Assembly (NCBI GenBank): GCA_029055625.1
Contig: JAIDCY010000030.1
Span: 1 to 64,000, forward strand
Source: Ruminococcus sp.
Lineage (GTDB): Bacteria > Bacillota > Clostridia > Oscillospirales > Ruminococcaceae
Direction: 5' to 3'
Length of the DNA stretch: 64,000 bases
Below are positions 1 through 64,000 of the stretch, one piece after another. Position 1 is the stretch's first letter, and every line of letters starts with the position of its first letter. Below the pieces are notes generated by a model. The model worked only from the letters and a program-made list of their open reading frames with translations. It was not told the origin of the DNA and made no database searches. The position numbers and the translations under genes are program-made.

Positions 1-242
1 TAAGTGTTCTATACTCAATATTATGAGTGCATCTGTATTAATAAGATTTATTTTCTTTATTCGTATATCCTGTCATCTTCTGTTGGGGCTACATATCTGT
101 GGGGGGGATATAAGGGTGGAAGAGTTATTGTATATCTAAATAATGTCAGGGGGGGAGGTATTATTCTTGTATTTTTTATGTAGTCTGTAAACCTGTATTG
201 ACTTAAAAGTTAGTATATGTTATAATTACAATAAACTTGTCT

Positions 243-710
243 TTATTTCAATCTACGCCGATATTTCGCAATTGTTCTGCGTGTTATGTTTGTAATACGT
301 TCAATATCGCTGTTATTAAGTCCTTTGTCTATCAGTTCCTTGATATTCTGAATATCTTCTTCTGTCTTTCGGTTATGTTTCCGATAATTTTTACTTTTAT
401 CAATGACGACAGCATCAGCATCAACGCCCTTTTCTTTAAACCTTTCAATAAGAAAATTTATCATTCGTTCAAGCGTTTTTATATTACAGTCAAGTTTACT
501 TATACTATTGTATCGTGTTAAGTTATCAAAGAATATATATTCTTCATAATGCTGTGGTTCTGTATATTCATAGTCAAAGTCATCATATATAGGTGTATGG
601 TATGCTTCAATCATGTCATCATCTCCTTTTTCTACGCCAAAGATTTCTGAATCGTCAATATCGTCATAATCGTCAAACATCTGTAAAACTCCTTTCATAA
701 ATATGTACAT
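243..710 (-). CDS. Small hypothetical protein with C-terminal helix-turn-helix
   Basis: 155-aa ORF; C-terminus NNSDIERITNITRRTIAKYRRRLK looks like an HTH; RBS-like AGGAG upstream of an internal Met (MFDDYDD). Confidence 0.6.
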   Translation of the reverse strand: MYIFMKGVLQMFDDYDDIDDSEIFGVEKGDDDMIEAYHTPIYDDFDYEYTEPQHYEEYIFFDNLTRYNSISKLDCNIKTLERMINFLIERFKEKGVDADAVVIDKSKNYRKHNRKTEEDIQNIKELIDKGLNNSDIERITNITRRTIAKYRRRLK

Positions 711-981
711 TAATTTTTTTAACGTACCTCATACTGATTTCAGGTAGTTTGAACAGGCTGATGTTGATTTCTGAAAAAAAAGTACGTATTTTCAAGCCTA
801 TAAACCATAGCGATAGTTGATAATATTTTCTTAACGCTCTGACATAAATATACAACGTCTTGAAGTAGTTTTTGAGGTTGATATGCCTGTATATCAGGTT
901 CTTCATCTGTAATTTTAAGTTCTTTAAGTATTTATTAGGTACATTAGGTTCATAAATGTTTAGGTTCAGGGGGGTATACAC
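673..981 (-). CDS. Hypothetical ORF, uncertain
   Basis: 102-aa AT-rich ORF without recognisable motifs; may be non-coding. Confidence 0.2.
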   Translation of the reverse strand: MYTPLNLNIYEPNVPNKYLKNLKLQMKNLIYRHINLKNYFKTLYIYVRALRKYYQLSLWFIGLKIRTFFSEINISLFKLPEISMRYVKKINVHIYERSFTDV

Positions 982-1047
982 ATTTTGCAGGTTCCTATAT
1001 TATATCCGGATAAGTTCATAAACAGGTTGTTACGAAAAAGCGATAAT

Positions 1048-1157
1048 GTGTGCAACTGTGTAACAACGTGTGTAAGTGAGTATTACAAGTGAGTAACTGT
1101 GTAATTACACGTCCATATCTATTAAAACGTGTGAAACTGAGTAGGAGAGTGAGTAAC
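1048..1157 (+). repeat. Degenerate ~10-bp phased repeat (consensus about GTGTGTAACT) immediately upstream of the methyltransferase
   Basis: GTG at 1048, 1058, 1068, 1076, 1089, 1099, 1129 and 1149; units such as GTGTGCAACT, GTGTAACAAC, GTGTGTAAGT, GTGAGTAACT, GTGTGAAACT, GTGAGTAAC. Confidence 0.65.
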
Positions 1158-2063
1158 ATGGGTAATTATAAAACAACGTTCGGTCAGTGTATCTGCGGTG
1201 ACGCAAAAAGTTTAATCAATGAACTTCAAGATAATTCTGTAGACCTTTTCATAACATCACCACCGTACCCTCTTATAAATCCTAAAGAGTACGGTAACGA
1301 AAGTCAGGATAATTACAATAACTGGCTGTTGGAGTTTGTCAGGTTAATGATTCCAAAACTAAAGCCAACAGGTAGTATTGTTATTGACTTCGGTACTTCA
1401 TATCTTAAAAACAAGCCATGTTATAATATTTACTCCTTTGAATTGCTTGTCAGAATGGTAAAAGAGTTCAATCTTAACCTATGTCAGCCGTTCTACTGGT
1501 ATAATCCATCAAGACTGCCCTATCCGTCAATGTATGTATGTCGGCGTAAAATCAGGGCTAAAGACAATGTAAACAATTTATGGTGGCTGTCGCCTAATGC
1601 AAGTCCAAAAGCCGATACAACTAAAGTCTTAAAGCCTTATTCAAAATCTATGAAAAAATTCTTCCGCAAAAAAAGTCCGACAGATACGTCATTTCAAAAA
1701 AATAAAGGTGCTTTGCCAAGCAACCTCTTAGAAATAGCCAATGCCAATAATAAAAGTCAGTACCTGCAAGCCTGCCGTAGTTTAGACATCAAGTACCACC
1801 CTGCACGCTTTCCTACTGCTCTGCCGGAATTTTTTGTAAAGTTCCTTACTGACGAAAACGATTTAGTAGTTGATATTTTCGGTGGTAGCAACACAACAGG
1901 TTATGTATGTGAATCATTAAAACGTAGGTGGAAGACTTTTGAAATCAATCTGGAATATGTAGCAACAAGTGCATTTCATTTCATCAGTGACATCAACAAC
2001 GCCAAACTCTGTTATGATACGATAATAAACAGTGACATAACTGTTGATATATCAATATTTTAA
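1158..2063 (+). CDS. DNA methyltransferase, beta-class (probable N4-cytosine or N6-adenine)
   Basis: TSPPYPL (motif IV) precedes DIFGGSNTTGYVCESLKRRWKTFEIN (motif I), i.e. beta-class order; RBS AGGAGAG 7 nt before ATG 1158. The ORF track starts at 1089. Confidence 0.88.
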   Translation: MGNYKTTFGQCICGDAKSLINELQDNSVDLFITSPPYPLINPKEYGNESQDNYNNWLLEFVRLMIPKLKPTGSIVIDFGTSYLKNKPCYNIYSFELLVRMVKEFNLNLCQPFYWYNPSRLPYPSMYVCRRKIRAKDNVNNLWWLSPNASPKADTTKVLKPYSKSMKKFFRKKSPTDTSFQKNKGALPSNLLEIANANNKSQYLQACRSLDIKYHPARFPTALPEFFVKFLTDENDLVVDIFGGSNTTGYVCESLKRRWKTFEINLEYVATSAFHFISDINNAKLCYDTIINSDITVDISIF

Positions 2064-2064
2064 A

Positions 2065-2118
2065 ATAGTCTTCATTTCGTGACTGTATGTCATTGAGATG
2101 AGGACTGTTTTTTTTCAA
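2065..2118 (+). terminator. Rho-independent terminator
   Basis: AGTCTTCAT...ATGAGGACT stem followed by a T run. Confidence 0.55.
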
Positions 2119-2269
2119 TTATTTTGTGCATTTTTTATTTTAATATTGTCATATTATGGATATTTTTAGTCAATAAAGAGATTTGTTTATTTTTAATAAA
2201 AAAGGGCTTGCTTTTTTTTTTGTTATACTTGTTGTAGCTTCAATAAAGTAAAAATTCAAGGAGGTTTAC

Positions 2270-4258
2270 ATGAAAACCAAAAAATTAATCGCTATGGTAA
2301 TGGCTTTCTGTATAATCGGCAGTGCTGTGCCGTTCACATCTGCAAACGGTACTGTACCGGCTGACTGTTCAATTACAGCTTATGCTGCTACAAAAGAAGA
2401 CAATTTTAGGGACATGAAAACAGAAGACGGTCTCGTTTTTGAACTGTACTACACATATGAAAAGCAAAATGAAGAGATAATCAAAGAAAACGGTAGCAAG
2501 GTTATTTCATCTTACAACCTTATCAAATCCCTTGACAAGATAATCGTTACAGGATATAAAGGAGATTCCGATAATCTGATTGTCCCTGAAACCATTACAG
2601 TATCACAACTTGACGGACTGAATGAACAATTACGTATTTCGGATTCTCTTAAATTATCAGACGGAATTGTTGTTAAAGTAACTGAAATAAAAACTCAAGC
2701 CTTTTTGCATTCAAAAATTTCATCAGCGGATATTCAGGCTAAAATAACAACATTACCTAAGCAGGTTTTCACTGGAAGTAGTTTACAATCCATAAATTTA
2801 CCTGAAACTCTTACTACTATCGAAGGCGGTGCTTTTTCAGGTACAGGTCTTGACGAAATAATTATACCTGATAAAGTAAAAAAAATAGACTACAGTGCTT
2901 TTGCAAACTGCCAAAATCTTGCATCTGTAATCCTCCCTGATAGTGTAACATCTATAGGAATTTCGGCTTTTGAAGGTTGTTCAGCACTTACTTCAATAAA
3001 TATGCCTGCTTCTCTTCAGACTATCGGAAATTATGCATTTGAAAACTGTAAAAATCTTGACGGCATAAAATTTACCGGCAAAAATCTTACAAGTATCGGC
3101 GATTATGCATTCAGACACTGTAAAGCACTAAGCAAAATGGAACTGCCTGAAGGTCTTCAGACAATAGGCGTAGAGTGTTTCAGTGACTGTACAGGTATAA
3201 CAACTCTTACTATGCCGTCCACTCTCACAACTATAAAAAATGATGCATTTCATGATTGTACAAAAATAAAGTCGATAATTCTTCCAGAGGGCGTTGACAG
3301 TATAGGTGAAGATGCATTTTTTAACTGTTCTTCTGCCGAAAAACTTTCACTTCCGTCAACTCTTGAAATAATTGGTGTAAGAGCATTTAGTGGTTGCGGA
3401 AAGATTCAGGAAGTAACTATCCCTGAAAAGATAGAAACTATTCCGGACGAGGCATTCAAAAACTGTACTTCACTCAAAAAGGTAACTCTTAAATCAGGTG
3501 TTACAAATATAGGCTATATGGCATTCTGTGGCTGTGATAATCTTCTTGAAGCTGTTCTCCCCGAAACTCTTACTGTAATCGGTGACGGTGCATTTCAGGG
3601 TTGTTCTTCAATAAAAAATCTGACGTTCCCTAAAAATCTTGAAACAATTTCTGCCAGTGCATTCAGTGGCTGTACTGCTCTTACATCTGTTGATATACCT
3701 GATACCGTAACAGTTCTTGGTGCAAGTGCGTTTAATGGTTGTACTTCACTTTCACAAGTAACTCTGCCCTCAACTATAGACACAATACCAGCAAACTGTT
3801 TTGAACATACTGCTCTATCATCTATTTCAATTCCTGACAATATTAAAACTATAGGAGATTATGCATTTGCTACCTGTGATAGTCTTACAGACGTATATGT
3901 TCCTGATTCTGTTACAAGTATAGGCGTTAAAGCGATAGGCTGGCGTGGTATGGGTTCAGCAAATGTCAGTCTTGGCTGGAGCGTAAACGAAAATACAACT
4001 ATTCACGGTTCAAAAGGTTCTACCGCTGAAAAATACGCAGAAGAAAACGGTATAAAATTTGCGGTAGCGGAATACACAACCGGTGATGCCAATAAAGACG
4101 GTTCTGTAAATATTGCCGATGCTGTTTTGCTTCAGAATTACATTTTAGGTAACAGGACAATATCAGAAAATCAGTTAGCACTTGCCGATTTAAGCGGTGA
4201 CGGTCTTGTAGATTCGTTTGACATGGTACTTATCAGAAAAAAACTCATAGAAAAATAA
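2270..4258 (+). CDS. Secreted BspA-type leucine-rich-repeat (LRR_5) protein with C-terminal dockerin
   Basis: Signal peptide MKTKKLIAMVMAFCIIGSAVPFTSA; many ~23-aa repeats (AFxGCTxLxxVxLPxxLxxIGxxA); C-terminal GDANKDGSVNIADAVLLQNYILG...DLSGDGLVDSFDMVLIRKKL dockerin. Confidence 0.9.
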   Translation: MKTKKLIAMVMAFCIIGSAVPFTSANGTVPADCSITAYAATKEDNFRDMKTEDGLVFELYYTYEKQNEEIIKENGSKVISSYNLIKSLDKIIVTGYKGDSDNLIVPETITVSQLDGLNEQLRISDSLKLSDGIVVKVTEIKTQAFLHSKISSADIQAKITTLPKQVFTGSSLQSINLPETLTTIEGGAFSGTGLDEIIIPDKVKKIDYSAFANCQNLASVILPDSVTSIGISAFEGCSALTSINMPASLQTIGNYAFENCKNLDGIKFTGKNLTSIGDYAFRHCKALSKMELPEGLQTIGVECFSDCTGITTLTMPSTLTTIKNDAFHDCTKIKSIILPEGVDSIGEDAFFNCSSAEKLSLPSTLEIIGVRAFSGCGKIQEVTIPEKIETIPDEAFKNCTSLKKVTLKSGVTNIGYMAFCGCDNLLEAVLPETLTVIGDGAFQGCSSIKNLTFPKNLETISASAFSGCTALTSVDIPDTVTVLGASAFNGCTSLSQVTLPSTIDTIPANCFEHTALSSISIPDNIKTIGDYAFATCDSLTDVYVPDSVTSIGVKAIGWRGMGSANVSLGWSVNENTTIHGSKGSTAEKYAEENGIKFAVAEYTTGDANKDGSVNIADAVLLQNYILGNRTISENQLALADLSGDGLVDSFDMVLIRKKLIEK

Positions 4259-4333
4259 TGTTAAAACATCTCATAAATCAGCGATGAGAGTTTTATATAG
4301 GGGTAAATTCCGTTGGTGTAACGGACAAATCAG

Positions 4334-4373
4334 AAAAAACCTTCACTTTAAACAGTGGAGGTCTTTTCTTTAT
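4334..4373. terminator. Probable bidirectional terminator
   Basis: AAAAAACCTTCAC-TTTAAACA-GTGGAGGTCTTTT hairpin with A/T flanks between convergent genes. Confidence 0.5.
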
Positions 4374-4695
4374 CCTTGTACCGTCTGCAACGGTACTGTA
4401 ATGTCGAAACAGGGATTTTTGTATGTACGTGTAGTTGATTCCAACTCATTGTAGCTTTTAATTCTATAAGTTCATCATCTGTATAAATATGCTTCTCTGT
4501 CACTTTCAACTTGTCAAGTCCGTGTATCTCGGTTTTAAGTTCGTCAATGTTCTTCTCAAGATTTTTAAAATTCCTTTCAATGTCAACATTATTATTCGAC
4601 AAGTAGTTTACCATTGTCTTGCATAACTTATAATTTTCCCTGCACAGCTGTACTATCAGGTCAATTTTATTATTCTCATCATTCATAAATTCCAC
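4348..4695 (-). CDS. Small hypothetical protein, coiled coil plus HTH-like C-terminus
   Basis: 115-aa ORF; heptad-like middle section; MSWNQLHVHTKIPVSTLQYRCRRYK resembles an HTH. Confidence 0.5.
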   Translation of the reverse strand: MEFMNDENNKIDLIVQLCRENYKLCKTMVNYLSNNNVDIERNFKNLEKNIDELKTEIHGLDKLKVTEKHIYTDDELIELKATMSWNQLHVHTKIPVSTLQYRCRRYKDKEKTSTV

Positions 4696-4863
4696 CCTCC
4701 ACCCTTATCAGATTCAATATTCTCAAACTTAATAAATCTTAATAAAAACACCCTCTATTTCCACTCTGGATACCGTTTTAACTCACTCAAACCCATTCCG
4801 ACTATACCAACCTTATTAAAATACCCACCCCTTAAAACCCCATTTCTGTTCCATTTTATAAAA

Positions 4864-5103
4864 TTATCTTATTTTTACTAATTTGTTTTGGCAATAATTT
4901 CTCAATAAATTATTATCATTTTTTGAGAAAATAACTTTTAATATCGTGTCGTTTGCACTAAACCTGTATACACAACTAATAGAAGCTACCAGTGCATCTG
5001 TACTATTGCTACTGTTTTTATTGAGTACTTTAAAGCAATTAAAGTCCACAATTTGCTTTTTTAACTTTTTTGGGCATATCTTATTAAATTTTGAAGCTTT
5101 CAT
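4864..5103 (-). CDS. Hypothetical protein
   Basis: 79-aa ORF, no recognisable motif. Confidence 0.3.
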   Translation of the reverse strand: MKASKFNKICPKKLKKQIVDFNCFKVLNKNSSNSTDALVASISCVYRFSANDTILKVIFSKNDNNLLRNYCQNKLVKIR

Positions 5104-5134
5104 TTTTCGTCACCTTTACTGATTTAAAAAAAAA

Positions 5135-5695
5135 TCAGTTCCTTTCTTTTTTCAAGATATTGTAAACGGTAGCCCTGCTTACTTTCAAGCGTTTTGAGGC
5201 TTCTGTCACTGTAATTGTCTTATTGGTTATACCTGCTATAATTGCTCTTAGTTGTTCCTCGTTGTACTTGTTCGGCTTACGTCCTGTATATTTGCCCTGA
5301 TTCTTTGCTATCTCGATTCCCTCTCTCTGTCTTTCCAATAAATTCTGTCGTTCAAACTCGTTGATAGATGCTATCAGGTTCAACATAAGCCGTCCGGTAG
5401 GAGTACTTGTGTCAAAGTTTTCCTTAATGCTTACAAGTTTTACTTTCTTACGTGCAAGCCCCTCTATAATCCTGAGTAAATCAACTGTACTTCTGCTTAA
5501 CCTGCTCCAGTCCATAACGTAAATGGTGTCGCCCTCTCGTACGAACTCAAGCATTTCCTTTAACTTAGGTCTGTCAGTGTTCTTGCCGGAAATCTTTTCA
5601 CTAAACCACTTGTCTATCTTATAAACGTTCAATGCCTGTACCTGTCTTTCGGGATTCTGTTCAACTGTCGATACCCTTACATATGCAACATTCAA
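5135..5695 (-). CDS. Serine recombinase (resolvase/invertase family)
   Basis: AYVRVSTVEQNPERQ...KISGKNTDRPKLKEML...DWSRLSRSTVDLL...TPTGRLMLNLIASINEFERQ plus C-terminal HTH (VTEASKRLKVSRATVYNILKK); TTG start with RBS GAAAGGAG. Confidence 0.92.
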   Translation of the reverse strand: MNVAYVRVSTVEQNPERQVQALNVYKIDKWFSEKISGKNTDRPKLKEMLEFVREGDTIYVMDWSRLSRSTVDLLRIIEGLARKKVKLVSIKENFDTSTPTGRLMLNLIASINEFERQNLLERQREGIEIAKNQGKYTGRKPNKYNEEQLRAIIAGITNKTITVTEASKRLKVSRATVYNILKKERN

Positions 5696-5742
5696 ATTGC
5701 ATCACTCCTTTCAAATTTTCTAACTTGTCCTGTTACAAGCAT
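5692..5742 (-). CDS. Possible leader peptide (MLVTGQVRKFERSDAI) coupled to the recombinase
   Basis: Strong RBS AAAGGAGG; ATG at 5742; TGA stop overlaps the TTG start of the recombinase (TTGA). Confidence 0.4.
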   Translation of the reverse strand: MLVTGQVRKFERSDAI

Positions 5743-5935
5743 ATCTTTCACCACCTCCTTTAATACTATATATTTTGAGTATACCTATTTTTTACAACGT
5801 CATTGTATAAAATTTAAGTTACTTTCTTGACATAATTTACACATGATTTTACATATCAAATATAAATCATCCTACTACATATGCACTTAAACAGGCATAA
5901 ACTAAATTTCGCATATGTACCGTAAAATAAAAATG

Positions 5936-5963
5936 TCAGTGATTTTTACTCACTGACTTTTTC
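5936..5963. terminator. Rho-independent terminator
   Basis: GTCAGTGA-TTTTTAC-TCACTGAC followed by TTTTT; also A-rich on the other side. Confidence 0.6.
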
Positions 5964-5967
5964 CAAC

Positions 5968-6321
5968 TTATTTTAACCTTACCAAATAAATATCATCAAG
6001 CGTACATCGTCCCATACAAAGTTCAAGCATATCAATTTCACGATATGTCTTTAAATTATTAGTTCTCAGTATATCCGCAATATTCTGCCTGTCCTTAGGT
6101 ATAATCCCGTCTTTCACCCACAGTAAAGAGAGTTCGGGGTCGAGTTCCATTCTGCCATTAGTCATAAACCGGTGTATCATAGCCGGTGGATTGTCTTTTT
6201 TCATTTCCTCATACGTACACCGGAATTTTATACGAAACTTAGCCATTTTATCACTGTAATAAAGCGTTCCCCATATGTAGTCTTTTCCTCTGCGTGTACT
6301 TTGGATAATGTATTCTCTCAT
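5968..6321 (-). CDS. Hypothetical protein in the HipA-like cassette
   Basis: 117-aa ORF; start codon overlaps the stop of the upstream ORF (ATGA coupling). Confidence 0.55.
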   Translation of the reverse strand: MREYIIQSTRRGKDYIWGTLYYSDKMAKFRIKFRCTYEEMKKDNPPAMIHRFMTNGRMELDPELSLLWVKDGIIPKDRQNIADILRTNNLKTYREIDMLELCMGRCTLDDIYLVRLK

Positions 6322-7101
6322 ATAATAATGCCTCCGTCCAATAATTTTCCATACCGATAATCAAGTGCTGTTCTTATTATTTCCTGATGCTCTTTTGAAA
6401 TAACACGTCCCATACCGTAAAAAATTTTCTTGTATACATCATCATTAAGTCGTGGAAGTTTATACTGTCTGCTTACGTTTTTCAGATTGTTGTCAAGATA
6501 AATACTGCCAACAAAATTATTTGCAGTTACTTTACTTTTATAGTCCCAATTCTGCATAAGCTGAGTGTTATCGCCATATTCATAAGTCAATGCTCTGCCA
6601 TTATCAAATATCGGTGACGGTGTAACCGTTATTATCATAAATCAATTCAATATTATGTCCGTGTCTGTCTACGTTCATTATAAGATAGTCAAACAAAAAC
6701 ACATAGTCAAGATATTCCTGTAAGCCTATTCTACGGCAATAATCAAGTGGTATTTCATACTTTGACTGTCGGTTTGTAAGGTAATCCGTTATAAGTGGAA
6801 TAACAGTACAGCCTTTTCTTACGTAGTTCAGGCTTTTTGCAACATAAGTTATGTATTCCTTATCATCAATGTTTATAACCGCCAAATCTCCTGTATACTT
6901 CAAAACCGGAAAGCCAAGGCAATCCCCTAATCTGCTTGCAATTACTTCAATAGCTGTCTCGCAACCTGTAAAACGTCCCATTCTGAAATCAGACAGTTTA
7001 TAATAATATTTTTTACTGCCAAAAACATATTCAGATTTCAGGTAAGTCCCACCCGATGACGAACTACTATAATTCCATTGCAAAAATCTGTAATCTTTCA
7101 T
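6318..7101 (-). pseudogene. HipA-like kinase, split by an apparent frameshift (ORFs 6604..7152 and 6318..6638)
   Basis: The first ORF has a catalytic-loop-like LIMNVDRHGHNIEL and ends shortly after; the second ORF in another frame has DFG-equivalent PIFDNG. Start ATG at 7101 with RBS AGGAGG. Confidence 0.6.
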
Positions 7102-7164
7102 GTCCAACGCCTCCTGTTTAAATATTATAACACTTTTCAAAGTCGATTTCAAGATTATTTACTA

Positions 7165-7311
7165 TCAAATTATCATTCCCTTTTTTACAACTGTATGTAC
7201 CGTACTTTTTGAAATGCCGAATTTTTTCGCAGTAGCCCTTACAGTTGACTTGTTTTCTATTATGTACTGTCCGAGTATTACTGCCCGTTGGTCAGGTAGC
7301 TGTTTCAACAT
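7165..7311 (-). CDS. Short SpoIIID-like HTH protein
   Basis: RAVILGQYIIENKSTVRATAKKFGISKSTVHTVVKK resembles the SpoIIID HTH core but ends just after it; RBS AAAGGAGTG before ATG 7311. Confidence 0.55.
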   Translation of the reverse strand: MLKQLPDQRAVILGQYIIENKSTVRATAKKFGISKSTVHTVVKKGMII

Positions 7312-7397
7312 TATGCTTATCACTCCTTTGATGTTCAGCGGTTCTTTAAATTTATATGCGGAAAAAACTTTAAAAAGAATTAATAATACATATCCTG

Positions 7398-7426
7398 TTG
7401 ACACGATACAAGAAAAATGTTATAAT
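7398..7426 (+). promoter_or_regulatory. Sigma70/SigA-type promoter
   Basis: TTGACA - 17 nt - TATAAT. Confidence 0.7.
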
Positions 7427-7451
7427 ATTACGTAAAAAGAGGTGATTTATT

Positions 7452-7772
7452 ATGTCAGTAAGCGAAAATATAAGTATTCTCGTTGAAATAATAAAAGCTA
7501 TTGAAAACAATCCCACCGGTGACATAATGTGTCTTATGCTTGATGCCGTCGAGACAGTAGCAGAAAATATAAACTCTACACCGCATCACGTCGAAAGAGT
7601 ACTTAATGACGTTATAACCGGTGGCGATATGCGTTATAATTTAGTCGATTTCAGCCGGATTGTTTCCGATTATCTCCGGACTGGTGACAAAATACCGGTC
7701 AAAGAATTACTCATGAAAAATATACAATCCGATTCTGATATTGAATACGTCAATAACTGGTACGCAAAATAA
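7452..7772 (+). CDS. Hypothetical protein
   Basis: 106-aa ORF with RBS AGAGGTG and a consensus promoter upstream. Confidence 0.6.
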   Translation: MSVSENISILVEIIKAIENNPTGDIMCLMLDAVETVAENINSTPHHVERVLNDVITGGDMRYNLVDFSRIVSDYLRTGDKIPVKELLMKNIQSDSDIEYVNNWYAK

Positions 7773-7808
7773 AAGCCGTCCTGCTCCGGAAAGCATAACG
7801 GCTTTTAA
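7771..7808. terminator. Bidirectional terminator between convergent genes
   Basis: AAAAGCCGT...ACGGCTTTT stem; its loop carries CCTGCTCCGG. Confidence 0.75.
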
Positions 7809-7809
7809 T

Positions 7810-9114
7810 TTATCTTTTTTCTATCGGAAATTCCACAATAAATGACGAACCTTTCCCGACTGTACTTTCTACACGTATATTTCCATTATGATACATTACC
7901 CCATGTTTTACTATCGACAAGCCTAATCCCGTACCCTTTATCTGTCGGGAATGGCTTTTGTCCACACGGTAGAATCTTTCAAAGATACGGTTAATATGTT
8001 CCGGTGGTATGCCCATACCGTCATCACTGACCGTTACTAATATTTTAGTAGGTATATGCGATACTTTTACTTCAACGTGTCCGGAATCTTTATTATTATA
8101 CTTTATCGCATTATCGCAGAGGTTATATATTATCTCGTCAAGTACCGTCCTGTTACCTGTCAGTTCGATGTGTTCTCCGGTCAGACTTAATTCTATGTTT
8201 TTTTCGTCCGCACTATGTCGTAATCTGTCTATGACCTTCTCCGCCAGTACGTACAAATCTGTACCGGTATCATCACGAGGTACGGAATTTTCGTCGAGTT
8301 TCGATAGTGATACTATATCATTTATCAGTATTATCAGTCTTTCCGCTTCGCTCCGGATATTCTGTACAAAATTTCCGGTATCCTCAGGCTTTACTATTCC
8401 GTTTACCAGCATATCGGATATACCGTATATCGTCGTGAGTGGCGTTTTCAGTTCGTGCGAGACGTTAGATGTAAATTCACGTCGCATAGTTTCTAACTGT
8501 TGTCTTTCCGTAACGTCAAGAATAAATACCACTATTCCGTTGACGGTATCCGTTATATTCGACGGACTCGCTATAATTTCCCTGTCACCGCCGGAAGTCT
8601 TAAGAATACAGGTTGAATTTCTCCCACCCATTGCATCCTGAATACAACGCCGGAAAATTTCCGTATTATTTAACAGATATATACTATCACCTGCTCCGAC
8701 GTTCTCCGTACCGAGTAGCTTTAACGCTCCGGTGTTACAGGACAATATATTTGTTTTCGGGTCTGCGATTACAATTCCTTCCGACATATTTTCCATTATC
8801 AGACTTAACTGCTCCCTGCCACTTTGTACCTCGTTACTCTGTCGACGTATTTTACCTTTCTGCAGGCGTATCTTGTTTATAAGTGGGATTATCTCCGAAT
8901 AGTTTATTTTCGGATTATCCGGATTTACTTCTACAAGCGGACGTGTTATTTTCCGTGACCGCCTTAATGCCGATACTATCCCTATAAGTACCGATACCGT
9001 AAATATACCGATATTCATTATAATATCGCCGTCAAATAAGTTTATCAGTACTATTGTTACCGCATTTGTTATGATTGCGGTAAATAATATACTATTAAAT
9101 ATCTTTTGAGTCAT
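7810..9114 (-). CDS. Sensor histidine kinase (PhoR-like: TM, PAS, HisKA, HATPase)
   Basis: FTSNVSHELKTPLTTIYG, NLCDNAIKYN, VSDDGMGIPPEH, GTGLGLSIVKH. Confidence 0.93.
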   Translation of the reverse strand: MTQKIFNSILFTAIITNAVTIVLINLFDGDIIMNIGIFTVSVLIGIVSALRRSRKITRPLVEVNPDNPKINYSEIIPLINKIRLQKGKIRRQSNEVQSGREQLSLIMENMSEGIVIADPKTNILSCNTGALKLLGTENVGAGDSIYLLNNTEIFRRCIQDAMGGRNSTCILKTSGGDREIIASPSNITDTVNGIVVFILDVTERQQLETMRREFTSNVSHELKTPLTTIYGISDMLVNGIVKPEDTGNFVQNIRSEAERLIILINDIVSLSKLDENSVPRDDTGTDLYVLAEKVIDRLRHSADEKNIELSLTGEHIELTGNRTVLDEIIYNLCDNAIKYNNKDSGHVEVKVSHIPTKILVTVSDDGMGIPPEHINRIFERFYRVDKSHSRQIKGTGLGLSIVKHGVMYHNGNIRVESTVGKGSSFIVEFPIEKR

Positions 9115-9790
9115 TAATATTATCCTCCGCCTTATATCCTACTCCTCGTATCGTCTTTATGATGTCTCCGCTCCTGCCCAGTTTTGACCTCAACGTCCGT
9201 ATATGTACGTCTACCGTCCGGCTCTCTCCGGAAAAGTCATACCCCCATATCTTCCTCAATAACGTATCCCTTGAAAAAACTTCGTCCCTGTTCTTTACCA
9301 ACCACAACAACAATTCATATTCCTTCAGTGTCAGATTGATTTTCACGCCGTCCGCTATTACCTCGTGTCTCGATGGGTATATTCTTACGCTCCCGACCCT
9401 TAACTCTACGTTTTCAATGTTTTTTACCGTCGTACGCCTCAGAAGTGCCTTTATCCGTGACAGCAGTTCCATAATCCCGAACGGTTTTGATACGTAATCA
9501 TCCGCTCCGCTGTCGAGACCCTCCACTTTATCGTATTCCGTATCTTTTGCCGTCAGCATTATTACTGGTAATCTGTTCGTCGTATCGTCTGAACGTATCC
9601 GCTTCAGTATCGTTAATCCGTCCTCTTCCGGTAACATGATGTCAAGTAAAATAAGTTCCGGAATTTTCCTGTCCATCGCATGCCAGAACTCTGACGGTAC
9701 TTCAAAACTTTCCGTTTCAAATCCGGAATTATTCAACGCATACGTTACAAAATTTCTTATCCCTGAATCGTCCTCAAGAAAATATATCAT
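9095..9790 (-). CDS. Response regulator, OmpR/PhoB family
   Basis: MIYFLEDDSGIRN, LILLDIMLPEEDGL, KPFGIMELLSRI, winged helix RTVDVHIRTLRSKLG...IRGVGYK. Start assigned to ATG 9790. Confidence 0.93.
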   Translation of the reverse strand: MIYFLEDDSGIRNFVTYALNNSGFETESFEVPSEFWHAMDRKIPELILLDIMLPEEDGLTILKRIRSDDTTNRLPVIMLTAKDTEYDKVEGLDSGADDYVSKPFGIMELLSRIKALLRRTTVKNIENVELRVGSVRIYPSRHEVIADGVKINLTLKEYELLLWLVKNRDEVFSRDTLLRKIWGYDFSGESRTVDVHIRTLRSKLGRSGDIIKTIRGVGYKAEDNINDSKDI

Positions 9791-9875
9791 AAATAATAAC
9801 CGCCTCCCGACTAAAAAAATACCTCTGATATATAGTATACGTTTTTTTGTCGGGAAATGCAAGAATTTTAAAAAA

Positions 9876-9904
9876 AACTGCCGTACATGAAAGTACAGCA
9901 GTTA
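9876..9904 (-). terminator. Rho-independent terminator of the 9912-11885 gene
   Basis: ACTGC(C)GTAC-ATGAAA-GTAC(A)GCAGT with T run on the minus strand. Confidence 0.6.
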
Positions 9905-9911
9905 TATTTTA

Positions 9912-11885
9912 TTAAAATTCAAAATACATCATATTTTCGTCGTGATGTGTATCATGTTCTTCTTCGTCATGGTGTGAATTATTATGAGAATAGTTTACAA
10001 CAGAATCATATGGGAGTGTTTCTTGCGGAATTTCTACCAGTTCAGAATTATCAGCTTCACCTATTATATCTTCTTCGTCATCTTGAATCCATACGCCGTC
10101 TGAATCTTCGGTTTCTTCTTCTACCTGTATTTCAGTTTCAACTTCTGTTTCGGTTTCCGTTGTAACTTCTACGGTTTCTACAGGCTGTTCATAAGTAAAT
10201 GCTGAATCGTCGTCAAATCCTCCGAAGTCGTCATATATTTCTTCGTAATCATTAGTATCGTACAAATCCATATTCAGAAAACCTGCTCCCTCTTCTGCGA
10301 GTTCTTCCGTAAATCCAATCTTTATAAGTATATCATTTACGAAATCTTTCATTTTATCCTCTGGGATATAGTCGGCAAGTTCCGGTTCGGAGTTCATAGC
10401 GTCACTTATTATGAATGCTCCGTCTTTACTCGGCATACTCGGAGAACTTGCCCCATTTACCGCCATATTAAGCGTAAGTGTTCCGTAATCTTTACCGTCA
10501 AAATTTATATTGTATGATATATCCTGTGAATTGCCGTCGGAAGTGAAATCAACGTGTACAGGGTCAATATACGGTATTATGAAGTTCATACCGGCATTTA
10601 TGTATCCGTTTTCCTCGTTCACTACCTGATAATCCGTAAACTCTACCGATACTTCCTGATTATCTGCCATTATATCGAGATTTCCGCTATATTTTCCGTT
10701 ATTTTCGTCGGCGTACAGTTCAAGGCTTACTTCTTTTGAATTGTTCTCGGAAACGTAAAATTCACCACGTACTTTTTCGCCGTCCTTACCCATTACGCAG
10801 AATAATTCGTCGTCATCCTGGATAAACTTTATACCTCTTATGTCTCCGTTAGGGTCTATGTAAGTATTCAACGTCACCGTATCGTTACCGTGTGGTGCGT
10901 TCTCCGACAACTCTTTCAGTACGTCGTCGAGTTCGGAATTATATTCGTCTTCCGTACAAAGTCCCATTTCATTTACGGCGATTCTCTTTATTGTACTGTC
11001 GTTTTTCAGTTCGGTTACAAAATCCGTCGCAATTGCTATTATATCCGCTTCCGTGAAATCCGACGATATAACCGTATATTCTACCGAAATATCGCATATA
11101 TCAACGATTTCTTTCTTCTCTATCTCGACATCCTCTACCGCTTTATTCCATACGTCGGTATACCTTACTATTATATCCTCTAACTCTTCCGGCGTAAGAT
11201 AACTTACTATATTTCCCTTGCCTTTCAAGTCGTCGAGATTTACGCTGTCGCCTAACGCCATACATAACCACTGTTCCGTAAGTTCAGGGACTCTCAGGAA
11301 AAAATCGTAATTTTCAGCGTTGAAAGCTATATCACCGTCAATCAGGTTCTGACCGTTCCATGTTGCGAAAATATTTCCGGCTATCGAATTATCCTTTACG
11401 TCCGCATTTCCGCCGATTGAAATTTCACTGAGATTATCAATTATACTGATAAGATTGTTTTCGTCTCCGGAGCTGGAATTTCTATCGCCGACAAGTTCCG
11501 TAATCAAATTATCCTTTACCTCGTCGCTGATTGCGTAATTCAGTGACATTGACATATTCTGTCCGTTTTCCGTCTTACTCTTTGCCTTGGCGTACTTTTC
11601 CTTTACGTCAGATGCGATATTCTTTGAATTTTCACCGATTACCCATGAATAGTAGTTTTCCGGCTTCATTATCCTTAAATTTACCTGATTCTTTACAAAA
11701 TCAGATAAATTATATACCGCCGTACCTCCGCCGATTATCGCAACCGCTGTTATACCGCTTATTATCGCTATTTTCTTACCTTTTTTTCCTGATACTCTTT
11801 CAACACCTGTTACAGAAGTATCAAAATTATCAAAATTGTTCCTATCAGACATTTCTTTTGCCCTCCTTGAAAACGGGTCTGTCAT
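9912..11885 (-). CDS. Membrane-anchored hypothetical protein with acidic, His-rich C-terminal tail
   Basis: Single N-terminal TM (IAIISGITAVAIIGGGTAVYNL); T/E-rich stretch; terminal NNSHHDEEEHDTHHDENMMYFEF. Confidence 0.75.
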   Translation of the reverse strand: MTDPFSRRAKEMSDRNNFDNFDTSVTGVERVSGKKGKKIAIISGITAVAIIGGGTAVYNLSDFVKNQVNLRIMKPENYYSWVIGENSKNIASDVKEKYAKAKSKTENGQNMSMSLNYAISDEVKDNLITELVGDRNSSSGDENNLISIIDNLSEISIGGNADVKDNSIAGNIFATWNGQNLIDGDIAFNAENYDFFLRVPELTEQWLCMALGDSVNLDDLKGKGNIVSYLTPEELEDIIVRYTDVWNKAVEDVEIEKKEIVDICDISVEYTVISSDFTEADIIAIATDFVTELKNDSTIKRIAVNEMGLCTEDEYNSELDDVLKELSENAPHGNDTVTLNTYIDPNGDIRGIKFIQDDDELFCVMGKDGEKVRGEFYVSENNSKEVSLELYADENNGKYSGNLDIMADNQEVSVEFTDYQVVNEENGYINAGMNFIIPYIDPVHVDFTSDGNSQDISYNINFDGKDYGTLTLNMAVNGASSPSMPSKDGAFIISDAMNSEPELADYIPEDKMKDFVNDILIKIGFTEELAEEGAGFLNMDLYDTNDYEEIYDDFGGFDDDSAFTYEQPVETVEVTTETETEVETEIQVEEETEDSDGVWIQDDEEDIIGEADNSELVEIPQETLPYDSVVNYSHNNSHHDEEEHDTHHDENMMYFEF

Positions 11886-11987
11886 AAAAATTATTTACAT
11901 TAATCATTATATCATATGACAGCCGGTTTGTCAATGGAAATCTCCATAATTTAATCAATTTGTATTTAATATGTAATTTTTTACAGA

Positions 11988-12016
11988 TTGAATTTATATT
12001 TTTTTCATGTTATAAT
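11988..12016 (+). promoter_or_regulatory. Promoter of the AraC-family gene
   Basis: TTGAAT - 17 nt - TATAAT. Confidence 0.55.
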
Positions 12017-12035
12017 ATACAAGGGGTGGCAATCC

Positions 12036-12809
12036 ATGAAAATTACAGAAATTCACACAAAATGCAAAAAACAGATAATTTCCGGCATCAGCTCTGAATA
12101 TGACTTCATTTTCTTTATGTTCCGTACGCCTGTTACTTACAGAAATTCCGGTGAAAAAATACATTTCACAAGCAATTCCGCCGGAGTATTCAGTCGGGGA
12201 AATATTCCCGATTTCCTGCCGGAAAAAAAACATTCCCTTATTTTCGATTACGTCGGCTTTCAAACCTCTTCTATCGATAAACAGTATATGTTATCCATGA
12301 ACATACCGTTAAATACTCTCGTACCGGTCTATGACGATTCCGTCATAAAAAATACTATTAATTCAATGCGGAATCAGTTTTCATATAGTGGCATTTACCG
12401 TAACGAATTTATGGAACTTTCCGTTAAAATTCTCCTCGTATCGCTCTGTGAAATAGTGGTACGTGAAAGTCAACCCGATATTCTCCACTATGACCGCTTA
12501 AAAACTTTACGGCGTGAAATTATTGAAAATCCTACTAAACCTTGGAACATCAAAGATATATGCTATCAACTCAATATCAGCAGAACCTATTTTCACCGGT
12601 TATATAAACAGGCTTTCGGCGTGACCTGTATGCATGATGTCATAGAAAAACGTCTGCAATATGCCTGCGAACTCCTTAAAAATACAGATTTGTCTATCAG
12701 TGAAATTGCGGAAAAATGCGGTTACGAAACAGATTCCTATTTTATGCGACAGTTCAGACAGTTCCGAAACTGTACGCCTTCGGAATACCGGAAAAAATCG
12801 AGATACTAA
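12036..12809 (+). CDS. AraC-family transcriptional regulator
   Basis: C-terminal WNIKDICYQLNISRTYFHRLYKQAFGVT...LSISEIAEKCGYETDSYFMRQFRQFRNCTPSEYRK. RBS AAGGGGTGG before ATG 12036. Confidence 0.9.
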   Translation: MKITEIHTKCKKQIISGISSEYDFIFFMFRTPVTYRNSGEKIHFTSNSAGVFSRGNIPDFLPEKKHSLIFDYVGFQTSSIDKQYMLSMNIPLNTLVPVYDDSVIKNTINSMRNQFSYSGIYRNEFMELSVKILLVSLCEIVVRESQPDILHYDRLKTLRREIIENPTKPWNIKDICYQLNISRTYFHRLYKQAFGVTCMHDVIEKRLQYACELLKNTDLSISEIAEKCGYETDSYFMRQFRQFRNCTPSEYRKKSRY

Positions 12810-12810
12810 A

Positions 12811-12845
12811 ACAGGAGCTTTTTTATATAAGCTCCCGTTTCTTTT
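12811..12845. terminator. Bidirectional terminator
   Basis: AACAGGAGCTT...AAGCTCCCGTTTC stem between convergent genes. Confidence 0.65.
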
Positions 12846-14479
12846 TAACCGTAATTCTTCGCTATCCGATAATCCACCGCACCGGTAAAGGCATCATACA
12901 TTATATCCTCATTATCTGTATTCATTACGAGATACGAATTTTTATAAAATAACGGTATAAATCCGTAACCGTCAAGTATTTTGCTTTCCTGCTTACAATA
13001 ACAATCTACCAGTTCCGAAACGTCCGAACATTTCCGGATTTCTTCCGTCAGTCTCTTTCCGTTTACCGAGTATTCAAGGCTTTCATTTCCGGCAAACTGT
13101 TCTATTACCGACAGTCCACTATTGAAATCTGCTTTTAATGGATAAAGTGCTATTCCGTAATCCCTGTTGGCTATACGCTTTTCAAACTCCGTCGGCGTTA
13201 CCTCTTCTATGCCGACGTATACACCTATGGCATCGTACCACTGTTCTGACAGTTTATTCAGATATTTTGCGTCTATACTTCCGGCGGATACGAGTATCTT
13301 TATATCCTCGAATATTTCCGTCTGTAACTCCGCCTCCGCTACTGACAGGCATCTTTCCGCCTCGGAAATACCGTAAAAACCGTACTGCCTGTCAGATACG
13401 AGTTCCCTGTAACTCCTTCCGAGCAGGCTTATCGCCGGTGGAATTACTCCGTAGGCTATTGATATATCTTTTTCGCTGTCGTCAAGTATCTTATCCCTGT
13501 CAATCGAAAATGCCAACGCCTTACGCATACTGAGGCTTGAAAAATATCTGTCCTCGGAATTGAATACAAGTCCTAAAGTCGTTGCACATGATGACGTTAT
13601 TATATTTTTTTCGGTATTTATTCCGTCAATGTTATCCGTCGTGAAACACTCTATATCACCGGTACGGAACATATTTCTTATATCGGTTTCGTCGGATTCT
13701 ATCGTGAAATTCAGAAATGACGGTATTATAGGGTTGGTCTCGTTACTGTTGACGGCGTTCTTTTTCATGTAAAGTATATTGTTTACTCCGTACGGGTCAT
13801 AAAACCATTGACGCACAAAAAATGAACCGTTCGACATTACAGACCTGTCGTCAAGTCCATAACGTCCCTTCGTCGAGTAGAAAAACTCCCTGTTACACGG
13901 ATACGCCGGACTTGTCGCCAGTAATCCTAAAAATTCCGCACTCGGATAATCAAGCGATATATTAAGTGTATAGTTGTCTATTGCTATTACTCCGGCGGTT
14001 TCCGGTAATGCCTTGTCCGCAATTATATTACTGCCGTTTCTTATACAGGAAAAGTCATCGGCATACGGAGATTTCATAGCAGGGTCGAGAATACGCCGTA
14101 ACGCAAATACGTAATCATGTGCGGTTACGGGGAAATATTCGTCATCGTCAATGTAATCGTCATCGTTTTTATCGAAAAACCAGTAGTTATCACGTCGCAG
14201 ATTAAACGTATAGTCGAGACCGTCCGGCGATATACTGTAACTCTCGGCGTTACAACACGTAATATTTCCGTACGTATCCACCGTCAGCAGTCCGCTGTAC
14301 AGATTTTTTATAATCGTCTCCGCTGAAGAATCAGTAGCGTATTGTGGGTCAAGACTTTTCGGATTTCCTAAAATTGTAACGTCATACATATGCCCCGAAC
14401 CGTCGCCCCTGTCAGTATTTCCACATGAAAACAATCCGACTGTAAATATCATGCAGACTATCATTATCAATTTTTTCAA
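12845..14479 (-). CDS. Peptide ABC transporter substrate-binding lipoprotein (SBP_bac_5)
   Basis: Lipobox-like LFSCG; GNPKSLDPQYATDSSAETIIKNLYSGLLT; ALAFSIDRDKI. Confidence 0.88.
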   Translation of the reverse strand: MKKLIMIVCMIFTVGLFSCGNTDRGDGSGHMYDVTILGNPKSLDPQYATDSSAETIIKNLYSGLLTVDTYGNITCCNAESYSISPDGLDYTFNLRRDNYWFFDKNDDDYIDDDEYFPVTAHDYVFALRRILDPAMKSPYADDFSCIRNGSNIIADKALPETAGVIAIDNYTLNISLDYPSAEFLGLLATSPAYPCNREFFYSTKGRYGLDDRSVMSNGSFFVRQWFYDPYGVNNILYMKKNAVNSNETNPIIPSFLNFTIESDETDIRNMFRTGDIECFTTDNIDGINTEKNIITSSCATTLGLVFNSEDRYFSSLSMRKALAFSIDRDKILDDSEKDISIAYGVIPPAISLLGRSYRELVSDRQYGFYGISEAERCLSVAEAELQTEIFEDIKILVSAGSIDAKYLNKLSEQWYDAIGVYVGIEEVTPTEFEKRIANRDYGIALYPLKADFNSGLSVIEQFAGNESLEYSVNGKRLTEEIRKCSDVSELVDCYCKQESKILDGYGFIPLFYKNSYLVMNTDNEDIMYDAFTGAVDYRIAKNYG

Positions 14480-14503
14480 ATCTATCTCCGTTCTTTCAGA
14501 CTA

Positions 14504-15601
14504 TCAGCGTACTTTTACCGTAACTATAAAGCCGTCCTGATTATTTCCGGAAATCTCGTAATCACCAGTCACCGGTAATCCGATTTCTGTCTCTTTCTCC
14601 TCACCTGCTCCGACGTAATACACTTTATACAGGCTTGTACCTGACGAAATTTCAAGAGGTTTGTTTATAGTATATGTTTTCAGTTTTTCAATATACTCCT
14701 CAAGACAAAGATTATTCTGTTTCATATACGTTGCGTGCGGAACTCCGACATATCGGTAAGTCTGCGTTCTTGCCCGTTCGTTTGTATAAACTTCCTTTCC
14801 CTCCGGATAGCGTACCACAAATCCGTAATCCGCTGAATGTTCGTCAATCCATGCGTATATACCGGTCGGCGAATAGTAGCCCGAACCTGAACCGTCCGCC
14901 GGAAATACTCCCATATCAAAACTTCTGCCGGTGTGATAATCCGAAAATCCACTCATGACCCCTGATATGCCGTCGTTATAACGCTGTGCCTGGTCATCTG
15001 CTGAACGGTATCCGCCTATTACCACTATATCCGTATTATACTGGCTCTCCGCAAATCCTTCCATTAACTCGTTAAGATGTTCTATTACTTCCTCATCGAG
15101 ACACACTACAAGGTCACTCACTCCGTAATACTGTGTACTGATATGGTCGTAAAGCGTTACTATATTTGTATCCTCTTCCGGAAAATGATATATATTATTT
15201 CCGTTTACCGTTATCAGATTTCCGCTGTAAATTTTTTCCGTATCAAGCGGAACTTCCGCATATCCTGTCGGGAGCGGTTCTTTTTTGGTGGTAACCGTTG
15301 TTGTAGTAGTTTCAGTAGTGGTAGTTGTTGTAGTGGTCTGTGTTGTAGTAGTGGTGGTTGAAGTAGTAGTTGTCGTCGTCGTGACCTCTTCCGTAGTTGT
15401 TACGCTTTCCGCCGGTGATGTTGTAGTGGTTTCCGTATCCGATACGCTTGTATCATCCGGAGTGTCTCCCTTTTTAAGTATTCCCTTTACGCACGAAGTT
15501 ATGACAACTACAAGCACTATCAGCGAAAGCAATACAGCAAATACTCTGTCATAACGCAATCTGTATTTTCTTTTCTTACGTCGTTTATCTCCTTTATCCA
15601 T
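14504..15601 (-). CDS. VanY-like D-alanyl-D-alanine carboxypeptidase with N-terminal TM and Thr-rich linker
   Basis: GGYRSADDQAQRYNDG, SDYHTGRSFDMG, AWIDEHSADYGFVVRYPEGKE. Confidence 0.85.
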   Translation of the reverse strand: MDKGDKRRKKRKYRLRYDRVFAVLLSLIVLVVVITSCVKGILKKGDTPDDTSVSDTETTTTSPAESVTTTEEVTTTTTTTSTTTTTTQTTTTTTTTETTTTTVTTKKEPLPTGYAEVPLDTEKIYSGNLITVNGNNIYHFPEEDTNIVTLYDHISTQYYGVSDLVVCLDEEVIEHLNELMEGFAESQYNTDIVVIGGYRSADDQAQRYNDGISGVMSGFSDYHTGRSFDMGVFPADGSGSGYYSPTGIYAWIDEHSADYGFVVRYPEGKEVYTNERARTQTYRYVGVPHATYMKQNNLCLEEYIEKLKTYTINKPLEISSGTSLYKVYYVGAGEEKETEIGLPVTGDYEISGNNQDGFIVTVKVR

Positions 15602-15692
15602 AATTTTCTATATCTCCTTTTTTCTTTGATATTCTAAATTATATCATATTTTTTACTGATTGTAAAGTATTTTTCACACACGACTTGCAAAA

Positions 15693-15727
15693 AAAAACAG
15701 GTCTCCGGATAAAAAGACCTGTCTTTA
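15693..15727 (-). terminator. Rho-independent terminator downstream of transketolase
   Basis: Minus strand AGACAGGTCTTTTTATCCGGAGACCTGTTTTTTTTT. Confidence 0.75.
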
Positions 15728-15734
15728 TTCAGAA

Positions 15735-16682
15735 TCATTTGAGTGTGAGTGCGTACTTCGTCTTTTCTACTATATTTTCCGCAGAAAGTCCGAATTTTTG
15801 CAGTAAATCAAGAGCAGGTCCGGAATAGCCGTATACATCATTTACGCCGATTTTTACTACCGGTACAGGACAGCATTCAGTTACAGCTTCCGCAACTGCT
15901 GAACCAAGTCCGCCTATTATACTATGCTCTTCTGCCGTGACCATTACGCCGGTATCTCTCGCACACTGACATATCAATTCCTTGTCAAGCGGTTTGATTG
16001 TATGGATATTTACCACTCTTGCGGAAATTCCTTCCGCTTCAAGTACTTTCGACGCTTCCAGTGCTTCATTTACCATTAATCCGGTTGCAACTATTGTTAC
16101 ATCTTTTCCGTCACGCATTACAACACCTTTTCCGAGTTCAAATTTATACGTTTCCCTGTCGTTTATTACTGGTACTGCAAGTCTGCCGAATCTCATATAT
16201 ACAGGACCGTCAAACTCTACCGCACATCTTACCGCCTGACGTGCTTCAACATCGTCGCACGGATTTATAATAGTCATACCTGGTATCGTCCGCATTAATG
16301 CTATATCTTCGTTACACTGATGCGTTGCACCGTCTTCACCTACCGATATTCCGGCGTGTGTAGCTCCTATTTTTACGTTCAGGTGCGGATATCCGATTGA
16401 ATTTCTTACTATCTCGTATGCTCTTCCGGCGGCGAACATCGCAAACGTACTCGCAAAAGGTATCTTTCCACAAGTTGCAAGTCCGGCAGATACGCCCATC
16501 ATATTAGCTTCCGCTATGCCACAATCGAAAAATCTTTCCGGATACGCTTTCTTGAAAACAGCGGTCTTTGTAGCGGCGGCGAGGTCTGCATCAAGTACTA
16601 CGAGATTATCATATTCTTCTGCCAGTTCTTTCAGAGTTTCGCCGTAACTCTCACGGGTTGCCTTTTTTATTACTTCTGACAT
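15735..16682 (-). CDS. Transketolase, C-terminal subunit
   Basis: VLDADLAAATKT, ERFFDCGIAEANMMGVSAGLA, GATHQCNEDIALMR; separate ORF from the N-terminal half. Confidence 0.95.
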   Translation of the reverse strand: MSEVIKKATRESYGETLKELAEEYDNLVVLDADLAAATKTAVFKKAYPERFFDCGIAEANMMGVSAGLATCGKIPFASTFAMFAAGRAYEIVRNSIGYPHLNVKIGATHAGISVGEDGATHQCNEDIALMRTIPGMTIINPCDDVEARQAVRCAVEFDGPVYMRFGRLAVPVINDRETYKFELGKGVVMRDGKDVTIVATGLMVNEALEASKVLEAEGISARVVNIHTIKPLDKELICQCARDTGVMVTAEEHSIIGGLGSAVAEAVTECCPVPVVKIGVNDVYGYSGPALDLLQKFGLSAENIVEKTKYALTLK

Positions 16683-16687
16683 CTTTT

Positions 16688-17527
16688 TCAATCCTCCAAT
16701 TCTTTCAACTGTGCATTAAGTTCTGACATCGCCTGCTCGTACTGCTCTTTATTCGGGGCTGTACCGTGCCAGCCTACCTGATTTTCCATGAATGATACGC
16801 CTTTTCCTTTGACAGATTTCTGTATTATCGCTACTGGTTTATCCGTAACAGATTCCGCTTCCGTAAATGCACGGTCTATATCGTCGAAATCGTGACCGTC
16901 CATAGTTATGACGTGCCAGCCGAAAGCCTCGAATTTATCGGTAATCGGTTCAGGTGAACACACTTCCGTAATAGCACCGTCAATCTGTAAGCCGTTATTA
17001 TCGACGATTGCGACAAGATTAGTCAGATTGTAATGTGCGGAAAACATACACGCTTCCCATACCTGACCCTCTTCTATCTCACCGTCTCCCAGTATCGCAT
17101 AAACTTTATACGCTTTATTATCGAGTTTTCCGGCAAGTGCCATACCACACGCTACAGATATTCCCTGTCCGAGCGAACCGCTTGACATATCCACGCCGTT
17201 TATATTTATGCATGGGTGTCCCTGTAAAGCAGAACCTATATGCCGAAGTGTCTTCAGATCTTCCTCCGGAAAATAACCTTTCTGTGCGAGTACCGCATAT
17301 AATGCCGGTGCGGTATGACCTTTTGAGAGTACAAGCCTGTCACGGTCAGGGTCTTCTGGATTCTGTGGGTCAATATTCATTTTATTATAGTAAAGATACG
17401 TCAGCGTGTCGCTTATCGACAGTGACCCCCCCGGATGTCCCGATCTGGCGTTATAAGTACCCTCTATAACACCCATTCTTACTTTGCAGGCTTTTCTCTG
17501 CAAATCCTTTTTCTTAGATGCGTCCAT
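16688..17527 (-). CDS. Transketolase, N-terminal subunit (TPP-binding)
   Basis: GHPGGSLSISDTLTYLYY, SKGHTAPALYAVLA, GSLGQGISVACGMA, GDGEIEEGQVWEA. RBS GGAGG before ATG 17527. Confidence 0.95.
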   Translation of the reverse strand: MDASKKKDLQRKACKVRMGVIEGTYNARSGHPGGSLSISDTLTYLYYNKMNIDPQNPEDPDRDRLVLSKGHTAPALYAVLAQKGYFPEEDLKTLRHIGSALQGHPCININGVDMSSGSLGQGISVACGMALAGKLDNKAYKVYAILGDGEIEEGQVWEACMFSAHYNLTNLVAIVDNNGLQIDGAITEVCSPEPITDKFEAFGWHVITMDGHDFDDIDRAFTEAESVTDKPVAIIQKSVKGKGVSFMENQVGWHGTAPNKEQYEQAMSELNAQLKELED

Positions 17528-17545
17528 GATAACCTCCACATATTT

Positions 17546-18400
17546 TTATTTTACGGTCTTTTTACCGTTTTTCTCATTACATTTTTCTATCACATATTCT
17601 ATCAGTTCAGATACTGCACCAGTATTATTTGTATTCTCAAGTACTATATCCGCTACTGCCTTTACGCTTTCCTGTGCATTTGCCGGACATACTCCTATAT
17701 CTGCGGTCTGTATCATTTCCCTGTCGTTATCGAAATCTCCTATCGCTATAAACGTGCAGTCTTCCATTCCCGACAATTTTCTATACTCCCCTACCGCCGA
17801 ACCTTTACTTATATTATGCGGTAACATCTCTATGAAAATTTCGGATGACTTTACAAAATCTACTTCCTTATAATCCTTTCCGGCAATTATTTCTTCCATT
17901 ACTGGTATTTCTTCCGGCGACATCGCAAACAGTACCTTTAACCAGCCGTCATCAGTTATTTCCTGTAAATCCGCATATACCGGTGATATTCCGCATATAT
18001 CAGTATGGCGTTGCTGATAGTAATTGTTACGGAATACATAAGTTCTGTCTGTCTTCAGAATCTCACCACCTGTAGACGGCATAGCTTCAAGAAGTTCTGA
18101 TGTTATTTTCCTTGCACTATCCGGCAGATACTCCGCATACAGAATTTTTTCCGTCTGATAGTCATATATTATCCCACCGTTATACATTATTACAGGTATC
18201 CGCAAATCAAGCATTTTCCTGTACTGTTCAAACGATTCAAGCGTTCTGCCTGTAGATACCGTGAACTTCCCACCGAGTGATACGAATTTCTCTATCGCCT
18301 GACGGTCTTTTTCCGTTATCTTCTTCTCCGAGTTTAACAGTGTACCGTCCATATCTGACATTATCACTATCTTTGTTATATCTTCAAACAATTCTCTCAC
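17546..18400 (-). CDS. HAD-superfamily hydrolase, Cof type
   Basis: MSDMDGTLLNSEKKI, VSTGRTLESF, AIGDFDNDREMI. Confidence 0.92.
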   Translation of the reverse strand: MRELFEDITKIVIMSDMDGTLLNSEKKITEKDRQAIEKFVSLGGKFTVSTGRTLESFEQYRKMLDLRIPVIMYNGGIIYDYQTEKILYAEYLPDSARKITSELLEAMPSTGGEILKTDRTYVFRNNYYQQRHTDICGISPVYADLQEITDDGWLKVLFAMSPEEIPVMEEIIAGKDYKEVDFVKSSEIFIEMLPHNISKGSAVGEYRKLSGMEDCTFIAIGDFDNDREMIQTADIGVCPANAQESVKAVADIVLENTNNTGAVSELIEYVIEKCNEKNGKKTVK

Positions 18401-19314
18401 CCCATTTTATCAAGTTTATCAAGAATTTTCCGGAAATAATCGGGTAATTCGCTTGTAAATTCCATGTATTCTTTTGTAGTCGGATGTACAAATCCTATTT
18501 TCCGTGCGTGCAGGCACTGACCGTCTAAATTCTTATACGCTTTACCGTATACGTCGTCACCAAGTACGGAATGTCCGATATACGCAAGATGTACCCTTAT
18601 CTGATGTGTACGTCCGGTCTCAAGGCGGAGTTTTACGTGTGCATATCCGGCGTACTGTCTTATTACCGTATAGTGCGTTACCGCATGGCGTGAATTTTCC
18701 GTAGTTACGCACATTTTTTTACGGTCTGTCTTGTGTCTGCCTATCGGAGCTTCTATAGTACCGGTAGTATCCCTGAAATATCCGCTTGCAATTGCTTCGT
18801 ATTCTCTCGTGAAACTGTGTTCTTTTATCTGCTCCGCAAGTCCGATATGTGAACGGTCATTTTTTGCAACTATCAGCAATCCGCTTGTGTTCTTATCTAT
18901 ACGGTGGACTATCCCAGGGCGGATAACTCCGTTTATTCCGGAAAGACTATCTCCGCAATGATACAACAACGCATTTACAAGCGTTCCGTTATAATTTCCG
19001 TGTGCCGGATGTACTACCATTCCTTTCGGCTTATTCACTACCAATAAATCATTATCTTCATAGACTATTTCAAGCGGTATGTTTTCCGGTAAGGTATCCA
19101 TATTCTGAGGTTCGGGAATCTCTATCACTACAACGTCACCCGATTTCAGCTTATAATTCTTGTTTATTGTCTTTCCGTTTACAAATACTTTTTTTCTTTC
19201 AATAAGTCCCTGTACACCTGAACGTGTAAGCCCTTCAACGTTTCCGGTCACAAATATATCTACTCTTTTCCCGACTTCTTCCGGTCTGACGTAAATTTCC
19301 ATACTTTCAGACAT
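18397..19314 (-). CDS. rluD: 23S rRNA pseudouridine synthase, RluD family
   Basis: S4 domain plus VVNKPKGMVVHPA, GIVHRIDKNTSGLLIVAKND, GRTHQIRVHL. Confidence 0.92.
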   Translation of the reverse strand: MSESMEIYVRPEEVGKRVDIFVTGNVEGLTRSGVQGLIERKKVFVNGKTINKNYKLKSGDVVVIEIPEPQNMDTLPENIPLEIVYEDNDLLVVNKPKGMVVHPAHGNYNGTLVNALLYHCGDSLSGINGVIRPGIVHRIDKNTSGLLIVAKNDRSHIGLAEQIKEHSFTREYEAIASGYFRDTTGTIEAPIGRHKTDRKKMCVTTENSRHAVTHYTVIRQYAGYAHVKLRLETGRTHQIRVHLAYIGHSVLGDDVYGKAYKNLDGQCLHARKIGFVHPTTKEYMEFTSELPDYFRKILDKLDKMG

Positions 19315-19804
19315 CTTTTTCCGCCTCCTGTCGTGATTTTTCTATTTTCGGGTCTATGAAAATACTATAAATCAACAGAAGTACAAACGCTACCGTCACG
19401 CATATATCCGCAACATTGAATATCGCAAAATCAAATAACTTTATCTCGAACATATCCACAACGTATCCCATACGGATACGGTCGATAAGATTTCCGATTC
19501 CTCCAGCTATAAATAATCCCGTCGCAACGTTCAATATCTTTGACCTCTTCAATGTCGCAAACATAAACACTATTCCGGCTATTATAACAAGTGACGTGAA
19601 CCCTATCAGAAACCATCGCTGTCCTGCCATACTGCCGAATATCGCCCCTCTGTTTTCAAGATACGTCAGGTCTATTACCTTTAAATCGCCGAAATGTATG
19701 AAATCCATACTCCCTGCCGGTTGAAGTACGTCTACCGCCCACTCCTTTACAAACTGGTCGGCTGTTACAAGCACTCCTATCATTACAACAAGAAAAACTA
19801 CCAT
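19307..19804 (-). CDS. lspA: Lipoprotein signal peptidase
   Basis: GGIGNLIDRIRMGYVVDMF, FNVADICVT motifs; TM segments. Confidence 0.92.
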   Translation of the reverse strand: MVVFLVVMIGVLVTADQFVKEWAVDVLQPAGSMDFIHFGDLKVIDLTYLENRGAIFGSMAGQRWFLIGFTSLVIIAGIVFMFATLKRSKILNVATGLFIAGGIGNLIDRIRMGYVVDMFEIKLFDFAIFNVADICVTVAFVLLLIYSIFIDPKIEKSRQEAEKDV

Positions 19805-19865
19805 TTAATTTCCCTCTCAACAAATACTGCCCGCCGACGTTCAGACAGCAGGCAGTATAACATAA

Positions 19866-22631
19866 TTATACCTCGACAGCTATCACACATCTCTGACAGA
19901 GTGTCGGGTGTTCGTGATTTTCGCCGACGTACTTCGAGTAACACCAGCATCTTTCACACTTTTCACCCTCTGCCTTCTTAACTTCAAATCTGGTTTCACC
20001 GTCTGAATTTTCAACAGCAACGTCCGATACTATCAGTATCTCCGTAAGCTGTTCCGCAAGGGTACTATACTTTTCGTAATCGTCTCCGGTAGCCTTTATC
20101 ACTATCTTCGCTTCCAAAGATTTTCCTATCGTCTTTGCGTTTCTCGCATCTTCAAGTACTTTGTTTACCGTCTCACGTGTGGAATAAATAAAATTCCATT
20201 TCTCGACAAACCCGTTATCAAATTCTATTCCCGATTTCTCCGGCATCTGATTAAGGAATACACTTTCTTTATCGTCGTCGACAGAGTGTGGCATATATCC
20301 CCATATCTCCTCGGCAGTAAATGATATTATCGGGGCGGACAGTCTCGCTATCGCACTTAATATCTTATACATTGTAGTCTGTGCGGAACGGCGTTTCTCG
20401 GAATCCTCTTTCTCACAGTAAAGTCTGTCCTTGATTATATCGAGATAGAAGTTTGACATATCTATTACACAGAAATTATGAATTGCGTGAAATGCAATAT
20501 GATAATCAAAAGCGTTATATCCTTCATTTACCTTATCAATGAGGGCGTCAAGTTTCATCATCGCCCATTTGTCAAGTTCCGTCAATCTGTCGTATGATAC
20601 GCAGTCAGTATCAGGATTAAAGCCCTTACCGTTTCCGAGGTTACCGAGTATGAAACGTGCGGTATTACGTATCTTCTTATATGCGTCCGACAGCTGACCT
20701 AAAATGGCTTTTGAAATTCTTATATCTGAATGATAGTCGGAAGAAGCTACCCATAATCTTAAAATATCCGCTCCGTACTGGTCTGTAATCTCGCTCGGGT
20801 CGATACCGTTTCCGAGTGATTTGTGCATGGTCTTTCCCTGACCGTCTACTACCCAGCCGTGCGTACATACCGCTTTATATGGTGCTATACCGTGATATAC
20901 TACCGACGTAAGCAATGACGACTGAAACCATCCTCTGTACTGGTCTGCACCCTCCAGATACAAATCGGCAGGGAATCTAAGTCCTTTATGCTGTTCAAGT
21001 ACCGCTGAATGTGATACGCCACTATCAAACCATACGTCCATTATGTCATATTCTTTCGTGAACTCTCCGCATCCACACTCACATTTTACGCTATCCGGTA
21101 TGAACTCTTTTACGTCCTTAATCCACCATGCATCTGAACCCTCCGCACGGAACAAGTCTGAAATCGCTTTTATCGTCTCGTCGTTTACTATAGGTTTTCC
21201 ACAGTCCTTACAATACACTATCGGGATAGGTACGCCCCATGTTCTCTGTCTCGATATGCACCAGTCGCTACGGTCACGTACCATACCTTTTATTCTGTCC
21301 TCACCCCATTCGGGTATCCACTGTACACTCTCGATTGCTTTTATTGCTTCGTCTCTGAATCCGTTTACCGAACAGAACCACTGTTCAGTTGCACGGTATA
21401 TTATCGGGCTGTTACATCTCCAGCAATGCGGGTACTGGTGTACTATCTTCTGTATCGCAAGCAGTGCGTTTAACTCCTCAAGTTTCTTTGCGATTGCTTT
21501 ATTAGCTGTATCGGTATCCATACCCTCAAACTCACCGGCTTCTGCGGTCTGTCTGCCCTTGGAATCTACACATACTATTATGCCTATATCGTCGTATTTC
21601 TTACATACTTCAAAGTCCTCTACACCATATCCGGGGGCGGTGTGTACGCAACCTGTACCACTTTCGAGTGTTACGTGATCTCCGACTATTACCGGTGACA
21701 GTCTGTCATATAACGGGTGCTTTGTCTTCATTCCCTCAAGTTCCGCACCTGTAAATATTCCGTCCGTTGTATAGTCAGCGATTCCGGCAGTCTCCATTGT
21801 ATTTTTAACAAGTTCTTCCGCCATTACGTAATACTCGTCACCGTTCTTTACCAGTGTGTAATTATATTCCGGTCCTAAACAGATTGCAAGGTTTCCAGGT
21901 ATCGTCCATGTGGTAGTAGTCCAGATTACAAAGTATATCTTTGATACGTCAAGACCCATTCCGGCGAAAATTCCCTTATCGTCAACTACATTGAACTTAA
22001 CGTATATCGAGTGGCAAGGGTCATTTGAATACTCTATTTCCGCTTCCGCAAGTGCGGTGTTACAATCCGGACACCAATAAACCGGCTTCAGTCCCTTATA
22101 CATATATCCTTTTTTCGCCATCTCGCCGAATACTTCAATCTGACGTGCTTCAAATTCCGGCTTTAACGTTAAATATGGGTCGTCGTAATCGCCAAGTGTA
22201 CCAAGTCTTTTAAACTGTCTCATCTGATTATCAACGTGTTTCATTGCGAAATCGTGACAATGTTTTCTTAACTCCACCGGCGGAATAGCTCCGTTCTCTA
22301 CTCCGATTGCTTTCATTGCTTTTAACTCTATCGGTAAGCCGTGTGTATCCCAGCCCGGCACGTAAGGCGAACAGTATCCGCTCATATTCTTATACTTAAC
22401 TATTATATCTTTTAACGTCTTATTCAATGCCGTTCCGAGATGTATTTCACCATTCGCATACGGCGGACCGTCATGCAGTATATACGTCGGTTTTCCCTGA
22501 TTCTTTTCTATAATCTTATAATAAAGCCGGTCGTTTTCCCATTTCTCTACAAATGCGGGTTCTCTCTTCGGAAGGTTTCCCCTCATAGGAAATTCTGTCT
22601 TCGGAAGATTCAGAGTTGTATTATAATCCAT
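19866..22631 (-). CDS. ileS: Isoleucyl-tRNA synthetase
   Basis: DGPPYANGEIHLGTALNKTLKD, KMHKSLGN (KMSKS variant), C-terminal CERCWCYSKYVGENHEHPTLCQRC zinc site. Confidence 0.98.
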   Translation of the reverse strand: MDYNTTLNLPKTEFPMRGNLPKREPAFVEKWENDRLYYKIIEKNQGKPTYILHDGPPYANGEIHLGTALNKTLKDIIVKYKNMSGYCSPYVPGWDTHGLPIELKAMKAIGVENGAIPPVELRKHCHDFAMKHVDNQMRQFKRLGTLGDYDDPYLTLKPEFEARQIEVFGEMAKKGYMYKGLKPVYWCPDCNTALAEAEIEYSNDPCHSIYVKFNVVDDKGIFAGMGLDVSKIYFVIWTTTTWTIPGNLAICLGPEYNYTLVKNGDEYYVMAEELVKNTMETAGIADYTTDGIFTGAELEGMKTKHPLYDRLSPVIVGDHVTLESGTGCVHTAPGYGVEDFEVCKKYDDIGIIVCVDSKGRQTAEAGEFEGMDTDTANKAIAKKLEELNALLAIQKIVHQYPHCWRCNSPIIYRATEQWFCSVNGFRDEAIKAIESVQWIPEWGEDRIKGMVRDRSDWCISRQRTWGVPIPIVYCKDCGKPIVNDETIKAISDLFRAEGSDAWWIKDVKEFIPDSVKCECGCGEFTKEYDIMDVWFDSGVSHSAVLEQHKGLRFPADLYLEGADQYRGWFQSSLLTSVVYHGIAPYKAVCTHGWVVDGQGKTMHKSLGNGIDPSEITDQYGADILRLWVASSDYHSDIRISKAILGQLSDAYKKIRNTARFILGNLGNGKGFNPDTDCVSYDRLTELDKWAMMKLDALIDKVNEGYNAFDYHIAFHAIHNFCVIDMSNFYLDIIKDRLYCEKEDSEKRRSAQTTMYKILSAIARLSAPIISFTAEEIWGYMPHSVDDDKESVFLNQMPEKSGIEFDNGFVEKWNFIYSTRETVNKVLEDARNAKTIGKSLEAKIVIKATGDDYEKYSTLAEQLTEILIVSDVAVENSDGETRFEVKKAEGEKCERCWCYSKYVGENHEHPTLCQRCVIAVEV

Positions 22632-22653
22632 TGGTTCACTTTTTCCTTTCTTC

Positions 22654-23253
22654 TTATTCTTTATAACTGACCTCTTCTGTTGTTCCGATATCCTCGGAAA
22701 CTATTACATTTGCTATCTCGTTCGCTATATCCTCGGCGGTCGGAGTTTTTCCCATAGCTTCCTCGTACGTCTCCGGTACTGTGGAAATCAGATCAAGATG
22801 TTCCTTATATATATCAAACAAACTCTTCTTGAAATCCGCAACCTGTTGTTGTGCCTCTATCAGTGCTTCCTTTTCCTTGGCGATTTCCTCACGGTTCTTT
22901 TCCATTGCGATTGCGTGTTGTCTTACCGCTTCATCTTCCAGTGCTGCCGCCTTTGCCTTGGCTTCCGCTATTATCTTTTCCGCTCTTTCTTTCGCATCGT
23001 TTATTACCTGATGTCCCTGCTTCTGTGCTCCTAAAAGGGCATCTTTCAATGCGTCTTCGTCTCTCATGTATTCACGTACCCTGTCCGCAAGTACCTGTAT
23101 TTTTCCGTTAGCTTCGTTTCTTTCACGCTCCATATCGTCGAGTTCCGCTTCAAGTTCTGCGAAAAATTCGTCGATTTCTTCCTGTTTGTAGCCAAATGCC
23201 GCTTTTTCAAATCTCTTGTTTCTTACGTCTTTTGAAGTTATCATATATTTCAC
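22654..23253 (-). CDS. DivIVA domain protein
   Basis: ITSKDVRNKRFEKAAFGYKQEEIDEFFAELEAELD. Confidence 0.93.
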   Translation of the reverse strand: MKYMITSKDVRNKRFEKAAFGYKQEEIDEFFAELEAELDDMERERNEANGKIQVLADRVREYMRDEDALKDALLGAQKQGHQVINDAKERAEKIIAEAKAKAAALEDEAVRQHAIAMEKNREEIAKEKEALIEAQQQVADFKKSLFDIYKEHLDLISTVPETYEEAMGKTPTAEDIANEIANVIVSEDIGTTEEVSYKE

Positions 23254-23255
23254 CT

Positions 23256-24014
23256 CTAAACAAATTTTTTTATTATTATATGTATACGGTTTTTCCGTGT
23301 ATTTCCGCCAACCTCGGAGAGTATATATTTTCCGTGACCTCTTACTGATATTATATCCCCTGTCTTTACCTCCGCTGATACCGTTTCCGTTATGATATGA
23401 TTTATTTCAACTCTTTCAGAACGTATCATTACCGCCGACTTCTCCCGACTTAATCCGGTGGCAAGACTTACAATACTATCAATACGCAGTGAGGCAACAG
23501 TTCCGCTGACAGTCCTGAACTCCTGCCTCACTTCCATTTCAAACGGCTTTCCGTCAGAACATTTAACTCCTGTTTTCCCGATTTTTGAAACAGTTGCAGA
23601 AATCAGTTTTCCTGCAAAGTTCATAACAAAAGCCTGTGTCATCCCCTCACCAACGACTATATCGCCTATTATATCACGCCGGAAGTTCATACCCATAAAA
23701 GTTCCGAGAAAATCCCTGTGTGTCAATTTATCCTCTTTCCGATACGTGAAAGTTATACACCTGAACGGAAAATCTTCTATAATATAATCCTCGTAAAAAT
23801 CCGGATATACCGCTAACATTTTTCTGCCTGCTCCGTCGTATCCGCCCCACAACTTATACGATAATCCACCGGCATTACGTCTGCACCACTCATCCGCCTG
23901 TACTGACTGTCTTTCGTCCAGAAAATCGGAAAAAACGCATATGTCATTTCTTTCGCACCGGCTCACCATATCGGAAAGTCTCGCAAAAAAATACTTCTCG
24001 TCTGAATTATTCAT
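23256..24014 (-). CDS. YlmH-like RNA-binding S4 protein
   Basis: Position between divIVA and sepF; S4-like LRIDSIVSLATGLSREKSAVMIRSERVEINH. Confidence 0.88.
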   Translation of the reverse strand: MNNSDEKYFFARLSDMVSRCERNDICVFSDFLDERQSVQADEWCRRNAGGLSYKLWGGYDGAGRKMLAVYPDFYEDYIIEDFPFRCITFTYRKEDKLTHRDFLGTFMGMNFRRDIIGDIVVGEGMTQAFVMNFAGKLISATVSKIGKTGVKCSDGKPFEMEVRQEFRTVSGTVASLRIDSIVSLATGLSREKSAVMIRSERVEINHIITETVSAEVKTGDIISVRGHGKYILSEVGGNTRKNRIHIIIKKFV

Positions 24015-24613
24015 CAGATAAATACGCCGTTGTTTTCGAGTTCGCCTACCAAATCTTCGCCGATAAATCCGACGTTATACGGTGTTATTATATACGTAAG
24101 ATTCGCCACCGGCTTGAGACTTCCGCCGTTTGCATAAGCTACACCTACAAGAAAATCTATTATACGTCTTTTATTCTCCGGCGACGCTGTTTCAAGATTG
24201 AGTACTACCGTTTTCTTCGCTATGAGGTGGTCGGCAATCTGCTTTGCATCTGTGAATGCTGACGGCTTCACAAGTACCACCTGTAACTGTGCTGTAGTCT
24301 GAATATTAACCACCTTATTTCTACGGCTTCCGCCGTTATTATTGTTATTACTGTTTAATCTGTCACTGTTGCCGATTCTGTCACTTACACCGCTTCCGCT
24401 GTTACTTACCGGTGGAGGTACAGGAGTTTCTCTTACTGGTGGCGGAGCTGGTGCAACGGGTTCGTCACGTTCTTCACTGTCCCGACGTACGGGCTCTGAT
24501 GTAGTCTTGCGTATCGGTTCGCTGAGAGTCTCCATTTCTTCTTCACCCTCATCTCCTTCGCCGTTATCATCCATTGAGAAGAAAAAATCTTTTATTTTTT
24601 CAACAACATTCAT
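24014..24613 (-). CDS. sepF: Cell division protein SepF
   Basis: MNVVEKIKDFFF; VVLVKPSAFTDAKQIADHLIAKKTVVLNLETA. Start at ATG 24613. Confidence 0.92.
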   Translation of the reverse strand: MNVVEKIKDFFFSMDDNGEGDEGEEEMETLSEPIRKTTSEPVRRDSEERDEPVAPAPPPVRETPVPPPVSNSGSGVSDRIGNSDRLNSNNNNNGGSRRNKVVNIQTTAQLQVVLVKPSAFTDAKQIADHLIAKKTVVLNLETASPENKRRIIDFLVGVAYANGGSLKPVANLTYIITPYNVGFIGEDLVGELENNGVFI

Positions 24614-24693
24614 AATCTCTATTACTCCTTCTCCGTATTGTTTTTTATGTCGCTTACACGGAATAAATACGGAATATCCCGTGTACGTAAAAA

Positions 24694-25398
24694 TCACCTT
24701 TTTATGTTGTAATTCCTTGCCCCGAAAAGTCCCGTTCCTATACGGACTATGTTAGAACCGTATTTTATGGCGTCTGCGTAATCGTGTGTCATACCCATTG
24801 AAAGCGTATCTATACTTACAATATCTCTTTTCTGCTCTGCAACTCTGTTAAAAAGTTCCTGCATCCTGCCGAGAAAAATATCACTGTCACACGGTGGCGG
24901 TATAGTCATAAGACCTCTTATGCGTATGCCCTCAAGTTCCGCAATCTGTCCGATAAAATCGCCGGTCTCCTCCGGAACTATACCACCTTTTGAATCCTCA
25001 CCACCAATATTTACTTCACATAATATATCAATAATCCTGTTGTTCTTTACCGCAAGTCTGCTTATAGTCTCCGCAAGCCTGATACTGTCGACAGACTGTA
25101 TCATCGTTACGGAATCTATGATATATTTCACCTTGTTTGTCTGAAGACTGCCTATAAACTGGACTTCTGCGTTTTTTTCATAGAAATCTTTCTTTGAAAG
25201 ATATTCCTGCACCCGATTTTCTCCGAGCAGGTCTATACCGAGCGAAACGGCATGATTTACAGCCTCCGGAATAACAGTCTTTGTTACCGCCATTATACGC
25301 AGACTGTCACTGGCTTTACGGTATTTATCGAACGCCTCCCCGGCACGTTCACGTATGATACGCAGGTTTTCATCAATATAACTGAAATCATTCACCAT
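24694..25398 (-). CDS. YggS-family PLP-binding protein
   Basis: LMAVTKTV, GENRVQEY, HFIGSLQTNK-like VQFIGSLQTNKVK, LSMGMTHDYADAI..GSNIVRIGTGLFG. Confidence 0.95.
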   Translation of the reverse strand: MVNDFSYIDENLRIIRERAGEAFDKYRKASDSLRIMAVTKTVIPEAVNHAVSLGIDLLGENRVQEYLSKKDFYEKNAEVQFIGSLQTNKVKYIIDSVTMIQSVDSIRLAETISRLAVKNNRIIDILCEVNIGGEDSKGGIVPEETGDFIGQIAELEGIRIRGLMTIPPPCDSDIFLGRMQELFNRVAEQKRDIVSIDTLSMGMTHDYADAIKYGSNIVRIGTGLFGARNYNIKR

Positions 25399-26685
25399 TC
25401 ATTCAACACCTTCAATCATAATATCGTCATAAAGTGAAAGATAACTTTTATCCTCGTCGTGTACCGCTGATAATACATAGTCGCTACCCTCATATATGAC
25501 ATCAATTTTCTTGAATTCAGTCTGTTCACCCTTTAAAATATTCACGCCTTTATAATTTGTAGTCAATACCTCTGTTACTTCTTCGCCGTCAAACTCTTCT
25601 GTAACTTCTTCTGTAATATCCATGAATCTTATCGCTTCTCTCGGAACTTTCAGCCCCCGAAAATCGCCACGGATTATTTCTACGTTTTCGCATCTGTGCT
25701 GTACAAGTTTATTACTGAACTGGCTACACGTAAAAATTATTATTGTTCTGGCAGGGTCTCCCTCGTCGTACATATTCGTGATTTCCGCACTGTATGTATC
25801 GGCGGAAGCCTCAAATCTTAATTTTACACGCTTTCCCACTTCGTAATCATGATGTGTATTGTCGACAATTCCGGCAAGATACCAGCTATAATCATCTATC
25901 AGTTTACCAACTATTGTATTATCTGTGCTTTTCGTATCGGTGATGCTTTCGAGTTCTTCAACCGTGAGTTTCTTTATACTGTCTTTTGTAAGTATTTCCT
26001 CGAAACCGTCACAATAGCTTGCGAAATATGCCGGACGTTCTGAAAGAATTACTTCAACTGACGGCACAGACTGCTGTTTCAGCTGTTCGAGTTCGTTTTT
26101 AATGTCGTCAATCTGCTGGCTGAAATCCGTCACTTCATTTGTGATAATCTGGTAAGTACTCATCTGTACAACAAGATTGTCAAGGTCAGATTTTATAGCT
26201 TCATAATCCTTCATATCACGGCAATATATGAAATTGCGGTAATTTTCCTCTATATTCGCTGAAAGACTTAAAGGCTGTGCGGATTCAAGCGTTCCCGGAT
26301 TCTGTATTTTTTCAAGTATAGCTAATTCCTTTTCAAGTGATTCAATCTGTCTGTTTATAGTAATCTGTGTGTCATCGGGATATGCCTGTGCGATTATACT
26401 TCCCATACCTAATTTGCCACCGTCAGATACGTTATAACTGAGCACACCGTTACCGCTGTATCTTATAACCTGCTCGTCCCTTATGAATACTCCTTTCATA
26501 CTGCCTGAAGCTGTTGCTTCCGCCATGATTGCTGATTCCGTCGGGATTTCCCTGTTATTGAAGTAGTTATACAGTATGCTTACGAATATTACAACAAACA
26601 GAATTATCACACTGTTACGTAACAATTTTACAACTGAACTTCCTATATCTGATTTACTTTTGTTCTCCTCTTTACCGAAACGCAT
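25399..26685 (-). CDS. HlyD-like membrane-fusion-type protein, orphan
   Basis: N-terminal TM, coiled-coil hairpin, beta-barrel-like C-terminus (GLKVPREAIRF). Confidence 0.65.
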   Translation of the reverse strand: MRFGKEENKSKSDIGSSVVKLLRNSVIILFVVIFVSILYNYFNNREIPTESAIMAEATASGSMKGVFIRDEQVIRYSGNGVLSYNVSDGGKLGMGSIIAQAYPDDTQITINRQIESLEKELAILEKIQNPGTLESAQPLSLSANIEENYRNFIYCRDMKDYEAIKSDLDNLVVQMSTYQIITNEVTDFSQQIDDIKNELEQLKQQSVPSVEVILSERPAYFASYCDGFEEILTKDSIKKLTVEELESITDTKSTDNTIVGKLIDDYSWYLAGIVDNTHHDYEVGKRVKLRFEASADTYSAEITNMYDEGDPARTIIIFTCSQFSNKLVQHRCENVEIIRGDFRGLKVPREAIRFMDITEEVTEEFDGEEVTEVLTTNYKGVNILKGEQTEFKKIDVIYEGSDYVLSAVHDEDKSYLSLYDDIMIEGVE

Positions 26686-26700
26686 TCAGAATCACCGGTT

Positions 26701-26940
26701 TCAGTTGTTTCTTTCGGCGGTATCGAGTATTGAAACAGCCCTTGCCGGAATAATTGTTGAGATTGCGTGCTTGTAAACAAGCTGTTGTTTGCCGTCGCAG
26801 TCAAAGATAGCTACATAACTGTCAAAACCTTTAACCATTCCTTTGAACTGAAAACCATTCGTCAGAATAATTGTAACCATTATTCTGTCTTTTCTGCACT
26901 GATTCAGGAAAACATCCTGTAAATTGATTGATTTGTTCAT
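26701..26940 (-). CDS. hfq: RNA chaperone Hfq
   Basis: [60 protein letters not shown]. Confidence 0.97.
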
Positions 26941-27010
26941 ATACCAATCTCCATTCTTAAAATTTAATTTTTTAAATAAAAATGTATCTATATACACTTA
27001 ATACATTATA

Positions 27011-27952
27011 TCATACATTCCAGCAATTTTCTATAGTTTTTTCAGACTTTTCTAAAATTTCACTTTTTTTATTAAATTCGTCCAAAAAAAGCCACTGAAT
27101 ACGTGTATTTTTTCTAAACCATGTTAACTGTCGCTTGGCATAACGCCGGGTTTCCTGCTTTATCCTGTCAATACATCCGGAGAGCGTCATATTATTTTCA
27201 AAGTATGGTATAAGCTCTTTATATCCTATCGCATTTGATGCCGTCCCCTGATTGCCTCTTATCCACAACTCTTCCGCTTCCTCTATCATTCCCTTATTAA
27301 CCATATCGTCAACCCGTCTGTTTATTCTGTCGTATAAAATCTGCCGGTCGTGAAAGTTCAATCCGATTATCAACGAATCGTATGGACTTTCTATCATACG
27401 GCTTTCCGCCTTTAACTCGCTGAAACGTCTGCCGGTTATGTGATACACTTCCAACGCCCTCACAACCCTGACAAGATTATTCATGTGTATGTTTTCCGCT
27501 GATTCAGGGTCAATGTCACGTAACATTCCGTGCAGATACTTATTTCCGTACTCTCTTGCTATGTCATACAGTTCCATCCGGTACGCCTCGTCACTGCCAC
27601 CATCCGCAAACCTTACGTTTTCCAGTAGCGAATCTATATAAAGTCCTGTACCGCCTGTTACTATAGGCAATCTGTTACGGCTGAGTATCTCTTTTATCTT
27701 CTCGTTCGCAAGTCTTACGTAATCCGATACACTGAATACAACGTCCCTTTCAAGAAAATCTATCAGGTGGTGCGGTATCCCCTGCATTTCCTCGACTGTC
27801 GGCTTCGCAGATGCTATATCAAGCCCCTTGTAAATCTGCATTGAATCTGCTGATATTATCTCGCCGTCGTATCGCTTCGCAAGTTCTACACTCAATGCGG
27901 TCTTACCTGATGCCGTCGCTCCTACTACCGCTAAAACTTTCTGTTTTTCCAG
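27011..27952 (-). CDS. miaA: tRNA dimethylallyltransferase; probable CTG start codon
   Basis: The ORF track starts at 27895 after the P-loop, but the same frame extends to 27952 (CTG) and encodes LEKQKVLAVVGATASGKTALSVELAK; RBS AAAGGGGAG 9 nt upstream; in-frame TGA just before. Confidence 0.88.
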   Translation of the reverse strand: MEKQKVLAVVGATASGKTALSVELAKRYDGEIISADSMQIYKGLDIASAKPTVEEMQGIPHHLIDFLERDVVFSVSDYVRLANEKIKEILSRNRLPIVTGGTGLYIDSLLENVRFADGGSDEAYRMELYDIAREYGNKYLHGMLRDIDPESAENIHMNNLVRVVRALEVYHITGRRFSELKAESRMIESPYDSLIIGLNFHDRQILYDRINRRVDDMVNKGMIEEAEELWIRGNQGTASNAIGYKELIPYFENNMTLSGCIDRIKQETRRYAKRQLTWFRKNTRIQWLFLDEFNKKSEILEKSEKTIENCWNV

Positions 27953-27968
27953 ATAAAATCACTCCCCT

Positions 27969-29852
27969 TTACGTCCGCCGGAACTGGTGGGCAATACTAC
28001 TTTCCGACATCGTAAACATTACGGGTCTTCCATGCGGACAATGACGTATACTGTCGTTATAATATACCTGCTCCGCTAACACCTGCATTTCCTGAAGACT
28101 TGTCTTGTTATTCGCCTTTATCGCTGACCGACACGCTACTTTATGCATTATATCATCAAGTTTATGCGTCTGCGGATTCTGTACGTGCAGTTTCAGATTC
28201 TCCACTATCTCCGATATTATGCCTTCTATGTCCGTATCAGTTATGAAAGTGGGTATGGCTTTTACTTTTATATCCGGACTTCCTGAAAAATCAAACATAA
28301 AACCCATATTTTCAAGAATTTCTTTGTTTTCTTCAATTATTCCGGCTTCTTCCGTCGTGAAAAGTATACTGATTTCTGTTATCAGTATCTGTGTATACTG
28401 CCGACAGTCCTGACTTTTAAGACGTTCAAATATTATTCTTTCATGTCCGGCGTGCTTATCAATGATTATCATTTTTCTGTCATCCGTTTCCGCTATGATA
28501 TACAACCCCATTACCTCGCCTATCGCACGTATCGCCGGTATTTCGACTTTTTCCGGCTCTTTTAAAGTCTCCTGCTCCGGTTCAGTATCTTCTTCAAAAA
28601 GGCTACGGCTTATATACCGGAAACCGTCAAGCATTACCGGTTCTTCAACAGATTTTTTTTCCGGTTCTTCCGATATTTCCACGCTTTCCTGTAAAGTTCC
28701 TGAAATTTCCGCTTCCGCCTTATCTATTTCATCCACAGATACAAAAATATCTTCCGTCTGAAATTTTATATCTTCTTTTTCCGGACGCTCTTCAACTGCT
28801 TCTTCAACTTTTTCAGGTTCTTTTCTATCCGCCGGAAACTCAAACTCATATATCAGACCGTCCTGTATCATAGCACTTTTTACCGCAAAATATACCGCAT
28901 TTGTTACCGCTTTTTCGTCAGAAAATCTTACCTCAAGTTTTGAAGGGTGTATATTTACATCTGTATCTCCGGAATCTATCGAAATCATAAGCACACACGC
29001 CGGAAATTTTCCTGTCATCAACATATTTTCGTATGCACTCTCTAACGCTACAGAACATATCTTTGAATTTACATATCTTCCGTTGACAAAAAAATTCTGA
29101 AATGAACGGTTATTTTTTGCGTACAAAGGCTTTATTACATATCCTTCAACTCTGATTCCGTTTTCCTCGTATCTGACCGGTATCATATCATGTGCCATAT
29201 CCCTGCCGTATACTGAGTATATCGCAGAAAGTAATTCACCGTCACCGCTGGTGTTTATCTCAATCCGGTTATCCCGTATGAAACGGAACACTATTTCAGG
29301 GTGAGAAAGTGCGGTCTTCTGTACTATATGACTTATCGAATTTGCTTCTGTAACGTCTTTTTTCATGAATTTACATCTCGCCGGTACGTTATAGAACAAG
29401 TCCCTTATTATTATAGTTGTACCCTCAGGACAAGAACACTTTTCATATAATATTCTTTCGTTGTTTTCTATCCTGTATGATGTTCCCGTATCTTCAGAAT
29501 CTGTCTTTGTCATTACCTCTACTTTCGAGACCGCCGATACTGATGCTAACGCTTCCCCTCTGAATCCAAGCGTACAGATTTTATTCAAGTCCTCTTTATT
29601 CTTAATCTTACTCGTTGCGTGTCGCATAAATGCTTTAGGAACGTCTCCGTAACTCATTCCGCACCCGTCATCTGTAACTCGCATATACGTTTTGCCACCG
29701 TGTTTTATCTCAACCGTTATATGTCCTGCTCCGGCATCAATGGAATTTTCCACAAGCTCCTTTATAACTGATGCCGGTTTCTCTATTACCTCTCCGGCAG
29801 CTATCAGTTCCGCTATCTCTCTGCTGAGAACTTTTATTGACCTGTTTTTCAT
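27969..29852 (-). CDS. mutL: DNA mismatch repair protein MutL
   Basis: IAAGEVIEKPASVIKELVENSIDAGA, DDGCGM, GFRGEALASV; C-terminal ACRSAIKANN, CPHGRP. Confidence 0.97.
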   Translation of the reverse strand: MKNRSIKVLSREIAELIAAGEVIEKPASVIKELVENSIDAGAGHITVEIKHGGKTYMRVTDDGCGMSYGDVPKAFMRHATSKIKNKEDLNKICTLGFRGEALASVSAVSKVEVMTKTDSEDTGTSYRIENNERILYEKCSCPEGTTIIIRDLFYNVPARCKFMKKDVTEANSISHIVQKTALSHPEIVFRFIRDNRIEINTSGDGELLSAIYSVYGRDMAHDMIPVRYEENGIRVEGYVIKPLYAKNNRSFQNFFVNGRYVNSKICSVALESAYENMLMTGKFPACVLMISIDSGDTDVNIHPSKLEVRFSDEKAVTNAVYFAVKSAMIQDGLIYEFEFPADRKEPEKVEEAVEERPEKEDIKFQTEDIFVSVDEIDKAEAEISGTLQESVEISEEPEKKSVEEPVMLDGFRYISRSLFEEDTEPEQETLKEPEKVEIPAIRAIGEVMGLYIIAETDDRKMIIIDKHAGHERIIFERLKSQDCRQYTQILITEISILFTTEEAGIIEENKEILENMGFMFDFSGSPDIKVKAIPTFITDTDIEGIISEIVENLKLHVQNPQTHKLDDIMHKVACRSAIKANNKTSLQEMQVLAEQVYYNDSIRHCPHGRPVMFTMSESSIAHQFRRT

Positions 29853-30169
29853 ATGCCCAGTATCGTAAACAAGCCGTATTCAGCGAATACTTCCTGTACC
29901 CAGTCATTCAAGTCCTTTACCGCTTCTTTGGTACGTCCGAAAGATGTTTCACATATTGCCTGCCATGCTTCCGGTGTTATCTCCGTTGCCTCATACGGTG
30001 TATACTCCGGTATTACGTCAAGAAAAAGTTTCTTCAGTCCGGTATCAGTGAAGTCCTCATCATAGATATATATTGACTCGTCATTCCAGAAAAGATTATT
30101 CCATTTTCCTCTGAAAAATTCGTGACAGTCTGTCCCCCTGAGTTCGTCTTTCCTGATAAAATATTTCAT
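29849..30169 (-). CDS. Hypothetical protein
   Basis: 106-aa ORF overlapping the mutL start by 4 nt. Confidence 0.55.
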   Translation of the reverse strand: MKYFIRKDELRGTDCHEFFRGKWNNLFWNDESIYIYDEDFTDTGLKKLFLDVIPEYTPYEATEITPEAWQAICETSFGRTKEAVKDLNDWVQEVFAEYGLFTILGI

Positions 30170-30210
30170 TAAAATTCAACTCCTCTCAGTATTCAATATA
30201 TGCCGATTCT

Positions 30211-31869
30211 TTAATATTCATAATCATATCCATAATCATCATATCCGTAATCATAATAACCTTCGTTGTAATCATAACTATAATCATAGTCATAATCAGC
30301 GTTATAATCATAATCATAATTGTATTCGTCGTATTCCGGAGCGGTTGTAGTTGTGGTGGTGGTTGTGGTAATAATCCTGTTCGGGTCTATGAACGAACCT
30401 GCAACGTATCCGGCAAATGTTGTTGTGGTTTTTATAGGATTTCCGCCAACATCCGTCAGTAACTCCTCTGTGACTGCCTCTGTTACTACTTCCTCTGTAG
30501 TAGTTGTTGTTGTAGTTTCTTCCGTTGTTTCTTCTGTTGTCTCCTCTGCATTCTCTTCTGTGATTGTAGTATCTTCCATCATTTCCTCTGTGGTCTCTTC
30601 GGTAGTCTCTTCCGTAGTGGTTTCCTCTTCCGCTTCAGATACAAAATTCTCATTCAGCAATCCTAATTCATACTTCTTGTTCAGTATCCTTAAAACACTC
30701 TGGTCTATCCGTTCCGTTCCTATATCCCCACTCTCTACCGCTTCACATACGGCGTCTATCGCTTCCACAAGGTCGGAAGGCATCAGTATTACGTCAACTC
30801 CGGCTTTTATCGCCATTACTGACGCTTCCGCTGATGTATATATTTCCGAAATCGTACTCATCATATGCGAATCCGTTATTATTACTCCCTCAAAACCTAA
30901 CTCATTACGTAAAAGTTCCGTAACTACAGTACTTGACAAATCAGACGGCAACCAGTCACCTACTCCCGATATTACCTGATGTCCCACCATTATAAAATCT
31001 ACTCCGGCTGTTATTCCCGATTTGAACGGTAAAAATTCGGTGTTCCGCAAATCCTCTACTGAACGGTTTATTGTTACGTTTGCGTCATTATGTGTATCTC
31101 CTACTGACCCCCCTAAGCCCGGAAAGTGCTTCATTGTAGCCATAACTCCGGCATCTTTCAGACCTACCGCCACATTTGACGCCATATCTGCTACTATATC
31201 CGGATTACTGCTGAAAATACGGTCACCGAGTTCGCTGTAATATCCTGTAGTTTCATCTACAGTGTTTACGTCTGCTACAGGTGCGAAATCAAGATTAAAT
31301 CCGAGTGCTTTTAAATCCGTTCCTATCTGATAGCCTATCTCATACGATACGTGCGAATCGTTCTGTTCACCGTATACCGCCATATCTTCAAATGCCGTCG
31401 TTCCTAATGTATCCGCAACCCTCGCAACCGTTCCGCCTTCCTCGTCCACCGACATAAACATTCCTATCCCACTATTTGCCAATGCACACTCCTGTATGTC
31501 GCTTATCATCTGTGAAGTCTGTTCCGTAGTTTCGAGATTCTCCGAAAACATTATCAGTCCGCCTATGTTATAACTCGCTACAGAATCGGCTACTATATCG
31601 TCGTAAAGCGTTACTATATCGTATCCTGAAAGCTGTTCCGGTGTAGTAATAAACATCTGGCATACTTTATCATGCAGTGTCATCCTTTCAAGTACCTTTT
31701 CCGGCACTGTCTTCTCCGGAGTGGGTGGCTCTGTTTCAGGTTCTGTAGTCTCTGTAACCGGTTCTGTTGACGGCTCTTCCAAATCTTCCGGATTCTGTTT
31801 CTTCTCACCACACGCACATAACGTTAAACTCATACTCAACGCCATAGCCATTATATTTTTTATTTTCAT
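30211..31869 (-). CDS. Secreted GH3 (NagZ-like) glycoside hydrolase with T/E-rich linker and Tyr/Asp-rich tail
   Basis: Lipobox LTLCACG; MSVDEEGGTVAR, MKHFPGLGGSVGDTHND, VGHQVI, GVIITDSHMM; tail EYDEYNYDYDYNADYDYDYSYDYNEGYYDYGYDDYGYDYEY. Confidence 0.9.
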   Translation of the reverse strand: MKIKNIMAMALSMSLTLCACGEKKQNPEDLEEPSTEPVTETTEPETEPPTPEKTVPEKVLERMTLHDKVCQMFITTPEQLSGYDIVTLYDDIVADSVASYNIGGLIMFSENLETTEQTSQMISDIQECALANSGIGMFMSVDEEGGTVARVADTLGTTAFEDMAVYGEQNDSHVSYEIGYQIGTDLKALGFNLDFAPVADVNTVDETTGYYSELGDRIFSSNPDIVADMASNVAVGLKDAGVMATMKHFPGLGGSVGDTHNDANVTINRSVEDLRNTEFLPFKSGITAGVDFIMVGHQVISGVGDWLPSDLSSTVVTELLRNELGFEGVIITDSHMMSTISEIYTSAEASVMAIKAGVDVILMPSDLVEAIDAVCEAVESGDIGTERIDQSVLRILNKKYELGLLNENFVSEAEEETTTEETTEETTEEMMEDTTITEENAEETTEETTEETTTTTTTEEVVTEAVTEELLTDVGGNPIKTTTTFAGYVAGSFIDPNRIITTTTTTTTTAPEYDEYNYDYDYNADYDYDYSYDYNEGYYDYGYDDYGYDYEY

Positions 31870-31884
31870 CTGAAATCCTCCATT

Positions 31885-34500
31885 TTATTTTGTAATTTCT
31901 ATCAAATCATTTAACAACATTCTGCACTCACTGTCTGTTAATTCGTCTATGTTCGTCTTCCGGAGCATATTTACTACTGTTTCATGGTTTACGCTATCAA
32001 AAGTTATCTGACTGTTTTCACCTCCGGCGGTAATATTTTCATGATTAGTATGCGTTTCTTCCATTTCATTGAGTATCTCTTTCGCACGGTTTATTACTTT
32101 AGCAGGAAGTCCCGCAAGTCTGGCGACGTCAACGCCATAACTCTCATCTATTCCGCCTCTGACTATCTTTCTTAAAAAGCGTATCGTACTGCCTCGCTTG
32201 TTTACTGCGATACTATAATTCTTTACGCCTTCAAGTTCGTTTTCAAGTCCGATAAGTTCATGATAATGTGTGGCAAAAAGCGTCTTACAACCTAACTTCT
32301 TTGACGTACATATATATTCCGCTACCGCTTTTGCGATACTTACTCCGTCGTATGTAGACGTACCCCGTCCCACCTCGTCGAGTATCACAAGACTGTCAGG
32401 TGTGGCATTCTTCAGTATATCCGCAACCTCGCTCATCTCTACCATAAATGTACTCTGTCCGGCTGTCAGGTCGTCAGATGCCCCTATACGTGTAAAAATC
32501 CTGTCCGTTATCGATATTTTCGCAGAATCAGCCGGTACAAAACTTCCAATCTGTGCCATAAGTACTATCAGTGCGGTCTGTCTCATATACGTTGACTTTC
32601 CCGACATATTAGGTCCTGTGATTACAGACATTCTGTTCTCTTTCTTATCAATGTAAAGGTCATTAGGTATAAACATTTCATCTTCAAGCATTACCTCTAC
32701 TACAGGATGTCTTCCGCCTTTTATATCTATTGTACCGTCAAGCGATATTTCCGGCTTTATATAAAGGTTTCTTATGGCAACATCCGCAAACGAACACAAA
32801 ACATCTACAGATGCTACCGCTATAGCTGTACGCTGTACCTTTTCAAGCATGGTTGCTATATAATCCCTGACCTCTATAAATATATCCGCTTCAAGTGCCA
32901 ATGCCTTATCTTTCGCACCAAGTATTGAATTTTCTGCGTTCTTGAGTTCCTCTGTTATGAAACGTTCCGCATTTGCGAGAGTCTGTTTACGTGTCCAGTC
33001 TTTCGGGATATACTCGTAATATGAACGTGTAACCTCCAGATAATAGCCGAATACCTTATTGAATCCTATCTTCAGATTCTTTATACCTGTTCGCTCCCGT
33101 TCCTTATCAAGTATTTTATCAATTATTTCCTGATTATTATTCATTATGTGCCGTAAATCGTCAAGCTCCCTGTTGAAACCGTCCTTTATTACTCCGCCGT
33201 CCTTTAAAATTACCGGTGGTTCATCGGTTATCGCCTTTTCAACAACTTTTACTATCTCTTCAAGTCCGGAAATATCGCTGTTATACCTCGTCAGCAGTTT
33301 TGAAGTTCCGAGTTTTTCAAGTTCATTCTTTATAGCCGGTAATCTTACAGCCGTAAGCGACAGGGCTTTTATATCCCTGGGATTCGCCCGTTTATACATA
33401 ATTTTTGTCATAAGTCTTTCAAGGTCATATACACCCGATAACAGATTCTGCAACTCGTAAAGTACTACACTTTTACGTCTGAGTGCGTCGACGGCATCGA
33501 GACGTTCTATTATCCGTGCCGGACTTTTTAACGGTTGCTCTATCCAGTTTTTCAGTAATCGTCTGCCCATCGAAGTCTTGGCGGAATCGAGTACCCATAA
33601 AAGCGAACCTCTCCGCTCCTTATTACGTAACGTCTCCGTCAGTTCGAGATTCCGACGTGCATTAAGGTCAAGCCCCATGAATGATTCTTCTTTCAGTATT
33701 TCAAGTGTGGTAAATCTTGAAACTGATGTTTTCTGTGTATCGTTTATATAGTCGAAAAGTCCGCATACCGCCGAACAGTCCGCACCATAACTACTTATAC
33801 CCAGCTCCTCCGGCGATTTCCTGAATACACTTTCTATTATGTCGTGATTCCCTGCCGGATAAAAATTTTCCTTATCCCTTAACGTTACCGTACATTTTAA
33901 CCGCAACTTTATAAAATCACATACATTTTTAAGTGAAAGAAAACTTTCCGGAAATATAATCTCCGCTGGCTGACATCTTGAAAGTTCGTTTATTATTTCA
34001 GCTTCTATATCGTTACCATCCATGATACTTAAAAATGCCTCACCTGTTGAAATATCCGCAGATGCTATCGCACATACCCTGTTATAGCTATCATAAAAGA
34101 TACTGCATATATAGTTATTTCTGCTATCATCAAGCATCGTACTGTCTGTAAGTGTACCCGGTGTCACAACCCTTATAACGTCTCGCCTTACTATGTCCTT
34201 ATTTGAAGTGGGTTCTGTCAGCTGTTCGCATACCGCTACTTTATGTCCTAAATCAACCAGCTTCTTTATATACGTATCTGCTGCATGATACGGCACACCA
34301 CACATCGGGGCTCTCTCTTCAAGTCCGCACTCCTTACCTGTCAATGTAAGTTCTATAGCTTTTGATACCGTTATTGCGTCATCAAAAAACATTTCGTAAA
34401 AATCGCCTACACGGAAAAATAATATACAGTCTTTATAATTATCTTTTATCTCAAAATACTGTCGCATCATGGCAGATACTTTTTTTCTGTCAACGTTCAT
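31885..34500 (-). CDS. mutS: DNA mismatch repair protein MutS
   Basis: FFRVGDFYEMFFDDA; ITGPNMSGKSTYMRQTALI; DEVGRGTSTYDGVSIA; FATHYHEL. Confidence 0.98.
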   Translation of the reverse strand: MNVDRKKVSAMMRQYFEIKDNYKDCILFFRVGDFYEMFFDDAITVSKAIELTLTGKECGLEERAPMCGVPYHAADTYIKKLVDLGHKVAVCEQLTEPTSNKDIVRRDVIRVVTPGTLTDSTMLDDSRNNYICSIFYDSYNRVCAIASADISTGEAFLSIMDGNDIEAEIINELSRCQPAEIIFPESFLSLKNVCDFIKLRLKCTVTLRDKENFYPAGNHDIIESVFRKSPEELGISSYGADCSAVCGLFDYINDTQKTSVSRFTTLEILKEESFMGLDLNARRNLELTETLRNKERRGSLLWVLDSAKTSMGRRLLKNWIEQPLKSPARIIERLDAVDALRRKSVVLYELQNLLSGVYDLERLMTKIMYKRANPRDIKALSLTAVRLPAIKNELEKLGTSKLLTRYNSDISGLEEIVKVVEKAITDEPPVILKDGGVIKDGFNRELDDLRHIMNNNQEIIDKILDKERERTGIKNLKIGFNKVFGYYLEVTRSYYEYIPKDWTRKQTLANAERFITEELKNAENSILGAKDKALALEADIFIEVRDYIATMLEKVQRTAIAVASVDVLCSFADVAIRNLYIKPEISLDGTIDIKGGRHPVVEVMLEDEMFIPNDLYIDKKENRMSVITGPNMSGKSTYMRQTALIVLMAQIGSFVPADSAKISITDRIFTRIGASDDLTAGQSTFMVEMSEVADILKNATPDSLVILDEVGRGTSTYDGVSIAKAVAEYICTSKKLGCKTLFATHYHELIGLENELEGVKNYSIAVNKRGSTIRFLRKIVRGGIDESYGVDVARLAGLPAKVINRAKEILNEMEETHTNHENITAGGENSQITFDSVNHETVVNMLRKTNIDELTDSECRMLLNDLIEITK

Positions 34501-34910
34501 CAGTTACAACCTCCGCACGCTGTACAGTCTCCGCTACAACCTCTCTTTATCTCGCACGTTTCCGGATTCTGACCGTTCGCACACATAGTGATAATCTGAT
34601 TCATATTGCTTACCAGTTCTTCAAGTGCTTTCTGTGTAGCATTGAATACTATCATATGCGGATTATTCATTATTTTCTGATACAGTGCCTGCGTCTCCTT
34701 ATCAATAGTGTTGATTCTGTCAAAATCAGGATTCTCACTACTCATTACCGTACGCATTTCCGCACGTAATTCATCAAAATGTGTTATTTCTGATTGCAGT
34801 TCCGCATCTTCATCATTCACCTGTTTTGCGAGAGTATAGGCAATGTATCGGTCGTCCTGCTGAAGTTCTTTTCCTAACTCTCTCGTTAACTGAATAATTC
34901 TGTCGTCCAT
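34500..34910 (-). CDS. YlbF/YmcA-family protein with Cys-rich C-terminus
   Basis: MDDRIIQLTRELGKELQQDDRYIAYTLAKQ; adjacent to miaB; C-terminal CSGDCTACGGCN. Confidence 0.8.
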   Translation of the reverse strand: MDDRIIQLTRELGKELQQDDRYIAYTLAKQVNDEDAELQSEITHFDELRAEMRTVMSSENPDFDRINTIDKETQALYQKIMNNPHMIVFNATQKALEELVSNMNQIITMCANGQNPETCEIKRGCSGDCTACGGCN

Positions 34911-34938
34911 AAATAATTCTCCTTTTATCTTCAATTTT

Positions 34939-36312
34939 TTATATTATCCTGCCGGTGACAGCCCAGTTCATAGCGTCTGTAACCTCTATCTCTACAAAAT
35001 CCCCTGTTAAAGACCTGTCCCCGACAAATTCCGCTATTATAAATTCGTCACTCTTTCCCGTTACGTACCCTGCCCGCTTCTTTGATTCACCGTCAACCAG
35101 TACACGCATACGTCTGCCGATAAAGCGTTTATAATTTTCCGTCGATACCTCACGTTGCACCTCTAACAATTTCCGCATTCGCATACTTTTTACTTCCTCC
35201 GGTATCATATCCACTATTTCAGATGCTTTCGTACCTGTACGCCTCGAATATATGAACGAATAAATATTATCATATCTGATACGCTTTATTATATCCAGAG
35301 TTTCCTGAAACTCTTCATCCGTCTCGTTCGGAAATCCTACTATTATATCCGTCGTCAGTGAAAAATCAGGGTCATTACGCCGTATGTAGTCTACCGTCTC
35401 CAAATACTGTCCCACTGTATAACGTCTGTTCATTCTCTCAAGTACGCTGTTACTTCCGCTCTGTATCGGTAAATGCAGATGCTTCGCAACTTTTTTACAA
35501 TCGAATATCGTATCTATTAACTCTCTGGTGGCATCTTTCGGGTGAGATGACATAAACCGTATTACAAAATCACCGTCTATTCTGTCTATCCGCCGAAGCA
35601 GGTCAGGAAACGTTACATTTTCCGCCAAATCTTTTCCGTATGAATTTACATTCTGTCCGAGTAGCATTATTTCCTTATATCCGTTACTGACTAACTTTTC
35701 TACTTCCTCTGTTATATCTTCCGGTCTCCTGCTCCTTTCACGACCCCTGACATACGGTACTATACAGTAAGTACAGAAATTATTACAGCCAAACATTATA
35801 GGTACTGATGCCTTGTATGTACTTTCCCTTACCTGCTCCGTATGTTCTGAAAAATCATCATACTCTCCCGTATCTGCGGAAAATTTTACTCCTCGCAGAC
35901 AATCCAGCAACAGTTTCGGTAACGTGTTTATCGCTGACGTTCCCATTACAAAATCTATCTGCGGATATTTTTTCCGTATCTTCTCTACTACGTGTTCCTG
36001 TGCGGTCATACAGCCGGAAAGTCCCATTATCAGCGACGGTTTTTCCTCTTTCAGTTTCTTCATGCTCCCGATTATTCCGTATACTCTCTCTTCCGCACTC
36101 TCCCTGACAGCACACGTATTCAATATTATTATATCCGCTTGTCTCTCGTCGTCGGTGAAGTCGTATCCCATACGCTTTAACATTCCCTTTATCTTCTCAC
36201 CGTCTGATACGTTCAGCTGACACCCGAAACTCCGAACATATGCAAGTCGTTTCCTGTCGGATAATATCGCCCCTACCTCTTTTATAATAACATCATTTTC
36301 CCTCAAAATCAA
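34939..36312 (-). CDS. miaB: tRNA-2-methylthio-N6-dimethylallyladenosine synthase
   Basis: SFGCQLNVSDGEK, LNTCAVRESAEERVYG, FGCNNFCTYCIVPYVRGRERSR, TRAM domain. Confidence 0.97.
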   Translation of the reverse strand: MILRENDVIIKEVGAILSDRKRLAYVRSFGCQLNVSDGEKIKGMLKRMGYDFTDDERQADIIILNTCAVRESAEERVYGIIGSMKKLKEEKPSLIMGLSGCMTAQEHVVEKIRKKYPQIDFVMGTSAINTLPKLLLDCLRGVKFSADTGEYDDFSEHTEQVRESTYKASVPIMFGCNNFCTYCIVPYVRGRERSRRPEDITEEVEKLVSNGYKEIMLLGQNVNSYGKDLAENVTFPDLLRRIDRIDGDFVIRFMSSHPKDATRELIDTIFDCKKVAKHLHLPIQSGSNSVLERMNRRYTVGQYLETVDYIRRNDPDFSLTTDIIVGFPNETDEEFQETLDIIKRIRYDNIYSFIYSRRTGTKASEIVDMIPEEVKSMRMRKLLEVQREVSTENYKRFIGRRMRVLVDGESKKRAGYVTGKSDEFIIAEFVGDRSLTGDFVEIEVTDAMNWAVTGRII

Positions 36313-36575
36313 ATTCCTCTCATTCTTTCATAATCAGGTATTATGTTATTATAGCACATATCAAACCATTTTTCAAGTACAATTGATTATTTAAACATGA
36401 ATTTACATAAAATTTTCACCTCCGTATCGTCATAATATATAAAAATTTATCAATAATTTTGTACATTAATACAAATTATGAATTTTCTGTGAGAGTTTTT
36501 ATTATCTCAGCCGTCCAATATATGAACGGTTTTCCATACCGTAATATGAAAAAATTTTTTGAAGGAGGATTTTTT

Positions 36576-38126
36576 ATGTTTAAAAAATCAAAAACCGCTG
36601 TCTTAACAGCACTCACCGTTATGCTTTCGGCATTCAGTCCGCTTGCGACGTACGCCGATAACGTCGAACCTGTCGAAACTATCCCCGACAGAAATTCCGT
36701 ACAGGAACTTATTGACGCTCCGGAAGTTCTCGACGGTGAACCCGTTCAGACTACTTCCGCCGTCTCAACCATTCCCGACAGACTTAATACCTGTACAAGT
36801 GTTCCCGCACTCGGAGTACAGCCGGAAGAGTTTCCGCTTAAAAGAGATTTCGACGTCACCGTAAAAGTAGTAGACGACAGAACCAACGAACATCTCGACG
36901 GTGTGAAAATACATTTTGTCGAAACGGAAACCCTCACAAGCAACGTAATTAAACGTGATTTCGGTACGTGGGATTCCTCACAGTCAGAAAGCTACATCGT
37001 TAACCCCGACTACTATTTTACTGATTTATCTTCTATGTTCCTGCTTACCGCTGTTATTGAGGAGATGCCGGAAGGTTATTACCTTATAGGTGGCTCTAAT
37101 ATAATGGACGAACAGATTGACAGTGCTATGGCGTGGTATCCCGGAGGTGAAAACTATAAACCAATTACCGAGTTGACAATACCTCTTGTTAATGAATACG
37201 GTACGGTAAAGGCGGTATGCAATCTGATTGACGGCGATACCGGCGAATATATCGAGGGGGCGGAAGTATCACTGAGCGAGTGGGACAAAGACGGAAATCT
37301 CGGAAACTGCGTTGAATGGGTTTCAGGCGGTAAGGAAGAAACTATTGATTTTAAATATAAAATTCCACACAACGAACGTAAAGTTCCGGATTACGGTTTC
37401 CGTTCTACTATTCAGTTTGTGGTAGATAAGCTACCCGAAAAATACAACGCTTATACTTTCAGTCCGTTCGACGAACAATATGCGGACTATCATTCAGATG
37501 TCCTTGAATTTAACGTATATCTTTACGAGGACGGCAAAGAACATCCTGATACCTCTGATATTGTGTATACCAAATGTGCTTCATGCGGTAAATCCATACC
37601 TTCTGACGAAGCCGTAAAAACTCCGTATAACAATTTCTGCAAGGAATGTTACGCAAACATAAGACCTATAACAACGACTTCTACCACAACGTCATATGAT
37701 TATCTCACTACTACCACAACAACTTCTACTGTTATAGCTTGCAAGGCGTGTGACATATGCGGTATGATGATAGACGTTAATGACGGCGTAACAACTCCGC
37801 TCGGACTTTTTGTTTGTCCTAAATGCAAATCTTCCGGAGCAGGCGGTACAAGACCTCAGTTCCCGACAGAATCCACTACAACCAATGATTTTATTTACGG
37901 TGACGCCAACTGCGATTACTCCATATCTCTCGCAGATGCCGTAATCATTATGCAATCCCTCGCAAATCCTGACAAAATCATTCTCTCTGAGCAGGGCGTA
38001 CTTAATGCAGATGTATACAATACCGGAGATGGTATTACTACTTCAGATGCCCTCACAATTCAGGAAATAATGATAGGTCTTCGCTCAGAATCTGATTTAC
38101 CGGTATTTACGGATATTCCCGACTGA
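36576..38126 (+). CDS. Secreted dockerin protein with two CxxC zinc-ribbon-like modules
   Basis: RBS GAAGGAGG before ATG 36576; signal peptide MFKKSKTAVLTALTVMLSAFSPLATYA; CASCGKSIPSDEAVKTPYNNFCKECY and CDICGMMIDVNDGVTTPLGLFVCPKC; C-terminal GDANCDYSISLADAVIIMQSLANP dockerin. Confidence 0.85.
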   Translation: MFKKSKTAVLTALTVMLSAFSPLATYADNVEPVETIPDRNSVQELIDAPEVLDGEPVQTTSAVSTIPDRLNTCTSVPALGVQPEEFPLKRDFDVTVKVVDDRTNEHLDGVKIHFVETETLTSNVIKRDFGTWDSSQSESYIVNPDYYFTDLSSMFLLTAVIEEMPEGYYLIGGSNIMDEQIDSAMAWYPGGENYKPITELTIPLVNEYGTVKAVCNLIDGDTGEYIEGAEVSLSEWDKDGNLGNCVEWVSGGKEETIDFKYKIPHNERKVPDYGFRSTIQFVVDKLPEKYNAYTFSPFDEQYADYHSDVLEFNVYLYEDGKEHPDTSDIVYTKCASCGKSIPSDEAVKTPYNNFCKECYANIRPITTTSTTTSYDYLTTTTTTSTVIACKACDICGMMIDVNDGVTTPLGLFVCPKCKSSGAGGTRPQFPTESTTTNDFIYGDANCDYSISLADAVIIMQSLANPDKIILSEQGVLNADVYNTGDGITTSDALTIQEIMIGLRSESDLPVFTDIPD

Positions 38127-38167
38127 TAACAGCCAATATTCTACTCTCCTAAATAAATAATACAGAA

Positions 38168-38202
38168 AGGACGGTACTGCAAAAACAGACCGTCTTTTCT
38201 GT
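38168..38202 (+). terminator. Rho-independent terminator
   Basis: GGACGGT..ACAGACCGTCTTTTC. Confidence 0.5.
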
Positions 38203-38227
38203 TTACAAAATTTAACACGCAATATGC

Positions 38228-38260
38228 GAAAAAAGGAACTCCGGAGAGTTCCTTTCTTCA
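38228..38260. terminator. Bidirectional terminator
   Basis: AAAAAAGGAACTCCGGAGAGTTCCTTTCTT. Confidence 0.75.
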
Positions 38261-38282
38261 TTATATCATTATATTTGAGGGA

Positions 38283-41200
38283 TTAGTTCAGATAAGATTC
38301 AGGGAGTGTGTCGATAAGTTCAACGCAAAGTTTCTGTATTGAAAGTGCGTCCATAACGGAAATACTATCGCCTCTGTTATAAACGTCTCCGGCATCCTGC
38401 TGTCTTTCGTCCAGAACGTAAGAATCCGGATTAGAGAGACTCTGCATAATAAGTACTGCGTCGGCGAGACTTACATTACCGTCACCTGTTACGTCACCGT
38501 ATACTATAGCTGTAGTGTCACCCGGTTTTGTAGTAGTGGTAGTGGTGGTGGTAGACTTTGTAGTAGTCGTTGTTGTTACACTGCCACCTTCTCCGCCGTA
38601 TACCATATAGAACAGATTAGCGGTATCCGCCTTTGTAACAGTATGTGCTCCGGCTTTGAGGTCTGCTGTTATTATACCGTCTCCGGAAGCGGTGTACTTT
38701 GTACCGTCAATCTTTATAGTTGCATTAGGTTCAACGAATACAAGCGTAATCTTTCCTGCTGAAGGTGCGTTGAATGAAATATTTGTAGAACTTTCAAGTT
38801 TAAGGCACTGTTTCAGCGTGAGACCGTTATAATTTACTGTACCCTTGCTTGTTGACAGATTACCAGTAATTGTATAGAAATTACTATCCTTACCGTTTGC
38901 GGTGAAGTCGTGTACATATCCGCCGGTAACAGGTTTAACTGTAGAAGCTGTTGTTGTGGTGGTGTTTGTCTCACCTTTCTTGGTGGTTGTAGTAGTGGTT
39001 GTGCCTGACGGTTTCTGTGTAGTAGTTGTATCGGACGGCGTTGTTGTACCGCTGTTACTGCTCTTTTTATTGTTATCCATACATCCGCCGTATGCCTCAA
39101 ACTCTGCGGAAAGTGCTGTATAAAGTGCTTCGCCTGTTGCCTCAATAAGTTTATAGTTGCCTGACGGGATATATGAAAGTGATGAATCTGTATCAAAGTT
39201 AGCTTTCTGACAAGCACTGTCAAGTTTCTGGTTCTTGTCGGTTACTATTGTTCCTTCGTTCTTCGCACCCTTCTTGAGACTGATATAAGCATCATTATAA
39301 CTCTTGAATACACCACCTGACTTGAGAAGTACAGGGTCTTTACACTGATTTACATATGCGTTATACTCGGAGAACAGGAACGAATTAGCCCTTGCACTTG
39401 CACAGTAGCTTGACTGACCATCAAAGATATTGTTGTAGAGGTGTATGTTTGCCTGACGTGCGAGAGGTCCTCTTGATTCGCAGTTCTTCCAGAAGTTATG
39501 GTGGAATGAGATATTGAACTGTAAGTTACTGTCGGAAGCACCTACAAGATTTGTCTTGTGATAGCCCTCATAATAACAGTAGCTGTTTGTGAAGTACTGA
39601 CCACGTTTGAAGTCACAAGCACCGTCACCCTCTGCCTTATCGCTTTCTGCCGGATTTGCTATCTTCGGTACATAGAATTCACAGTTATGTATCCAGCATC
39701 TTTCAACTGATGCCGTTACTTTATTGCCTTCCTGTACGCCTTCCATACCGATACAGTCTTCCGGTACGTTACGGAATGCAACGTTTCTTACTTCAAAACT
39801 CTTACCGAGTTCCGGTTCAGAAGATTCACACATGAAGTGGAAGCCCCAGCCGTTTACTGTAGCGTCATTTCCGACACCTTCAATTGTTATATTCTTACCG
39901 GAACGCATTCTTGCCATACCGCCGTTATCGCCTACTGAACCGCCAAGGTCTACGGAATCAAATACCGTTACGCCCTCCGGTGTGGAAACGTTGCCTACTA
40001 TTCTTACTACAAGTGGTGTTCCGTCTTTAGCGAGTTTCTTTATAATATCCTGATTGGTGTTAGCCGTACCGCCGTTTGCGTTTTTACCGTTGCCGGTATC
40101 CTGTCCGACGGAGTTAAGGATATTACCTATACCTTTTACTGTCGTTCCGTCCTTGGATGTTACGGTAACTGTATTCTTATTCTGTTCCGTAACATATATT
40201 ACCTTAGCGTTTGCCTTGAGTTCGCCGTTATCGTTGTATGCACCTACGCCGTCAGTGTAACCATAGTGTGCGTATCCTGACCTATCCTGCTGTCCTACTA
40301 CTATTCCGCTCTGCTTTATCTCGCCCTTGGAAGTAGTAACCGTAACTGTATATGTACCGGCTTTAAGTCCGAGTAAGTCAATACGTACGCCACCGTCAAC
40401 ATCTCTTACGAGGTATTCGAGGTCTTCACCCTTCAGTGAACCGCTTGATGCTCCGGAATACGATACGCCCGTAACGTCTGCGTCCTTTATGCCGGAAAGT
40501 CCGAGATATGCCATTTCGTTCCAACCGCCGGAATACTCAACCTTTACGCCTGCCGGAGTTGTTGCCGGTGTGGAAGGTGTGGACGGTGCTTTTGTTGTTG
40601 TAGTGGTATTCTGTGTGCCTGCCGGTTTTGAAGTTGTTGTGTTAGTCGCAACAGGTGCAGTACTGCCTGTAGATGAACCGCTACCGATTGATACTATAGA
40701 ATCCTTATACGCAACAAGTGCATCCTTAAGTGCCTGATTTACGTCATAGCTTGCATCGTCAACGGAGTTGTCAAATTTCCACTGGAAATCGCCACCGTCA
40801 ACACGTCCAGCCTTTGCGGTAACGGTTTTCGGCACATCTTCTGCCTTTTCAGCATTATATTTATACATACTGGAAGCAGTATCAAAGTTATTATATGTTG
40901 TACCGCCTTTTTTGCAGGTTACGCTTGACGGAACTTGTTCATCTCTTGATTTTGCAACGTAAGCATCAAATTCGGTTTTATCATCGCTGTACGAAATCAT
41001 AGCTTTCGCACCTTCGATATAGTTTCCGTAAGCCTTTATGATACCGCCGTTTTCACCGGAGAATGTACCACCTGTAGCGGTATCTGAACCCTGTCCGGAA
41101 ATCAGAGCAGGATATTTACAGTTTCTGAAATAGTTGTTTTCGAGGAATGCAGATGCTCCGAGAGTTACACCCATACCATACTTTGCGTTACCGTCAAAGT

Positions 41201-42311
41201 AATTGTTGTAACTGTGTACCGTACAGGTTCTTATTCTCGGATGACGTGAATCTGAATGGTCATACCAGTTATGATGATATGTAACGCTGTTTTCCGTACT
41301 TTCAGACTTCATACCCTGTAAGTTACATTTTCCGTTATCCCAGAAGTGATTGAATGAGTGTGTAACATATGTTGAAGTTTTGGTATCTAATGCACCATCA
41401 CCTTTTACCTGGTCAGCATCTGAACCGGCGTCTCCATAGAAGAAGTCACAGTTATGTACCCATACGTGATTATTTCCCTGCTGAAGTCCGCAGTCGTCAC
41501 CCTCCGAACTGTTACAGTTCATGAAACCAAGGTTTCTTACTTCAACGTTTGAAGAGTTCTTCATTACAAGACCAAAGCCGTTAATAGTAGTATCGTTGCC
41601 GACACCCTCAACGGTAAGTCCGCAAGTTGCGGTATCAATATATAAATCGCCCTTTATAAGAGTTTCAGGGTCTGTGATGTTTCCGATAATTCTGATTGCA
41701 ACAGGTGCTACTTTCTTATTATTCTTGAGACCTGTTATGATGTTCTGTACGCCTGTTAATGTTGTATCCTTACCGTCCTTGTTAGGAATCGTAAGAGATA
41801 CCGTATCTTTGTTTGCGTTAGTAACATATACTACTATCGCATTTGATTTTAATGTTCCGTCGTCATTGTAAGCACCCGAAGATGTACCGTTCACGAAGCC
41901 GAAGCCCTCACGGATATGTGCGTAAACGTCAGCCTTTGCCTCAGATGCTCCTGCCGTATTTTCCTTACCGCTTACAATCGGTACTACTTTCATTGTATGA
42001 CTTCCGGCTTTAAGTCCTAATGCGTCGGCTCTCATATAGTCCTTATACTCTCTTATGAGCATTGAATCAATCTGAACGCCGTCTACATAGACGTTATAAC
42101 CTGTAGCTCCGGAAACCTTTGACCATGTTGCATACATACCCTCACCGTAGCCTACAGTGCTTGTAATCTTTACAGCGTCTGCTGCGTATGCCGTCAGTGC
42201 TGTATCTTCAACAGGTATATAAGCCGGATTGCTTACTAATGATGCCATACAAGACAGCGACATTACCGCCGTAACTGCTATGGCTGTTCTCTTGAAGAAT
42301 TTAGAATGCAT
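38283..42311 (-). CDS. Secreted bimodular pectate lyase (two PL1-like domains) with C-terminal dockerin
   Basis: Signal peptide; domain 1 DGALDTKTSTYVTHSFNHFWDNGKCNL...SVTYHHNWYDHSDSRHPRIR; domain 2 DGACDFKRGQYFTNSYCYYEGYHKTNL...ISFHHNFWKNCESRGPLAR; dockerin GDVTGDGNVSLADAVLIMQSLSNP. Confidence 0.92.
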   Translation of the reverse strand: MHSKFFKRTAIAVTAVMSLSCMASLVSNPAYIPVEDTALTAYAADAVKITSTVGYGEGMYATWSKVSGATGYNVYVDGVQIDSMLIREYKDYMRADALGLKAGSHTMKVVPIVSGKENTAGASEAKADVYAHIREGFGFVNGTSSGAYNDDGTLKSNAIVVYVTNANKDTVSLTIPNKDGKDTTLTGVQNIITGLKNNKKVAPVAIRIIGNITDPETLIKGDLYIDTATCGLTVEGVGNDTTINGFGLVMKNSSNVEVRNLGFMNCNSSEGDDCGLQQGNNHVWVHNCDFFYGDAGSDADQVKGDGALDTKTSTYVTHSFNHFWDNGKCNLQGMKSESTENSVTYHHNWYDHSDSRHPRIRTCTVHSYNNYFDGNAKYGMGVTLGASAFLENNYFRNCKYPALISGQGSDTATGGTFSGENGGIIKAYGNYIEGAKAMISYSDDKTEFDAYVAKSRDEQVPSSVTCKKGGTTYNNFDTASSMYKYNAEKAEDVPKTVTAKAGRVDGGDFQWKFDNSVDDASYDVNQALKDALVAYKDSIVSIGSGSSTGSTAPVATNTTTSKPAGTQNTTTTTKAPSTPSTPATTPAGVKVEYSGGWNEMAYLGLSGIKDADVTGVSYSGASSGSLKGEDLEYLVRDVDGGVRIDLLGLKAGTYTVTVTTSKGEIKQSGIVVGQQDRSGYAHYGYTDGVGAYNDNGELKANAKVIYVTEQNKNTVTVTSKDGTTVKGIGNILNSVGQDTGNGKNANGGTANTNQDIIKKLAKDGTPLVVRIVGNVSTPEGVTVFDSVDLGGSVGDNGGMARMRSGKNITIEGVGNDATVNGWGFHFMCESSEPELGKSFEVRNVAFRNVPEDCIGMEGVQEGNKVTASVERCWIHNCEFYVPKIANPAESDKAEGDGACDFKRGQYFTNSYCYYEGYHKTNLVGASDSNLQFNISFHHNFWKNCESRGPLARQANIHLYNNIFDGQSSYCASARANSFLFSEYNAYVNQCKDPVLLKSGGVFKSYNDAYISLKKGAKNEGTIVTDKNQKLDSACQKANFDTDSSLSYIPSGNYKLIEATGEALYTALSAEFEAYGGCMDNNKKSSNSGTTTPSDTTTTQKPSGTTTTTTTKKGETNTTTTTASTVKPVTGGYVHDFTANGKDSNFYTITGNLSTSKGTVNYNGLTLKQCLKLESSTNISFNAPSAGKITLVFVEPNATIKIDGTKYTASGDGIITADLKAGAHTVTKADTANLFYMVYGGEGGSVTTTTTTKSTTTTTTTTKPGDTTAIVYGDVTGDGNVSLADAVLIMQSLSNPDSYVLDERQQDAGDVYNRGDSISVMDALSIQKLCVELIDTLPESYLN

Positions 42312-42394
42312 TTTAAATTCCCTCCGTAAAATATAATGATTTGAATTTTTTTCAACTGCACCTTGTGTGCAGTACGTGTTTCTGCTTATTTTAT

Positions 42395-42423
42395 ATTATA
42401 TCTTAAAAAAAATCAAAATTCAA
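42395..42423 (-). promoter_or_regulatory. Promoter of the pectate lyase gene
   Basis: Minus strand TTGAAT - 17 nt - TATAAT. Confidence 0.6.
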
Positions 42424-42516
42424 TGATAGATAGTGCTTATTGACTGATATTTTATGCTTTTTATTATAAATTTTATGCACAAATAATCATTATTTTATGC
42501 AGAGAGTATAAATTTT

Positions 42517-42603
42517 ATTCCTGCCATTTTTTTCATGGAAAATATCTTGTTTTTCCAGTGCAAAAAATGTAAATAACCTGTTAGAATATAATTACAGTAA
42601 ACA
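42517..42603 (+). repeat. Upstream element, copy A (duplicated at 43769-43850)
   Basis: TGGAAAATATCTTGTTTTT-CAGT--AAAAAAT-TGTAAAT---TGTTAGAATATA-TTACAG-AAAC shared with copy B. Confidence 0.8.
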
Positions 42604-42640
42604 ACACAAGCAATGATAAAAGAATTATGGAGGATTTTTT

Positions 42641-43735
42641 ATGAAAAACTTAAAAAAAATAATGTGTTCCGCTATTGCTACTCTCAGCCTTGCAGTATGT
42701 GCAGTAACCCCCTTTTCCGATACAGTAACATCCGAAAAATCATTTTCTATAATAAATACACTCGAAGCAGAAGCAGCAGAAGGAAGACTTTACAATCAGA
42801 ACGATTCAAAATGGGCAAGCGTAAAGTTCAGAGGATATTCCGGTGATATGAAAAGTTCCGGCTGTGGCATATTTTCTTTCTGTAACGCAATTTACGCACT
42901 CAATGGTAAAAAAGCAGACGCTCAGGAAGTAGGACAGTGGGCTGTGAACGTGGGCGCATTTAAACCAGGTTCAGGCGGTACATACCGTGAACCGTTCTAT
43001 AATAAAGTTCAGAACGCTTACGGCTCACGGTTAGGTTTTAAGGTTGACGGTCAGTACTGGGGTAGTGTGACGAACAGCAGACTTATAAATCATTTACGCA
43101 ACGGTGGCGTAGCAGTTATTCACGTACCATCACACTTCATGGCGATTACGGGCTACAGCAACGGCAATTATCACGTAATCGAAAGTGCAAGCAGACTCCC
43201 CGGTGACAGCTGGCAGTCAGCAAATAAATTAAGCTCCGGAAATACAAAAGTTGACTGGTTTGTATTACTTTCCCGCACTTCCTCACCTGCTCCAAATCCG
43301 GTACAGCCGGTTCAGAATAACAACAGCTACTTTGCAAGATATACAGGAAGTTCCGGCTCTATCGTCGAGGGTCTGAAAGCAATCGGTGTAGATAGTTCAA
43401 TGAGTTACAGAAAAAGCATAGCTTCAGCAAACAATATATCAAATTATTCTGGGACAGCACAGCAAAACCAGACTTTAATGAATCTTCTGAAAAATGGTCA
43501 GCTCAAAAAACCCGGTTCTTCTTCCGGAACAAGCGTAACAGTAAACTATTTTCCTAAATATACAGGAAGTTCCGGCTCTATAGTTGACGCACTCCGTGCT
43601 GTCGGAGCAGACACTTCTTTCTCTTACCGTCAGAAGATTGCTGAAAAGAACGGAATCAGCAACTATGCCGGAAACGCCTCCCAGAACTCGTCGCTTCTCA
43701 GCAAACTTAAAAGCGGAAACCTTATCAAACCCTGA
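42641..43735 (+). CDS. Secreted C39-like cysteine peptidase with two C-terminal repeat modules
   Basis: Signal peptide; SSGCGIFSFCNAIYALNG and HVPSHFMAITGY; two YF-KYTGSSGSIV-AL-A-G-D-S--YR--IA--N-ISNY-G-A-QN repeats. Confidence 0.82.
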   Translation: MKNLKKIMCSAIATLSLAVCAVTPFSDTVTSEKSFSIINTLEAEAAEGRLYNQNDSKWASVKFRGYSGDMKSSGCGIFSFCNAIYALNGKKADAQEVGQWAVNVGAFKPGSGGTYREPFYNKVQNAYGSRLGFKVDGQYWGSVTNSRLINHLRNGGVAVIHVPSHFMAITGYSNGNYHVIESASRLPGDSWQSANKLSSGNTKVDWFVLLSRTSSPAPNPVQPVQNNNSYFARYTGSSGSIVEGLKAIGVDSSMSYRKSIASANNISNYSGTAQQNQTLMNLLKNGQLKKPGSSSGTSVTVNYFPKYTGSSGSIVDALRAVGADTSFSYRQKIAEKNGISNYAGNASQNSSLLSKLKSGNLIKP

Positions 43736-43768
43736 TTTCATGCCATAAACTGAACAGCTTCAGAAGTT

Positions 43769-43850
43769 ATTCCTGTTTTTTAGTGGAAAATATCTTGTTT
43801 TTTCAGTAGAAAAAATATGTAAATCATGTTAGAATATATTTACAGAAAAC
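43769..43850 (+). repeat. Upstream element, copy B
   Basis: Near-identical to 42517-42603. Confidence 0.8.
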
Positions 43851-43883
43851 CTAAAAAATAAATACCTATGGAGGAATTGTTAT

Positions 43884-44159
43884 ATGAAAAAATCAAAAAA
43901 AGCTTTATGCACTGTTCTCGCTGTCCTCACTCTTTTTACTGGTACAGCTTTCGCACCTGAAATCAGTTCATACATAAAGACAGAACCTGTCTCAGTTGTC
44001 CAGTCCATTGACGCAAATGCGACATCCGCTATAAAAGGTCGTTTTAATATTCTGACCGGACGGAATTCTCTGATATTTACCCTTCGCACACAAAGAAAAC
44101 TAAAAACATTAAAACCTTCACTTTCAATGCAATACTTTGGAAAATCGGCGGTTAAATAA
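43884..44159 (+). CDS. Short secreted peptide or truncated paralogue of the upstream C39-like gene
   Basis: Signal peptide MKKSKKALCTVLAVLTLFTGTAFA, RBS TGGAGGAA; duplicated upstream region; no catalytic domain. Confidence 0.55.
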   Translation: MKKSKKALCTVLAVLTLFTGTAFAPEISSYIKTEPVSVVQSIDANATSAIKGRFNILTGRNSLIFTLRTQRKLKTLKPSLSMQYFGKSAVK

Positions 44160-44167
44160 GCTATATC

Positions 44168-44200
44168 ATGGAACGGCTATTCAGTCGTTCCTTTCTTTTA
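44168..44200 (+). terminator. Rho-independent terminator
   Basis: GGAACG-GCTATTCAGT-CGTTCC followed by TTTCTTTT. Confidence 0.6.
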
Positions 44201-44230
44201 AAAATTTTCTGAAAATTTTCAGAAAAACTC

Positions 44231-44259
44231 TTGACAAAAAATTTTTTCCGTGATATAAT
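44231..44259 (+). promoter_or_regulatory. Sigma70/SigA promoter of the rpmG-secE-nusG operon
   Basis: TTGACA - 17 nt - TATAAT, exact consensus. Confidence 0.85.
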
Positions 44260-44339
44260 TATCTTACCTCGTGTGAGGTCTTATTTTTTGCCTTGTTCGA
44301 GGGAGGCAAACAACCCATATCAATTCAGGAGGTGCCGAT

Positions 44340-44489
44340 ATGAGAGTAAAGGTTACTTTAGCTTGTACAGAATGCAAGCAGAGAAATTATGTTTCTAAGA
44401 AAAACAAGAAGAATGACCCCGACAGACTCGAAATGAACAAACATTGCAAATTCTGTCGCAAACATACTCTTCACAAAGAAACAAAGTAA
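44340..44489 (+). CDS. rpmG: 50S ribosomal protein L33
   Basis: [58 protein letters not shown]; not in the ORF track because it is short. Confidence 0.97.
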
Positions 44490-44507
44490 TCAGGAGGACG
44501 TTTTCTT

Positions 44508-44852
44508 ATGGCTAAAGAAAAAGAAAATACTGCTCCCGAAGCTAAAAAGAAATCAGAAAAACCCGTGAAGGAAGAAAAAGTTTCCAAGGAAAACAAAAAA
44601 ACTCCCGAAAAAACAGCCGATTCCAAAGCGGATAAAAAATCCGACAAGAAAAAATCCGATAAAAAGGAACAGGGAAAAGTCGGAAAATGGTTTCATGACC
44701 TGAAGGTCGAATTTAAAAAGGTAGTATGGCCAACTAAAAAGACGGTTCTTACGAATACGTCGGTAGTTATTGCAGTAATCGCCGGTTCTGCCGTTCTGGT
44801 GGGACTTCTCGACGAGGGCTTCCTTGCACTGCTCAGGCTTATCTATCAGTAA
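44508..44852 (+). CDS. secE: Preprotein translocase subunit SecE with long Lys-rich N-terminus
   Basis: GKWFHDLKVEFKKVVWPTKKTVLTNTSVVI. Confidence 0.95.
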   Translation: MAKEKENTAPEAKKKSEKPVKEEKVSKENKKTPEKTADSKADKKSDKKKSDKKEQGKVGKWFHDLKVEFKKVVWPTKKTVLTNTSVVIAVIAGSAVLVGLLDEGFLALLRLIYQ

Positions 44853-44880
44853 TCAGTAAGAAATCTAAGGGGGATTTGTA

Positions 44881-45438
44881 ATGGCGGAAACTGCAAGATG
44901 GTATGTTGTCCACACCTACTCCGGCTACGAAAACAAAGTAGCCCAGAACATCATGAAGATTGTAGAAAACCGCAGTCTTCACGAACTTATCCAGGATGTT
45001 AGAGTTCCTACTGAAAAAGTGATTGAAATTACTGAAACTAAAAACAAAAAAACCGGCGAAATTAAAAACGTCGAAAAAGAGGTTGAACGCAAAACCTACC
45101 CCGGTTACGTTTTAATAAAAATGGTTGTGACGGACGATACGTGGTATATCGTGAGAAATACCCGGGGCTGTACCGGCTTTGTAGGTCCTGCTTCTGACCC
45201 GACACCGCTTTCCGAAGAAGAAGTTAAAAAACTTTTCGGTATCGACGTAACCCACATTGAAGTAAAATTCAAGGTCGGCGACAGCGTACAGATTACCGGT
45301 ACAGCTATGGACGGTTTTATAGGTGTTGTTCAGAATATCAATCTTGAAGACCGCACCGTTGATTTACTCGTTTCAATGTTCGGTCGTGAAACTCCTACCA
45401 CACTGCCTATAAGTCAGGTAGTATGCATGGAGGAATAG
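44881..45438 (+). CDS. nusG: Transcription termination/antitermination protein NusG
   Basis: ARWYVVHTYSGYENKV, YPGYVLIKMVVTDDTWYIVRNTRGCTGFVG, KOW domain. Confidence 0.98.
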   Translation: MAETARWYVVHTYSGYENKVAQNIMKIVENRSLHELIQDVRVPTEKVIEITETKNKKTGEIKNVEKEVERKTYPGYVLIKMVVTDDTWYIVRNTRGCTGFVGPASDPTPLSEEEVKKLFGIDVTHIEVKFKVGDSVQITGTAMDGFIGVVQNINLEDRTVDLLVSMFGRETPTTLPISQVVCMEE

Positions 45439-45473
45439 TTTAAGGTCAAAAAAAGAAGTCCGCAGGGGCTTCA

Positions 45474-45514
45474 GTGGGAGGGGTAAAATAATTTCTTGCC
45501 CCGCCATTTACCAC
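45474..45514 (+). promoter_or_regulatory. Candidate ribosomal-protein leader upstream of rplK
   Basis: GTGGGAGGGG...CCCCGCCATTTACCAC; similar element recurs before rplA. Confidence 0.45.
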
Positions 45515-45534
45515 ATTTATGGAGGTGCGAATAC

Positions 45535-45960
45535 ATGGCACAGAAAGTTGTTGGCTACATCAAGCTTCAAATCGCAGCAGGTAAAGCTACACCTGCTCCG
45601 CCAGTTGGTCCGGCACTCGGTCAGCACGGCGTAAATATCATGGCATTCACTAAGGAATTTAACGAAAGAACCAAAAACGACATCGGCATGATTATCCCTG
45701 TCGTTATCACCGTTTACGCAGACCGTTCTTTCTCTTTCATTACCAAAACTCCACCCGCAGCAGTCCTCATCAAGAAGGCTTGCAACATAAACAGCGGTTC
45801 AGGAGTACCGAATAAGACGAAAGTTGCTAAGATTACTAAAGAACAGATTCAGAAAATCGCTGAACAGAAAATGCCTGACTTAAATGCGGGTTCTCTCGAA
45901 TCAGCTATGAGTATGATTGCTGGTACAGCTCGTTCTATGGGCGTTGTAGTAGTTGACTAA
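45535..45960 (+). CDS. rplK: 50S ribosomal protein L11
   Basis: [44 protein letters not shown] before ATG 45535. Confidence 0.98.
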
Positions 45961-46011
45961 TTAATTTTTGAATGACGAAAGGGAAATTTTTTCCCGTTCT
46001 GACTTCTCATG

Positions 46012-46064
46012 GTGGGAGGAAAATTCCGCTAACCGTTCCGCTATAGGCTGTACGGTATTACCAC
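46012..46064 (+). promoter_or_regulatory. Candidate ribosomal-protein leader upstream of rplA
   Basis: GTGGGAGG...ACCGT...ACGGTATTACCAC. Confidence 0.4.
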
Positions 46065-46083
46065 TTAAACAGGAGGATTTATA

Positions 46084-46779
46084 ATGAAACACGGCAAAAG
46101 ATACGTCGACAGTGCAAAGACTGTTGATTATACAAAGCTTTACGAGTCCACAGAGGCTCTCGATTTAGTGTGTCAGAACGCTAAGGCAAAGTTTGATGAA
46201 ACTATTGAAGCTCATATACGCCTCGGCGTTGACTCAAGACACGCTGACCAACAGGTAAGAGGTGCGGTTGTTCTTCCGAACGGTACGGGTAAGAACGTAA
46301 AAGTACTCGTATTCTGTAAGGAAGACAAGTACGAACTCGCACAGAATGCCGGTGCTGATTACGTAGGCGGTATGGATATGGTAGAAAAAATCCAGAAGGA
46401 AAACTGGATGGATTTTGATGTTGTTGTTGCCTCACCGGATATGATGGGTCTTGTGGGACGTCTCGGTAAGATTCTTGGTCCTCGTGGTCTCATGCCGAAC
46501 CCGAAGGCTGGTACTGTAACCCCCGACGTCGCAAAGGCTGTTACAGAAGCAAAAGCTGGTAAGATTGAATACCGTCTCGACAAAACTAATATTATACACT
46601 GCCCGATAGGCAAGGCATCTTTCGGAGCAGGCAAGCTTGAAGAAAATTTCAACGTTCTTATGGAAGCAATCGTAAAGGCTAAACCGGCTGCTGCAAAAGG
46701 TACTTACCTTAAATCCTGTACAGTAGCTTCAACAATGGGTCCTGGCGTACCGGTTGCAACTACTAAATACGGCGTATAA
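46084..46779 (+). CDS. rplA: 50S ribosomal protein L1
   Basis: [42 protein letters not shown]. Confidence 0.98.
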
Positions 46780-46787
46780 CTATATTA

Positions 46788-46816
46788 TAAAGACAGTCTG
46801 CGGACTGTCTTTTTTT
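46788..46816 (+). terminator. Rho-independent terminator after rplA
   Basis: AAGACAGTCTGCGGACTGTCTTTTTTT. Confidence 0.9.
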
Positions 46817-46847
46817 ATACCCTTTTTTCACACACGATACGCAAAAA

Positions 46848-46872
46848 AAAGAGGACGCCGGAGCGTCCCCTG
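46848..46872 (-). terminator. Terminator of the GH9 gene
   Basis: GGACGCCGGAGCGTCC stem with A-rich flank on the 5' side of the + strand. Confidence 0.6.
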
Positions 46873-46884
46873 TATTTTTATGAA

Positions 46885-49800
46885 TCAAACGTTGTTTAAA
46901 TCTGCAGATGTTATCGGGAGTTGGTCAGCACTGATGAGTTCAACACACAGACACTGAATAGCAAGAGCGTCAGTAGGTGTTATACCACTTGAGCCGTTGT
47001 CTGTAACGTCCGCATTGAGTTCACCCTGTGCGGAGAGTTTATATTCCGCTTTATCCGGATTTGCGATTGACTGCATGATAAGTACGGCATCGGCAAGTGT
47101 TACCTGACCGTCAACGTTAGCGTCACCCCAAAGAATGTCGCCACTCGGTTTAGTTGTCGGGTCTTTATCGTCCGGCTTTGTTGTAGGAGGTGTAACTGTC
47201 TGTGAGCCGTCAGCCTTAGCAGCTTCAGCGTTCATGTAAGAAGAAATCCATACAAGTGGTGAGTTCCAGTTGATTGTGATTTCGTTTACTGACCATGCTT
47301 CAGCGTTATCAACGTAGCACTTCTGGTTTGCGAGTGTGCCTCTCTTATAGCCGAGACCGCCGATGTATGGGTCTTGCATACCAGCACCAGGACCACCTGA
47401 CATTACGCCTGCCGGTACCTTCGGGAATGTCGGGTCAACGCCGTTAGCCCAGAATCTGTGGTGTGGCCACTGGAGAGTTGTACCCATTTCTGTATCGCCG
47501 TAGCCTGATACATATGAGAAGTCAAGACCATTACGTCCGAAGATGTAGTCCATAGCTTCAGCAGCACCGTTCATGTAAGTAACGTCCTTTGTTGCATCGT
47601 AAGCGTATGCCATTACGATAGCGTTATTTATAACGAATGAGTTTGAGCCCCACTCATAACCTGTTACCTTGATACCTGCTCCGATGTTTACGCTGTCTTC
47701 AAATGTAGCCGGTTTGTACGGAATACCCATACCTTCTTTGCTCATCTGTGCCATGTATTCGTCAGCGGCACTCTTGATAGATGATTCTATAGCATCTCTG
47801 TCGGCACCTGTTACCTTATCGCTGAGGTAGAGTGAAAGTGTACCAAGACCGGAAGTACAGCCCCAGTTGAATGAGCTGAATGAACCGTTGTTTTCACCAC
47901 CGCCGAGGTTGGTTGTTATGCTGAATGCCTTATCGTTGCTTGTACTATCATTTGAGTTGCTGTAAGCCTTGAGGTCATTGTAATATTTTTCGTCGCCTGT
48001 TGTTGCGTAGAGTTCGCAGGCTGCCCAGTACTTATCGTCTTCAACGTATGTATCGCCGTAAGCACCACCACCGATTGCCTGATCCATAGGAGCGTAAAGC
48101 GGATTAGAAGTATCGTAAGGTTTGAGTTCCTTAGTTGCTGCATCATATGCTTTCTTAGCAGCATCAAGGCACTTCTTAGCGTATGCGTCATCAATGCCCT
48201 CCCAGAGACGTGCAGCCTGTGCAGCAGTAGCGGCGAGGTTGTAAGTAGCTGCGTACGTCGGCGGTTTTACGATACGTGTACAGTTTTCGAAACCTTCGTA
48301 CTTCCATGAGTGGATAGCAAGACCGGTCCACTTGTGGTCGTGCATCTTGTGGTAAACCATGCCCTCATATTTGCCCCAGTATGGGTCTTTTGAATCTACC
48401 ATCATAGCGAGCATGAAATCAAGTTCAACCTTTGCTTCGTCGAGAATGTTAGGAGCACCGTTGCTGTTTTCAGGTACGAGAACTGCGCCATTATCGCCCC
48501 ATATAGCATCATTGCCGTTCTTCTTCGACATTTCATAAGCGTTCTGGAGAGTCCATACGGAAATACCACCGTTAACTACGTATTTACCGTGGTCACCGGC
48601 ATCGTACCAACCACCAGTTACATCTATTTCATATGACTTGTCGCCGTCGAACTCAGAAGAATATGACTTCTGCCACTTGGACTGTACATATGCCTTATCC
48701 GGATTGTGTCCGGCTTCTTTATGTGCGAGTGTGCTTGTATCGCCGTTCTTGATGTATTCCGCTTCAATCGGAACGCCTGAACGGTTCTGATAGAAATAGC
48801 TGATAGAATCTCTTACGAGTTCTTCGCTGTAAATGTTTTCGTCAATGCGGAACTGGTGGCTCTGGTTCATTACGTAATCCTGGTCTGTTACCCAGTTATG
48901 CCACATAACCTTGTCGCCGTCCATTGTTGTATCATAAGCGGCTTCTTTCATACCAGACCTTGTGCCTGATACGCCTGTTGTATCCTTTACAAAGATTGAA
49001 TATACGCCGGGAGTGGTGAATTTTGAGAAGTCAATAATGTGTACATTAGCACCACTGTCCTTGTACTTGTCGCCTTCTGTTGCACCTGTACCGGAGTTCG
49101 GGTCAGCACCGAATACTGTTGTCTGACCAGTAAATACAGCACTTCCGGAAGCGTCACGGATTTCAAATTCAAGAGGTGAAGAAGCGTCTGTTACATAAGA
49201 TGCTTTCTTCTGGAGGTTCGGATAGTAACCAACCTGATTAAGACGTACGTTAGATTTCGGTCTGATTACGCCGAATTCGTTTGTCTTATCAAAGTCGTTT
49301 TCATTGCCTGTTGTATCTTCAAGTGTGAGGTTATCGAACTTGAGAACTGTTCCTGCAGGGAAGCAGTCTACAGGCTGGTGCTCACCCTTACCGCCGTAAT
49401 GGAAAGCCCATTCTGCAACGTCGAGGGTCTGATCAGCTGTGAAAGTAGCATCAAATGAGTTTTTACCTGCATTGATAGTTACGCAGTCCCATGACTGGTT
49501 GAAGTCCTTACCGTTGCTACCCATGTCGTTATGCCATACTTCTTTAGTACCTGAATAGTCGCCGATTTTTGTATACATCTGACCAGCATTGGAAGCATCT
49601 ACTTCCCAGTGTACCTTATATGTATGACCTGACTGAATTTTAAGTCCTCTGTGACGGAGCTGTAAGTCCCATCTTGATTCAGGACCATGAATTTCTTCGA
49701 GTGTTACGTTGTATGTACCGTCTGCGATTTCGAAAGTCTGCTTAGCTGGGTTAGTTTCGCAGGTATGCCACGGAAGACCGATACCCTCATCGAAGGTGGA

Positions 49801-49920
49801 CTGTCCGAGCTGGTCACCGGCGAATGCTCCCATAGGAGCGATTACGGCTGTAGCGGCAGAAAATGCCATAGCTGTAGCCATAAGTCCACCGGCAATTTTT
49901 TTACCAAATGTCTTATGCAT
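46885..49920 (-). CDS. GH9 cellulase: CBM4-like N-terminus, Ig-like domain, GH9, dockerin
   Basis: DVTGGWYDAGDHGKYVVNGGISVW; NILDEAKVELDFMLAM; PHHRFWANG; NEITINWNSPLVW; dockerin GDANVDGQVTLADAVLIMQSIANPDK. Confidence 0.95.
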   Translation of the reverse strand: MHKTFGKKIAGGLMATAMAFSAATAVIAPMGAFAGDQLGQSTFDEGIGLPWHTCETNPAKQTFEIADGTYNVTLEEIHGPESRWDLQLRHRGLKIQSGHTYKVHWEVDASNAGQMYTKIGDYSGTKEVWHNDMGSNGKDFNQSWDCVTINAGKNSFDATFTADQTLDVAEWAFHYGGKGEHQPVDCFPAGTVLKFDNLTLEDTTGNENDFDKTNEFGVIRPKSNVRLNQVGYYPNLQKKASYVTDASSPLEFEIRDASGSAVFTGQTTVFGADPNSGTGATEGDKYKDSGANVHIIDFSKFTTPGVYSIFVKDTTGVSGTRSGMKEAAYDTTMDGDKVMWHNWVTDQDYVMNQSHQFRIDENIYSEELVRDSISYFYQNRSGVPIEAEYIKNGDTSTLAHKEAGHNPDKAYVQSKWQKSYSSEFDGDKSYEIDVTGGWYDAGDHGKYVVNGGISVWTLQNAYEMSKKNGNDAIWGDNGAVLVPENSNGAPNILDEAKVELDFMLAMMVDSKDPYWGKYEGMVYHKMHDHKWTGLAIHSWKYEGFENCTRIVKPPTYAATYNLAATAAQAARLWEGIDDAYAKKCLDAAKKAYDAATKELKPYDTSNPLYAPMDQAIGGGAYGDTYVEDDKYWAACELYATTGDEKYYNDLKAYSNSNDSTSNDKAFSITTNLGGGENNGSFSSFNWGCTSGLGTLSLYLSDKVTGADRDAIESSIKSAADEYMAQMSKEGMGIPYKPATFEDSVNIGAGIKVTGYEWGSNSFVINNAIVMAYAYDATKDVTYMNGAAEAMDYIFGRNGLDFSYVSGYGDTEMGTTLQWPHHRFWANGVDPTFPKVPAGVMSGGPGAGMQDPYIGGLGYKRGTLANQKCYVDNAEAWSVNEITINWNSPLVWISSYMNAEAAKADGSQTVTPPTTKPDDKDPTTKPSGDILWGDANVDGQVTLADAVLIMQSIANPDKAEYKLSAQGELNADVTDNGSSGITPTDALAIQCLCVELISADQLPITSADLNNV

Positions 49921-49939
49921 TTTAAGTGCCCTCCCTTAA

Positions 49940-50050
49940 AAATATAGGTTTAACTATAACGCAGTGCCAGTGCAAACACTGCGATTATATTCTGATTCAT
50001 GGCAAGCGGTTTGTCCTTAAAGGACTTGCACCAAACCGTTTAACTTACCA
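49940..50050 (-). promoter_or_regulatory. Structured 5' UTR element upstream of GH9 (candidate cis-regulatory RNA)
   Basis: 7-bp stem CGGTTTG/CAAACCG (50032-50038 with 50007-50013) enclosing GTCCT/AGGAC; GCAAG (50025-50029) complementary to CTTGC (50002-50006); second 7-bp stem CGCAGTG/CACTGCG at 49960-49983. Confidence 0.55.
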
Positions 50051-50055
50051 CTTTT

Positions 50056-50084
50056 ATTATATTATATCCCGTAAAAAAAGTAAA
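50056..50084 (-). promoter_or_regulatory. Promoter of the GH9 gene
   Basis: Minus strand TTTACT - 17 nt - TATAAT. Confidence 0.55.
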
Positions 50085-50224
50085 TAGCTTTTCTGAAATT
50101 CGTTGATTCCGCTAATATTGCTTTACGGATTTTGTGCATATTTCACAGTATCGGGTAAACATATAAGTGAGATGAACACCCTTATATTAAGTAAATATGA
50201 ATAAGTTATATTTTATTTATTTAT

Positions 50225-52612
50225 TTATTTATCAAGAATGCTCACGTCGAACGGGAAGCCGTCAATAATATTAACCATCAGACACTGTATAGCGAGTGCG
50301 TCTGTAGGAGTAACACCATCACCGATATTTGCGACATCCGCATTTTTAGTACCCTGTTCAGTAAGTTTATACTTTTCTTCATTCGGATTTGCGATTGACT
50401 GCATTATAAGTACGGCATCTGCGAGACTTACCGTACCGTCTTCATTGGCATCACCAAGTAATGTCTTGTCGTCACCTGCTCCGGTAGGTTTAGTAGTAAG
50501 TTCAGGCTTTGTAGTTGGCTGTTGTGTAAGGTCGGGTTCTGTACCGTCGGGTTCTGTACCCCATACAAGAACGTCGTCAACATACATTGTGATATGCTTG
50601 TTGAGTGAATCGGGTTTCTTGAGGTCTGTAGCATCTTCCACGCCCTCGTATGACCAGTCATTTGACGGATTCCATGCACCTTTAGTTGATTTGCCGTCAA
50701 TAGCATCAGGGATAGAAATTCTGAACTGCACTTCATCTCTGTGTTCGCTCTGACCGGTAGGCTGTATCGCTCTTCCGTCCTCAAACGCTATCTCGACGTA
50801 ATAAATATTACCGTCGTATTGTACAGGTTTTTCCGAGGCTGTGGCGTAACCCTGCTGACCCTCCTGATATTGCTGTGAACCTACTTTTACCGTAATATCA
50901 TCTACAGACAAACCGGCTTCAAGAAGTTCAGAAACATCAAAGTAATATCTGTACTTTATATTCTTTGCTACTCGTGTAGGCCATGCGGTATGATTCATCG
51001 CCCACGCTTTAATCTCGGTGTAACTGTCACCGCTACCGTTGAGTACCGCCGCAATCTCCCATTCCGACCACTTCGGAGTTTCAGGCTGTGGGAAATCGGC
51101 AAGAGGTTCACCGCCGTAATCGTCAATCATCGCACAGAGTGTGGCGGTATAGCCTGCGTTGTAGTCTACCGCTACTTCTGTATACTGGAAGTCTGAAACC
51201 TTATAATTTCCGTATTTTCCCTCACTGTCCGGTCCGCCTATCAATGCACCGTAAAGCGTATGTGCGTATTCCGTCTGCCAGCCTTCAGAACTCTCTTCCT
51301 GTCCTAACTCGTTCCAGTGGTCATCATGTATGCCGGAAGCTGTTCTGTGGTGTATCGCTGACGGTGATTTCTCACCCATACCGAGTACGTAACTTAAACC
51401 CTCTTCATTATCTCCGAAACAGTAATTCATCTGACTATCCGCCCATTTGTCGAACTTATCCGACAGTGTGGCATCATCTTTGAAAATCGTATCACTTGCG
51501 AGTTTTGCAATCCATGCGGTATTAGTTGCGTGACGTAAGCATCCCCACTGTGTGAGCCATGACAGACCTTTTGACGTTATCTTACCCTCAAACGGTTTTG
51601 AATCCTCACCCATCCAGTACTTCAGATGTCTTGCGATATGGTCAACCCACTCTTTTTTACCGGTATTCTGTGCATACAGTAACGCCGCCGCCTGTGTGGT
51701 ATCGTCCCAGCAAAGACCCCATGTATATTTTCTGTCGCTGGACTGGTTTTCCGTCGGGAAGTTTGGTATATAATCCTTTTCGCAGATGTCAAGGTATTTC
51801 TGTTCACCGGTAGCCATATACAACCAGTTCGCAGCGTACATACAGTCATCAAGCCATGAGGAAGTGTTATACATACCCGACATACCGCCTATATCCTTAC
51901 AATCCCTTGTTTTGTCAGCGAGTTCAAAAAGACTTATTGCGTGTTCGAGATACTCCTTCGCTTTTTCGGGTTGTTCGTCCTTGAAGATTATGTAACCCTC
52001 TGCCAGACACGCCGCCGCCAATGCCTCTACGGATGCGTTTTCCACTTCGTCGTATGGTCTTTCCCAGTCGTCGTTGTTGAGATGATGTTTTCTTAAATAA
52101 ACCTCCGCACTGCACCATATGTTATGGTCTGTAGAACCGCCGGTGAAGTCTCCGATTGTTCCTATTACCTTATCGCCTCTGTCGCAACCAAGCACGAAAT
52201 CCATAGCCCACTGTATATTATTCCGGTAACTCTCACCGAGACCGGCTTTATCAACGGCATCTTTATACTGGATGTATCCCCACGCCATGAGTGAAGCACT
52301 ATATGCATTTGTCAGATTGAATTTAAAATGGTCTCCTGCATCGAACCAGCCACCCGGTACAACGTCCGTTTCGTTGCCGTCCTCGTCAACCATAGAATCC
52401 GCACGCCACGGGACATTATTCCATTCCGGCAACTTGCCTGATTGCTGAACCTCATAGAAAAACATTGACTTCTGTAAAGCCTCTGCATAGTTGTACTTCG
52501 ATTCCGCTTTTGCGGTGGTAACGCTACCATTCGGCATATACACGGCAAGTCCGGCGGAAAGTGCCAGTGCCGAAGCCATAGCGGTAATCTTCTTTAAAAT
52601 CATAGATTTCAA
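50225..52612 (-). CDS. GH9 endoglucanase with CBM3c-like module and dockerin
   Basis: YNYAEALQKSMFFYEVQQSGKLP; PGGWFDAGDHFKFNL; HHRTASG; DYNAGYTATL; CBM3-like region; dockerin GDANEDGTVSLADAVLIMQSIANPNE. Confidence 0.95.
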   Translation of the reverse strand: MKSMILKKITAMASALALSAGLAVYMPNGSVTTAKAESKYNYAEALQKSMFFYEVQQSGKLPEWNNVPWRADSMVDEDGNETDVVPGGWFDAGDHFKFNLTNAYSASLMAWGYIQYKDAVDKAGLGESYRNNIQWAMDFVLGCDRGDKVIGTIGDFTGGSTDHNIWCSAEVYLRKHHLNNDDWERPYDEVENASVEALAAACLAEGYIIFKDEQPEKAKEYLEHAISLFELADKTRDCKDIGGMSGMYNTSSWLDDCMYAANWLYMATGEQKYLDICEKDYIPNFPTENQSSDRKYTWGLCWDDTTQAAALLYAQNTGKKEWVDHIARHLKYWMGEDSKPFEGKITSKGLSWLTQWGCLRHATNTAWIAKLASDTIFKDDATLSDKFDKWADSQMNYCFGDNEEGLSYVLGMGEKSPSAIHHRTASGIHDDHWNELGQEESSEGWQTEYAHTLYGALIGGPDSEGKYGNYKVSDFQYTEVAVDYNAGYTATLCAMIDDYGGEPLADFPQPETPKWSEWEIAAVLNGSGDSYTEIKAWAMNHTAWPTRVAKNIKYRYYFDVSELLEAGLSVDDITVKVGSQQYQEGQQGYATASEKPVQYDGNIYYVEIAFEDGRAIQPTGQSEHRDEVQFRISIPDAIDGKSTKGAWNPSNDWSYEGVEDATDLKKPDSLNKHITMYVDDVLVWGTEPDGTEPDLTQQPTTKPELTTKPTGAGDDKTLLGDANEDGTVSLADAVLIMQSIANPNEEKYKLTEQGTKNADVANIGDGVTPTDALAIQCLMVNIIDGFPFDVSILDK

Positions 52613-52694
52613 AACCCCTCTCTGTTGGATTAGTATAATTTAAATATACATTATTTATTTTAATTTGTCAATAATATTCCGGAAAATTTTTTAT

Positions 52695-53108
52695 TTACTT
52701 TACATATTTGTCAAGAATACGAAGGGTCATATTATCGTATTTTCCGCCATAGAATTTATCAATAACCTTTACGAAAATATCAATTGACGGGTCGACGATA
52801 TGAAACAGGGTCATACTTGACCGTACTTTCATAGCATCCGTATAACCGAATATATTTATTGCTGTATCGTTCAATGAAAATAAAGTCTCCGAAATTTCAG
52901 TCAACCTGCTCCGGAGTGTATTGTTTTCAAGATACTGTTTTGCTTCGGTAATATCTTTTATACCGTAATATTTAGCGGTCTGACTTCTTCCGAGTTCTGC
53001 AAGTTGCGGAAATATATACCAAATCCAGTGTGACATCTTTCTGCCGTTTTTTATTTCATTCAAAGCTATGTGATAGGAATGTTCCTGTGCCTTTAAAAAT
53101 CTTTCCAT
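52695..53108 (-). CDS. DUF1810 family protein
   Basis: MERFLKAQEHSYHIALNEIKNGRKMSHWIWYIFPQL. Confidence 0.9.
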   Translation of the reverse strand: MERFLKAQEHSYHIALNEIKNGRKMSHWIWYIFPQLAELGRSQTAKYYGIKDITEAKQYLENNTLRSRLTEISETLFSLNDTAINIFGYTDAMKVRSSMTLFHIVDPSIDIFVKVIDKFYGGKYDNMTLRILDKYVK

Positions 53109-53125
53109 AAAAAACCTCTTTTTAA

Positions 53126-53160
53126 AAAAAGGAACTGTACGGAATCGCACAGTCCCCTGA
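53126..53160 (-). terminator. Terminator of the ispH-S1 gene
   Basis: GGAACTGT..ACAGTCCCC hairpin preceded on the + strand by an A run. Confidence 0.5.
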
Positions 53161-53170
53161 TAGTCAGTGA

Positions 53171-55105
53171 TTATTCAGCATTTTCAGATACTTCAACGTC
53201 ACGTATGGAAATGCTTACTCTCTTTCTGTCTTCTTCGATATTCGTAATCTTTACCGTTACTTCATCGCCGACGGAAAGAACATCTTTAACGTTTTCCACT
53301 TTCTGACTGGAAATCTTCGAGATGTGTATGAGACCGTCCACACCGTCGATAATCTGTGCGAATGCACCGTATGCGGTAATGGATACTATTGTAGCGGTTA
53401 CGATATCGCCTACTTTGTGGTTATTCATGAAGATGTCCCATGGATTTTCTTCAGTTTTCTTGTAGCCAAGTGAGATTCTGCCGGATTCCTTGTCAAGGTC
53501 TTTGATGTAAACTTCAAGCGTATCGCCTATGCTGATAACTTCGCTTGGATGTCTTAATCTCTTCCAGGAAAGTTCGGAAATATGTACCATTCCGTCAATA
53601 CCTCCGAGGTCAACGAACGCACCAAAGTTTGTAAGTGACTTTACTTTACCTGTAAATGTATCACCTATGCTTGTATTTTCCCAGAATTTAGCCTTAGCTT
53701 CTTCTCTCTGAGCGTTCTGAACTGCCTTTATCGAACCTACCGCACGCTTTCTGCCTTCCGTAACTTCGATAATCATGAACTGTACTTTCTGTCCTTTGAG
53801 CTGTTCGAGGTCTGCACCTCTTGCAAGTCCGGTATGGGATGCCGGTATGAATACCCTCACGCCGTAAATGTTAAGAGTTACGCCCTTGTTTACGATGTTT
53901 CTTACAACACCTTCAAGTACTGTACCTTCTTCCTTAGCCTTTACAATTTTCTCGTAACCAGCCTGCTCGTCAACCTTTTTCTTGGAGAGCGAAACTGTAC
54001 CTTCCGCATCATTCACCTTGATTACAACAAGTTCGATTTCCTCACCTACGCTTACAACGTCTTCGGGTTTTTTAGTGATGTCATCTGTAAGGTCTTCAAG
54101 TTTAACATATCCGGTATGCTTTGTGCCGAGTGAAACGACTACTTCCGTATTGTTCACAGACTCGACAACAGCCTTGACTTTTTCTCCTGTATATATTTTC
54201 TTGAAAGACTTGTCAAGCAATTCCTGAAAGTTTTCCTCTTCCTGAATAGTTTCCTTTTCGATTTCTGCCATTTTGGTTAGTACCTCCTTAATTATATAAG
54301 CCGGAGTAGATGCTCCGGCAGTAATGCCGATATTTTCAGCAACGGGAATATTTACAGTTTCCAGTTCCGCCGAGTTTTCTATATGATACGTTCTGCAATA
54401 TTTACTGCATACGTCGTAAAGCTTCACGGTATTTGAACTGTGTTTACCACCAACTACAATCATAATATCAGATTTTTTTGCAAGTTCCCGTGAATCAGAC
54501 TGCCTTGTATCAGTAGCGTTACAGATAGTATCAAATATGATGACTGGTATGTTTTCCGGAATCTCTTTTAAACACTTTTCCCATACTAATATATTATACG
54601 TCGTTTGAGCGACAAAAGCAATAGTTTTTTTAAAATTTTCGTCGAGATTTTCAAAAAAGTGTTTTAGTTCAAAATTATCTTTAAAAACGGAATAATTTTG
54701 TTCACAATGACCAACGATTCCTTGCACTTCAGGGTGTGTGGAATCACCGGCGATAAGTATAAAACAACCCTCTTTCGTTTTTTCCTCGACTATCCTGTGA
54801 ATCTTCGATACAAAAGGACAGGTGGCGTCAAGTAGTCTGTTACCTTTTTTTTCAATCTGTTCATAAATTTCTCTGCCTACACCGTGCGAACGTATGACAA
54901 CAGTTTCGTCCGGCTGGAGTTCGTCAACTGTATTGACAATCCTTACGCCTTTGGCGGTCATATCGTTCACGACATCCTTATTATGTATGATAGCCCCGAA
55001 AGTTGCGACTTTCGCACCGGTTGCAAGTTCATTATACACCATTTTCACAGCCCTGTCAACCCCGAAACAATAACCGGCAGAATCTGCTACCGTAATTTTA
55101 CTCAT
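53171..55105 (-). CDS. IspH (HMB-PP reductase) fused to S1 RNA-binding domains
   Basis: AGYCFGVDRAVKM, RSHGVGREIYE, DATCPFVSKIH, AGASTPAYIIKEV, then several S1 repeats (GAFVDLGGIDGMVHISELSW). Confidence 0.95.
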   Translation of the reverse strand: MSKITVADSAGYCFGVDRAVKMVYNELATGAKVATFGAIIHNKDVVNDMTAKGVRIVNTVDELQPDETVVIRSHGVGREIYEQIEKKGNRLLDATCPFVSKIHRIVEEKTKEGCFILIAGDSTHPEVQGIVGHCEQNYSVFKDNFELKHFFENLDENFKKTIAFVAQTTYNILVWEKCLKEIPENIPVIIFDTICNATDTRQSDSRELAKKSDIMIVVGGKHSSNTVKLYDVCSKYCRTYHIENSAELETVNIPVAENIGITAGASTPAYIIKEVLTKMAEIEKETIQEEENFQELLDKSFKKIYTGEKVKAVVESVNNTEVVVSLGTKHTGYVKLEDLTDDITKKPEDVVSVGEEIELVVIKVNDAEGTVSLSKKKVDEQAGYEKIVKAKEEGTVLEGVVRNIVNKGVTLNIYGVRVFIPASHTGLARGADLEQLKGQKVQFMIIEVTEGRKRAVGSIKAVQNAQREEAKAKFWENTSIGDTFTGKVKSLTNFGAFVDLGGIDGMVHISELSWKRLRHPSEVISIGDTLEVYIKDLDKESGRISLGYKKTEENPWDIFMNNHKVGDIVTATIVSITAYGAFAQIIDGVDGLIHISKISSQKVENVKDVLSVGDEVTVKITNIEEDRKRVSISIRDVEVSENAE

Positions 55106-55712
55106 TTTTTTCCTCCGGTTCGCCCTCAACCAATAACTTTATATCATTCATATAACGGTTTTTAAGTCTTACAACCTGACGGGGATTAGGTGTATCGCAG
55201 ATTTCGCAGTAATCTGCCGGATTTATCGGTTTACCGTATTTTACCGTAACTTTCGTCCGGAATTTCAGCTTTTCACCGAAAACTATTCCCACCGGAACGA
55301 TAGGTTTTCCCGAACGTGCGGATATAAGACCTGCTCCGGAATGTCCTTTATGTACCTTGCCGTCCTTGGAACGTGTACCCTCCGGAAAAATCATCAGGCT
55401 TTTATTATTATTCAGTGCCTCAACTGCCGTATCTATTACCGCCGTATCTCCCTTACCTCTCGCAACAGGAAACGCTCCCGCACTTCTTATTACCGCACCG
55501 AAAAACTTATTCCTGAATAACTCTTCCTTTGCCATGAATGCGTGTTTACCCCGTAACGCACAACCTATAAACGGTGGGTCTGCATTACTGCGGTGGTTCG
55601 ATGCGAATATTACTGTTGTATCTTTCGGGATGTTTTCCCTGCCCTCGAATTTAAGATTGAATGCGATACTCATTACAACCCTGACTACAAATTTTTCTAT
55701 AGCGTAAAGCAT
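55098..55712 (-). CDS. plsC: 1-acyl-sn-glycerol-3-phosphate acyltransferase (PlsC)
   Basis: FASNHRSNADPPFIG; FPEGTRSKDGKVHKGHSGAGLIS. Confidence 0.92.
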   Translation of the reverse strand: MLYAIEKFVVRVVMSIAFNLKFEGRENIPKDTTVIFASNHRSNADPPFIGCALRGKHAFMAKEELFRNKFFGAVIRSAGAFPVARGKGDTAVIDTAVEALNNNKSLMIFPEGTRSKDGKVHKGHSGAGLISARSGKPIVPVGIVFGEKLKFRTKVTVKYGKPINPADYCEICDTPNPRQVVRLKNRYMNDIKLLVEGEPEEKNE

Positions 55713-55718
55713 AAAATA

Positions 55719-56381
55719 TCACCTGCCTGTCTTCTGATTTATTATTTTAATTATAGTATCGACAACTTCCCGAAGTGTAAGATTAGTACTGTCAACGAGT
55801 ACTGCATCATGTGCCTGTTTAAGAGGTGCAACGGGTCTGTTCATGTCATTGTAATCACGTTCTATGATGTCCCTTAAAATTTCCTCATAACCCGGACAGT
55901 CTGATTTTTCCGAAAGTTCTTTATACCGACGGTTTGCACGTTCTTCCGGAGTAGCGGTAAGAAAAATTTTTACATCCGCTTCCGGAAGTACAACAGTTCC
56001 GATGTCTCTTCCGTCCATGATTACGTTATTTTCCCGGGAGATTTTCTGTTGAGTACCGAAAAGATATTCACGTATCGCCGGTATCGCAGAAGTTCTTGAC
56101 GCTTCCATGGAAATTTCAGGAGTACGGATTAATCCTGTAACGTCTCTGTCGGAAAGAAATACTCTTTGCGTACCGTCTGCAAATTTCAGTGAAACAGCTG
56201 CTTTTTTTATTTCCATCGGGATATTTTCATCAGAAATATTATTTTCCGTAATGTATAGTGCGATAGTTCTGTATAACGCCCCCGTATCGACGTATATATA
56301 TCCCAGTTCCGCAGATACTATCTTTGCAACTGTACTTTTACCTGCTCCTGCCGGACCGTCGATTGCAATATTTATTCCCAT
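55719..56381 (-). CDS. cmk: Cytidylate kinase
   Basis: MGINIAIDGPAGAGKSTVAKIVSAELGYIYVDTGALYR; DGRDIGTVVLPEADVKIFLTA. Start at ATG 56381. Confidence 0.96.
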   Translation of the reverse strand: MGINIAIDGPAGAGKSTVAKIVSAELGYIYVDTGALYRTIALYITENNISDENIPMEIKKAAVSLKFADGTQRVFLSDRDVTGLIRTPEISMEASRTSAIPAIREYLFGTQQKISRENNVIMDGRDIGTVVLPEADVKIFLTATPEERANRRYKELSEKSDCPGYEEILRDIIERDYNDMNRPVAPLKQAHDAVLVDSTNLTLREVVDTIIKIINQKTGR

Positions 56382-56394
56382 TTTTTTAACTCCT

Positions 56395-57612
56395 TTACAT
56401 ATATAATACGGCTGAATATGCCGTTGAAAATGCGATTTGCAGATTGAAACCGCCTGTATAAGCGTCAACGTCTATAACCTCTCCGGCGAAATACAAACCC
56501 TGTACTATTTTTGATTCCATAGTTTTCGGGTTTATCTCTCTGACCGATACGCCACCACTCGTTATAATAGCCTCCTCAACAGGTCGGAATCCCGATACCC
56601 TAACCGGAAACGCTTTGACCAGTCCGCCGAATTTATGACGCTGTTCTTTTGTAATGCCGTTTACTTTCTGTTCCGGACTTATTCCCGACAGTTTAATTAT
56701 AACCGGAATAATTTTCGCCGGAAGAAGTTTCCGTATACCGTTGATAAAGTCACGGTTTAAATTTTCGGAAAAATCACGTTGTATTCTGTTGTCAAGCTGT
56801 TCAGGCGTGAGAGCAGGTTTTAAATCTATCAGAATCTTATATCGTCCCGACTGCATTTCACGTATATGTGAACTCGCACTCAGTACAAGAGGTCCGGAAA
56901 CTCCGAAGTGTGTGAAAAGCATTTCACCGAGTTCGGAATATATGAGTTTATCGCCGTCGTACAGATTTAAAGTCACATTTTTCAGGGAAAGTCCCATCAT
57001 ATCCGCACAGTATCTGTCCGGCGATACCAACGGTACGAGACTTGGTTTTATATCCGTTATCGTATGTCCTGCCGATTCCGCCAGTCTGTAACCGTCACCG
57101 GTTGAACCTGTCTTCTGATACGATTTCCCCCCACACGCAATAAGTACGGATTTTGCGTAATAACAGTCTTTTCCGGCTTTAACTCCCTTACAGATATTAT
57201 TTTCCGTAATCAGTTCCGTTACACGTTTCCTGATAACTTTCACTCCCGATTTTTTCATCTCACGTGCGAGACAATCCGCTATATCATCAGCTTTATCGCT
57301 GACGGGAAACACTCTGTTACCACGTTCCGTCTTTAGCGGTACGCCTGATTCTTCAAAAAATTTCATTGTATCGTAAGCATCAAATGCGGAAAATGCACTG
57401 TACATAAACCGGTTATTTACCGGTATATTTTTCATATGCTCCTGTACGTCGGAATTATTTGTAAGATTACATCTGCCTTTACCGGTAATGCGTAATTTAC
57501 GTCCTAATTTTTCGTTAGGTTCAAAAAGAAGTACGCTTTTCCCGAAGCGTGAAGCCTGTACCGCTCCGAAACAGCCGGATGCTCCCCCACCTACTATAAT
57601 TATATCAGTCAT
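56395..57612 (-). CDS. BaiN/HI0933-like FAD-dependent oxidoreductase
   Basis: DIIIVGGGASGCFGAVQASRFGKSVLLFEPNEKLGRKLRITGKGRCNLTN; FAGEVIDVDAYTGGFNLQIAFSTAYSA. Confidence 0.93.
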   Translation of the reverse strand: MTDIIIVGGGASGCFGAVQASRFGKSVLLFEPNEKLGRKLRITGKGRCNLTNNSDVQEHMKNIPVNNRFMYSAFSAFDAYDTMKFFEESGVPLKTERGNRVFPVSDKADDIADCLAREMKKSGVKVIRKRVTELITENNICKGVKAGKDCYYAKSVLIACGGKSYQKTGSTGDGYRLAESAGHTITDIKPSLVPLVSPDRYCADMMGLSLKNVTLNLYDGDKLIYSELGEMLFTHFGVSGPLVLSASSHIREMQSGRYKILIDLKPALTPEQLDNRIQRDFSENLNRDFINGIRKLLPAKIIPVIIKLSGISPEQKVNGITKEQRHKFGGLVKAFPVRVSGFRPVEEAIITSGGVSVREINPKTMESKIVQGLYFAGEVIDVDAYTGGFNLQIAFSTAYSAVLYM

Positions 57613-57818
57613 TTTTTCATTAACCTCTTCATTAATTCACGTATATTTTTACGTCTCTGTTCAGTTGCCGTAACATCTGCTAACCATTTACCGTCAGTCT
57701 CCGTGACCACATCGCCTTCCCTGACATCTTCCGGCAGGCGTGAACGTTCTATCTCAATAAATCCGCCGTCAGTTTCGATTACGGCTATATTATCTTCTAA
57801 ACGGTCAATAACATTCAT
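57609..57818 (-). CDS. DUF3006-like small protein
   Basis: NVIDRLEDNIAVIETDGGFIEIERSRLPEDVREGDVV. Confidence 0.75.
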   Translation of the reverse strand: MNVIDRLEDNIAVIETDGGFIEIERSRLPEDVREGDVVTETDGKWLADVTATEQRRKNIRELMKRLMKK

Positions 57819-57824
57819 ATAATA

Positions 57825-58796
57825 TTACCTCTCCGTCTTTACGTCAAGACTTTTACCGTCGGAAGTGAATACTACAGTTCCCATAATATCAGTACGGTAA
57901 ATCTTATCCGTAAATTTACTTAAATTTTCAATGGTTATATCACAGGGATGTCCGTATGAATTGCCTGCTCCACACGATATAACGGCATAATCCGGCTTTA
58001 TTACGTTCAGAAAATCTTCCGAAGATGACGTATCACTGCCATGATGTCCTACTTTATATACGTCTATATCCTGAAGTTTACCGCTCTGTATCATCTCATT
58101 TTCCGCAAGTTTTTCCGCATCACCGCTGAATATGAAACTATTATCTCCATGATTCATTACAAACGTTACGGAATAATTATTAACGTTGCTGTAATCCTCA
58201 CTGCACGGTGCGATTATTTCAAGTTCCGCATCTCCGAGATTTATTTTTCTACCGGTTACCGCCTCCGTAAGTGACAGATTTTTCTCTGAGCAGGCAGTAA
58301 GAAATTTTTCAAAATACTTTGTTGTGGGAGTGTCGCTGTCGTCTATGTGCGGAATAATCATCTCGCCTATGCTGAAATGTTCTACAATCTTACTCATACC
58401 GCCCATATGGTCAGAATGTGGATGAGTTCCCACAACGTAATCAATATCCGTTATACCCATGCCGTCGAGATACGAAATAACCTTTTCACAGTCACCGGCT
58501 TCTCCGCAATCTATAAGCATATCCGTATCACCCGATTTTATGTATATACTGTCACCCTGTCCGACGTCTATATAACTTACTGTCAGTTCGTCGAGATTTC
58601 CGGCAAGTCCGCCGGTTGTGAAGTTCCATACAAGAAACCCTACCAACATTAAAATTATGACCGGTATCGCTTTTAATAACGTTTTCCTTTTCTGTTTCGG
58701 TGACTGCTGGTCATATTCCTGTTTGGTTTTCCGTGCGTACTCGGTGAGATTTTTTTTCTGTTCTTCCGTGAGTCCGAATTTACCTTTTTCTGACAA
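57825..58796 (-). CDS. ComEC/Rec2-related metallo-beta-lactamase-fold protein with N-terminal TM
   Basis: SYIDVGQGDSIYIKSGDTDMLIDCGEAGD; GTHPHSDHMGGM; KVGHHGSDTSSSEDFL; TTG start. Confidence 0.9.
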   Translation of the reverse strand: MSEKGKFGLTEEQKKNLTEYARKTKQEYDQQSPKQKRKTLLKAIPVIILMLVGFLVWNFTTGGLAGNLDELTVSYIDVGQGDSIYIKSGDTDMLIDCGEAGDCEKVISYLDGMGITDIDYVVGTHPHSDHMGGMSKIVEHFSIGEMIIPHIDDSDTPTTKYFEKFLTACSEKNLSLTEAVTGRKINLGDAELEIIAPCSEDYSNVNNYSVTFVMNHGDNSFIFSGDAEKLAENEMIQSGKLQDIDVYKVGHHGSDTSSSEDFLNVIKPDYAVISCGAGNSYGHPCDITIENLSKFTDKIYRTDIMGTVVFTSDGKSLDVKTER

Positions 58797-60625
58797 CTTT
58801 TTTCACCTGACTTTCTGTTATCTTTTCTGCCACCGTCAACAAGACATTCCGGAGAATTTCCTATCAAATCGTATCTTCCGGCTTTCCGTAACGCTTTCAG
58901 AACGATTTCCTTATTCTGCGGTCTGAAATACTGTAACAATGCCCTCTGCTGTGCCTTTTCCTCCGGAGTTTTCGGGACATATACGCTTTCCATAGTGTAG
59001 GGGTCAAGTCCTGTATAGAACATACACGTTGAAATAGTACCGGGGGTAGGGTAAAAGTCCTGTACCTGCTCCGGACGGATTCTGTTTTCTTTCAGAAATA
59101 CCGCTAATTCAATAGCTTCATTCAATGTACTTCCAGGGTGCGAGGACATAAGATAAGGGACTAAATACTGTTCCTTGCCGATTCCTTTTGTTATTTCGTA
59201 AAATTTTTTCTGAAATGCCTTGTATGCTTCTATATGAGGTTTGCCCATTCTGTCGAGTACCACCGCCGAACAGTGTTCAGGTGCAACCTTTAATTGTCCG
59301 CTTACATGATATTTTATCAGTTCACGGATAAATTCACCGTCTTTGTCCTGCATCAGATAATCATATCTTATTCCGGAACGTATGAACACTCGTTTTATAC
59401 CCTTGATTCTGCGTATTTTCCGTAAAATTTCCATATATTCCGTATGGTCTGCCTTAAGTGCCGGACATGGTACAGGTGCGAGACATTTTTTTCCCATACA
59501 CAAACCTTTACTTATCTGCTTATCACACGACGTACTACGGAAATTTGCGGTAGGTCCGCCGACGTCGTGTATGTATCCTTTGAAATCCGGCATTTTCGTA
59601 ATACGTTCCGCTTCTTCAAGTATCGACTTCTCACTTCTGCACGTTACACGTCTTCCCTGATGCAGTGCGATTGAACAGAAATTACAATACCCGAAACACC
59701 CCCGGTTATGAGTGATAGAAAATCTTACTTCCTCAATACCTGGTACTCCGCCGACTGTCTCGTATATCGGGTGATACGTTCTTGTATACGGCAGGGAGTA
59801 AATGTAATCAAGTTCTTCTGTCGTCAGACTATATGCCGGTGGATTCTGTACCAGCATCATATTACCGTGTCTCTGAATTACCGTTTTTCCGTATACCTCG
59901 TCCTGCCAGTCGTATTGTATCTTAGTCGCTTTTGCGTACTCTCTTTTATTATCCCTCACCTGCTCAAACGCCGGACATTGTGCGGAACCTATCGGCGTAT
60001 TTACCGGTTCCGTGAGATAACACGTACCTCGTATATCGTGCATATCCCGTATACTCTCACCTGCCGACAGTCTCCGGCATAACTCCTGTATCTGATGTTC
60101 ACCCATACCGTACATTAACAAATCCGCTCCGCTGTCTACCAGTACCGACGGTCTGACTGTATCGTCCCAGTAGTCGTAGTGTGCAAATCGTCTCAATGAT
60201 GCTTCAAGTCCGCCTATCGCTATCGGTATATCCCCGAAATACTCCCTTATCTTCCGGCAGTACACTATTACCGCTCTGTCCGGACGCTTTCCCGCAATTC
60301 CTCCGGCTGTATACGCATCTTCTGAACGCTTTTTTTTCGCAGAAGTATAATGTGCTACCATAGAATCTATGTTACCTGACGTTACTAAAAATGCGTACTT
60401 CGGTTTACCGAATTTTTTAAAATCCCTGTCGGTGTGCCAGTCGGGTTGCGATATTATCCCGATTGTATACCCCATATCCTGAATAAGCCTTGAAATTATA
60501 GCTACTCCGAAGCTGGGGTGGTCAACGTATGCGTCACCGGTAACGTATATAAAATCAAACTGTTCTATTCCGAGTTCGTCCATTTCTTTTTTAGTTACCG
60601 GCAGAAATTTATCATAACTTTCCAT
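58673..60625 (-). CDS. YgiQ-family radical SAM protein
   Basis: FSITHNRGCFGYCNFCSIALHQGRRV; IGGLEASLRRFAHYDYWDD; SSHPGSTLNEAIELAVFLKE. Confidence 0.95.
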   Translation of the reverse strand: MESYDKFLPVTKKEMDELGIEQFDFIYVTGDAYVDHPSFGVAIISRLIQDMGYTIGIISQPDWHTDRDFKKFGKPKYAFLVTSGNIDSMVAHYTSAKKKRSEDAYTAGGIAGKRPDRAVIVYCRKIREYFGDIPIAIGGLEASLRRFAHYDYWDDTVRPSVLVDSGADLLMYGMGEHQIQELCRRLSAGESIRDMHDIRGTCYLTEPVNTPIGSAQCPAFEQVRDNKREYAKATKIQYDWQDEVYGKTVIQRHGNMMLVQNPPAYSLTTEELDYIYSLPYTRTYHPIYETVGGVPGIEEVRFSITHNRGCFGYCNFCSIALHQGRRVTCRSEKSILEEAERITKMPDFKGYIHDVGGPTANFRSTSCDKQISKGLCMGKKCLAPVPCPALKADHTEYMEILRKIRRIKGIKRVFIRSGIRYDYLMQDKDGEFIRELIKYHVSGQLKVAPEHCSAVVLDRMGKPHIEAYKAFQKKFYEITKGIGKEQYLVPYLMSSHPGSTLNEAIELAVFLKENRIRPEQVQDFYPTPGTISTCMFYTGLDPYTMESVYVPKTPEEKAQQRALLQYFRPQNKEIVLKALRKAGRYDLIGNSPECLVDGGRKDNRKSGEKSCQKKVNSDSRKNRKKISPSTHGKPNRNMTSSHRNRKGKRY

Positions 60626-60628
60626 TAA

Positions 60629-63079
60629 TTAACCCTCCTTTTTGAAAGATTTCATTTTTTCGTACTCCTCTGCCGTAATCAGTACCTTCCGGGGTTTCGC
60701 ACCGTCTTTTGTACCGATAATTCCCATTTCTTCGAGTTTGTCTATAATACGTCTCGCCCGTGCATAACCTAACTTGAATTTCCGCTGTACCGCAGATGTT
60801 GAAATCTGTCCGCTACCTATCGCCATTTCTACCGCTTTTTCTATGAAATCTTCGTCAGTAAGAAGTATATTATTGTCTTCGTTACCGTTTCCCGATAAGT
60901 TTTTAGTCTGTGGTATAAAATTTTCTACCGCCTGTATAATATCGTCGTCGTACTCTGCTTCACCTTGCTTACGTATATACCCGACTGTTGCATTTATATC
61001 ATCCGGCGATGCGTAACAACCCTGTACTCTCAACGGTTTACTCGTGCCAATCGGCATATACAACATATCGCCGTTACCCATAAGTTTATCCGCACCTGCC
61101 ATATCAATTATAGTCCGTGAATCAACCTGAGACATTACTGATAATGCTATCCTGCTCGGAATATTCGCCTTGATAAGTCCGGTTATAACGTCTGTGGTAG
61201 GTCTCTGAGTGGCTACTACTAAATGTATTCCGGAGGCTCTGCCCATCTGTGCGAGACGACAGATATAATCTTCTATCTCCTTACCGGCTACCATCATAAT
61301 ATCCGCCAACTCGTCTATGAATATTACAATCTGCGGAATTTTTCCGATATTATTCTGTTCCGCATAAGTATTATATGACTTTATATCATTTACTCCGGCA
61401 TCTGCGAAAATCTGATAACGTCGCATCATCTCGCCGACTGCCCAGTTCAATGCACCGGCAGATTTCCGGCACTCCGTGATTATCGGTATCAGTAAGTGTG
61501 GTATGCCGTCGAATACGCTGAACTCTACTATTTTAGGGTCTATGAGTATTACTTTTACTTCGTCGGGTGTGGCGTTATACAGGATGCTCATTATTATTGA
61601 ACGTGTACAGACGGATTTTCCTGACCCTGTTGTACCGGCTATTATTACGTGTGGCATCTTTGCAATATCTCCGAGTATAACGTTACCGGCTATATCCTTT
61701 CCAACCGCAAAAGTCAATCTGCTTTCTGCATTGATAAATTCCGGTGATGACAGTATTTCACGTATCGTAACGGTATCTTTTATCTCATTCGGTACTTCTA
61801 TTCCCACTACCGATTTCCTCGGTACTGGTGCTTCTATACGCACTCCCTGTACGGCAAGATTCAACGCTATATCGTCCTCAAGATTCTTTATCTTCTTTAT
61901 CTGTACCCCTACCCCTGGTTGTATCTCGTAACGTGTTATTGCCGGACCTCTTAACTTATCCTTTACCGTCGCTTCCACTTTGAAACTCCTTAACGTATTT
62001 ACTATTATTTCCGCTTTAGATTCCATTTCCGCATCTATTGCCTGTAAATCCGCTTTATTTTCCGGTAAGTCAAGCATTTCCGCAGACGGTAAAATATATA
62101 TTTTTTCCGGTTCAGGTTCTTCTTCAACCTCTTCAACCGTCTCTTTTTCAACCGGTTCTTCTGATGTCTCTTCCGTATCTTCTTCGGTCGGAGCAGGTAC
62201 GGTATCTTCTTCTGGTAATTCCTGCTCCGTTACCGTTACCGGATTATCTTCTTCATCTTCAAGCGGAATATCAATATCAAAATCCTCTTCCGGTACTGTA
62301 CTACTGCTTACCGGTACGGATATTTCAAAAAATTCACGGTCTACCGGTATTTCCGGACGTTCATTTATTATATTTATCGCTTCCATATCCGCATCAAATG
62401 ATTCTTTTTCTATATCGTCGTCAAGGTCATCTTCGTTGAATATCTCGTTTAATGCCCCACCCATAAGCATACTATACAGTACCGGTACTAATTTTCCGAA
62501 ACTCCGGAACGGTTTTGAAATAAATTCGATAAACTCCATCAGGCTTTTATGCGTGAAAAACATACCCGCTACAAAAAACAGCATCACTATTATTATACGT
62601 GAACCTGTCTTCCCGAAAAAACTTATAAGCGGTCCGGCAACTATATAACTCGCAACTCCTCCGCCACCAAGTCCCACACCCTCCTTGAAAAGATTTGTTA
62701 TGTGTTCACTGAAATTTTCCCCTATCAGTTCACCGGATGCGAATATCTGTATAGCACCGCATATCAGAAATACTATCACTATCCCCCATATCACACGGTC
62801 AAAAATACACTTGCTGTTTTTTTCAAGTCCTAACTGTACGGATGTATAAATCAATACTATCGGCACGGCTATTACCGCAAATCCGAACATACCAAGCAGA
62901 AAATTATGTACTTTTAACCAGCCGTCACTTCCACTTACAAACGTCATGAAAAACGACAGTACACCCAGTGCGAAAAGTACCACAGACCAGAAATAATTTT
63001 TATCATTTATGACCGGTAACCATTTCAACAACGGATTTTCTGACTTATTTTCCTTATCATCTTTTTTTTCCTCCGGCAT
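60629..63079 (-). CDS. DNA translocase FtsK/SpoIIIE
   Basis: N-terminal TM segments; IAGTTGSGKSVCTRSIIMSILY; DELADIMM; C-terminal winged helix STSAVQRKFKLGYARARRIIDKLEEMGII. Confidence 0.97.
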   Translation of the reverse strand: MPEEKKDDKENKSENPLLKWLPVINDKNYFWSVVLFALGVLSFFMTFVSGSDGWLKVHNFLLGMFGFAVIAVPIVLIYTSVQLGLEKNSKCIFDRVIWGIVIVFLICGAIQIFASGELIGENFSEHITNLFKEGVGLGGGGVASYIVAGPLISFFGKTGSRIIIVMLFFVAGMFFTHKSLMEFIEFISKPFRSFGKLVPVLYSMLMGGALNEIFNEDDLDDDIEKESFDADMEAINIINERPEIPVDREFFEISVPVSSSTVPEEDFDIDIPLEDEEDNPVTVTEQELPEEDTVPAPTEEDTEETSEEPVEKETVEEVEEEPEPEKIYILPSAEMLDLPENKADLQAIDAEMESKAEIIVNTLRSFKVEATVKDKLRGPAITRYEIQPGVGVQIKKIKNLEDDIALNLAVQGVRIEAPVPRKSVVGIEVPNEIKDTVTIREILSSPEFINAESRLTFAVGKDIAGNVILGDIAKMPHVIIAGTTGSGKSVCTRSIIMSILYNATPDEVKVILIDPKIVEFSVFDGIPHLLIPIITECRKSAGALNWAVGEMMRRYQIFADAGVNDIKSYNTYAEQNNIGKIPQIVIFIDELADIMMVAGKEIEDYICRLAQMGRASGIHLVVATQRPTTDVITGLIKANIPSRIALSVMSQVDSRTIIDMAGADKLMGNGDMLYMPIGTSKPLRVQGCYASPDDINATVGYIRKQGEAEYDDDIIQAVENFIPQTKNLSGNGNEDNNILLTDEDFIEKAVEMAIGSGQISTSAVQRKFKLGYARARRIIDKLEEMGIIGTKDGAKPRKVLITAEEYEKMKSFKKEG

Positions 63080-63105
63080 CTTACACCTCCTTACAAGGTT
63101 TTTTT

Positions 63106-63128
63106 ATGGGCGAACATAGTCCGCCCTC
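63106..63128 (-). terminator. Terminator of the tepA-like gene
   Basis: GGGCGAACATAGTCCGCCC stem followed on the minus strand by TAAAAAAA-type low-complexity sequence. Confidence 0.4.
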
Positions 63129-63142
63129 TGTTTCCGTATTAT

Positions 63143-63844
63143 TTAAACGTATCTTTTTTCCGATTCCTCAATAAGCTTATACAGACACTCCATAGCATCA
63201 CTTAATCCGCCGAGTTCGTCAATAAGTCCGATTTCTACCGCTTTCCTGCCCTCGATAACGCTTCCCACGTCAAGTACCAGTTCTTCCGTATTCAACATGA
63301 ACCGTCTGAAATCTTCCGCACTTATCCGACTGTTACCGGTCACGAAATTTATGATTCTGTCCTGCATCTTGTCGAAATATGATAACGTCTGCGGTACGCC
63401 TAAAACTGTACCGTTCATGCGGACGGGGTGTATCGTCATGGACGCTGACGGTACTATAAATGAATGTTTCGCACTTACCGCCAAAGGTACGCCTATAGAA
63501 TGTCCGCCACCTACTACAAGCGATACCGTCGGGGTTTTCATACCGGCTATCAGTTCCGCTATCGCAAGACCTGCTTCAACGTCTCCGCCGACCGTATTCA
63601 GTATTATAAGCAGTCCCTCAACGCTTCTGTCCTGCTCTATCGCTACAAGTGCCGGTATAATGTGTTCGTATTTGGTAGTCTTATTCTGTTCCGCCAGTAC
63701 GTAATGCCCCTCAATCTGTCCTATCACCGTCAGGCAATGTATCAGATGCTTTGAGTTCTGTGATACGCTCTGACCGTTTTCAGTAATAAGTTTAGCTTCG
63801 TCAAGTTTTTCCCCGGTTTCCGTTTTTTTATCATCATTTTCCAT
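63143..63844 (-). CDS. tepA: ClpP-like translocation-enhancing protein (TepA family)
   Basis: [65 protein letters not shown]; adjacent to spoIIIE. Start at ATG 63844. Confidence 0.9.
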
Positions 63845-64000
63845 AAGTATGACCTCCATGTAAAAAAATACTCACTCTTATTATGCGTAAATTTTCCGGA
63901 GATATACATTAATAATTATATATTACTCCTTCTGTAAAGTCAATACGGACTTTCACAAAAATTTTCCCATACGTATATTATTTCTATACTTTCGGTAATT

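Follow-up and report, generated by a model that had tools for sequence, protein, structure and literature searches.

A conserved two-hairpin RNA leader, apparently undescribed, at a GH9 cellulase locus of Ruminococcus

The leader of a GH9 cellulase gene found in the window (the whole stretch of 64,000 nucleotides analysed) is, as judged from comparison with its relatives, a conserved cis-acting RNA, roughly 100 nt long, that occupies the 5′ end of the mRNA of this major cellulase, belonging to a real, gene- and genus-specific structured RNA family which is apparently undescribed. Among the cellulose degraders of the rumen and gut Ruminococcus holds a leading place, and, to our knowledge, little is known about the control of cellulase expression levels in this genus. 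Its two hairpins, which appear to grip each other, are kept in almost every species even where a different enzyme stands behind them, and the leader is therefore probably an RNA element for control or protection of a kind not yet described. Compact, with an exact base-pair prediction (GUGC with GCAC), lacking an Rfam entry and serving a single cellulase locus across the genus, the leader could account for a high output of the GH9 enzyme and be usable as an expression part. That it stays the same as enzyme bodies are exchanged shows separate evolution of the expression signal and the catalytic cargo at this locus.

The GH9 locus and its expression signals

An orthologue search places the closest orthologues of the gene (Table 1) in Ruminococcus. 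The start codon is an ATG at position 49920 (minus strand), and the encoded enzyme has a dockerin-like C-terminus, as read from the sequence, with no Pfam match for dockerin. The promoter is almost unchanged across 102 leaders and predicts a transcription start at about positions 50048–50051 (minus strand), in agreement with the initial annotation, which had placed the element just after a predicted promoter; a start downstream of the element, which would have spoken against a structured leader, is thus not what the promoter predicts. Indeed, the first paired base of P1 is found at a median of 4 nt downstream of the −10 hexamer in the leader set, and therefore the message probably starts in or beside P1. 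In all of the 103 leaders examined for it, a strong Shine-Dalgarno sequence (GGGAGG or AGGAGG) lies 13–16 nt upstream of the start codon.

Table 1. Features of the GH9 leader and gene in the window
Feature	Position	Strand	Sequence or composition	Basis or remark
Promoter	50056–50084	minus	−35 TTTACT (50084–50079), 17-nt spacer, −10 TATAAT (50061–50056)	consensus scan; sigma-70-type
HP1	49999–50051	minus	P1-P2-P3	fold of HP1 alone; covariation in all three helices
P1 of HP1	50051–50044 / 50006–49999	minus	GTGGTAAG / CTTGCCAT	also found de novo by RNAalifold
P2 of HP1	50038–50033 / 50012–50007	minus	CGGTTT / AAACCG	
P3 of HP1	50025–50021 / 50017–50013	minus	GTCCT / AGGAC	
5′-side bulge of HP1	50026–50032	minus	GGTGCAA, containing GTGC (50031–50028)	HP1 strand of proposed kissing helix
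HP2	49955–49989	minus	TATAA (49989–49985), bulged T, CGCAGTG (49983–49977), loop TTTGCACTGG (49976–49967), CACTGCG (49966–49960), TTATA (49959–49955)	
Motif in HP2 loop	49969–49974	minus	TGCACT	complement of GGTGCA (HP1); 6 bp, 7 in window
Shine-Dalgarno	49929–49935	minus	GGGAGGG	read in sequence; no conserved stem masks it
GH9 gene	46885–49920	minus	1011 aa, secreted; CBM4_9, CelD_N (Ig-like), GH9	ORF and Pfam

Structure and conservation of the leader

Starting from 26 orthologous loci whose true starts were located, the leader being clearly homologous in 22 of these, a covariance model (R1) was built from 23 sequences, and an alignment of 65 distinct sequences fitted to the covariance model was analysed for covariation. 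The leader almost certainly comprises two hairpins, HP1, formed by helices P1, P2 and P3, and HP2, as inferred from the relative amounts of paired cells in this set: 91.9% over HP1 and HP2, against 29–46% with the partners slid. For HP2 considered separately the proportion amounts to 98.8%, with A-U to G-C double changes as well as G-U intermediates. Clearly, the helices covary, since 222 double-changed cells are observed versus 72 ± 9 in shuffles, which, together with the promoter found just upstream, bears out the earlier description of a promoter-proximal structured 5′ UTR; covariation, whose absence would have told against it, extends across the genus. As this alignment had been fitted to the model, the count was redone on an unfitted MAFFT alignment, which contains 13 pairs with double changes, corresponding to 52 cells versus 20 ± 4 in shuffles, and RNAalifold, when run without structure input, recovered P1 and HP2 de novo. 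The arms of HP1 vary freely in sequence among leaders; the stem and loop of HP2 are almost invariant, being more conserved than pairing alone requires, and have the consensus UAUAAyCGCArUG/CAyUGCGUUAUA with loop UUUGCACUGG. Outside the strands of the proposed kissing contact few unpaired bases of the leader are conserved.

All complementary words listed in the initial annotation are present on the minus strand, and several of these correspond to the helices just described. From CGGTTTG/CAAACCG (50038–50032 / 50013–50007) the core is retained as P2, one pair shorter, conserved and covarying; GTCCT/AGGAC is P3 and CGCAGTG/CACTGCG is the stem of HP2, and both are conserved and covary. A distinct outcome resulted for the pairing of GCAAG with CTTGC (50029–50025 / 50006–50002), whose second pair is found in 15 of 65 sequences and whose score is no better than that of shuffles. 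This pairing is unsupported because CTTGCC constitutes the 3′ strand of P1, which pairs with GTGGTAAG in an outer stem that had been overlooked. In the alternative proposed inside HP2 (CAGTG-TTTG-CACTG) the central pair fails in 44 of 65 sequences, and the words of the TATAG/CTATA stem are indeed present downstream, but in a poorly conserved stretch. The competing alternatives are thus not conserved in relatives, and with them falls the argument that mutually exclusive stems denote a switch. As to the pseudoknot, a contact of this type is supported, involving GGUGCA and UGCACU, but the version formed by GCAAG and CTTGC is not conserved.

Contact between the two hairpins

We consider it likely, from the conserved complementarity of the two strands, that HP1 and HP2 dock via a kissing helix of 6 bp, in which RGUGCR in the HP1 bulge or loop would pair with UGCACU in the HP2 loop. 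In the window, this contact would be established between GGUGCA (50032–50027) and UGCACU (49974–49969), and GTGC, within the bulge GGTGCAA, is 94% unpaired in the predicted HP1 ensemble. GUGC is the sole tetramer common to all 100 distinct HP1 regions, and its complement, GCAC, is invariant in the HP2 loop, which reads UGCACU in nearly all leaders. On the leader tree no changes are noted at the four positions of GUGC, versus 8–24 at flanking positions, and 96 of 99 leaders have a purine, opposite U, immediately before the tetramer (position −1). Considering the 6 bp of RGUGCR with UGCACU, 99.5% of 389 cells pair in register, in comparison to 17–61% when slid. The core being invariant, it cannot covary, and the support for the contact comes from conserved complementarity and not from covariation. 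In three leaders (L117, L134 and L137) P3 is lost and GUGC lies in a plain hairpin loop, which indicates that the exposed motif is conserved rather than the scaffold. A kissing helix longer than 6 bp, such as AGUGCACAC with GUGUGCACU in L073 and L084, is restricted to few sequences and was discarded as a general feature.

Besides the leaders without P3, a second, independent line of evidence adds weight to the contact, namely the coupled loss of its two strands. The HP2 loop motif is missing in four orthologues. In three of these (L017, L139 and L140), which are nested in two separate clades, GUGC is also gone; the exception is L016, in which the loop motif of HP2 is lost and AGUGCG is retained. 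In L016, L017 (R. albus-type), L139 and L140 HP2 is rebuilt with a loop devoid of UGCACU, and in R. albus the element may exist in another version.

Distribution of the leader

Of 125 genomes belonging to the genus, 107 match R1, among them 65 of the 68 which are at least 90% complete, with E-values down to 4e-20. All positive genomes contain a single match, except G071, which has three. From the 105 matches that were checked, 103 had enough downstream sequence to test the gene, and a homologous GH9 gene, whose protein usually begins with MHKK, follows in every one of them. Outside the genus no leader was found in 398 family-level and 394 order-level genomes, searched under stricter filters and leaving aside members of the same genus. 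A search of the window's own genome yielded no second site, and elsewhere only the paralogous GH9 copies of G071 appeared, so that a regulon in which the same leader precedes other cellulosomal genes was rejected. These two extra GH9-associated copies in G071 (L102:3598-3693 and L138:96-158) correspond to HP2 and have no recognisable promoter-HP1 part; this suggests that HP2 can persist on its own, at least for some time.

The earlier impression that no known riboswitch class is represented agrees with the Rfam analysis: with Rfam 15 nothing in the window reaches the gathering threshold, sub-threshold matches being implausible, and in eight relatives no family is obtained at E≤0.1, so that a known riboswitch or other Rfam family was rejected for the window and these relatives. 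An open-literature search returned no publication on this leader, an absence which is weak evidence.

Replacement of the enzyme behind the leader

Unexpectedly, the GH9 proteins encoded behind the leader fall in two deep clades (37 and 69 rows, separated by a branch of 0.93) with an identical CBM4-Ig-GH9 layout; the two types of body diverged anciently and share about 45% identity. In fact, leaders that are 91–97% identical precede proteins that are 42–53% identical, and the enzyme type changes 18 times on the leader tree, or at least 11 times counting only well-supported branches. Leader recombination could add to this count. On either side the flanks can be aligned at about 80–90%, and identity breaks around 13 nt after the start codon (L177/L178 and L179/L178), homology being resumed towards the end of the GH9 domain. 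Replacement has thus repeatedly affected the enzyme body, whereas the leader before it and the 3′ part after it stayed constant. This synteny points to body replacement over leader recombination. Exchange pairs are L177 and L178, L179 and L178, L182 and L183, and L184 and L185.

Possible roles of the leader

We propose that the docked two-hairpin leader acts as an mRNA-protecting 5′ terminus, an explanation which, taken as a whole, we regard as evenly balanced between right and wrong; that protection is the main function is put forward tentatively, at slightly under even chances. HP1 would begin at the transcription start or only a few nt from it, and its docking to HP2 would generate a compact, base-paired 5′ terminus shielding the message from 5′-end-dependent RNases (RppH/RNase J-type) and from nearby endonucleases. 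The A/U-rich linker would keep the strong Shine-Dalgarno site accessible, and the leader would in this way set a high and long-lived expression for whichever GH9 body holds the locus. Its presence at one locus only, and its retention while the enzyme body is exchanged, count in favour of protection, as do the position of P1 close behind the −10, the lack of an anti-Shine-Dalgarno sequence and of conserved competing pairings, the rarity of U-tracts, and the strong Shine-Dalgarno at a nearly constant position. Further, blocking the 5′ end of an mRNA stops RNase J1 (PMC5419742), and the aprE leader mRNA of B. subtilis is stabilised by a 5′ stem-loop, according to the passage of a paper citing that work (PMC3997798). 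On the other hand, stem-loops inserted from cellulosomal genes in C. cellulolyticum altered an upstream but not a downstream reporter (PMC4423207), the coupled loss of the two kissing strands is judged from four lineages, of which one (L016) is an exception, and the extra copies in G071 retain HP2 with no recognisable HP1. In addition, the excess conservation of HP2 is a hint that a protein, a ligand or an RNA may bind it, and a pure protector would need no such partner.

This excess conservation is what keeps a regulated switch as the main rival, in which a small molecule (e.g. a cellodextrin), a protein or a small RNA would make or break the kissing contact, altering translation or decay of the cellulase mRNA. 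Kissing loops are found in several riboswitches. Cellulase genes of R. flavefaciens are substrate-controlled, although growth substrate had a smaller effect on the GH9 protein than on GH48 (PMC3672088). However, anti-Shine-Dalgarno sequences of 6 nt within HP1 or HP2 occur in 0 of 102 leaders and a U-tract (TTTTT) after HP2 in only 7 of 102. Both of the outputs typical of riboswitches are therefore absent, and a terminator or anti-Shine-Dalgarno output was rejected. A BglG/LicT-type RNA antiterminator was discarded as well, since only HP2, followed by TTATAGTTAA, scores weakly as terminator-like and the U-tract is rare in relatives. Moreover, no alternative pairing is conserved, the unpaired nucleotides conserved in HP1 number only about 4–6, which is little for a ligand pocket, the single target locus in a single genus is unlike most metabolite riboswitches, and no Rfam match was obtained. 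A regulated switch is thus judged unlikely, and the protecting 5′-terminal leader is favoured over a metabolite riboswitch. Even less probable is the more specific idea that the kissing switch forms an RNA class of its own, which would respond to a signal of cellulose breakdown or to a dedicated factor and would control one expression slot for exchanged GH9 enzymes.

An effect on translation, in which the docked hairpins would serve as a ribosome standby or spacing platform boosting initiation at GGGAGGG, would be in line with the very strong Shine-Dalgarno sequence at near-constant spacing in all leaders, as well as with HP2 ending a short A/U-rich distance upstream (median of 55 nt from GCAC to ATG); yet the linker between HP2 and the Shine-Dalgarno differs in length and sequence among leaders, and such effects rarely demand conserved loop sequences, which renders this role improbable. 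A constraint at the DNA level, with the inverted repeats being transcription factor operators and the RNA structure incidental, seems very improbable: the arms change through G-U wobbles and asymmetric pairs in P1, P2 and P3, which keep RNA pairing and break DNA symmetry, the arms of HP1 are free in sequence, and the −10 precedes the element. In favour of such a constraint, high conservation extends to the promoter and to a palindrome further upstream, so that the region is under selection at the DNA level too. Finally, the leader of the window is unremarkable when folded singly (z = −1.56, with 14 of 200 shuffles folding equally well), as would be expected from a chance fold in an A/T-rich leader, a reading of negligible probability that is refuted by the covariation and the genus-wide recovery.

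Relation to known leaders

The leader resembles the aprE leader of B. subtilis and the 5′ stem-loops of ompA and papA in E. coli, which have a stem at or near the 5′ end, as predicted for the GH9 leader, and a strong Shine-Dalgarno downstream, and which belong to highly expressed messages, aprE encoding moreover a secreted hydrolase, as does the GH9 gene. These are described as stem-loops, whereas the GH9 leader consists of two hairpins with an apparent kissing contact kept throughout the genus; we know of no deep covariation or second docked hairpin in the former. In the purine and cobalamin riboswitch aptamers a 5′ leader contains two hairpins whose loops are joined through a short GC-containing helix, as is proposed for the GH9 leader. 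Unlike these, the GH9 leader has no multi-way junction, Rfam match, terminator or anti-Shine-Dalgarno platform, and it is confined to one locus in one genus. On the cellulase side, the cip-cel stem-loops of Ruminiclostridium (Clostridium) cellulolyticum, which are associated with selective RNA processing and stabilisation (PMC4423207, PMC10311766), are RNA structures on GH9/GH48 cellulase messages thought to set transcript abundance. Those are mostly intercistronic, located at 3′ ends and at processing sites within a polycistron, whereas the GH9 leader is promoter-proximal, has its own promoter and presents conserved loop sequences.

The upstream region

The palindrome mentioned above is a near-palindrome, TTTTGTG-N-TGCACAAAA (TTTTGTG-N-CACAAAA), located at 50130–50147 (minus strand), around 65–85 nt upstream of the −10 and highly conserved across leaders; it resembles a Crp/Fnr-type or other operator. 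Immediately 5′ of the −35, the stretch ATTAGGAAAATAnACGAAATTCCAAAAAGC at 50087–50117 (minus strand) is strongly conserved in nearly all species and is a possible regulator or UP-element site. Further upstream, a second GH9 gene (GH9-CBM3-dockerin) is found in tandem at 50225–52612 (minus strand), and in relatives a hairpin resembling an intrinsic terminator, with a T-run, lies between the two genes, which in the window appears degenerate.
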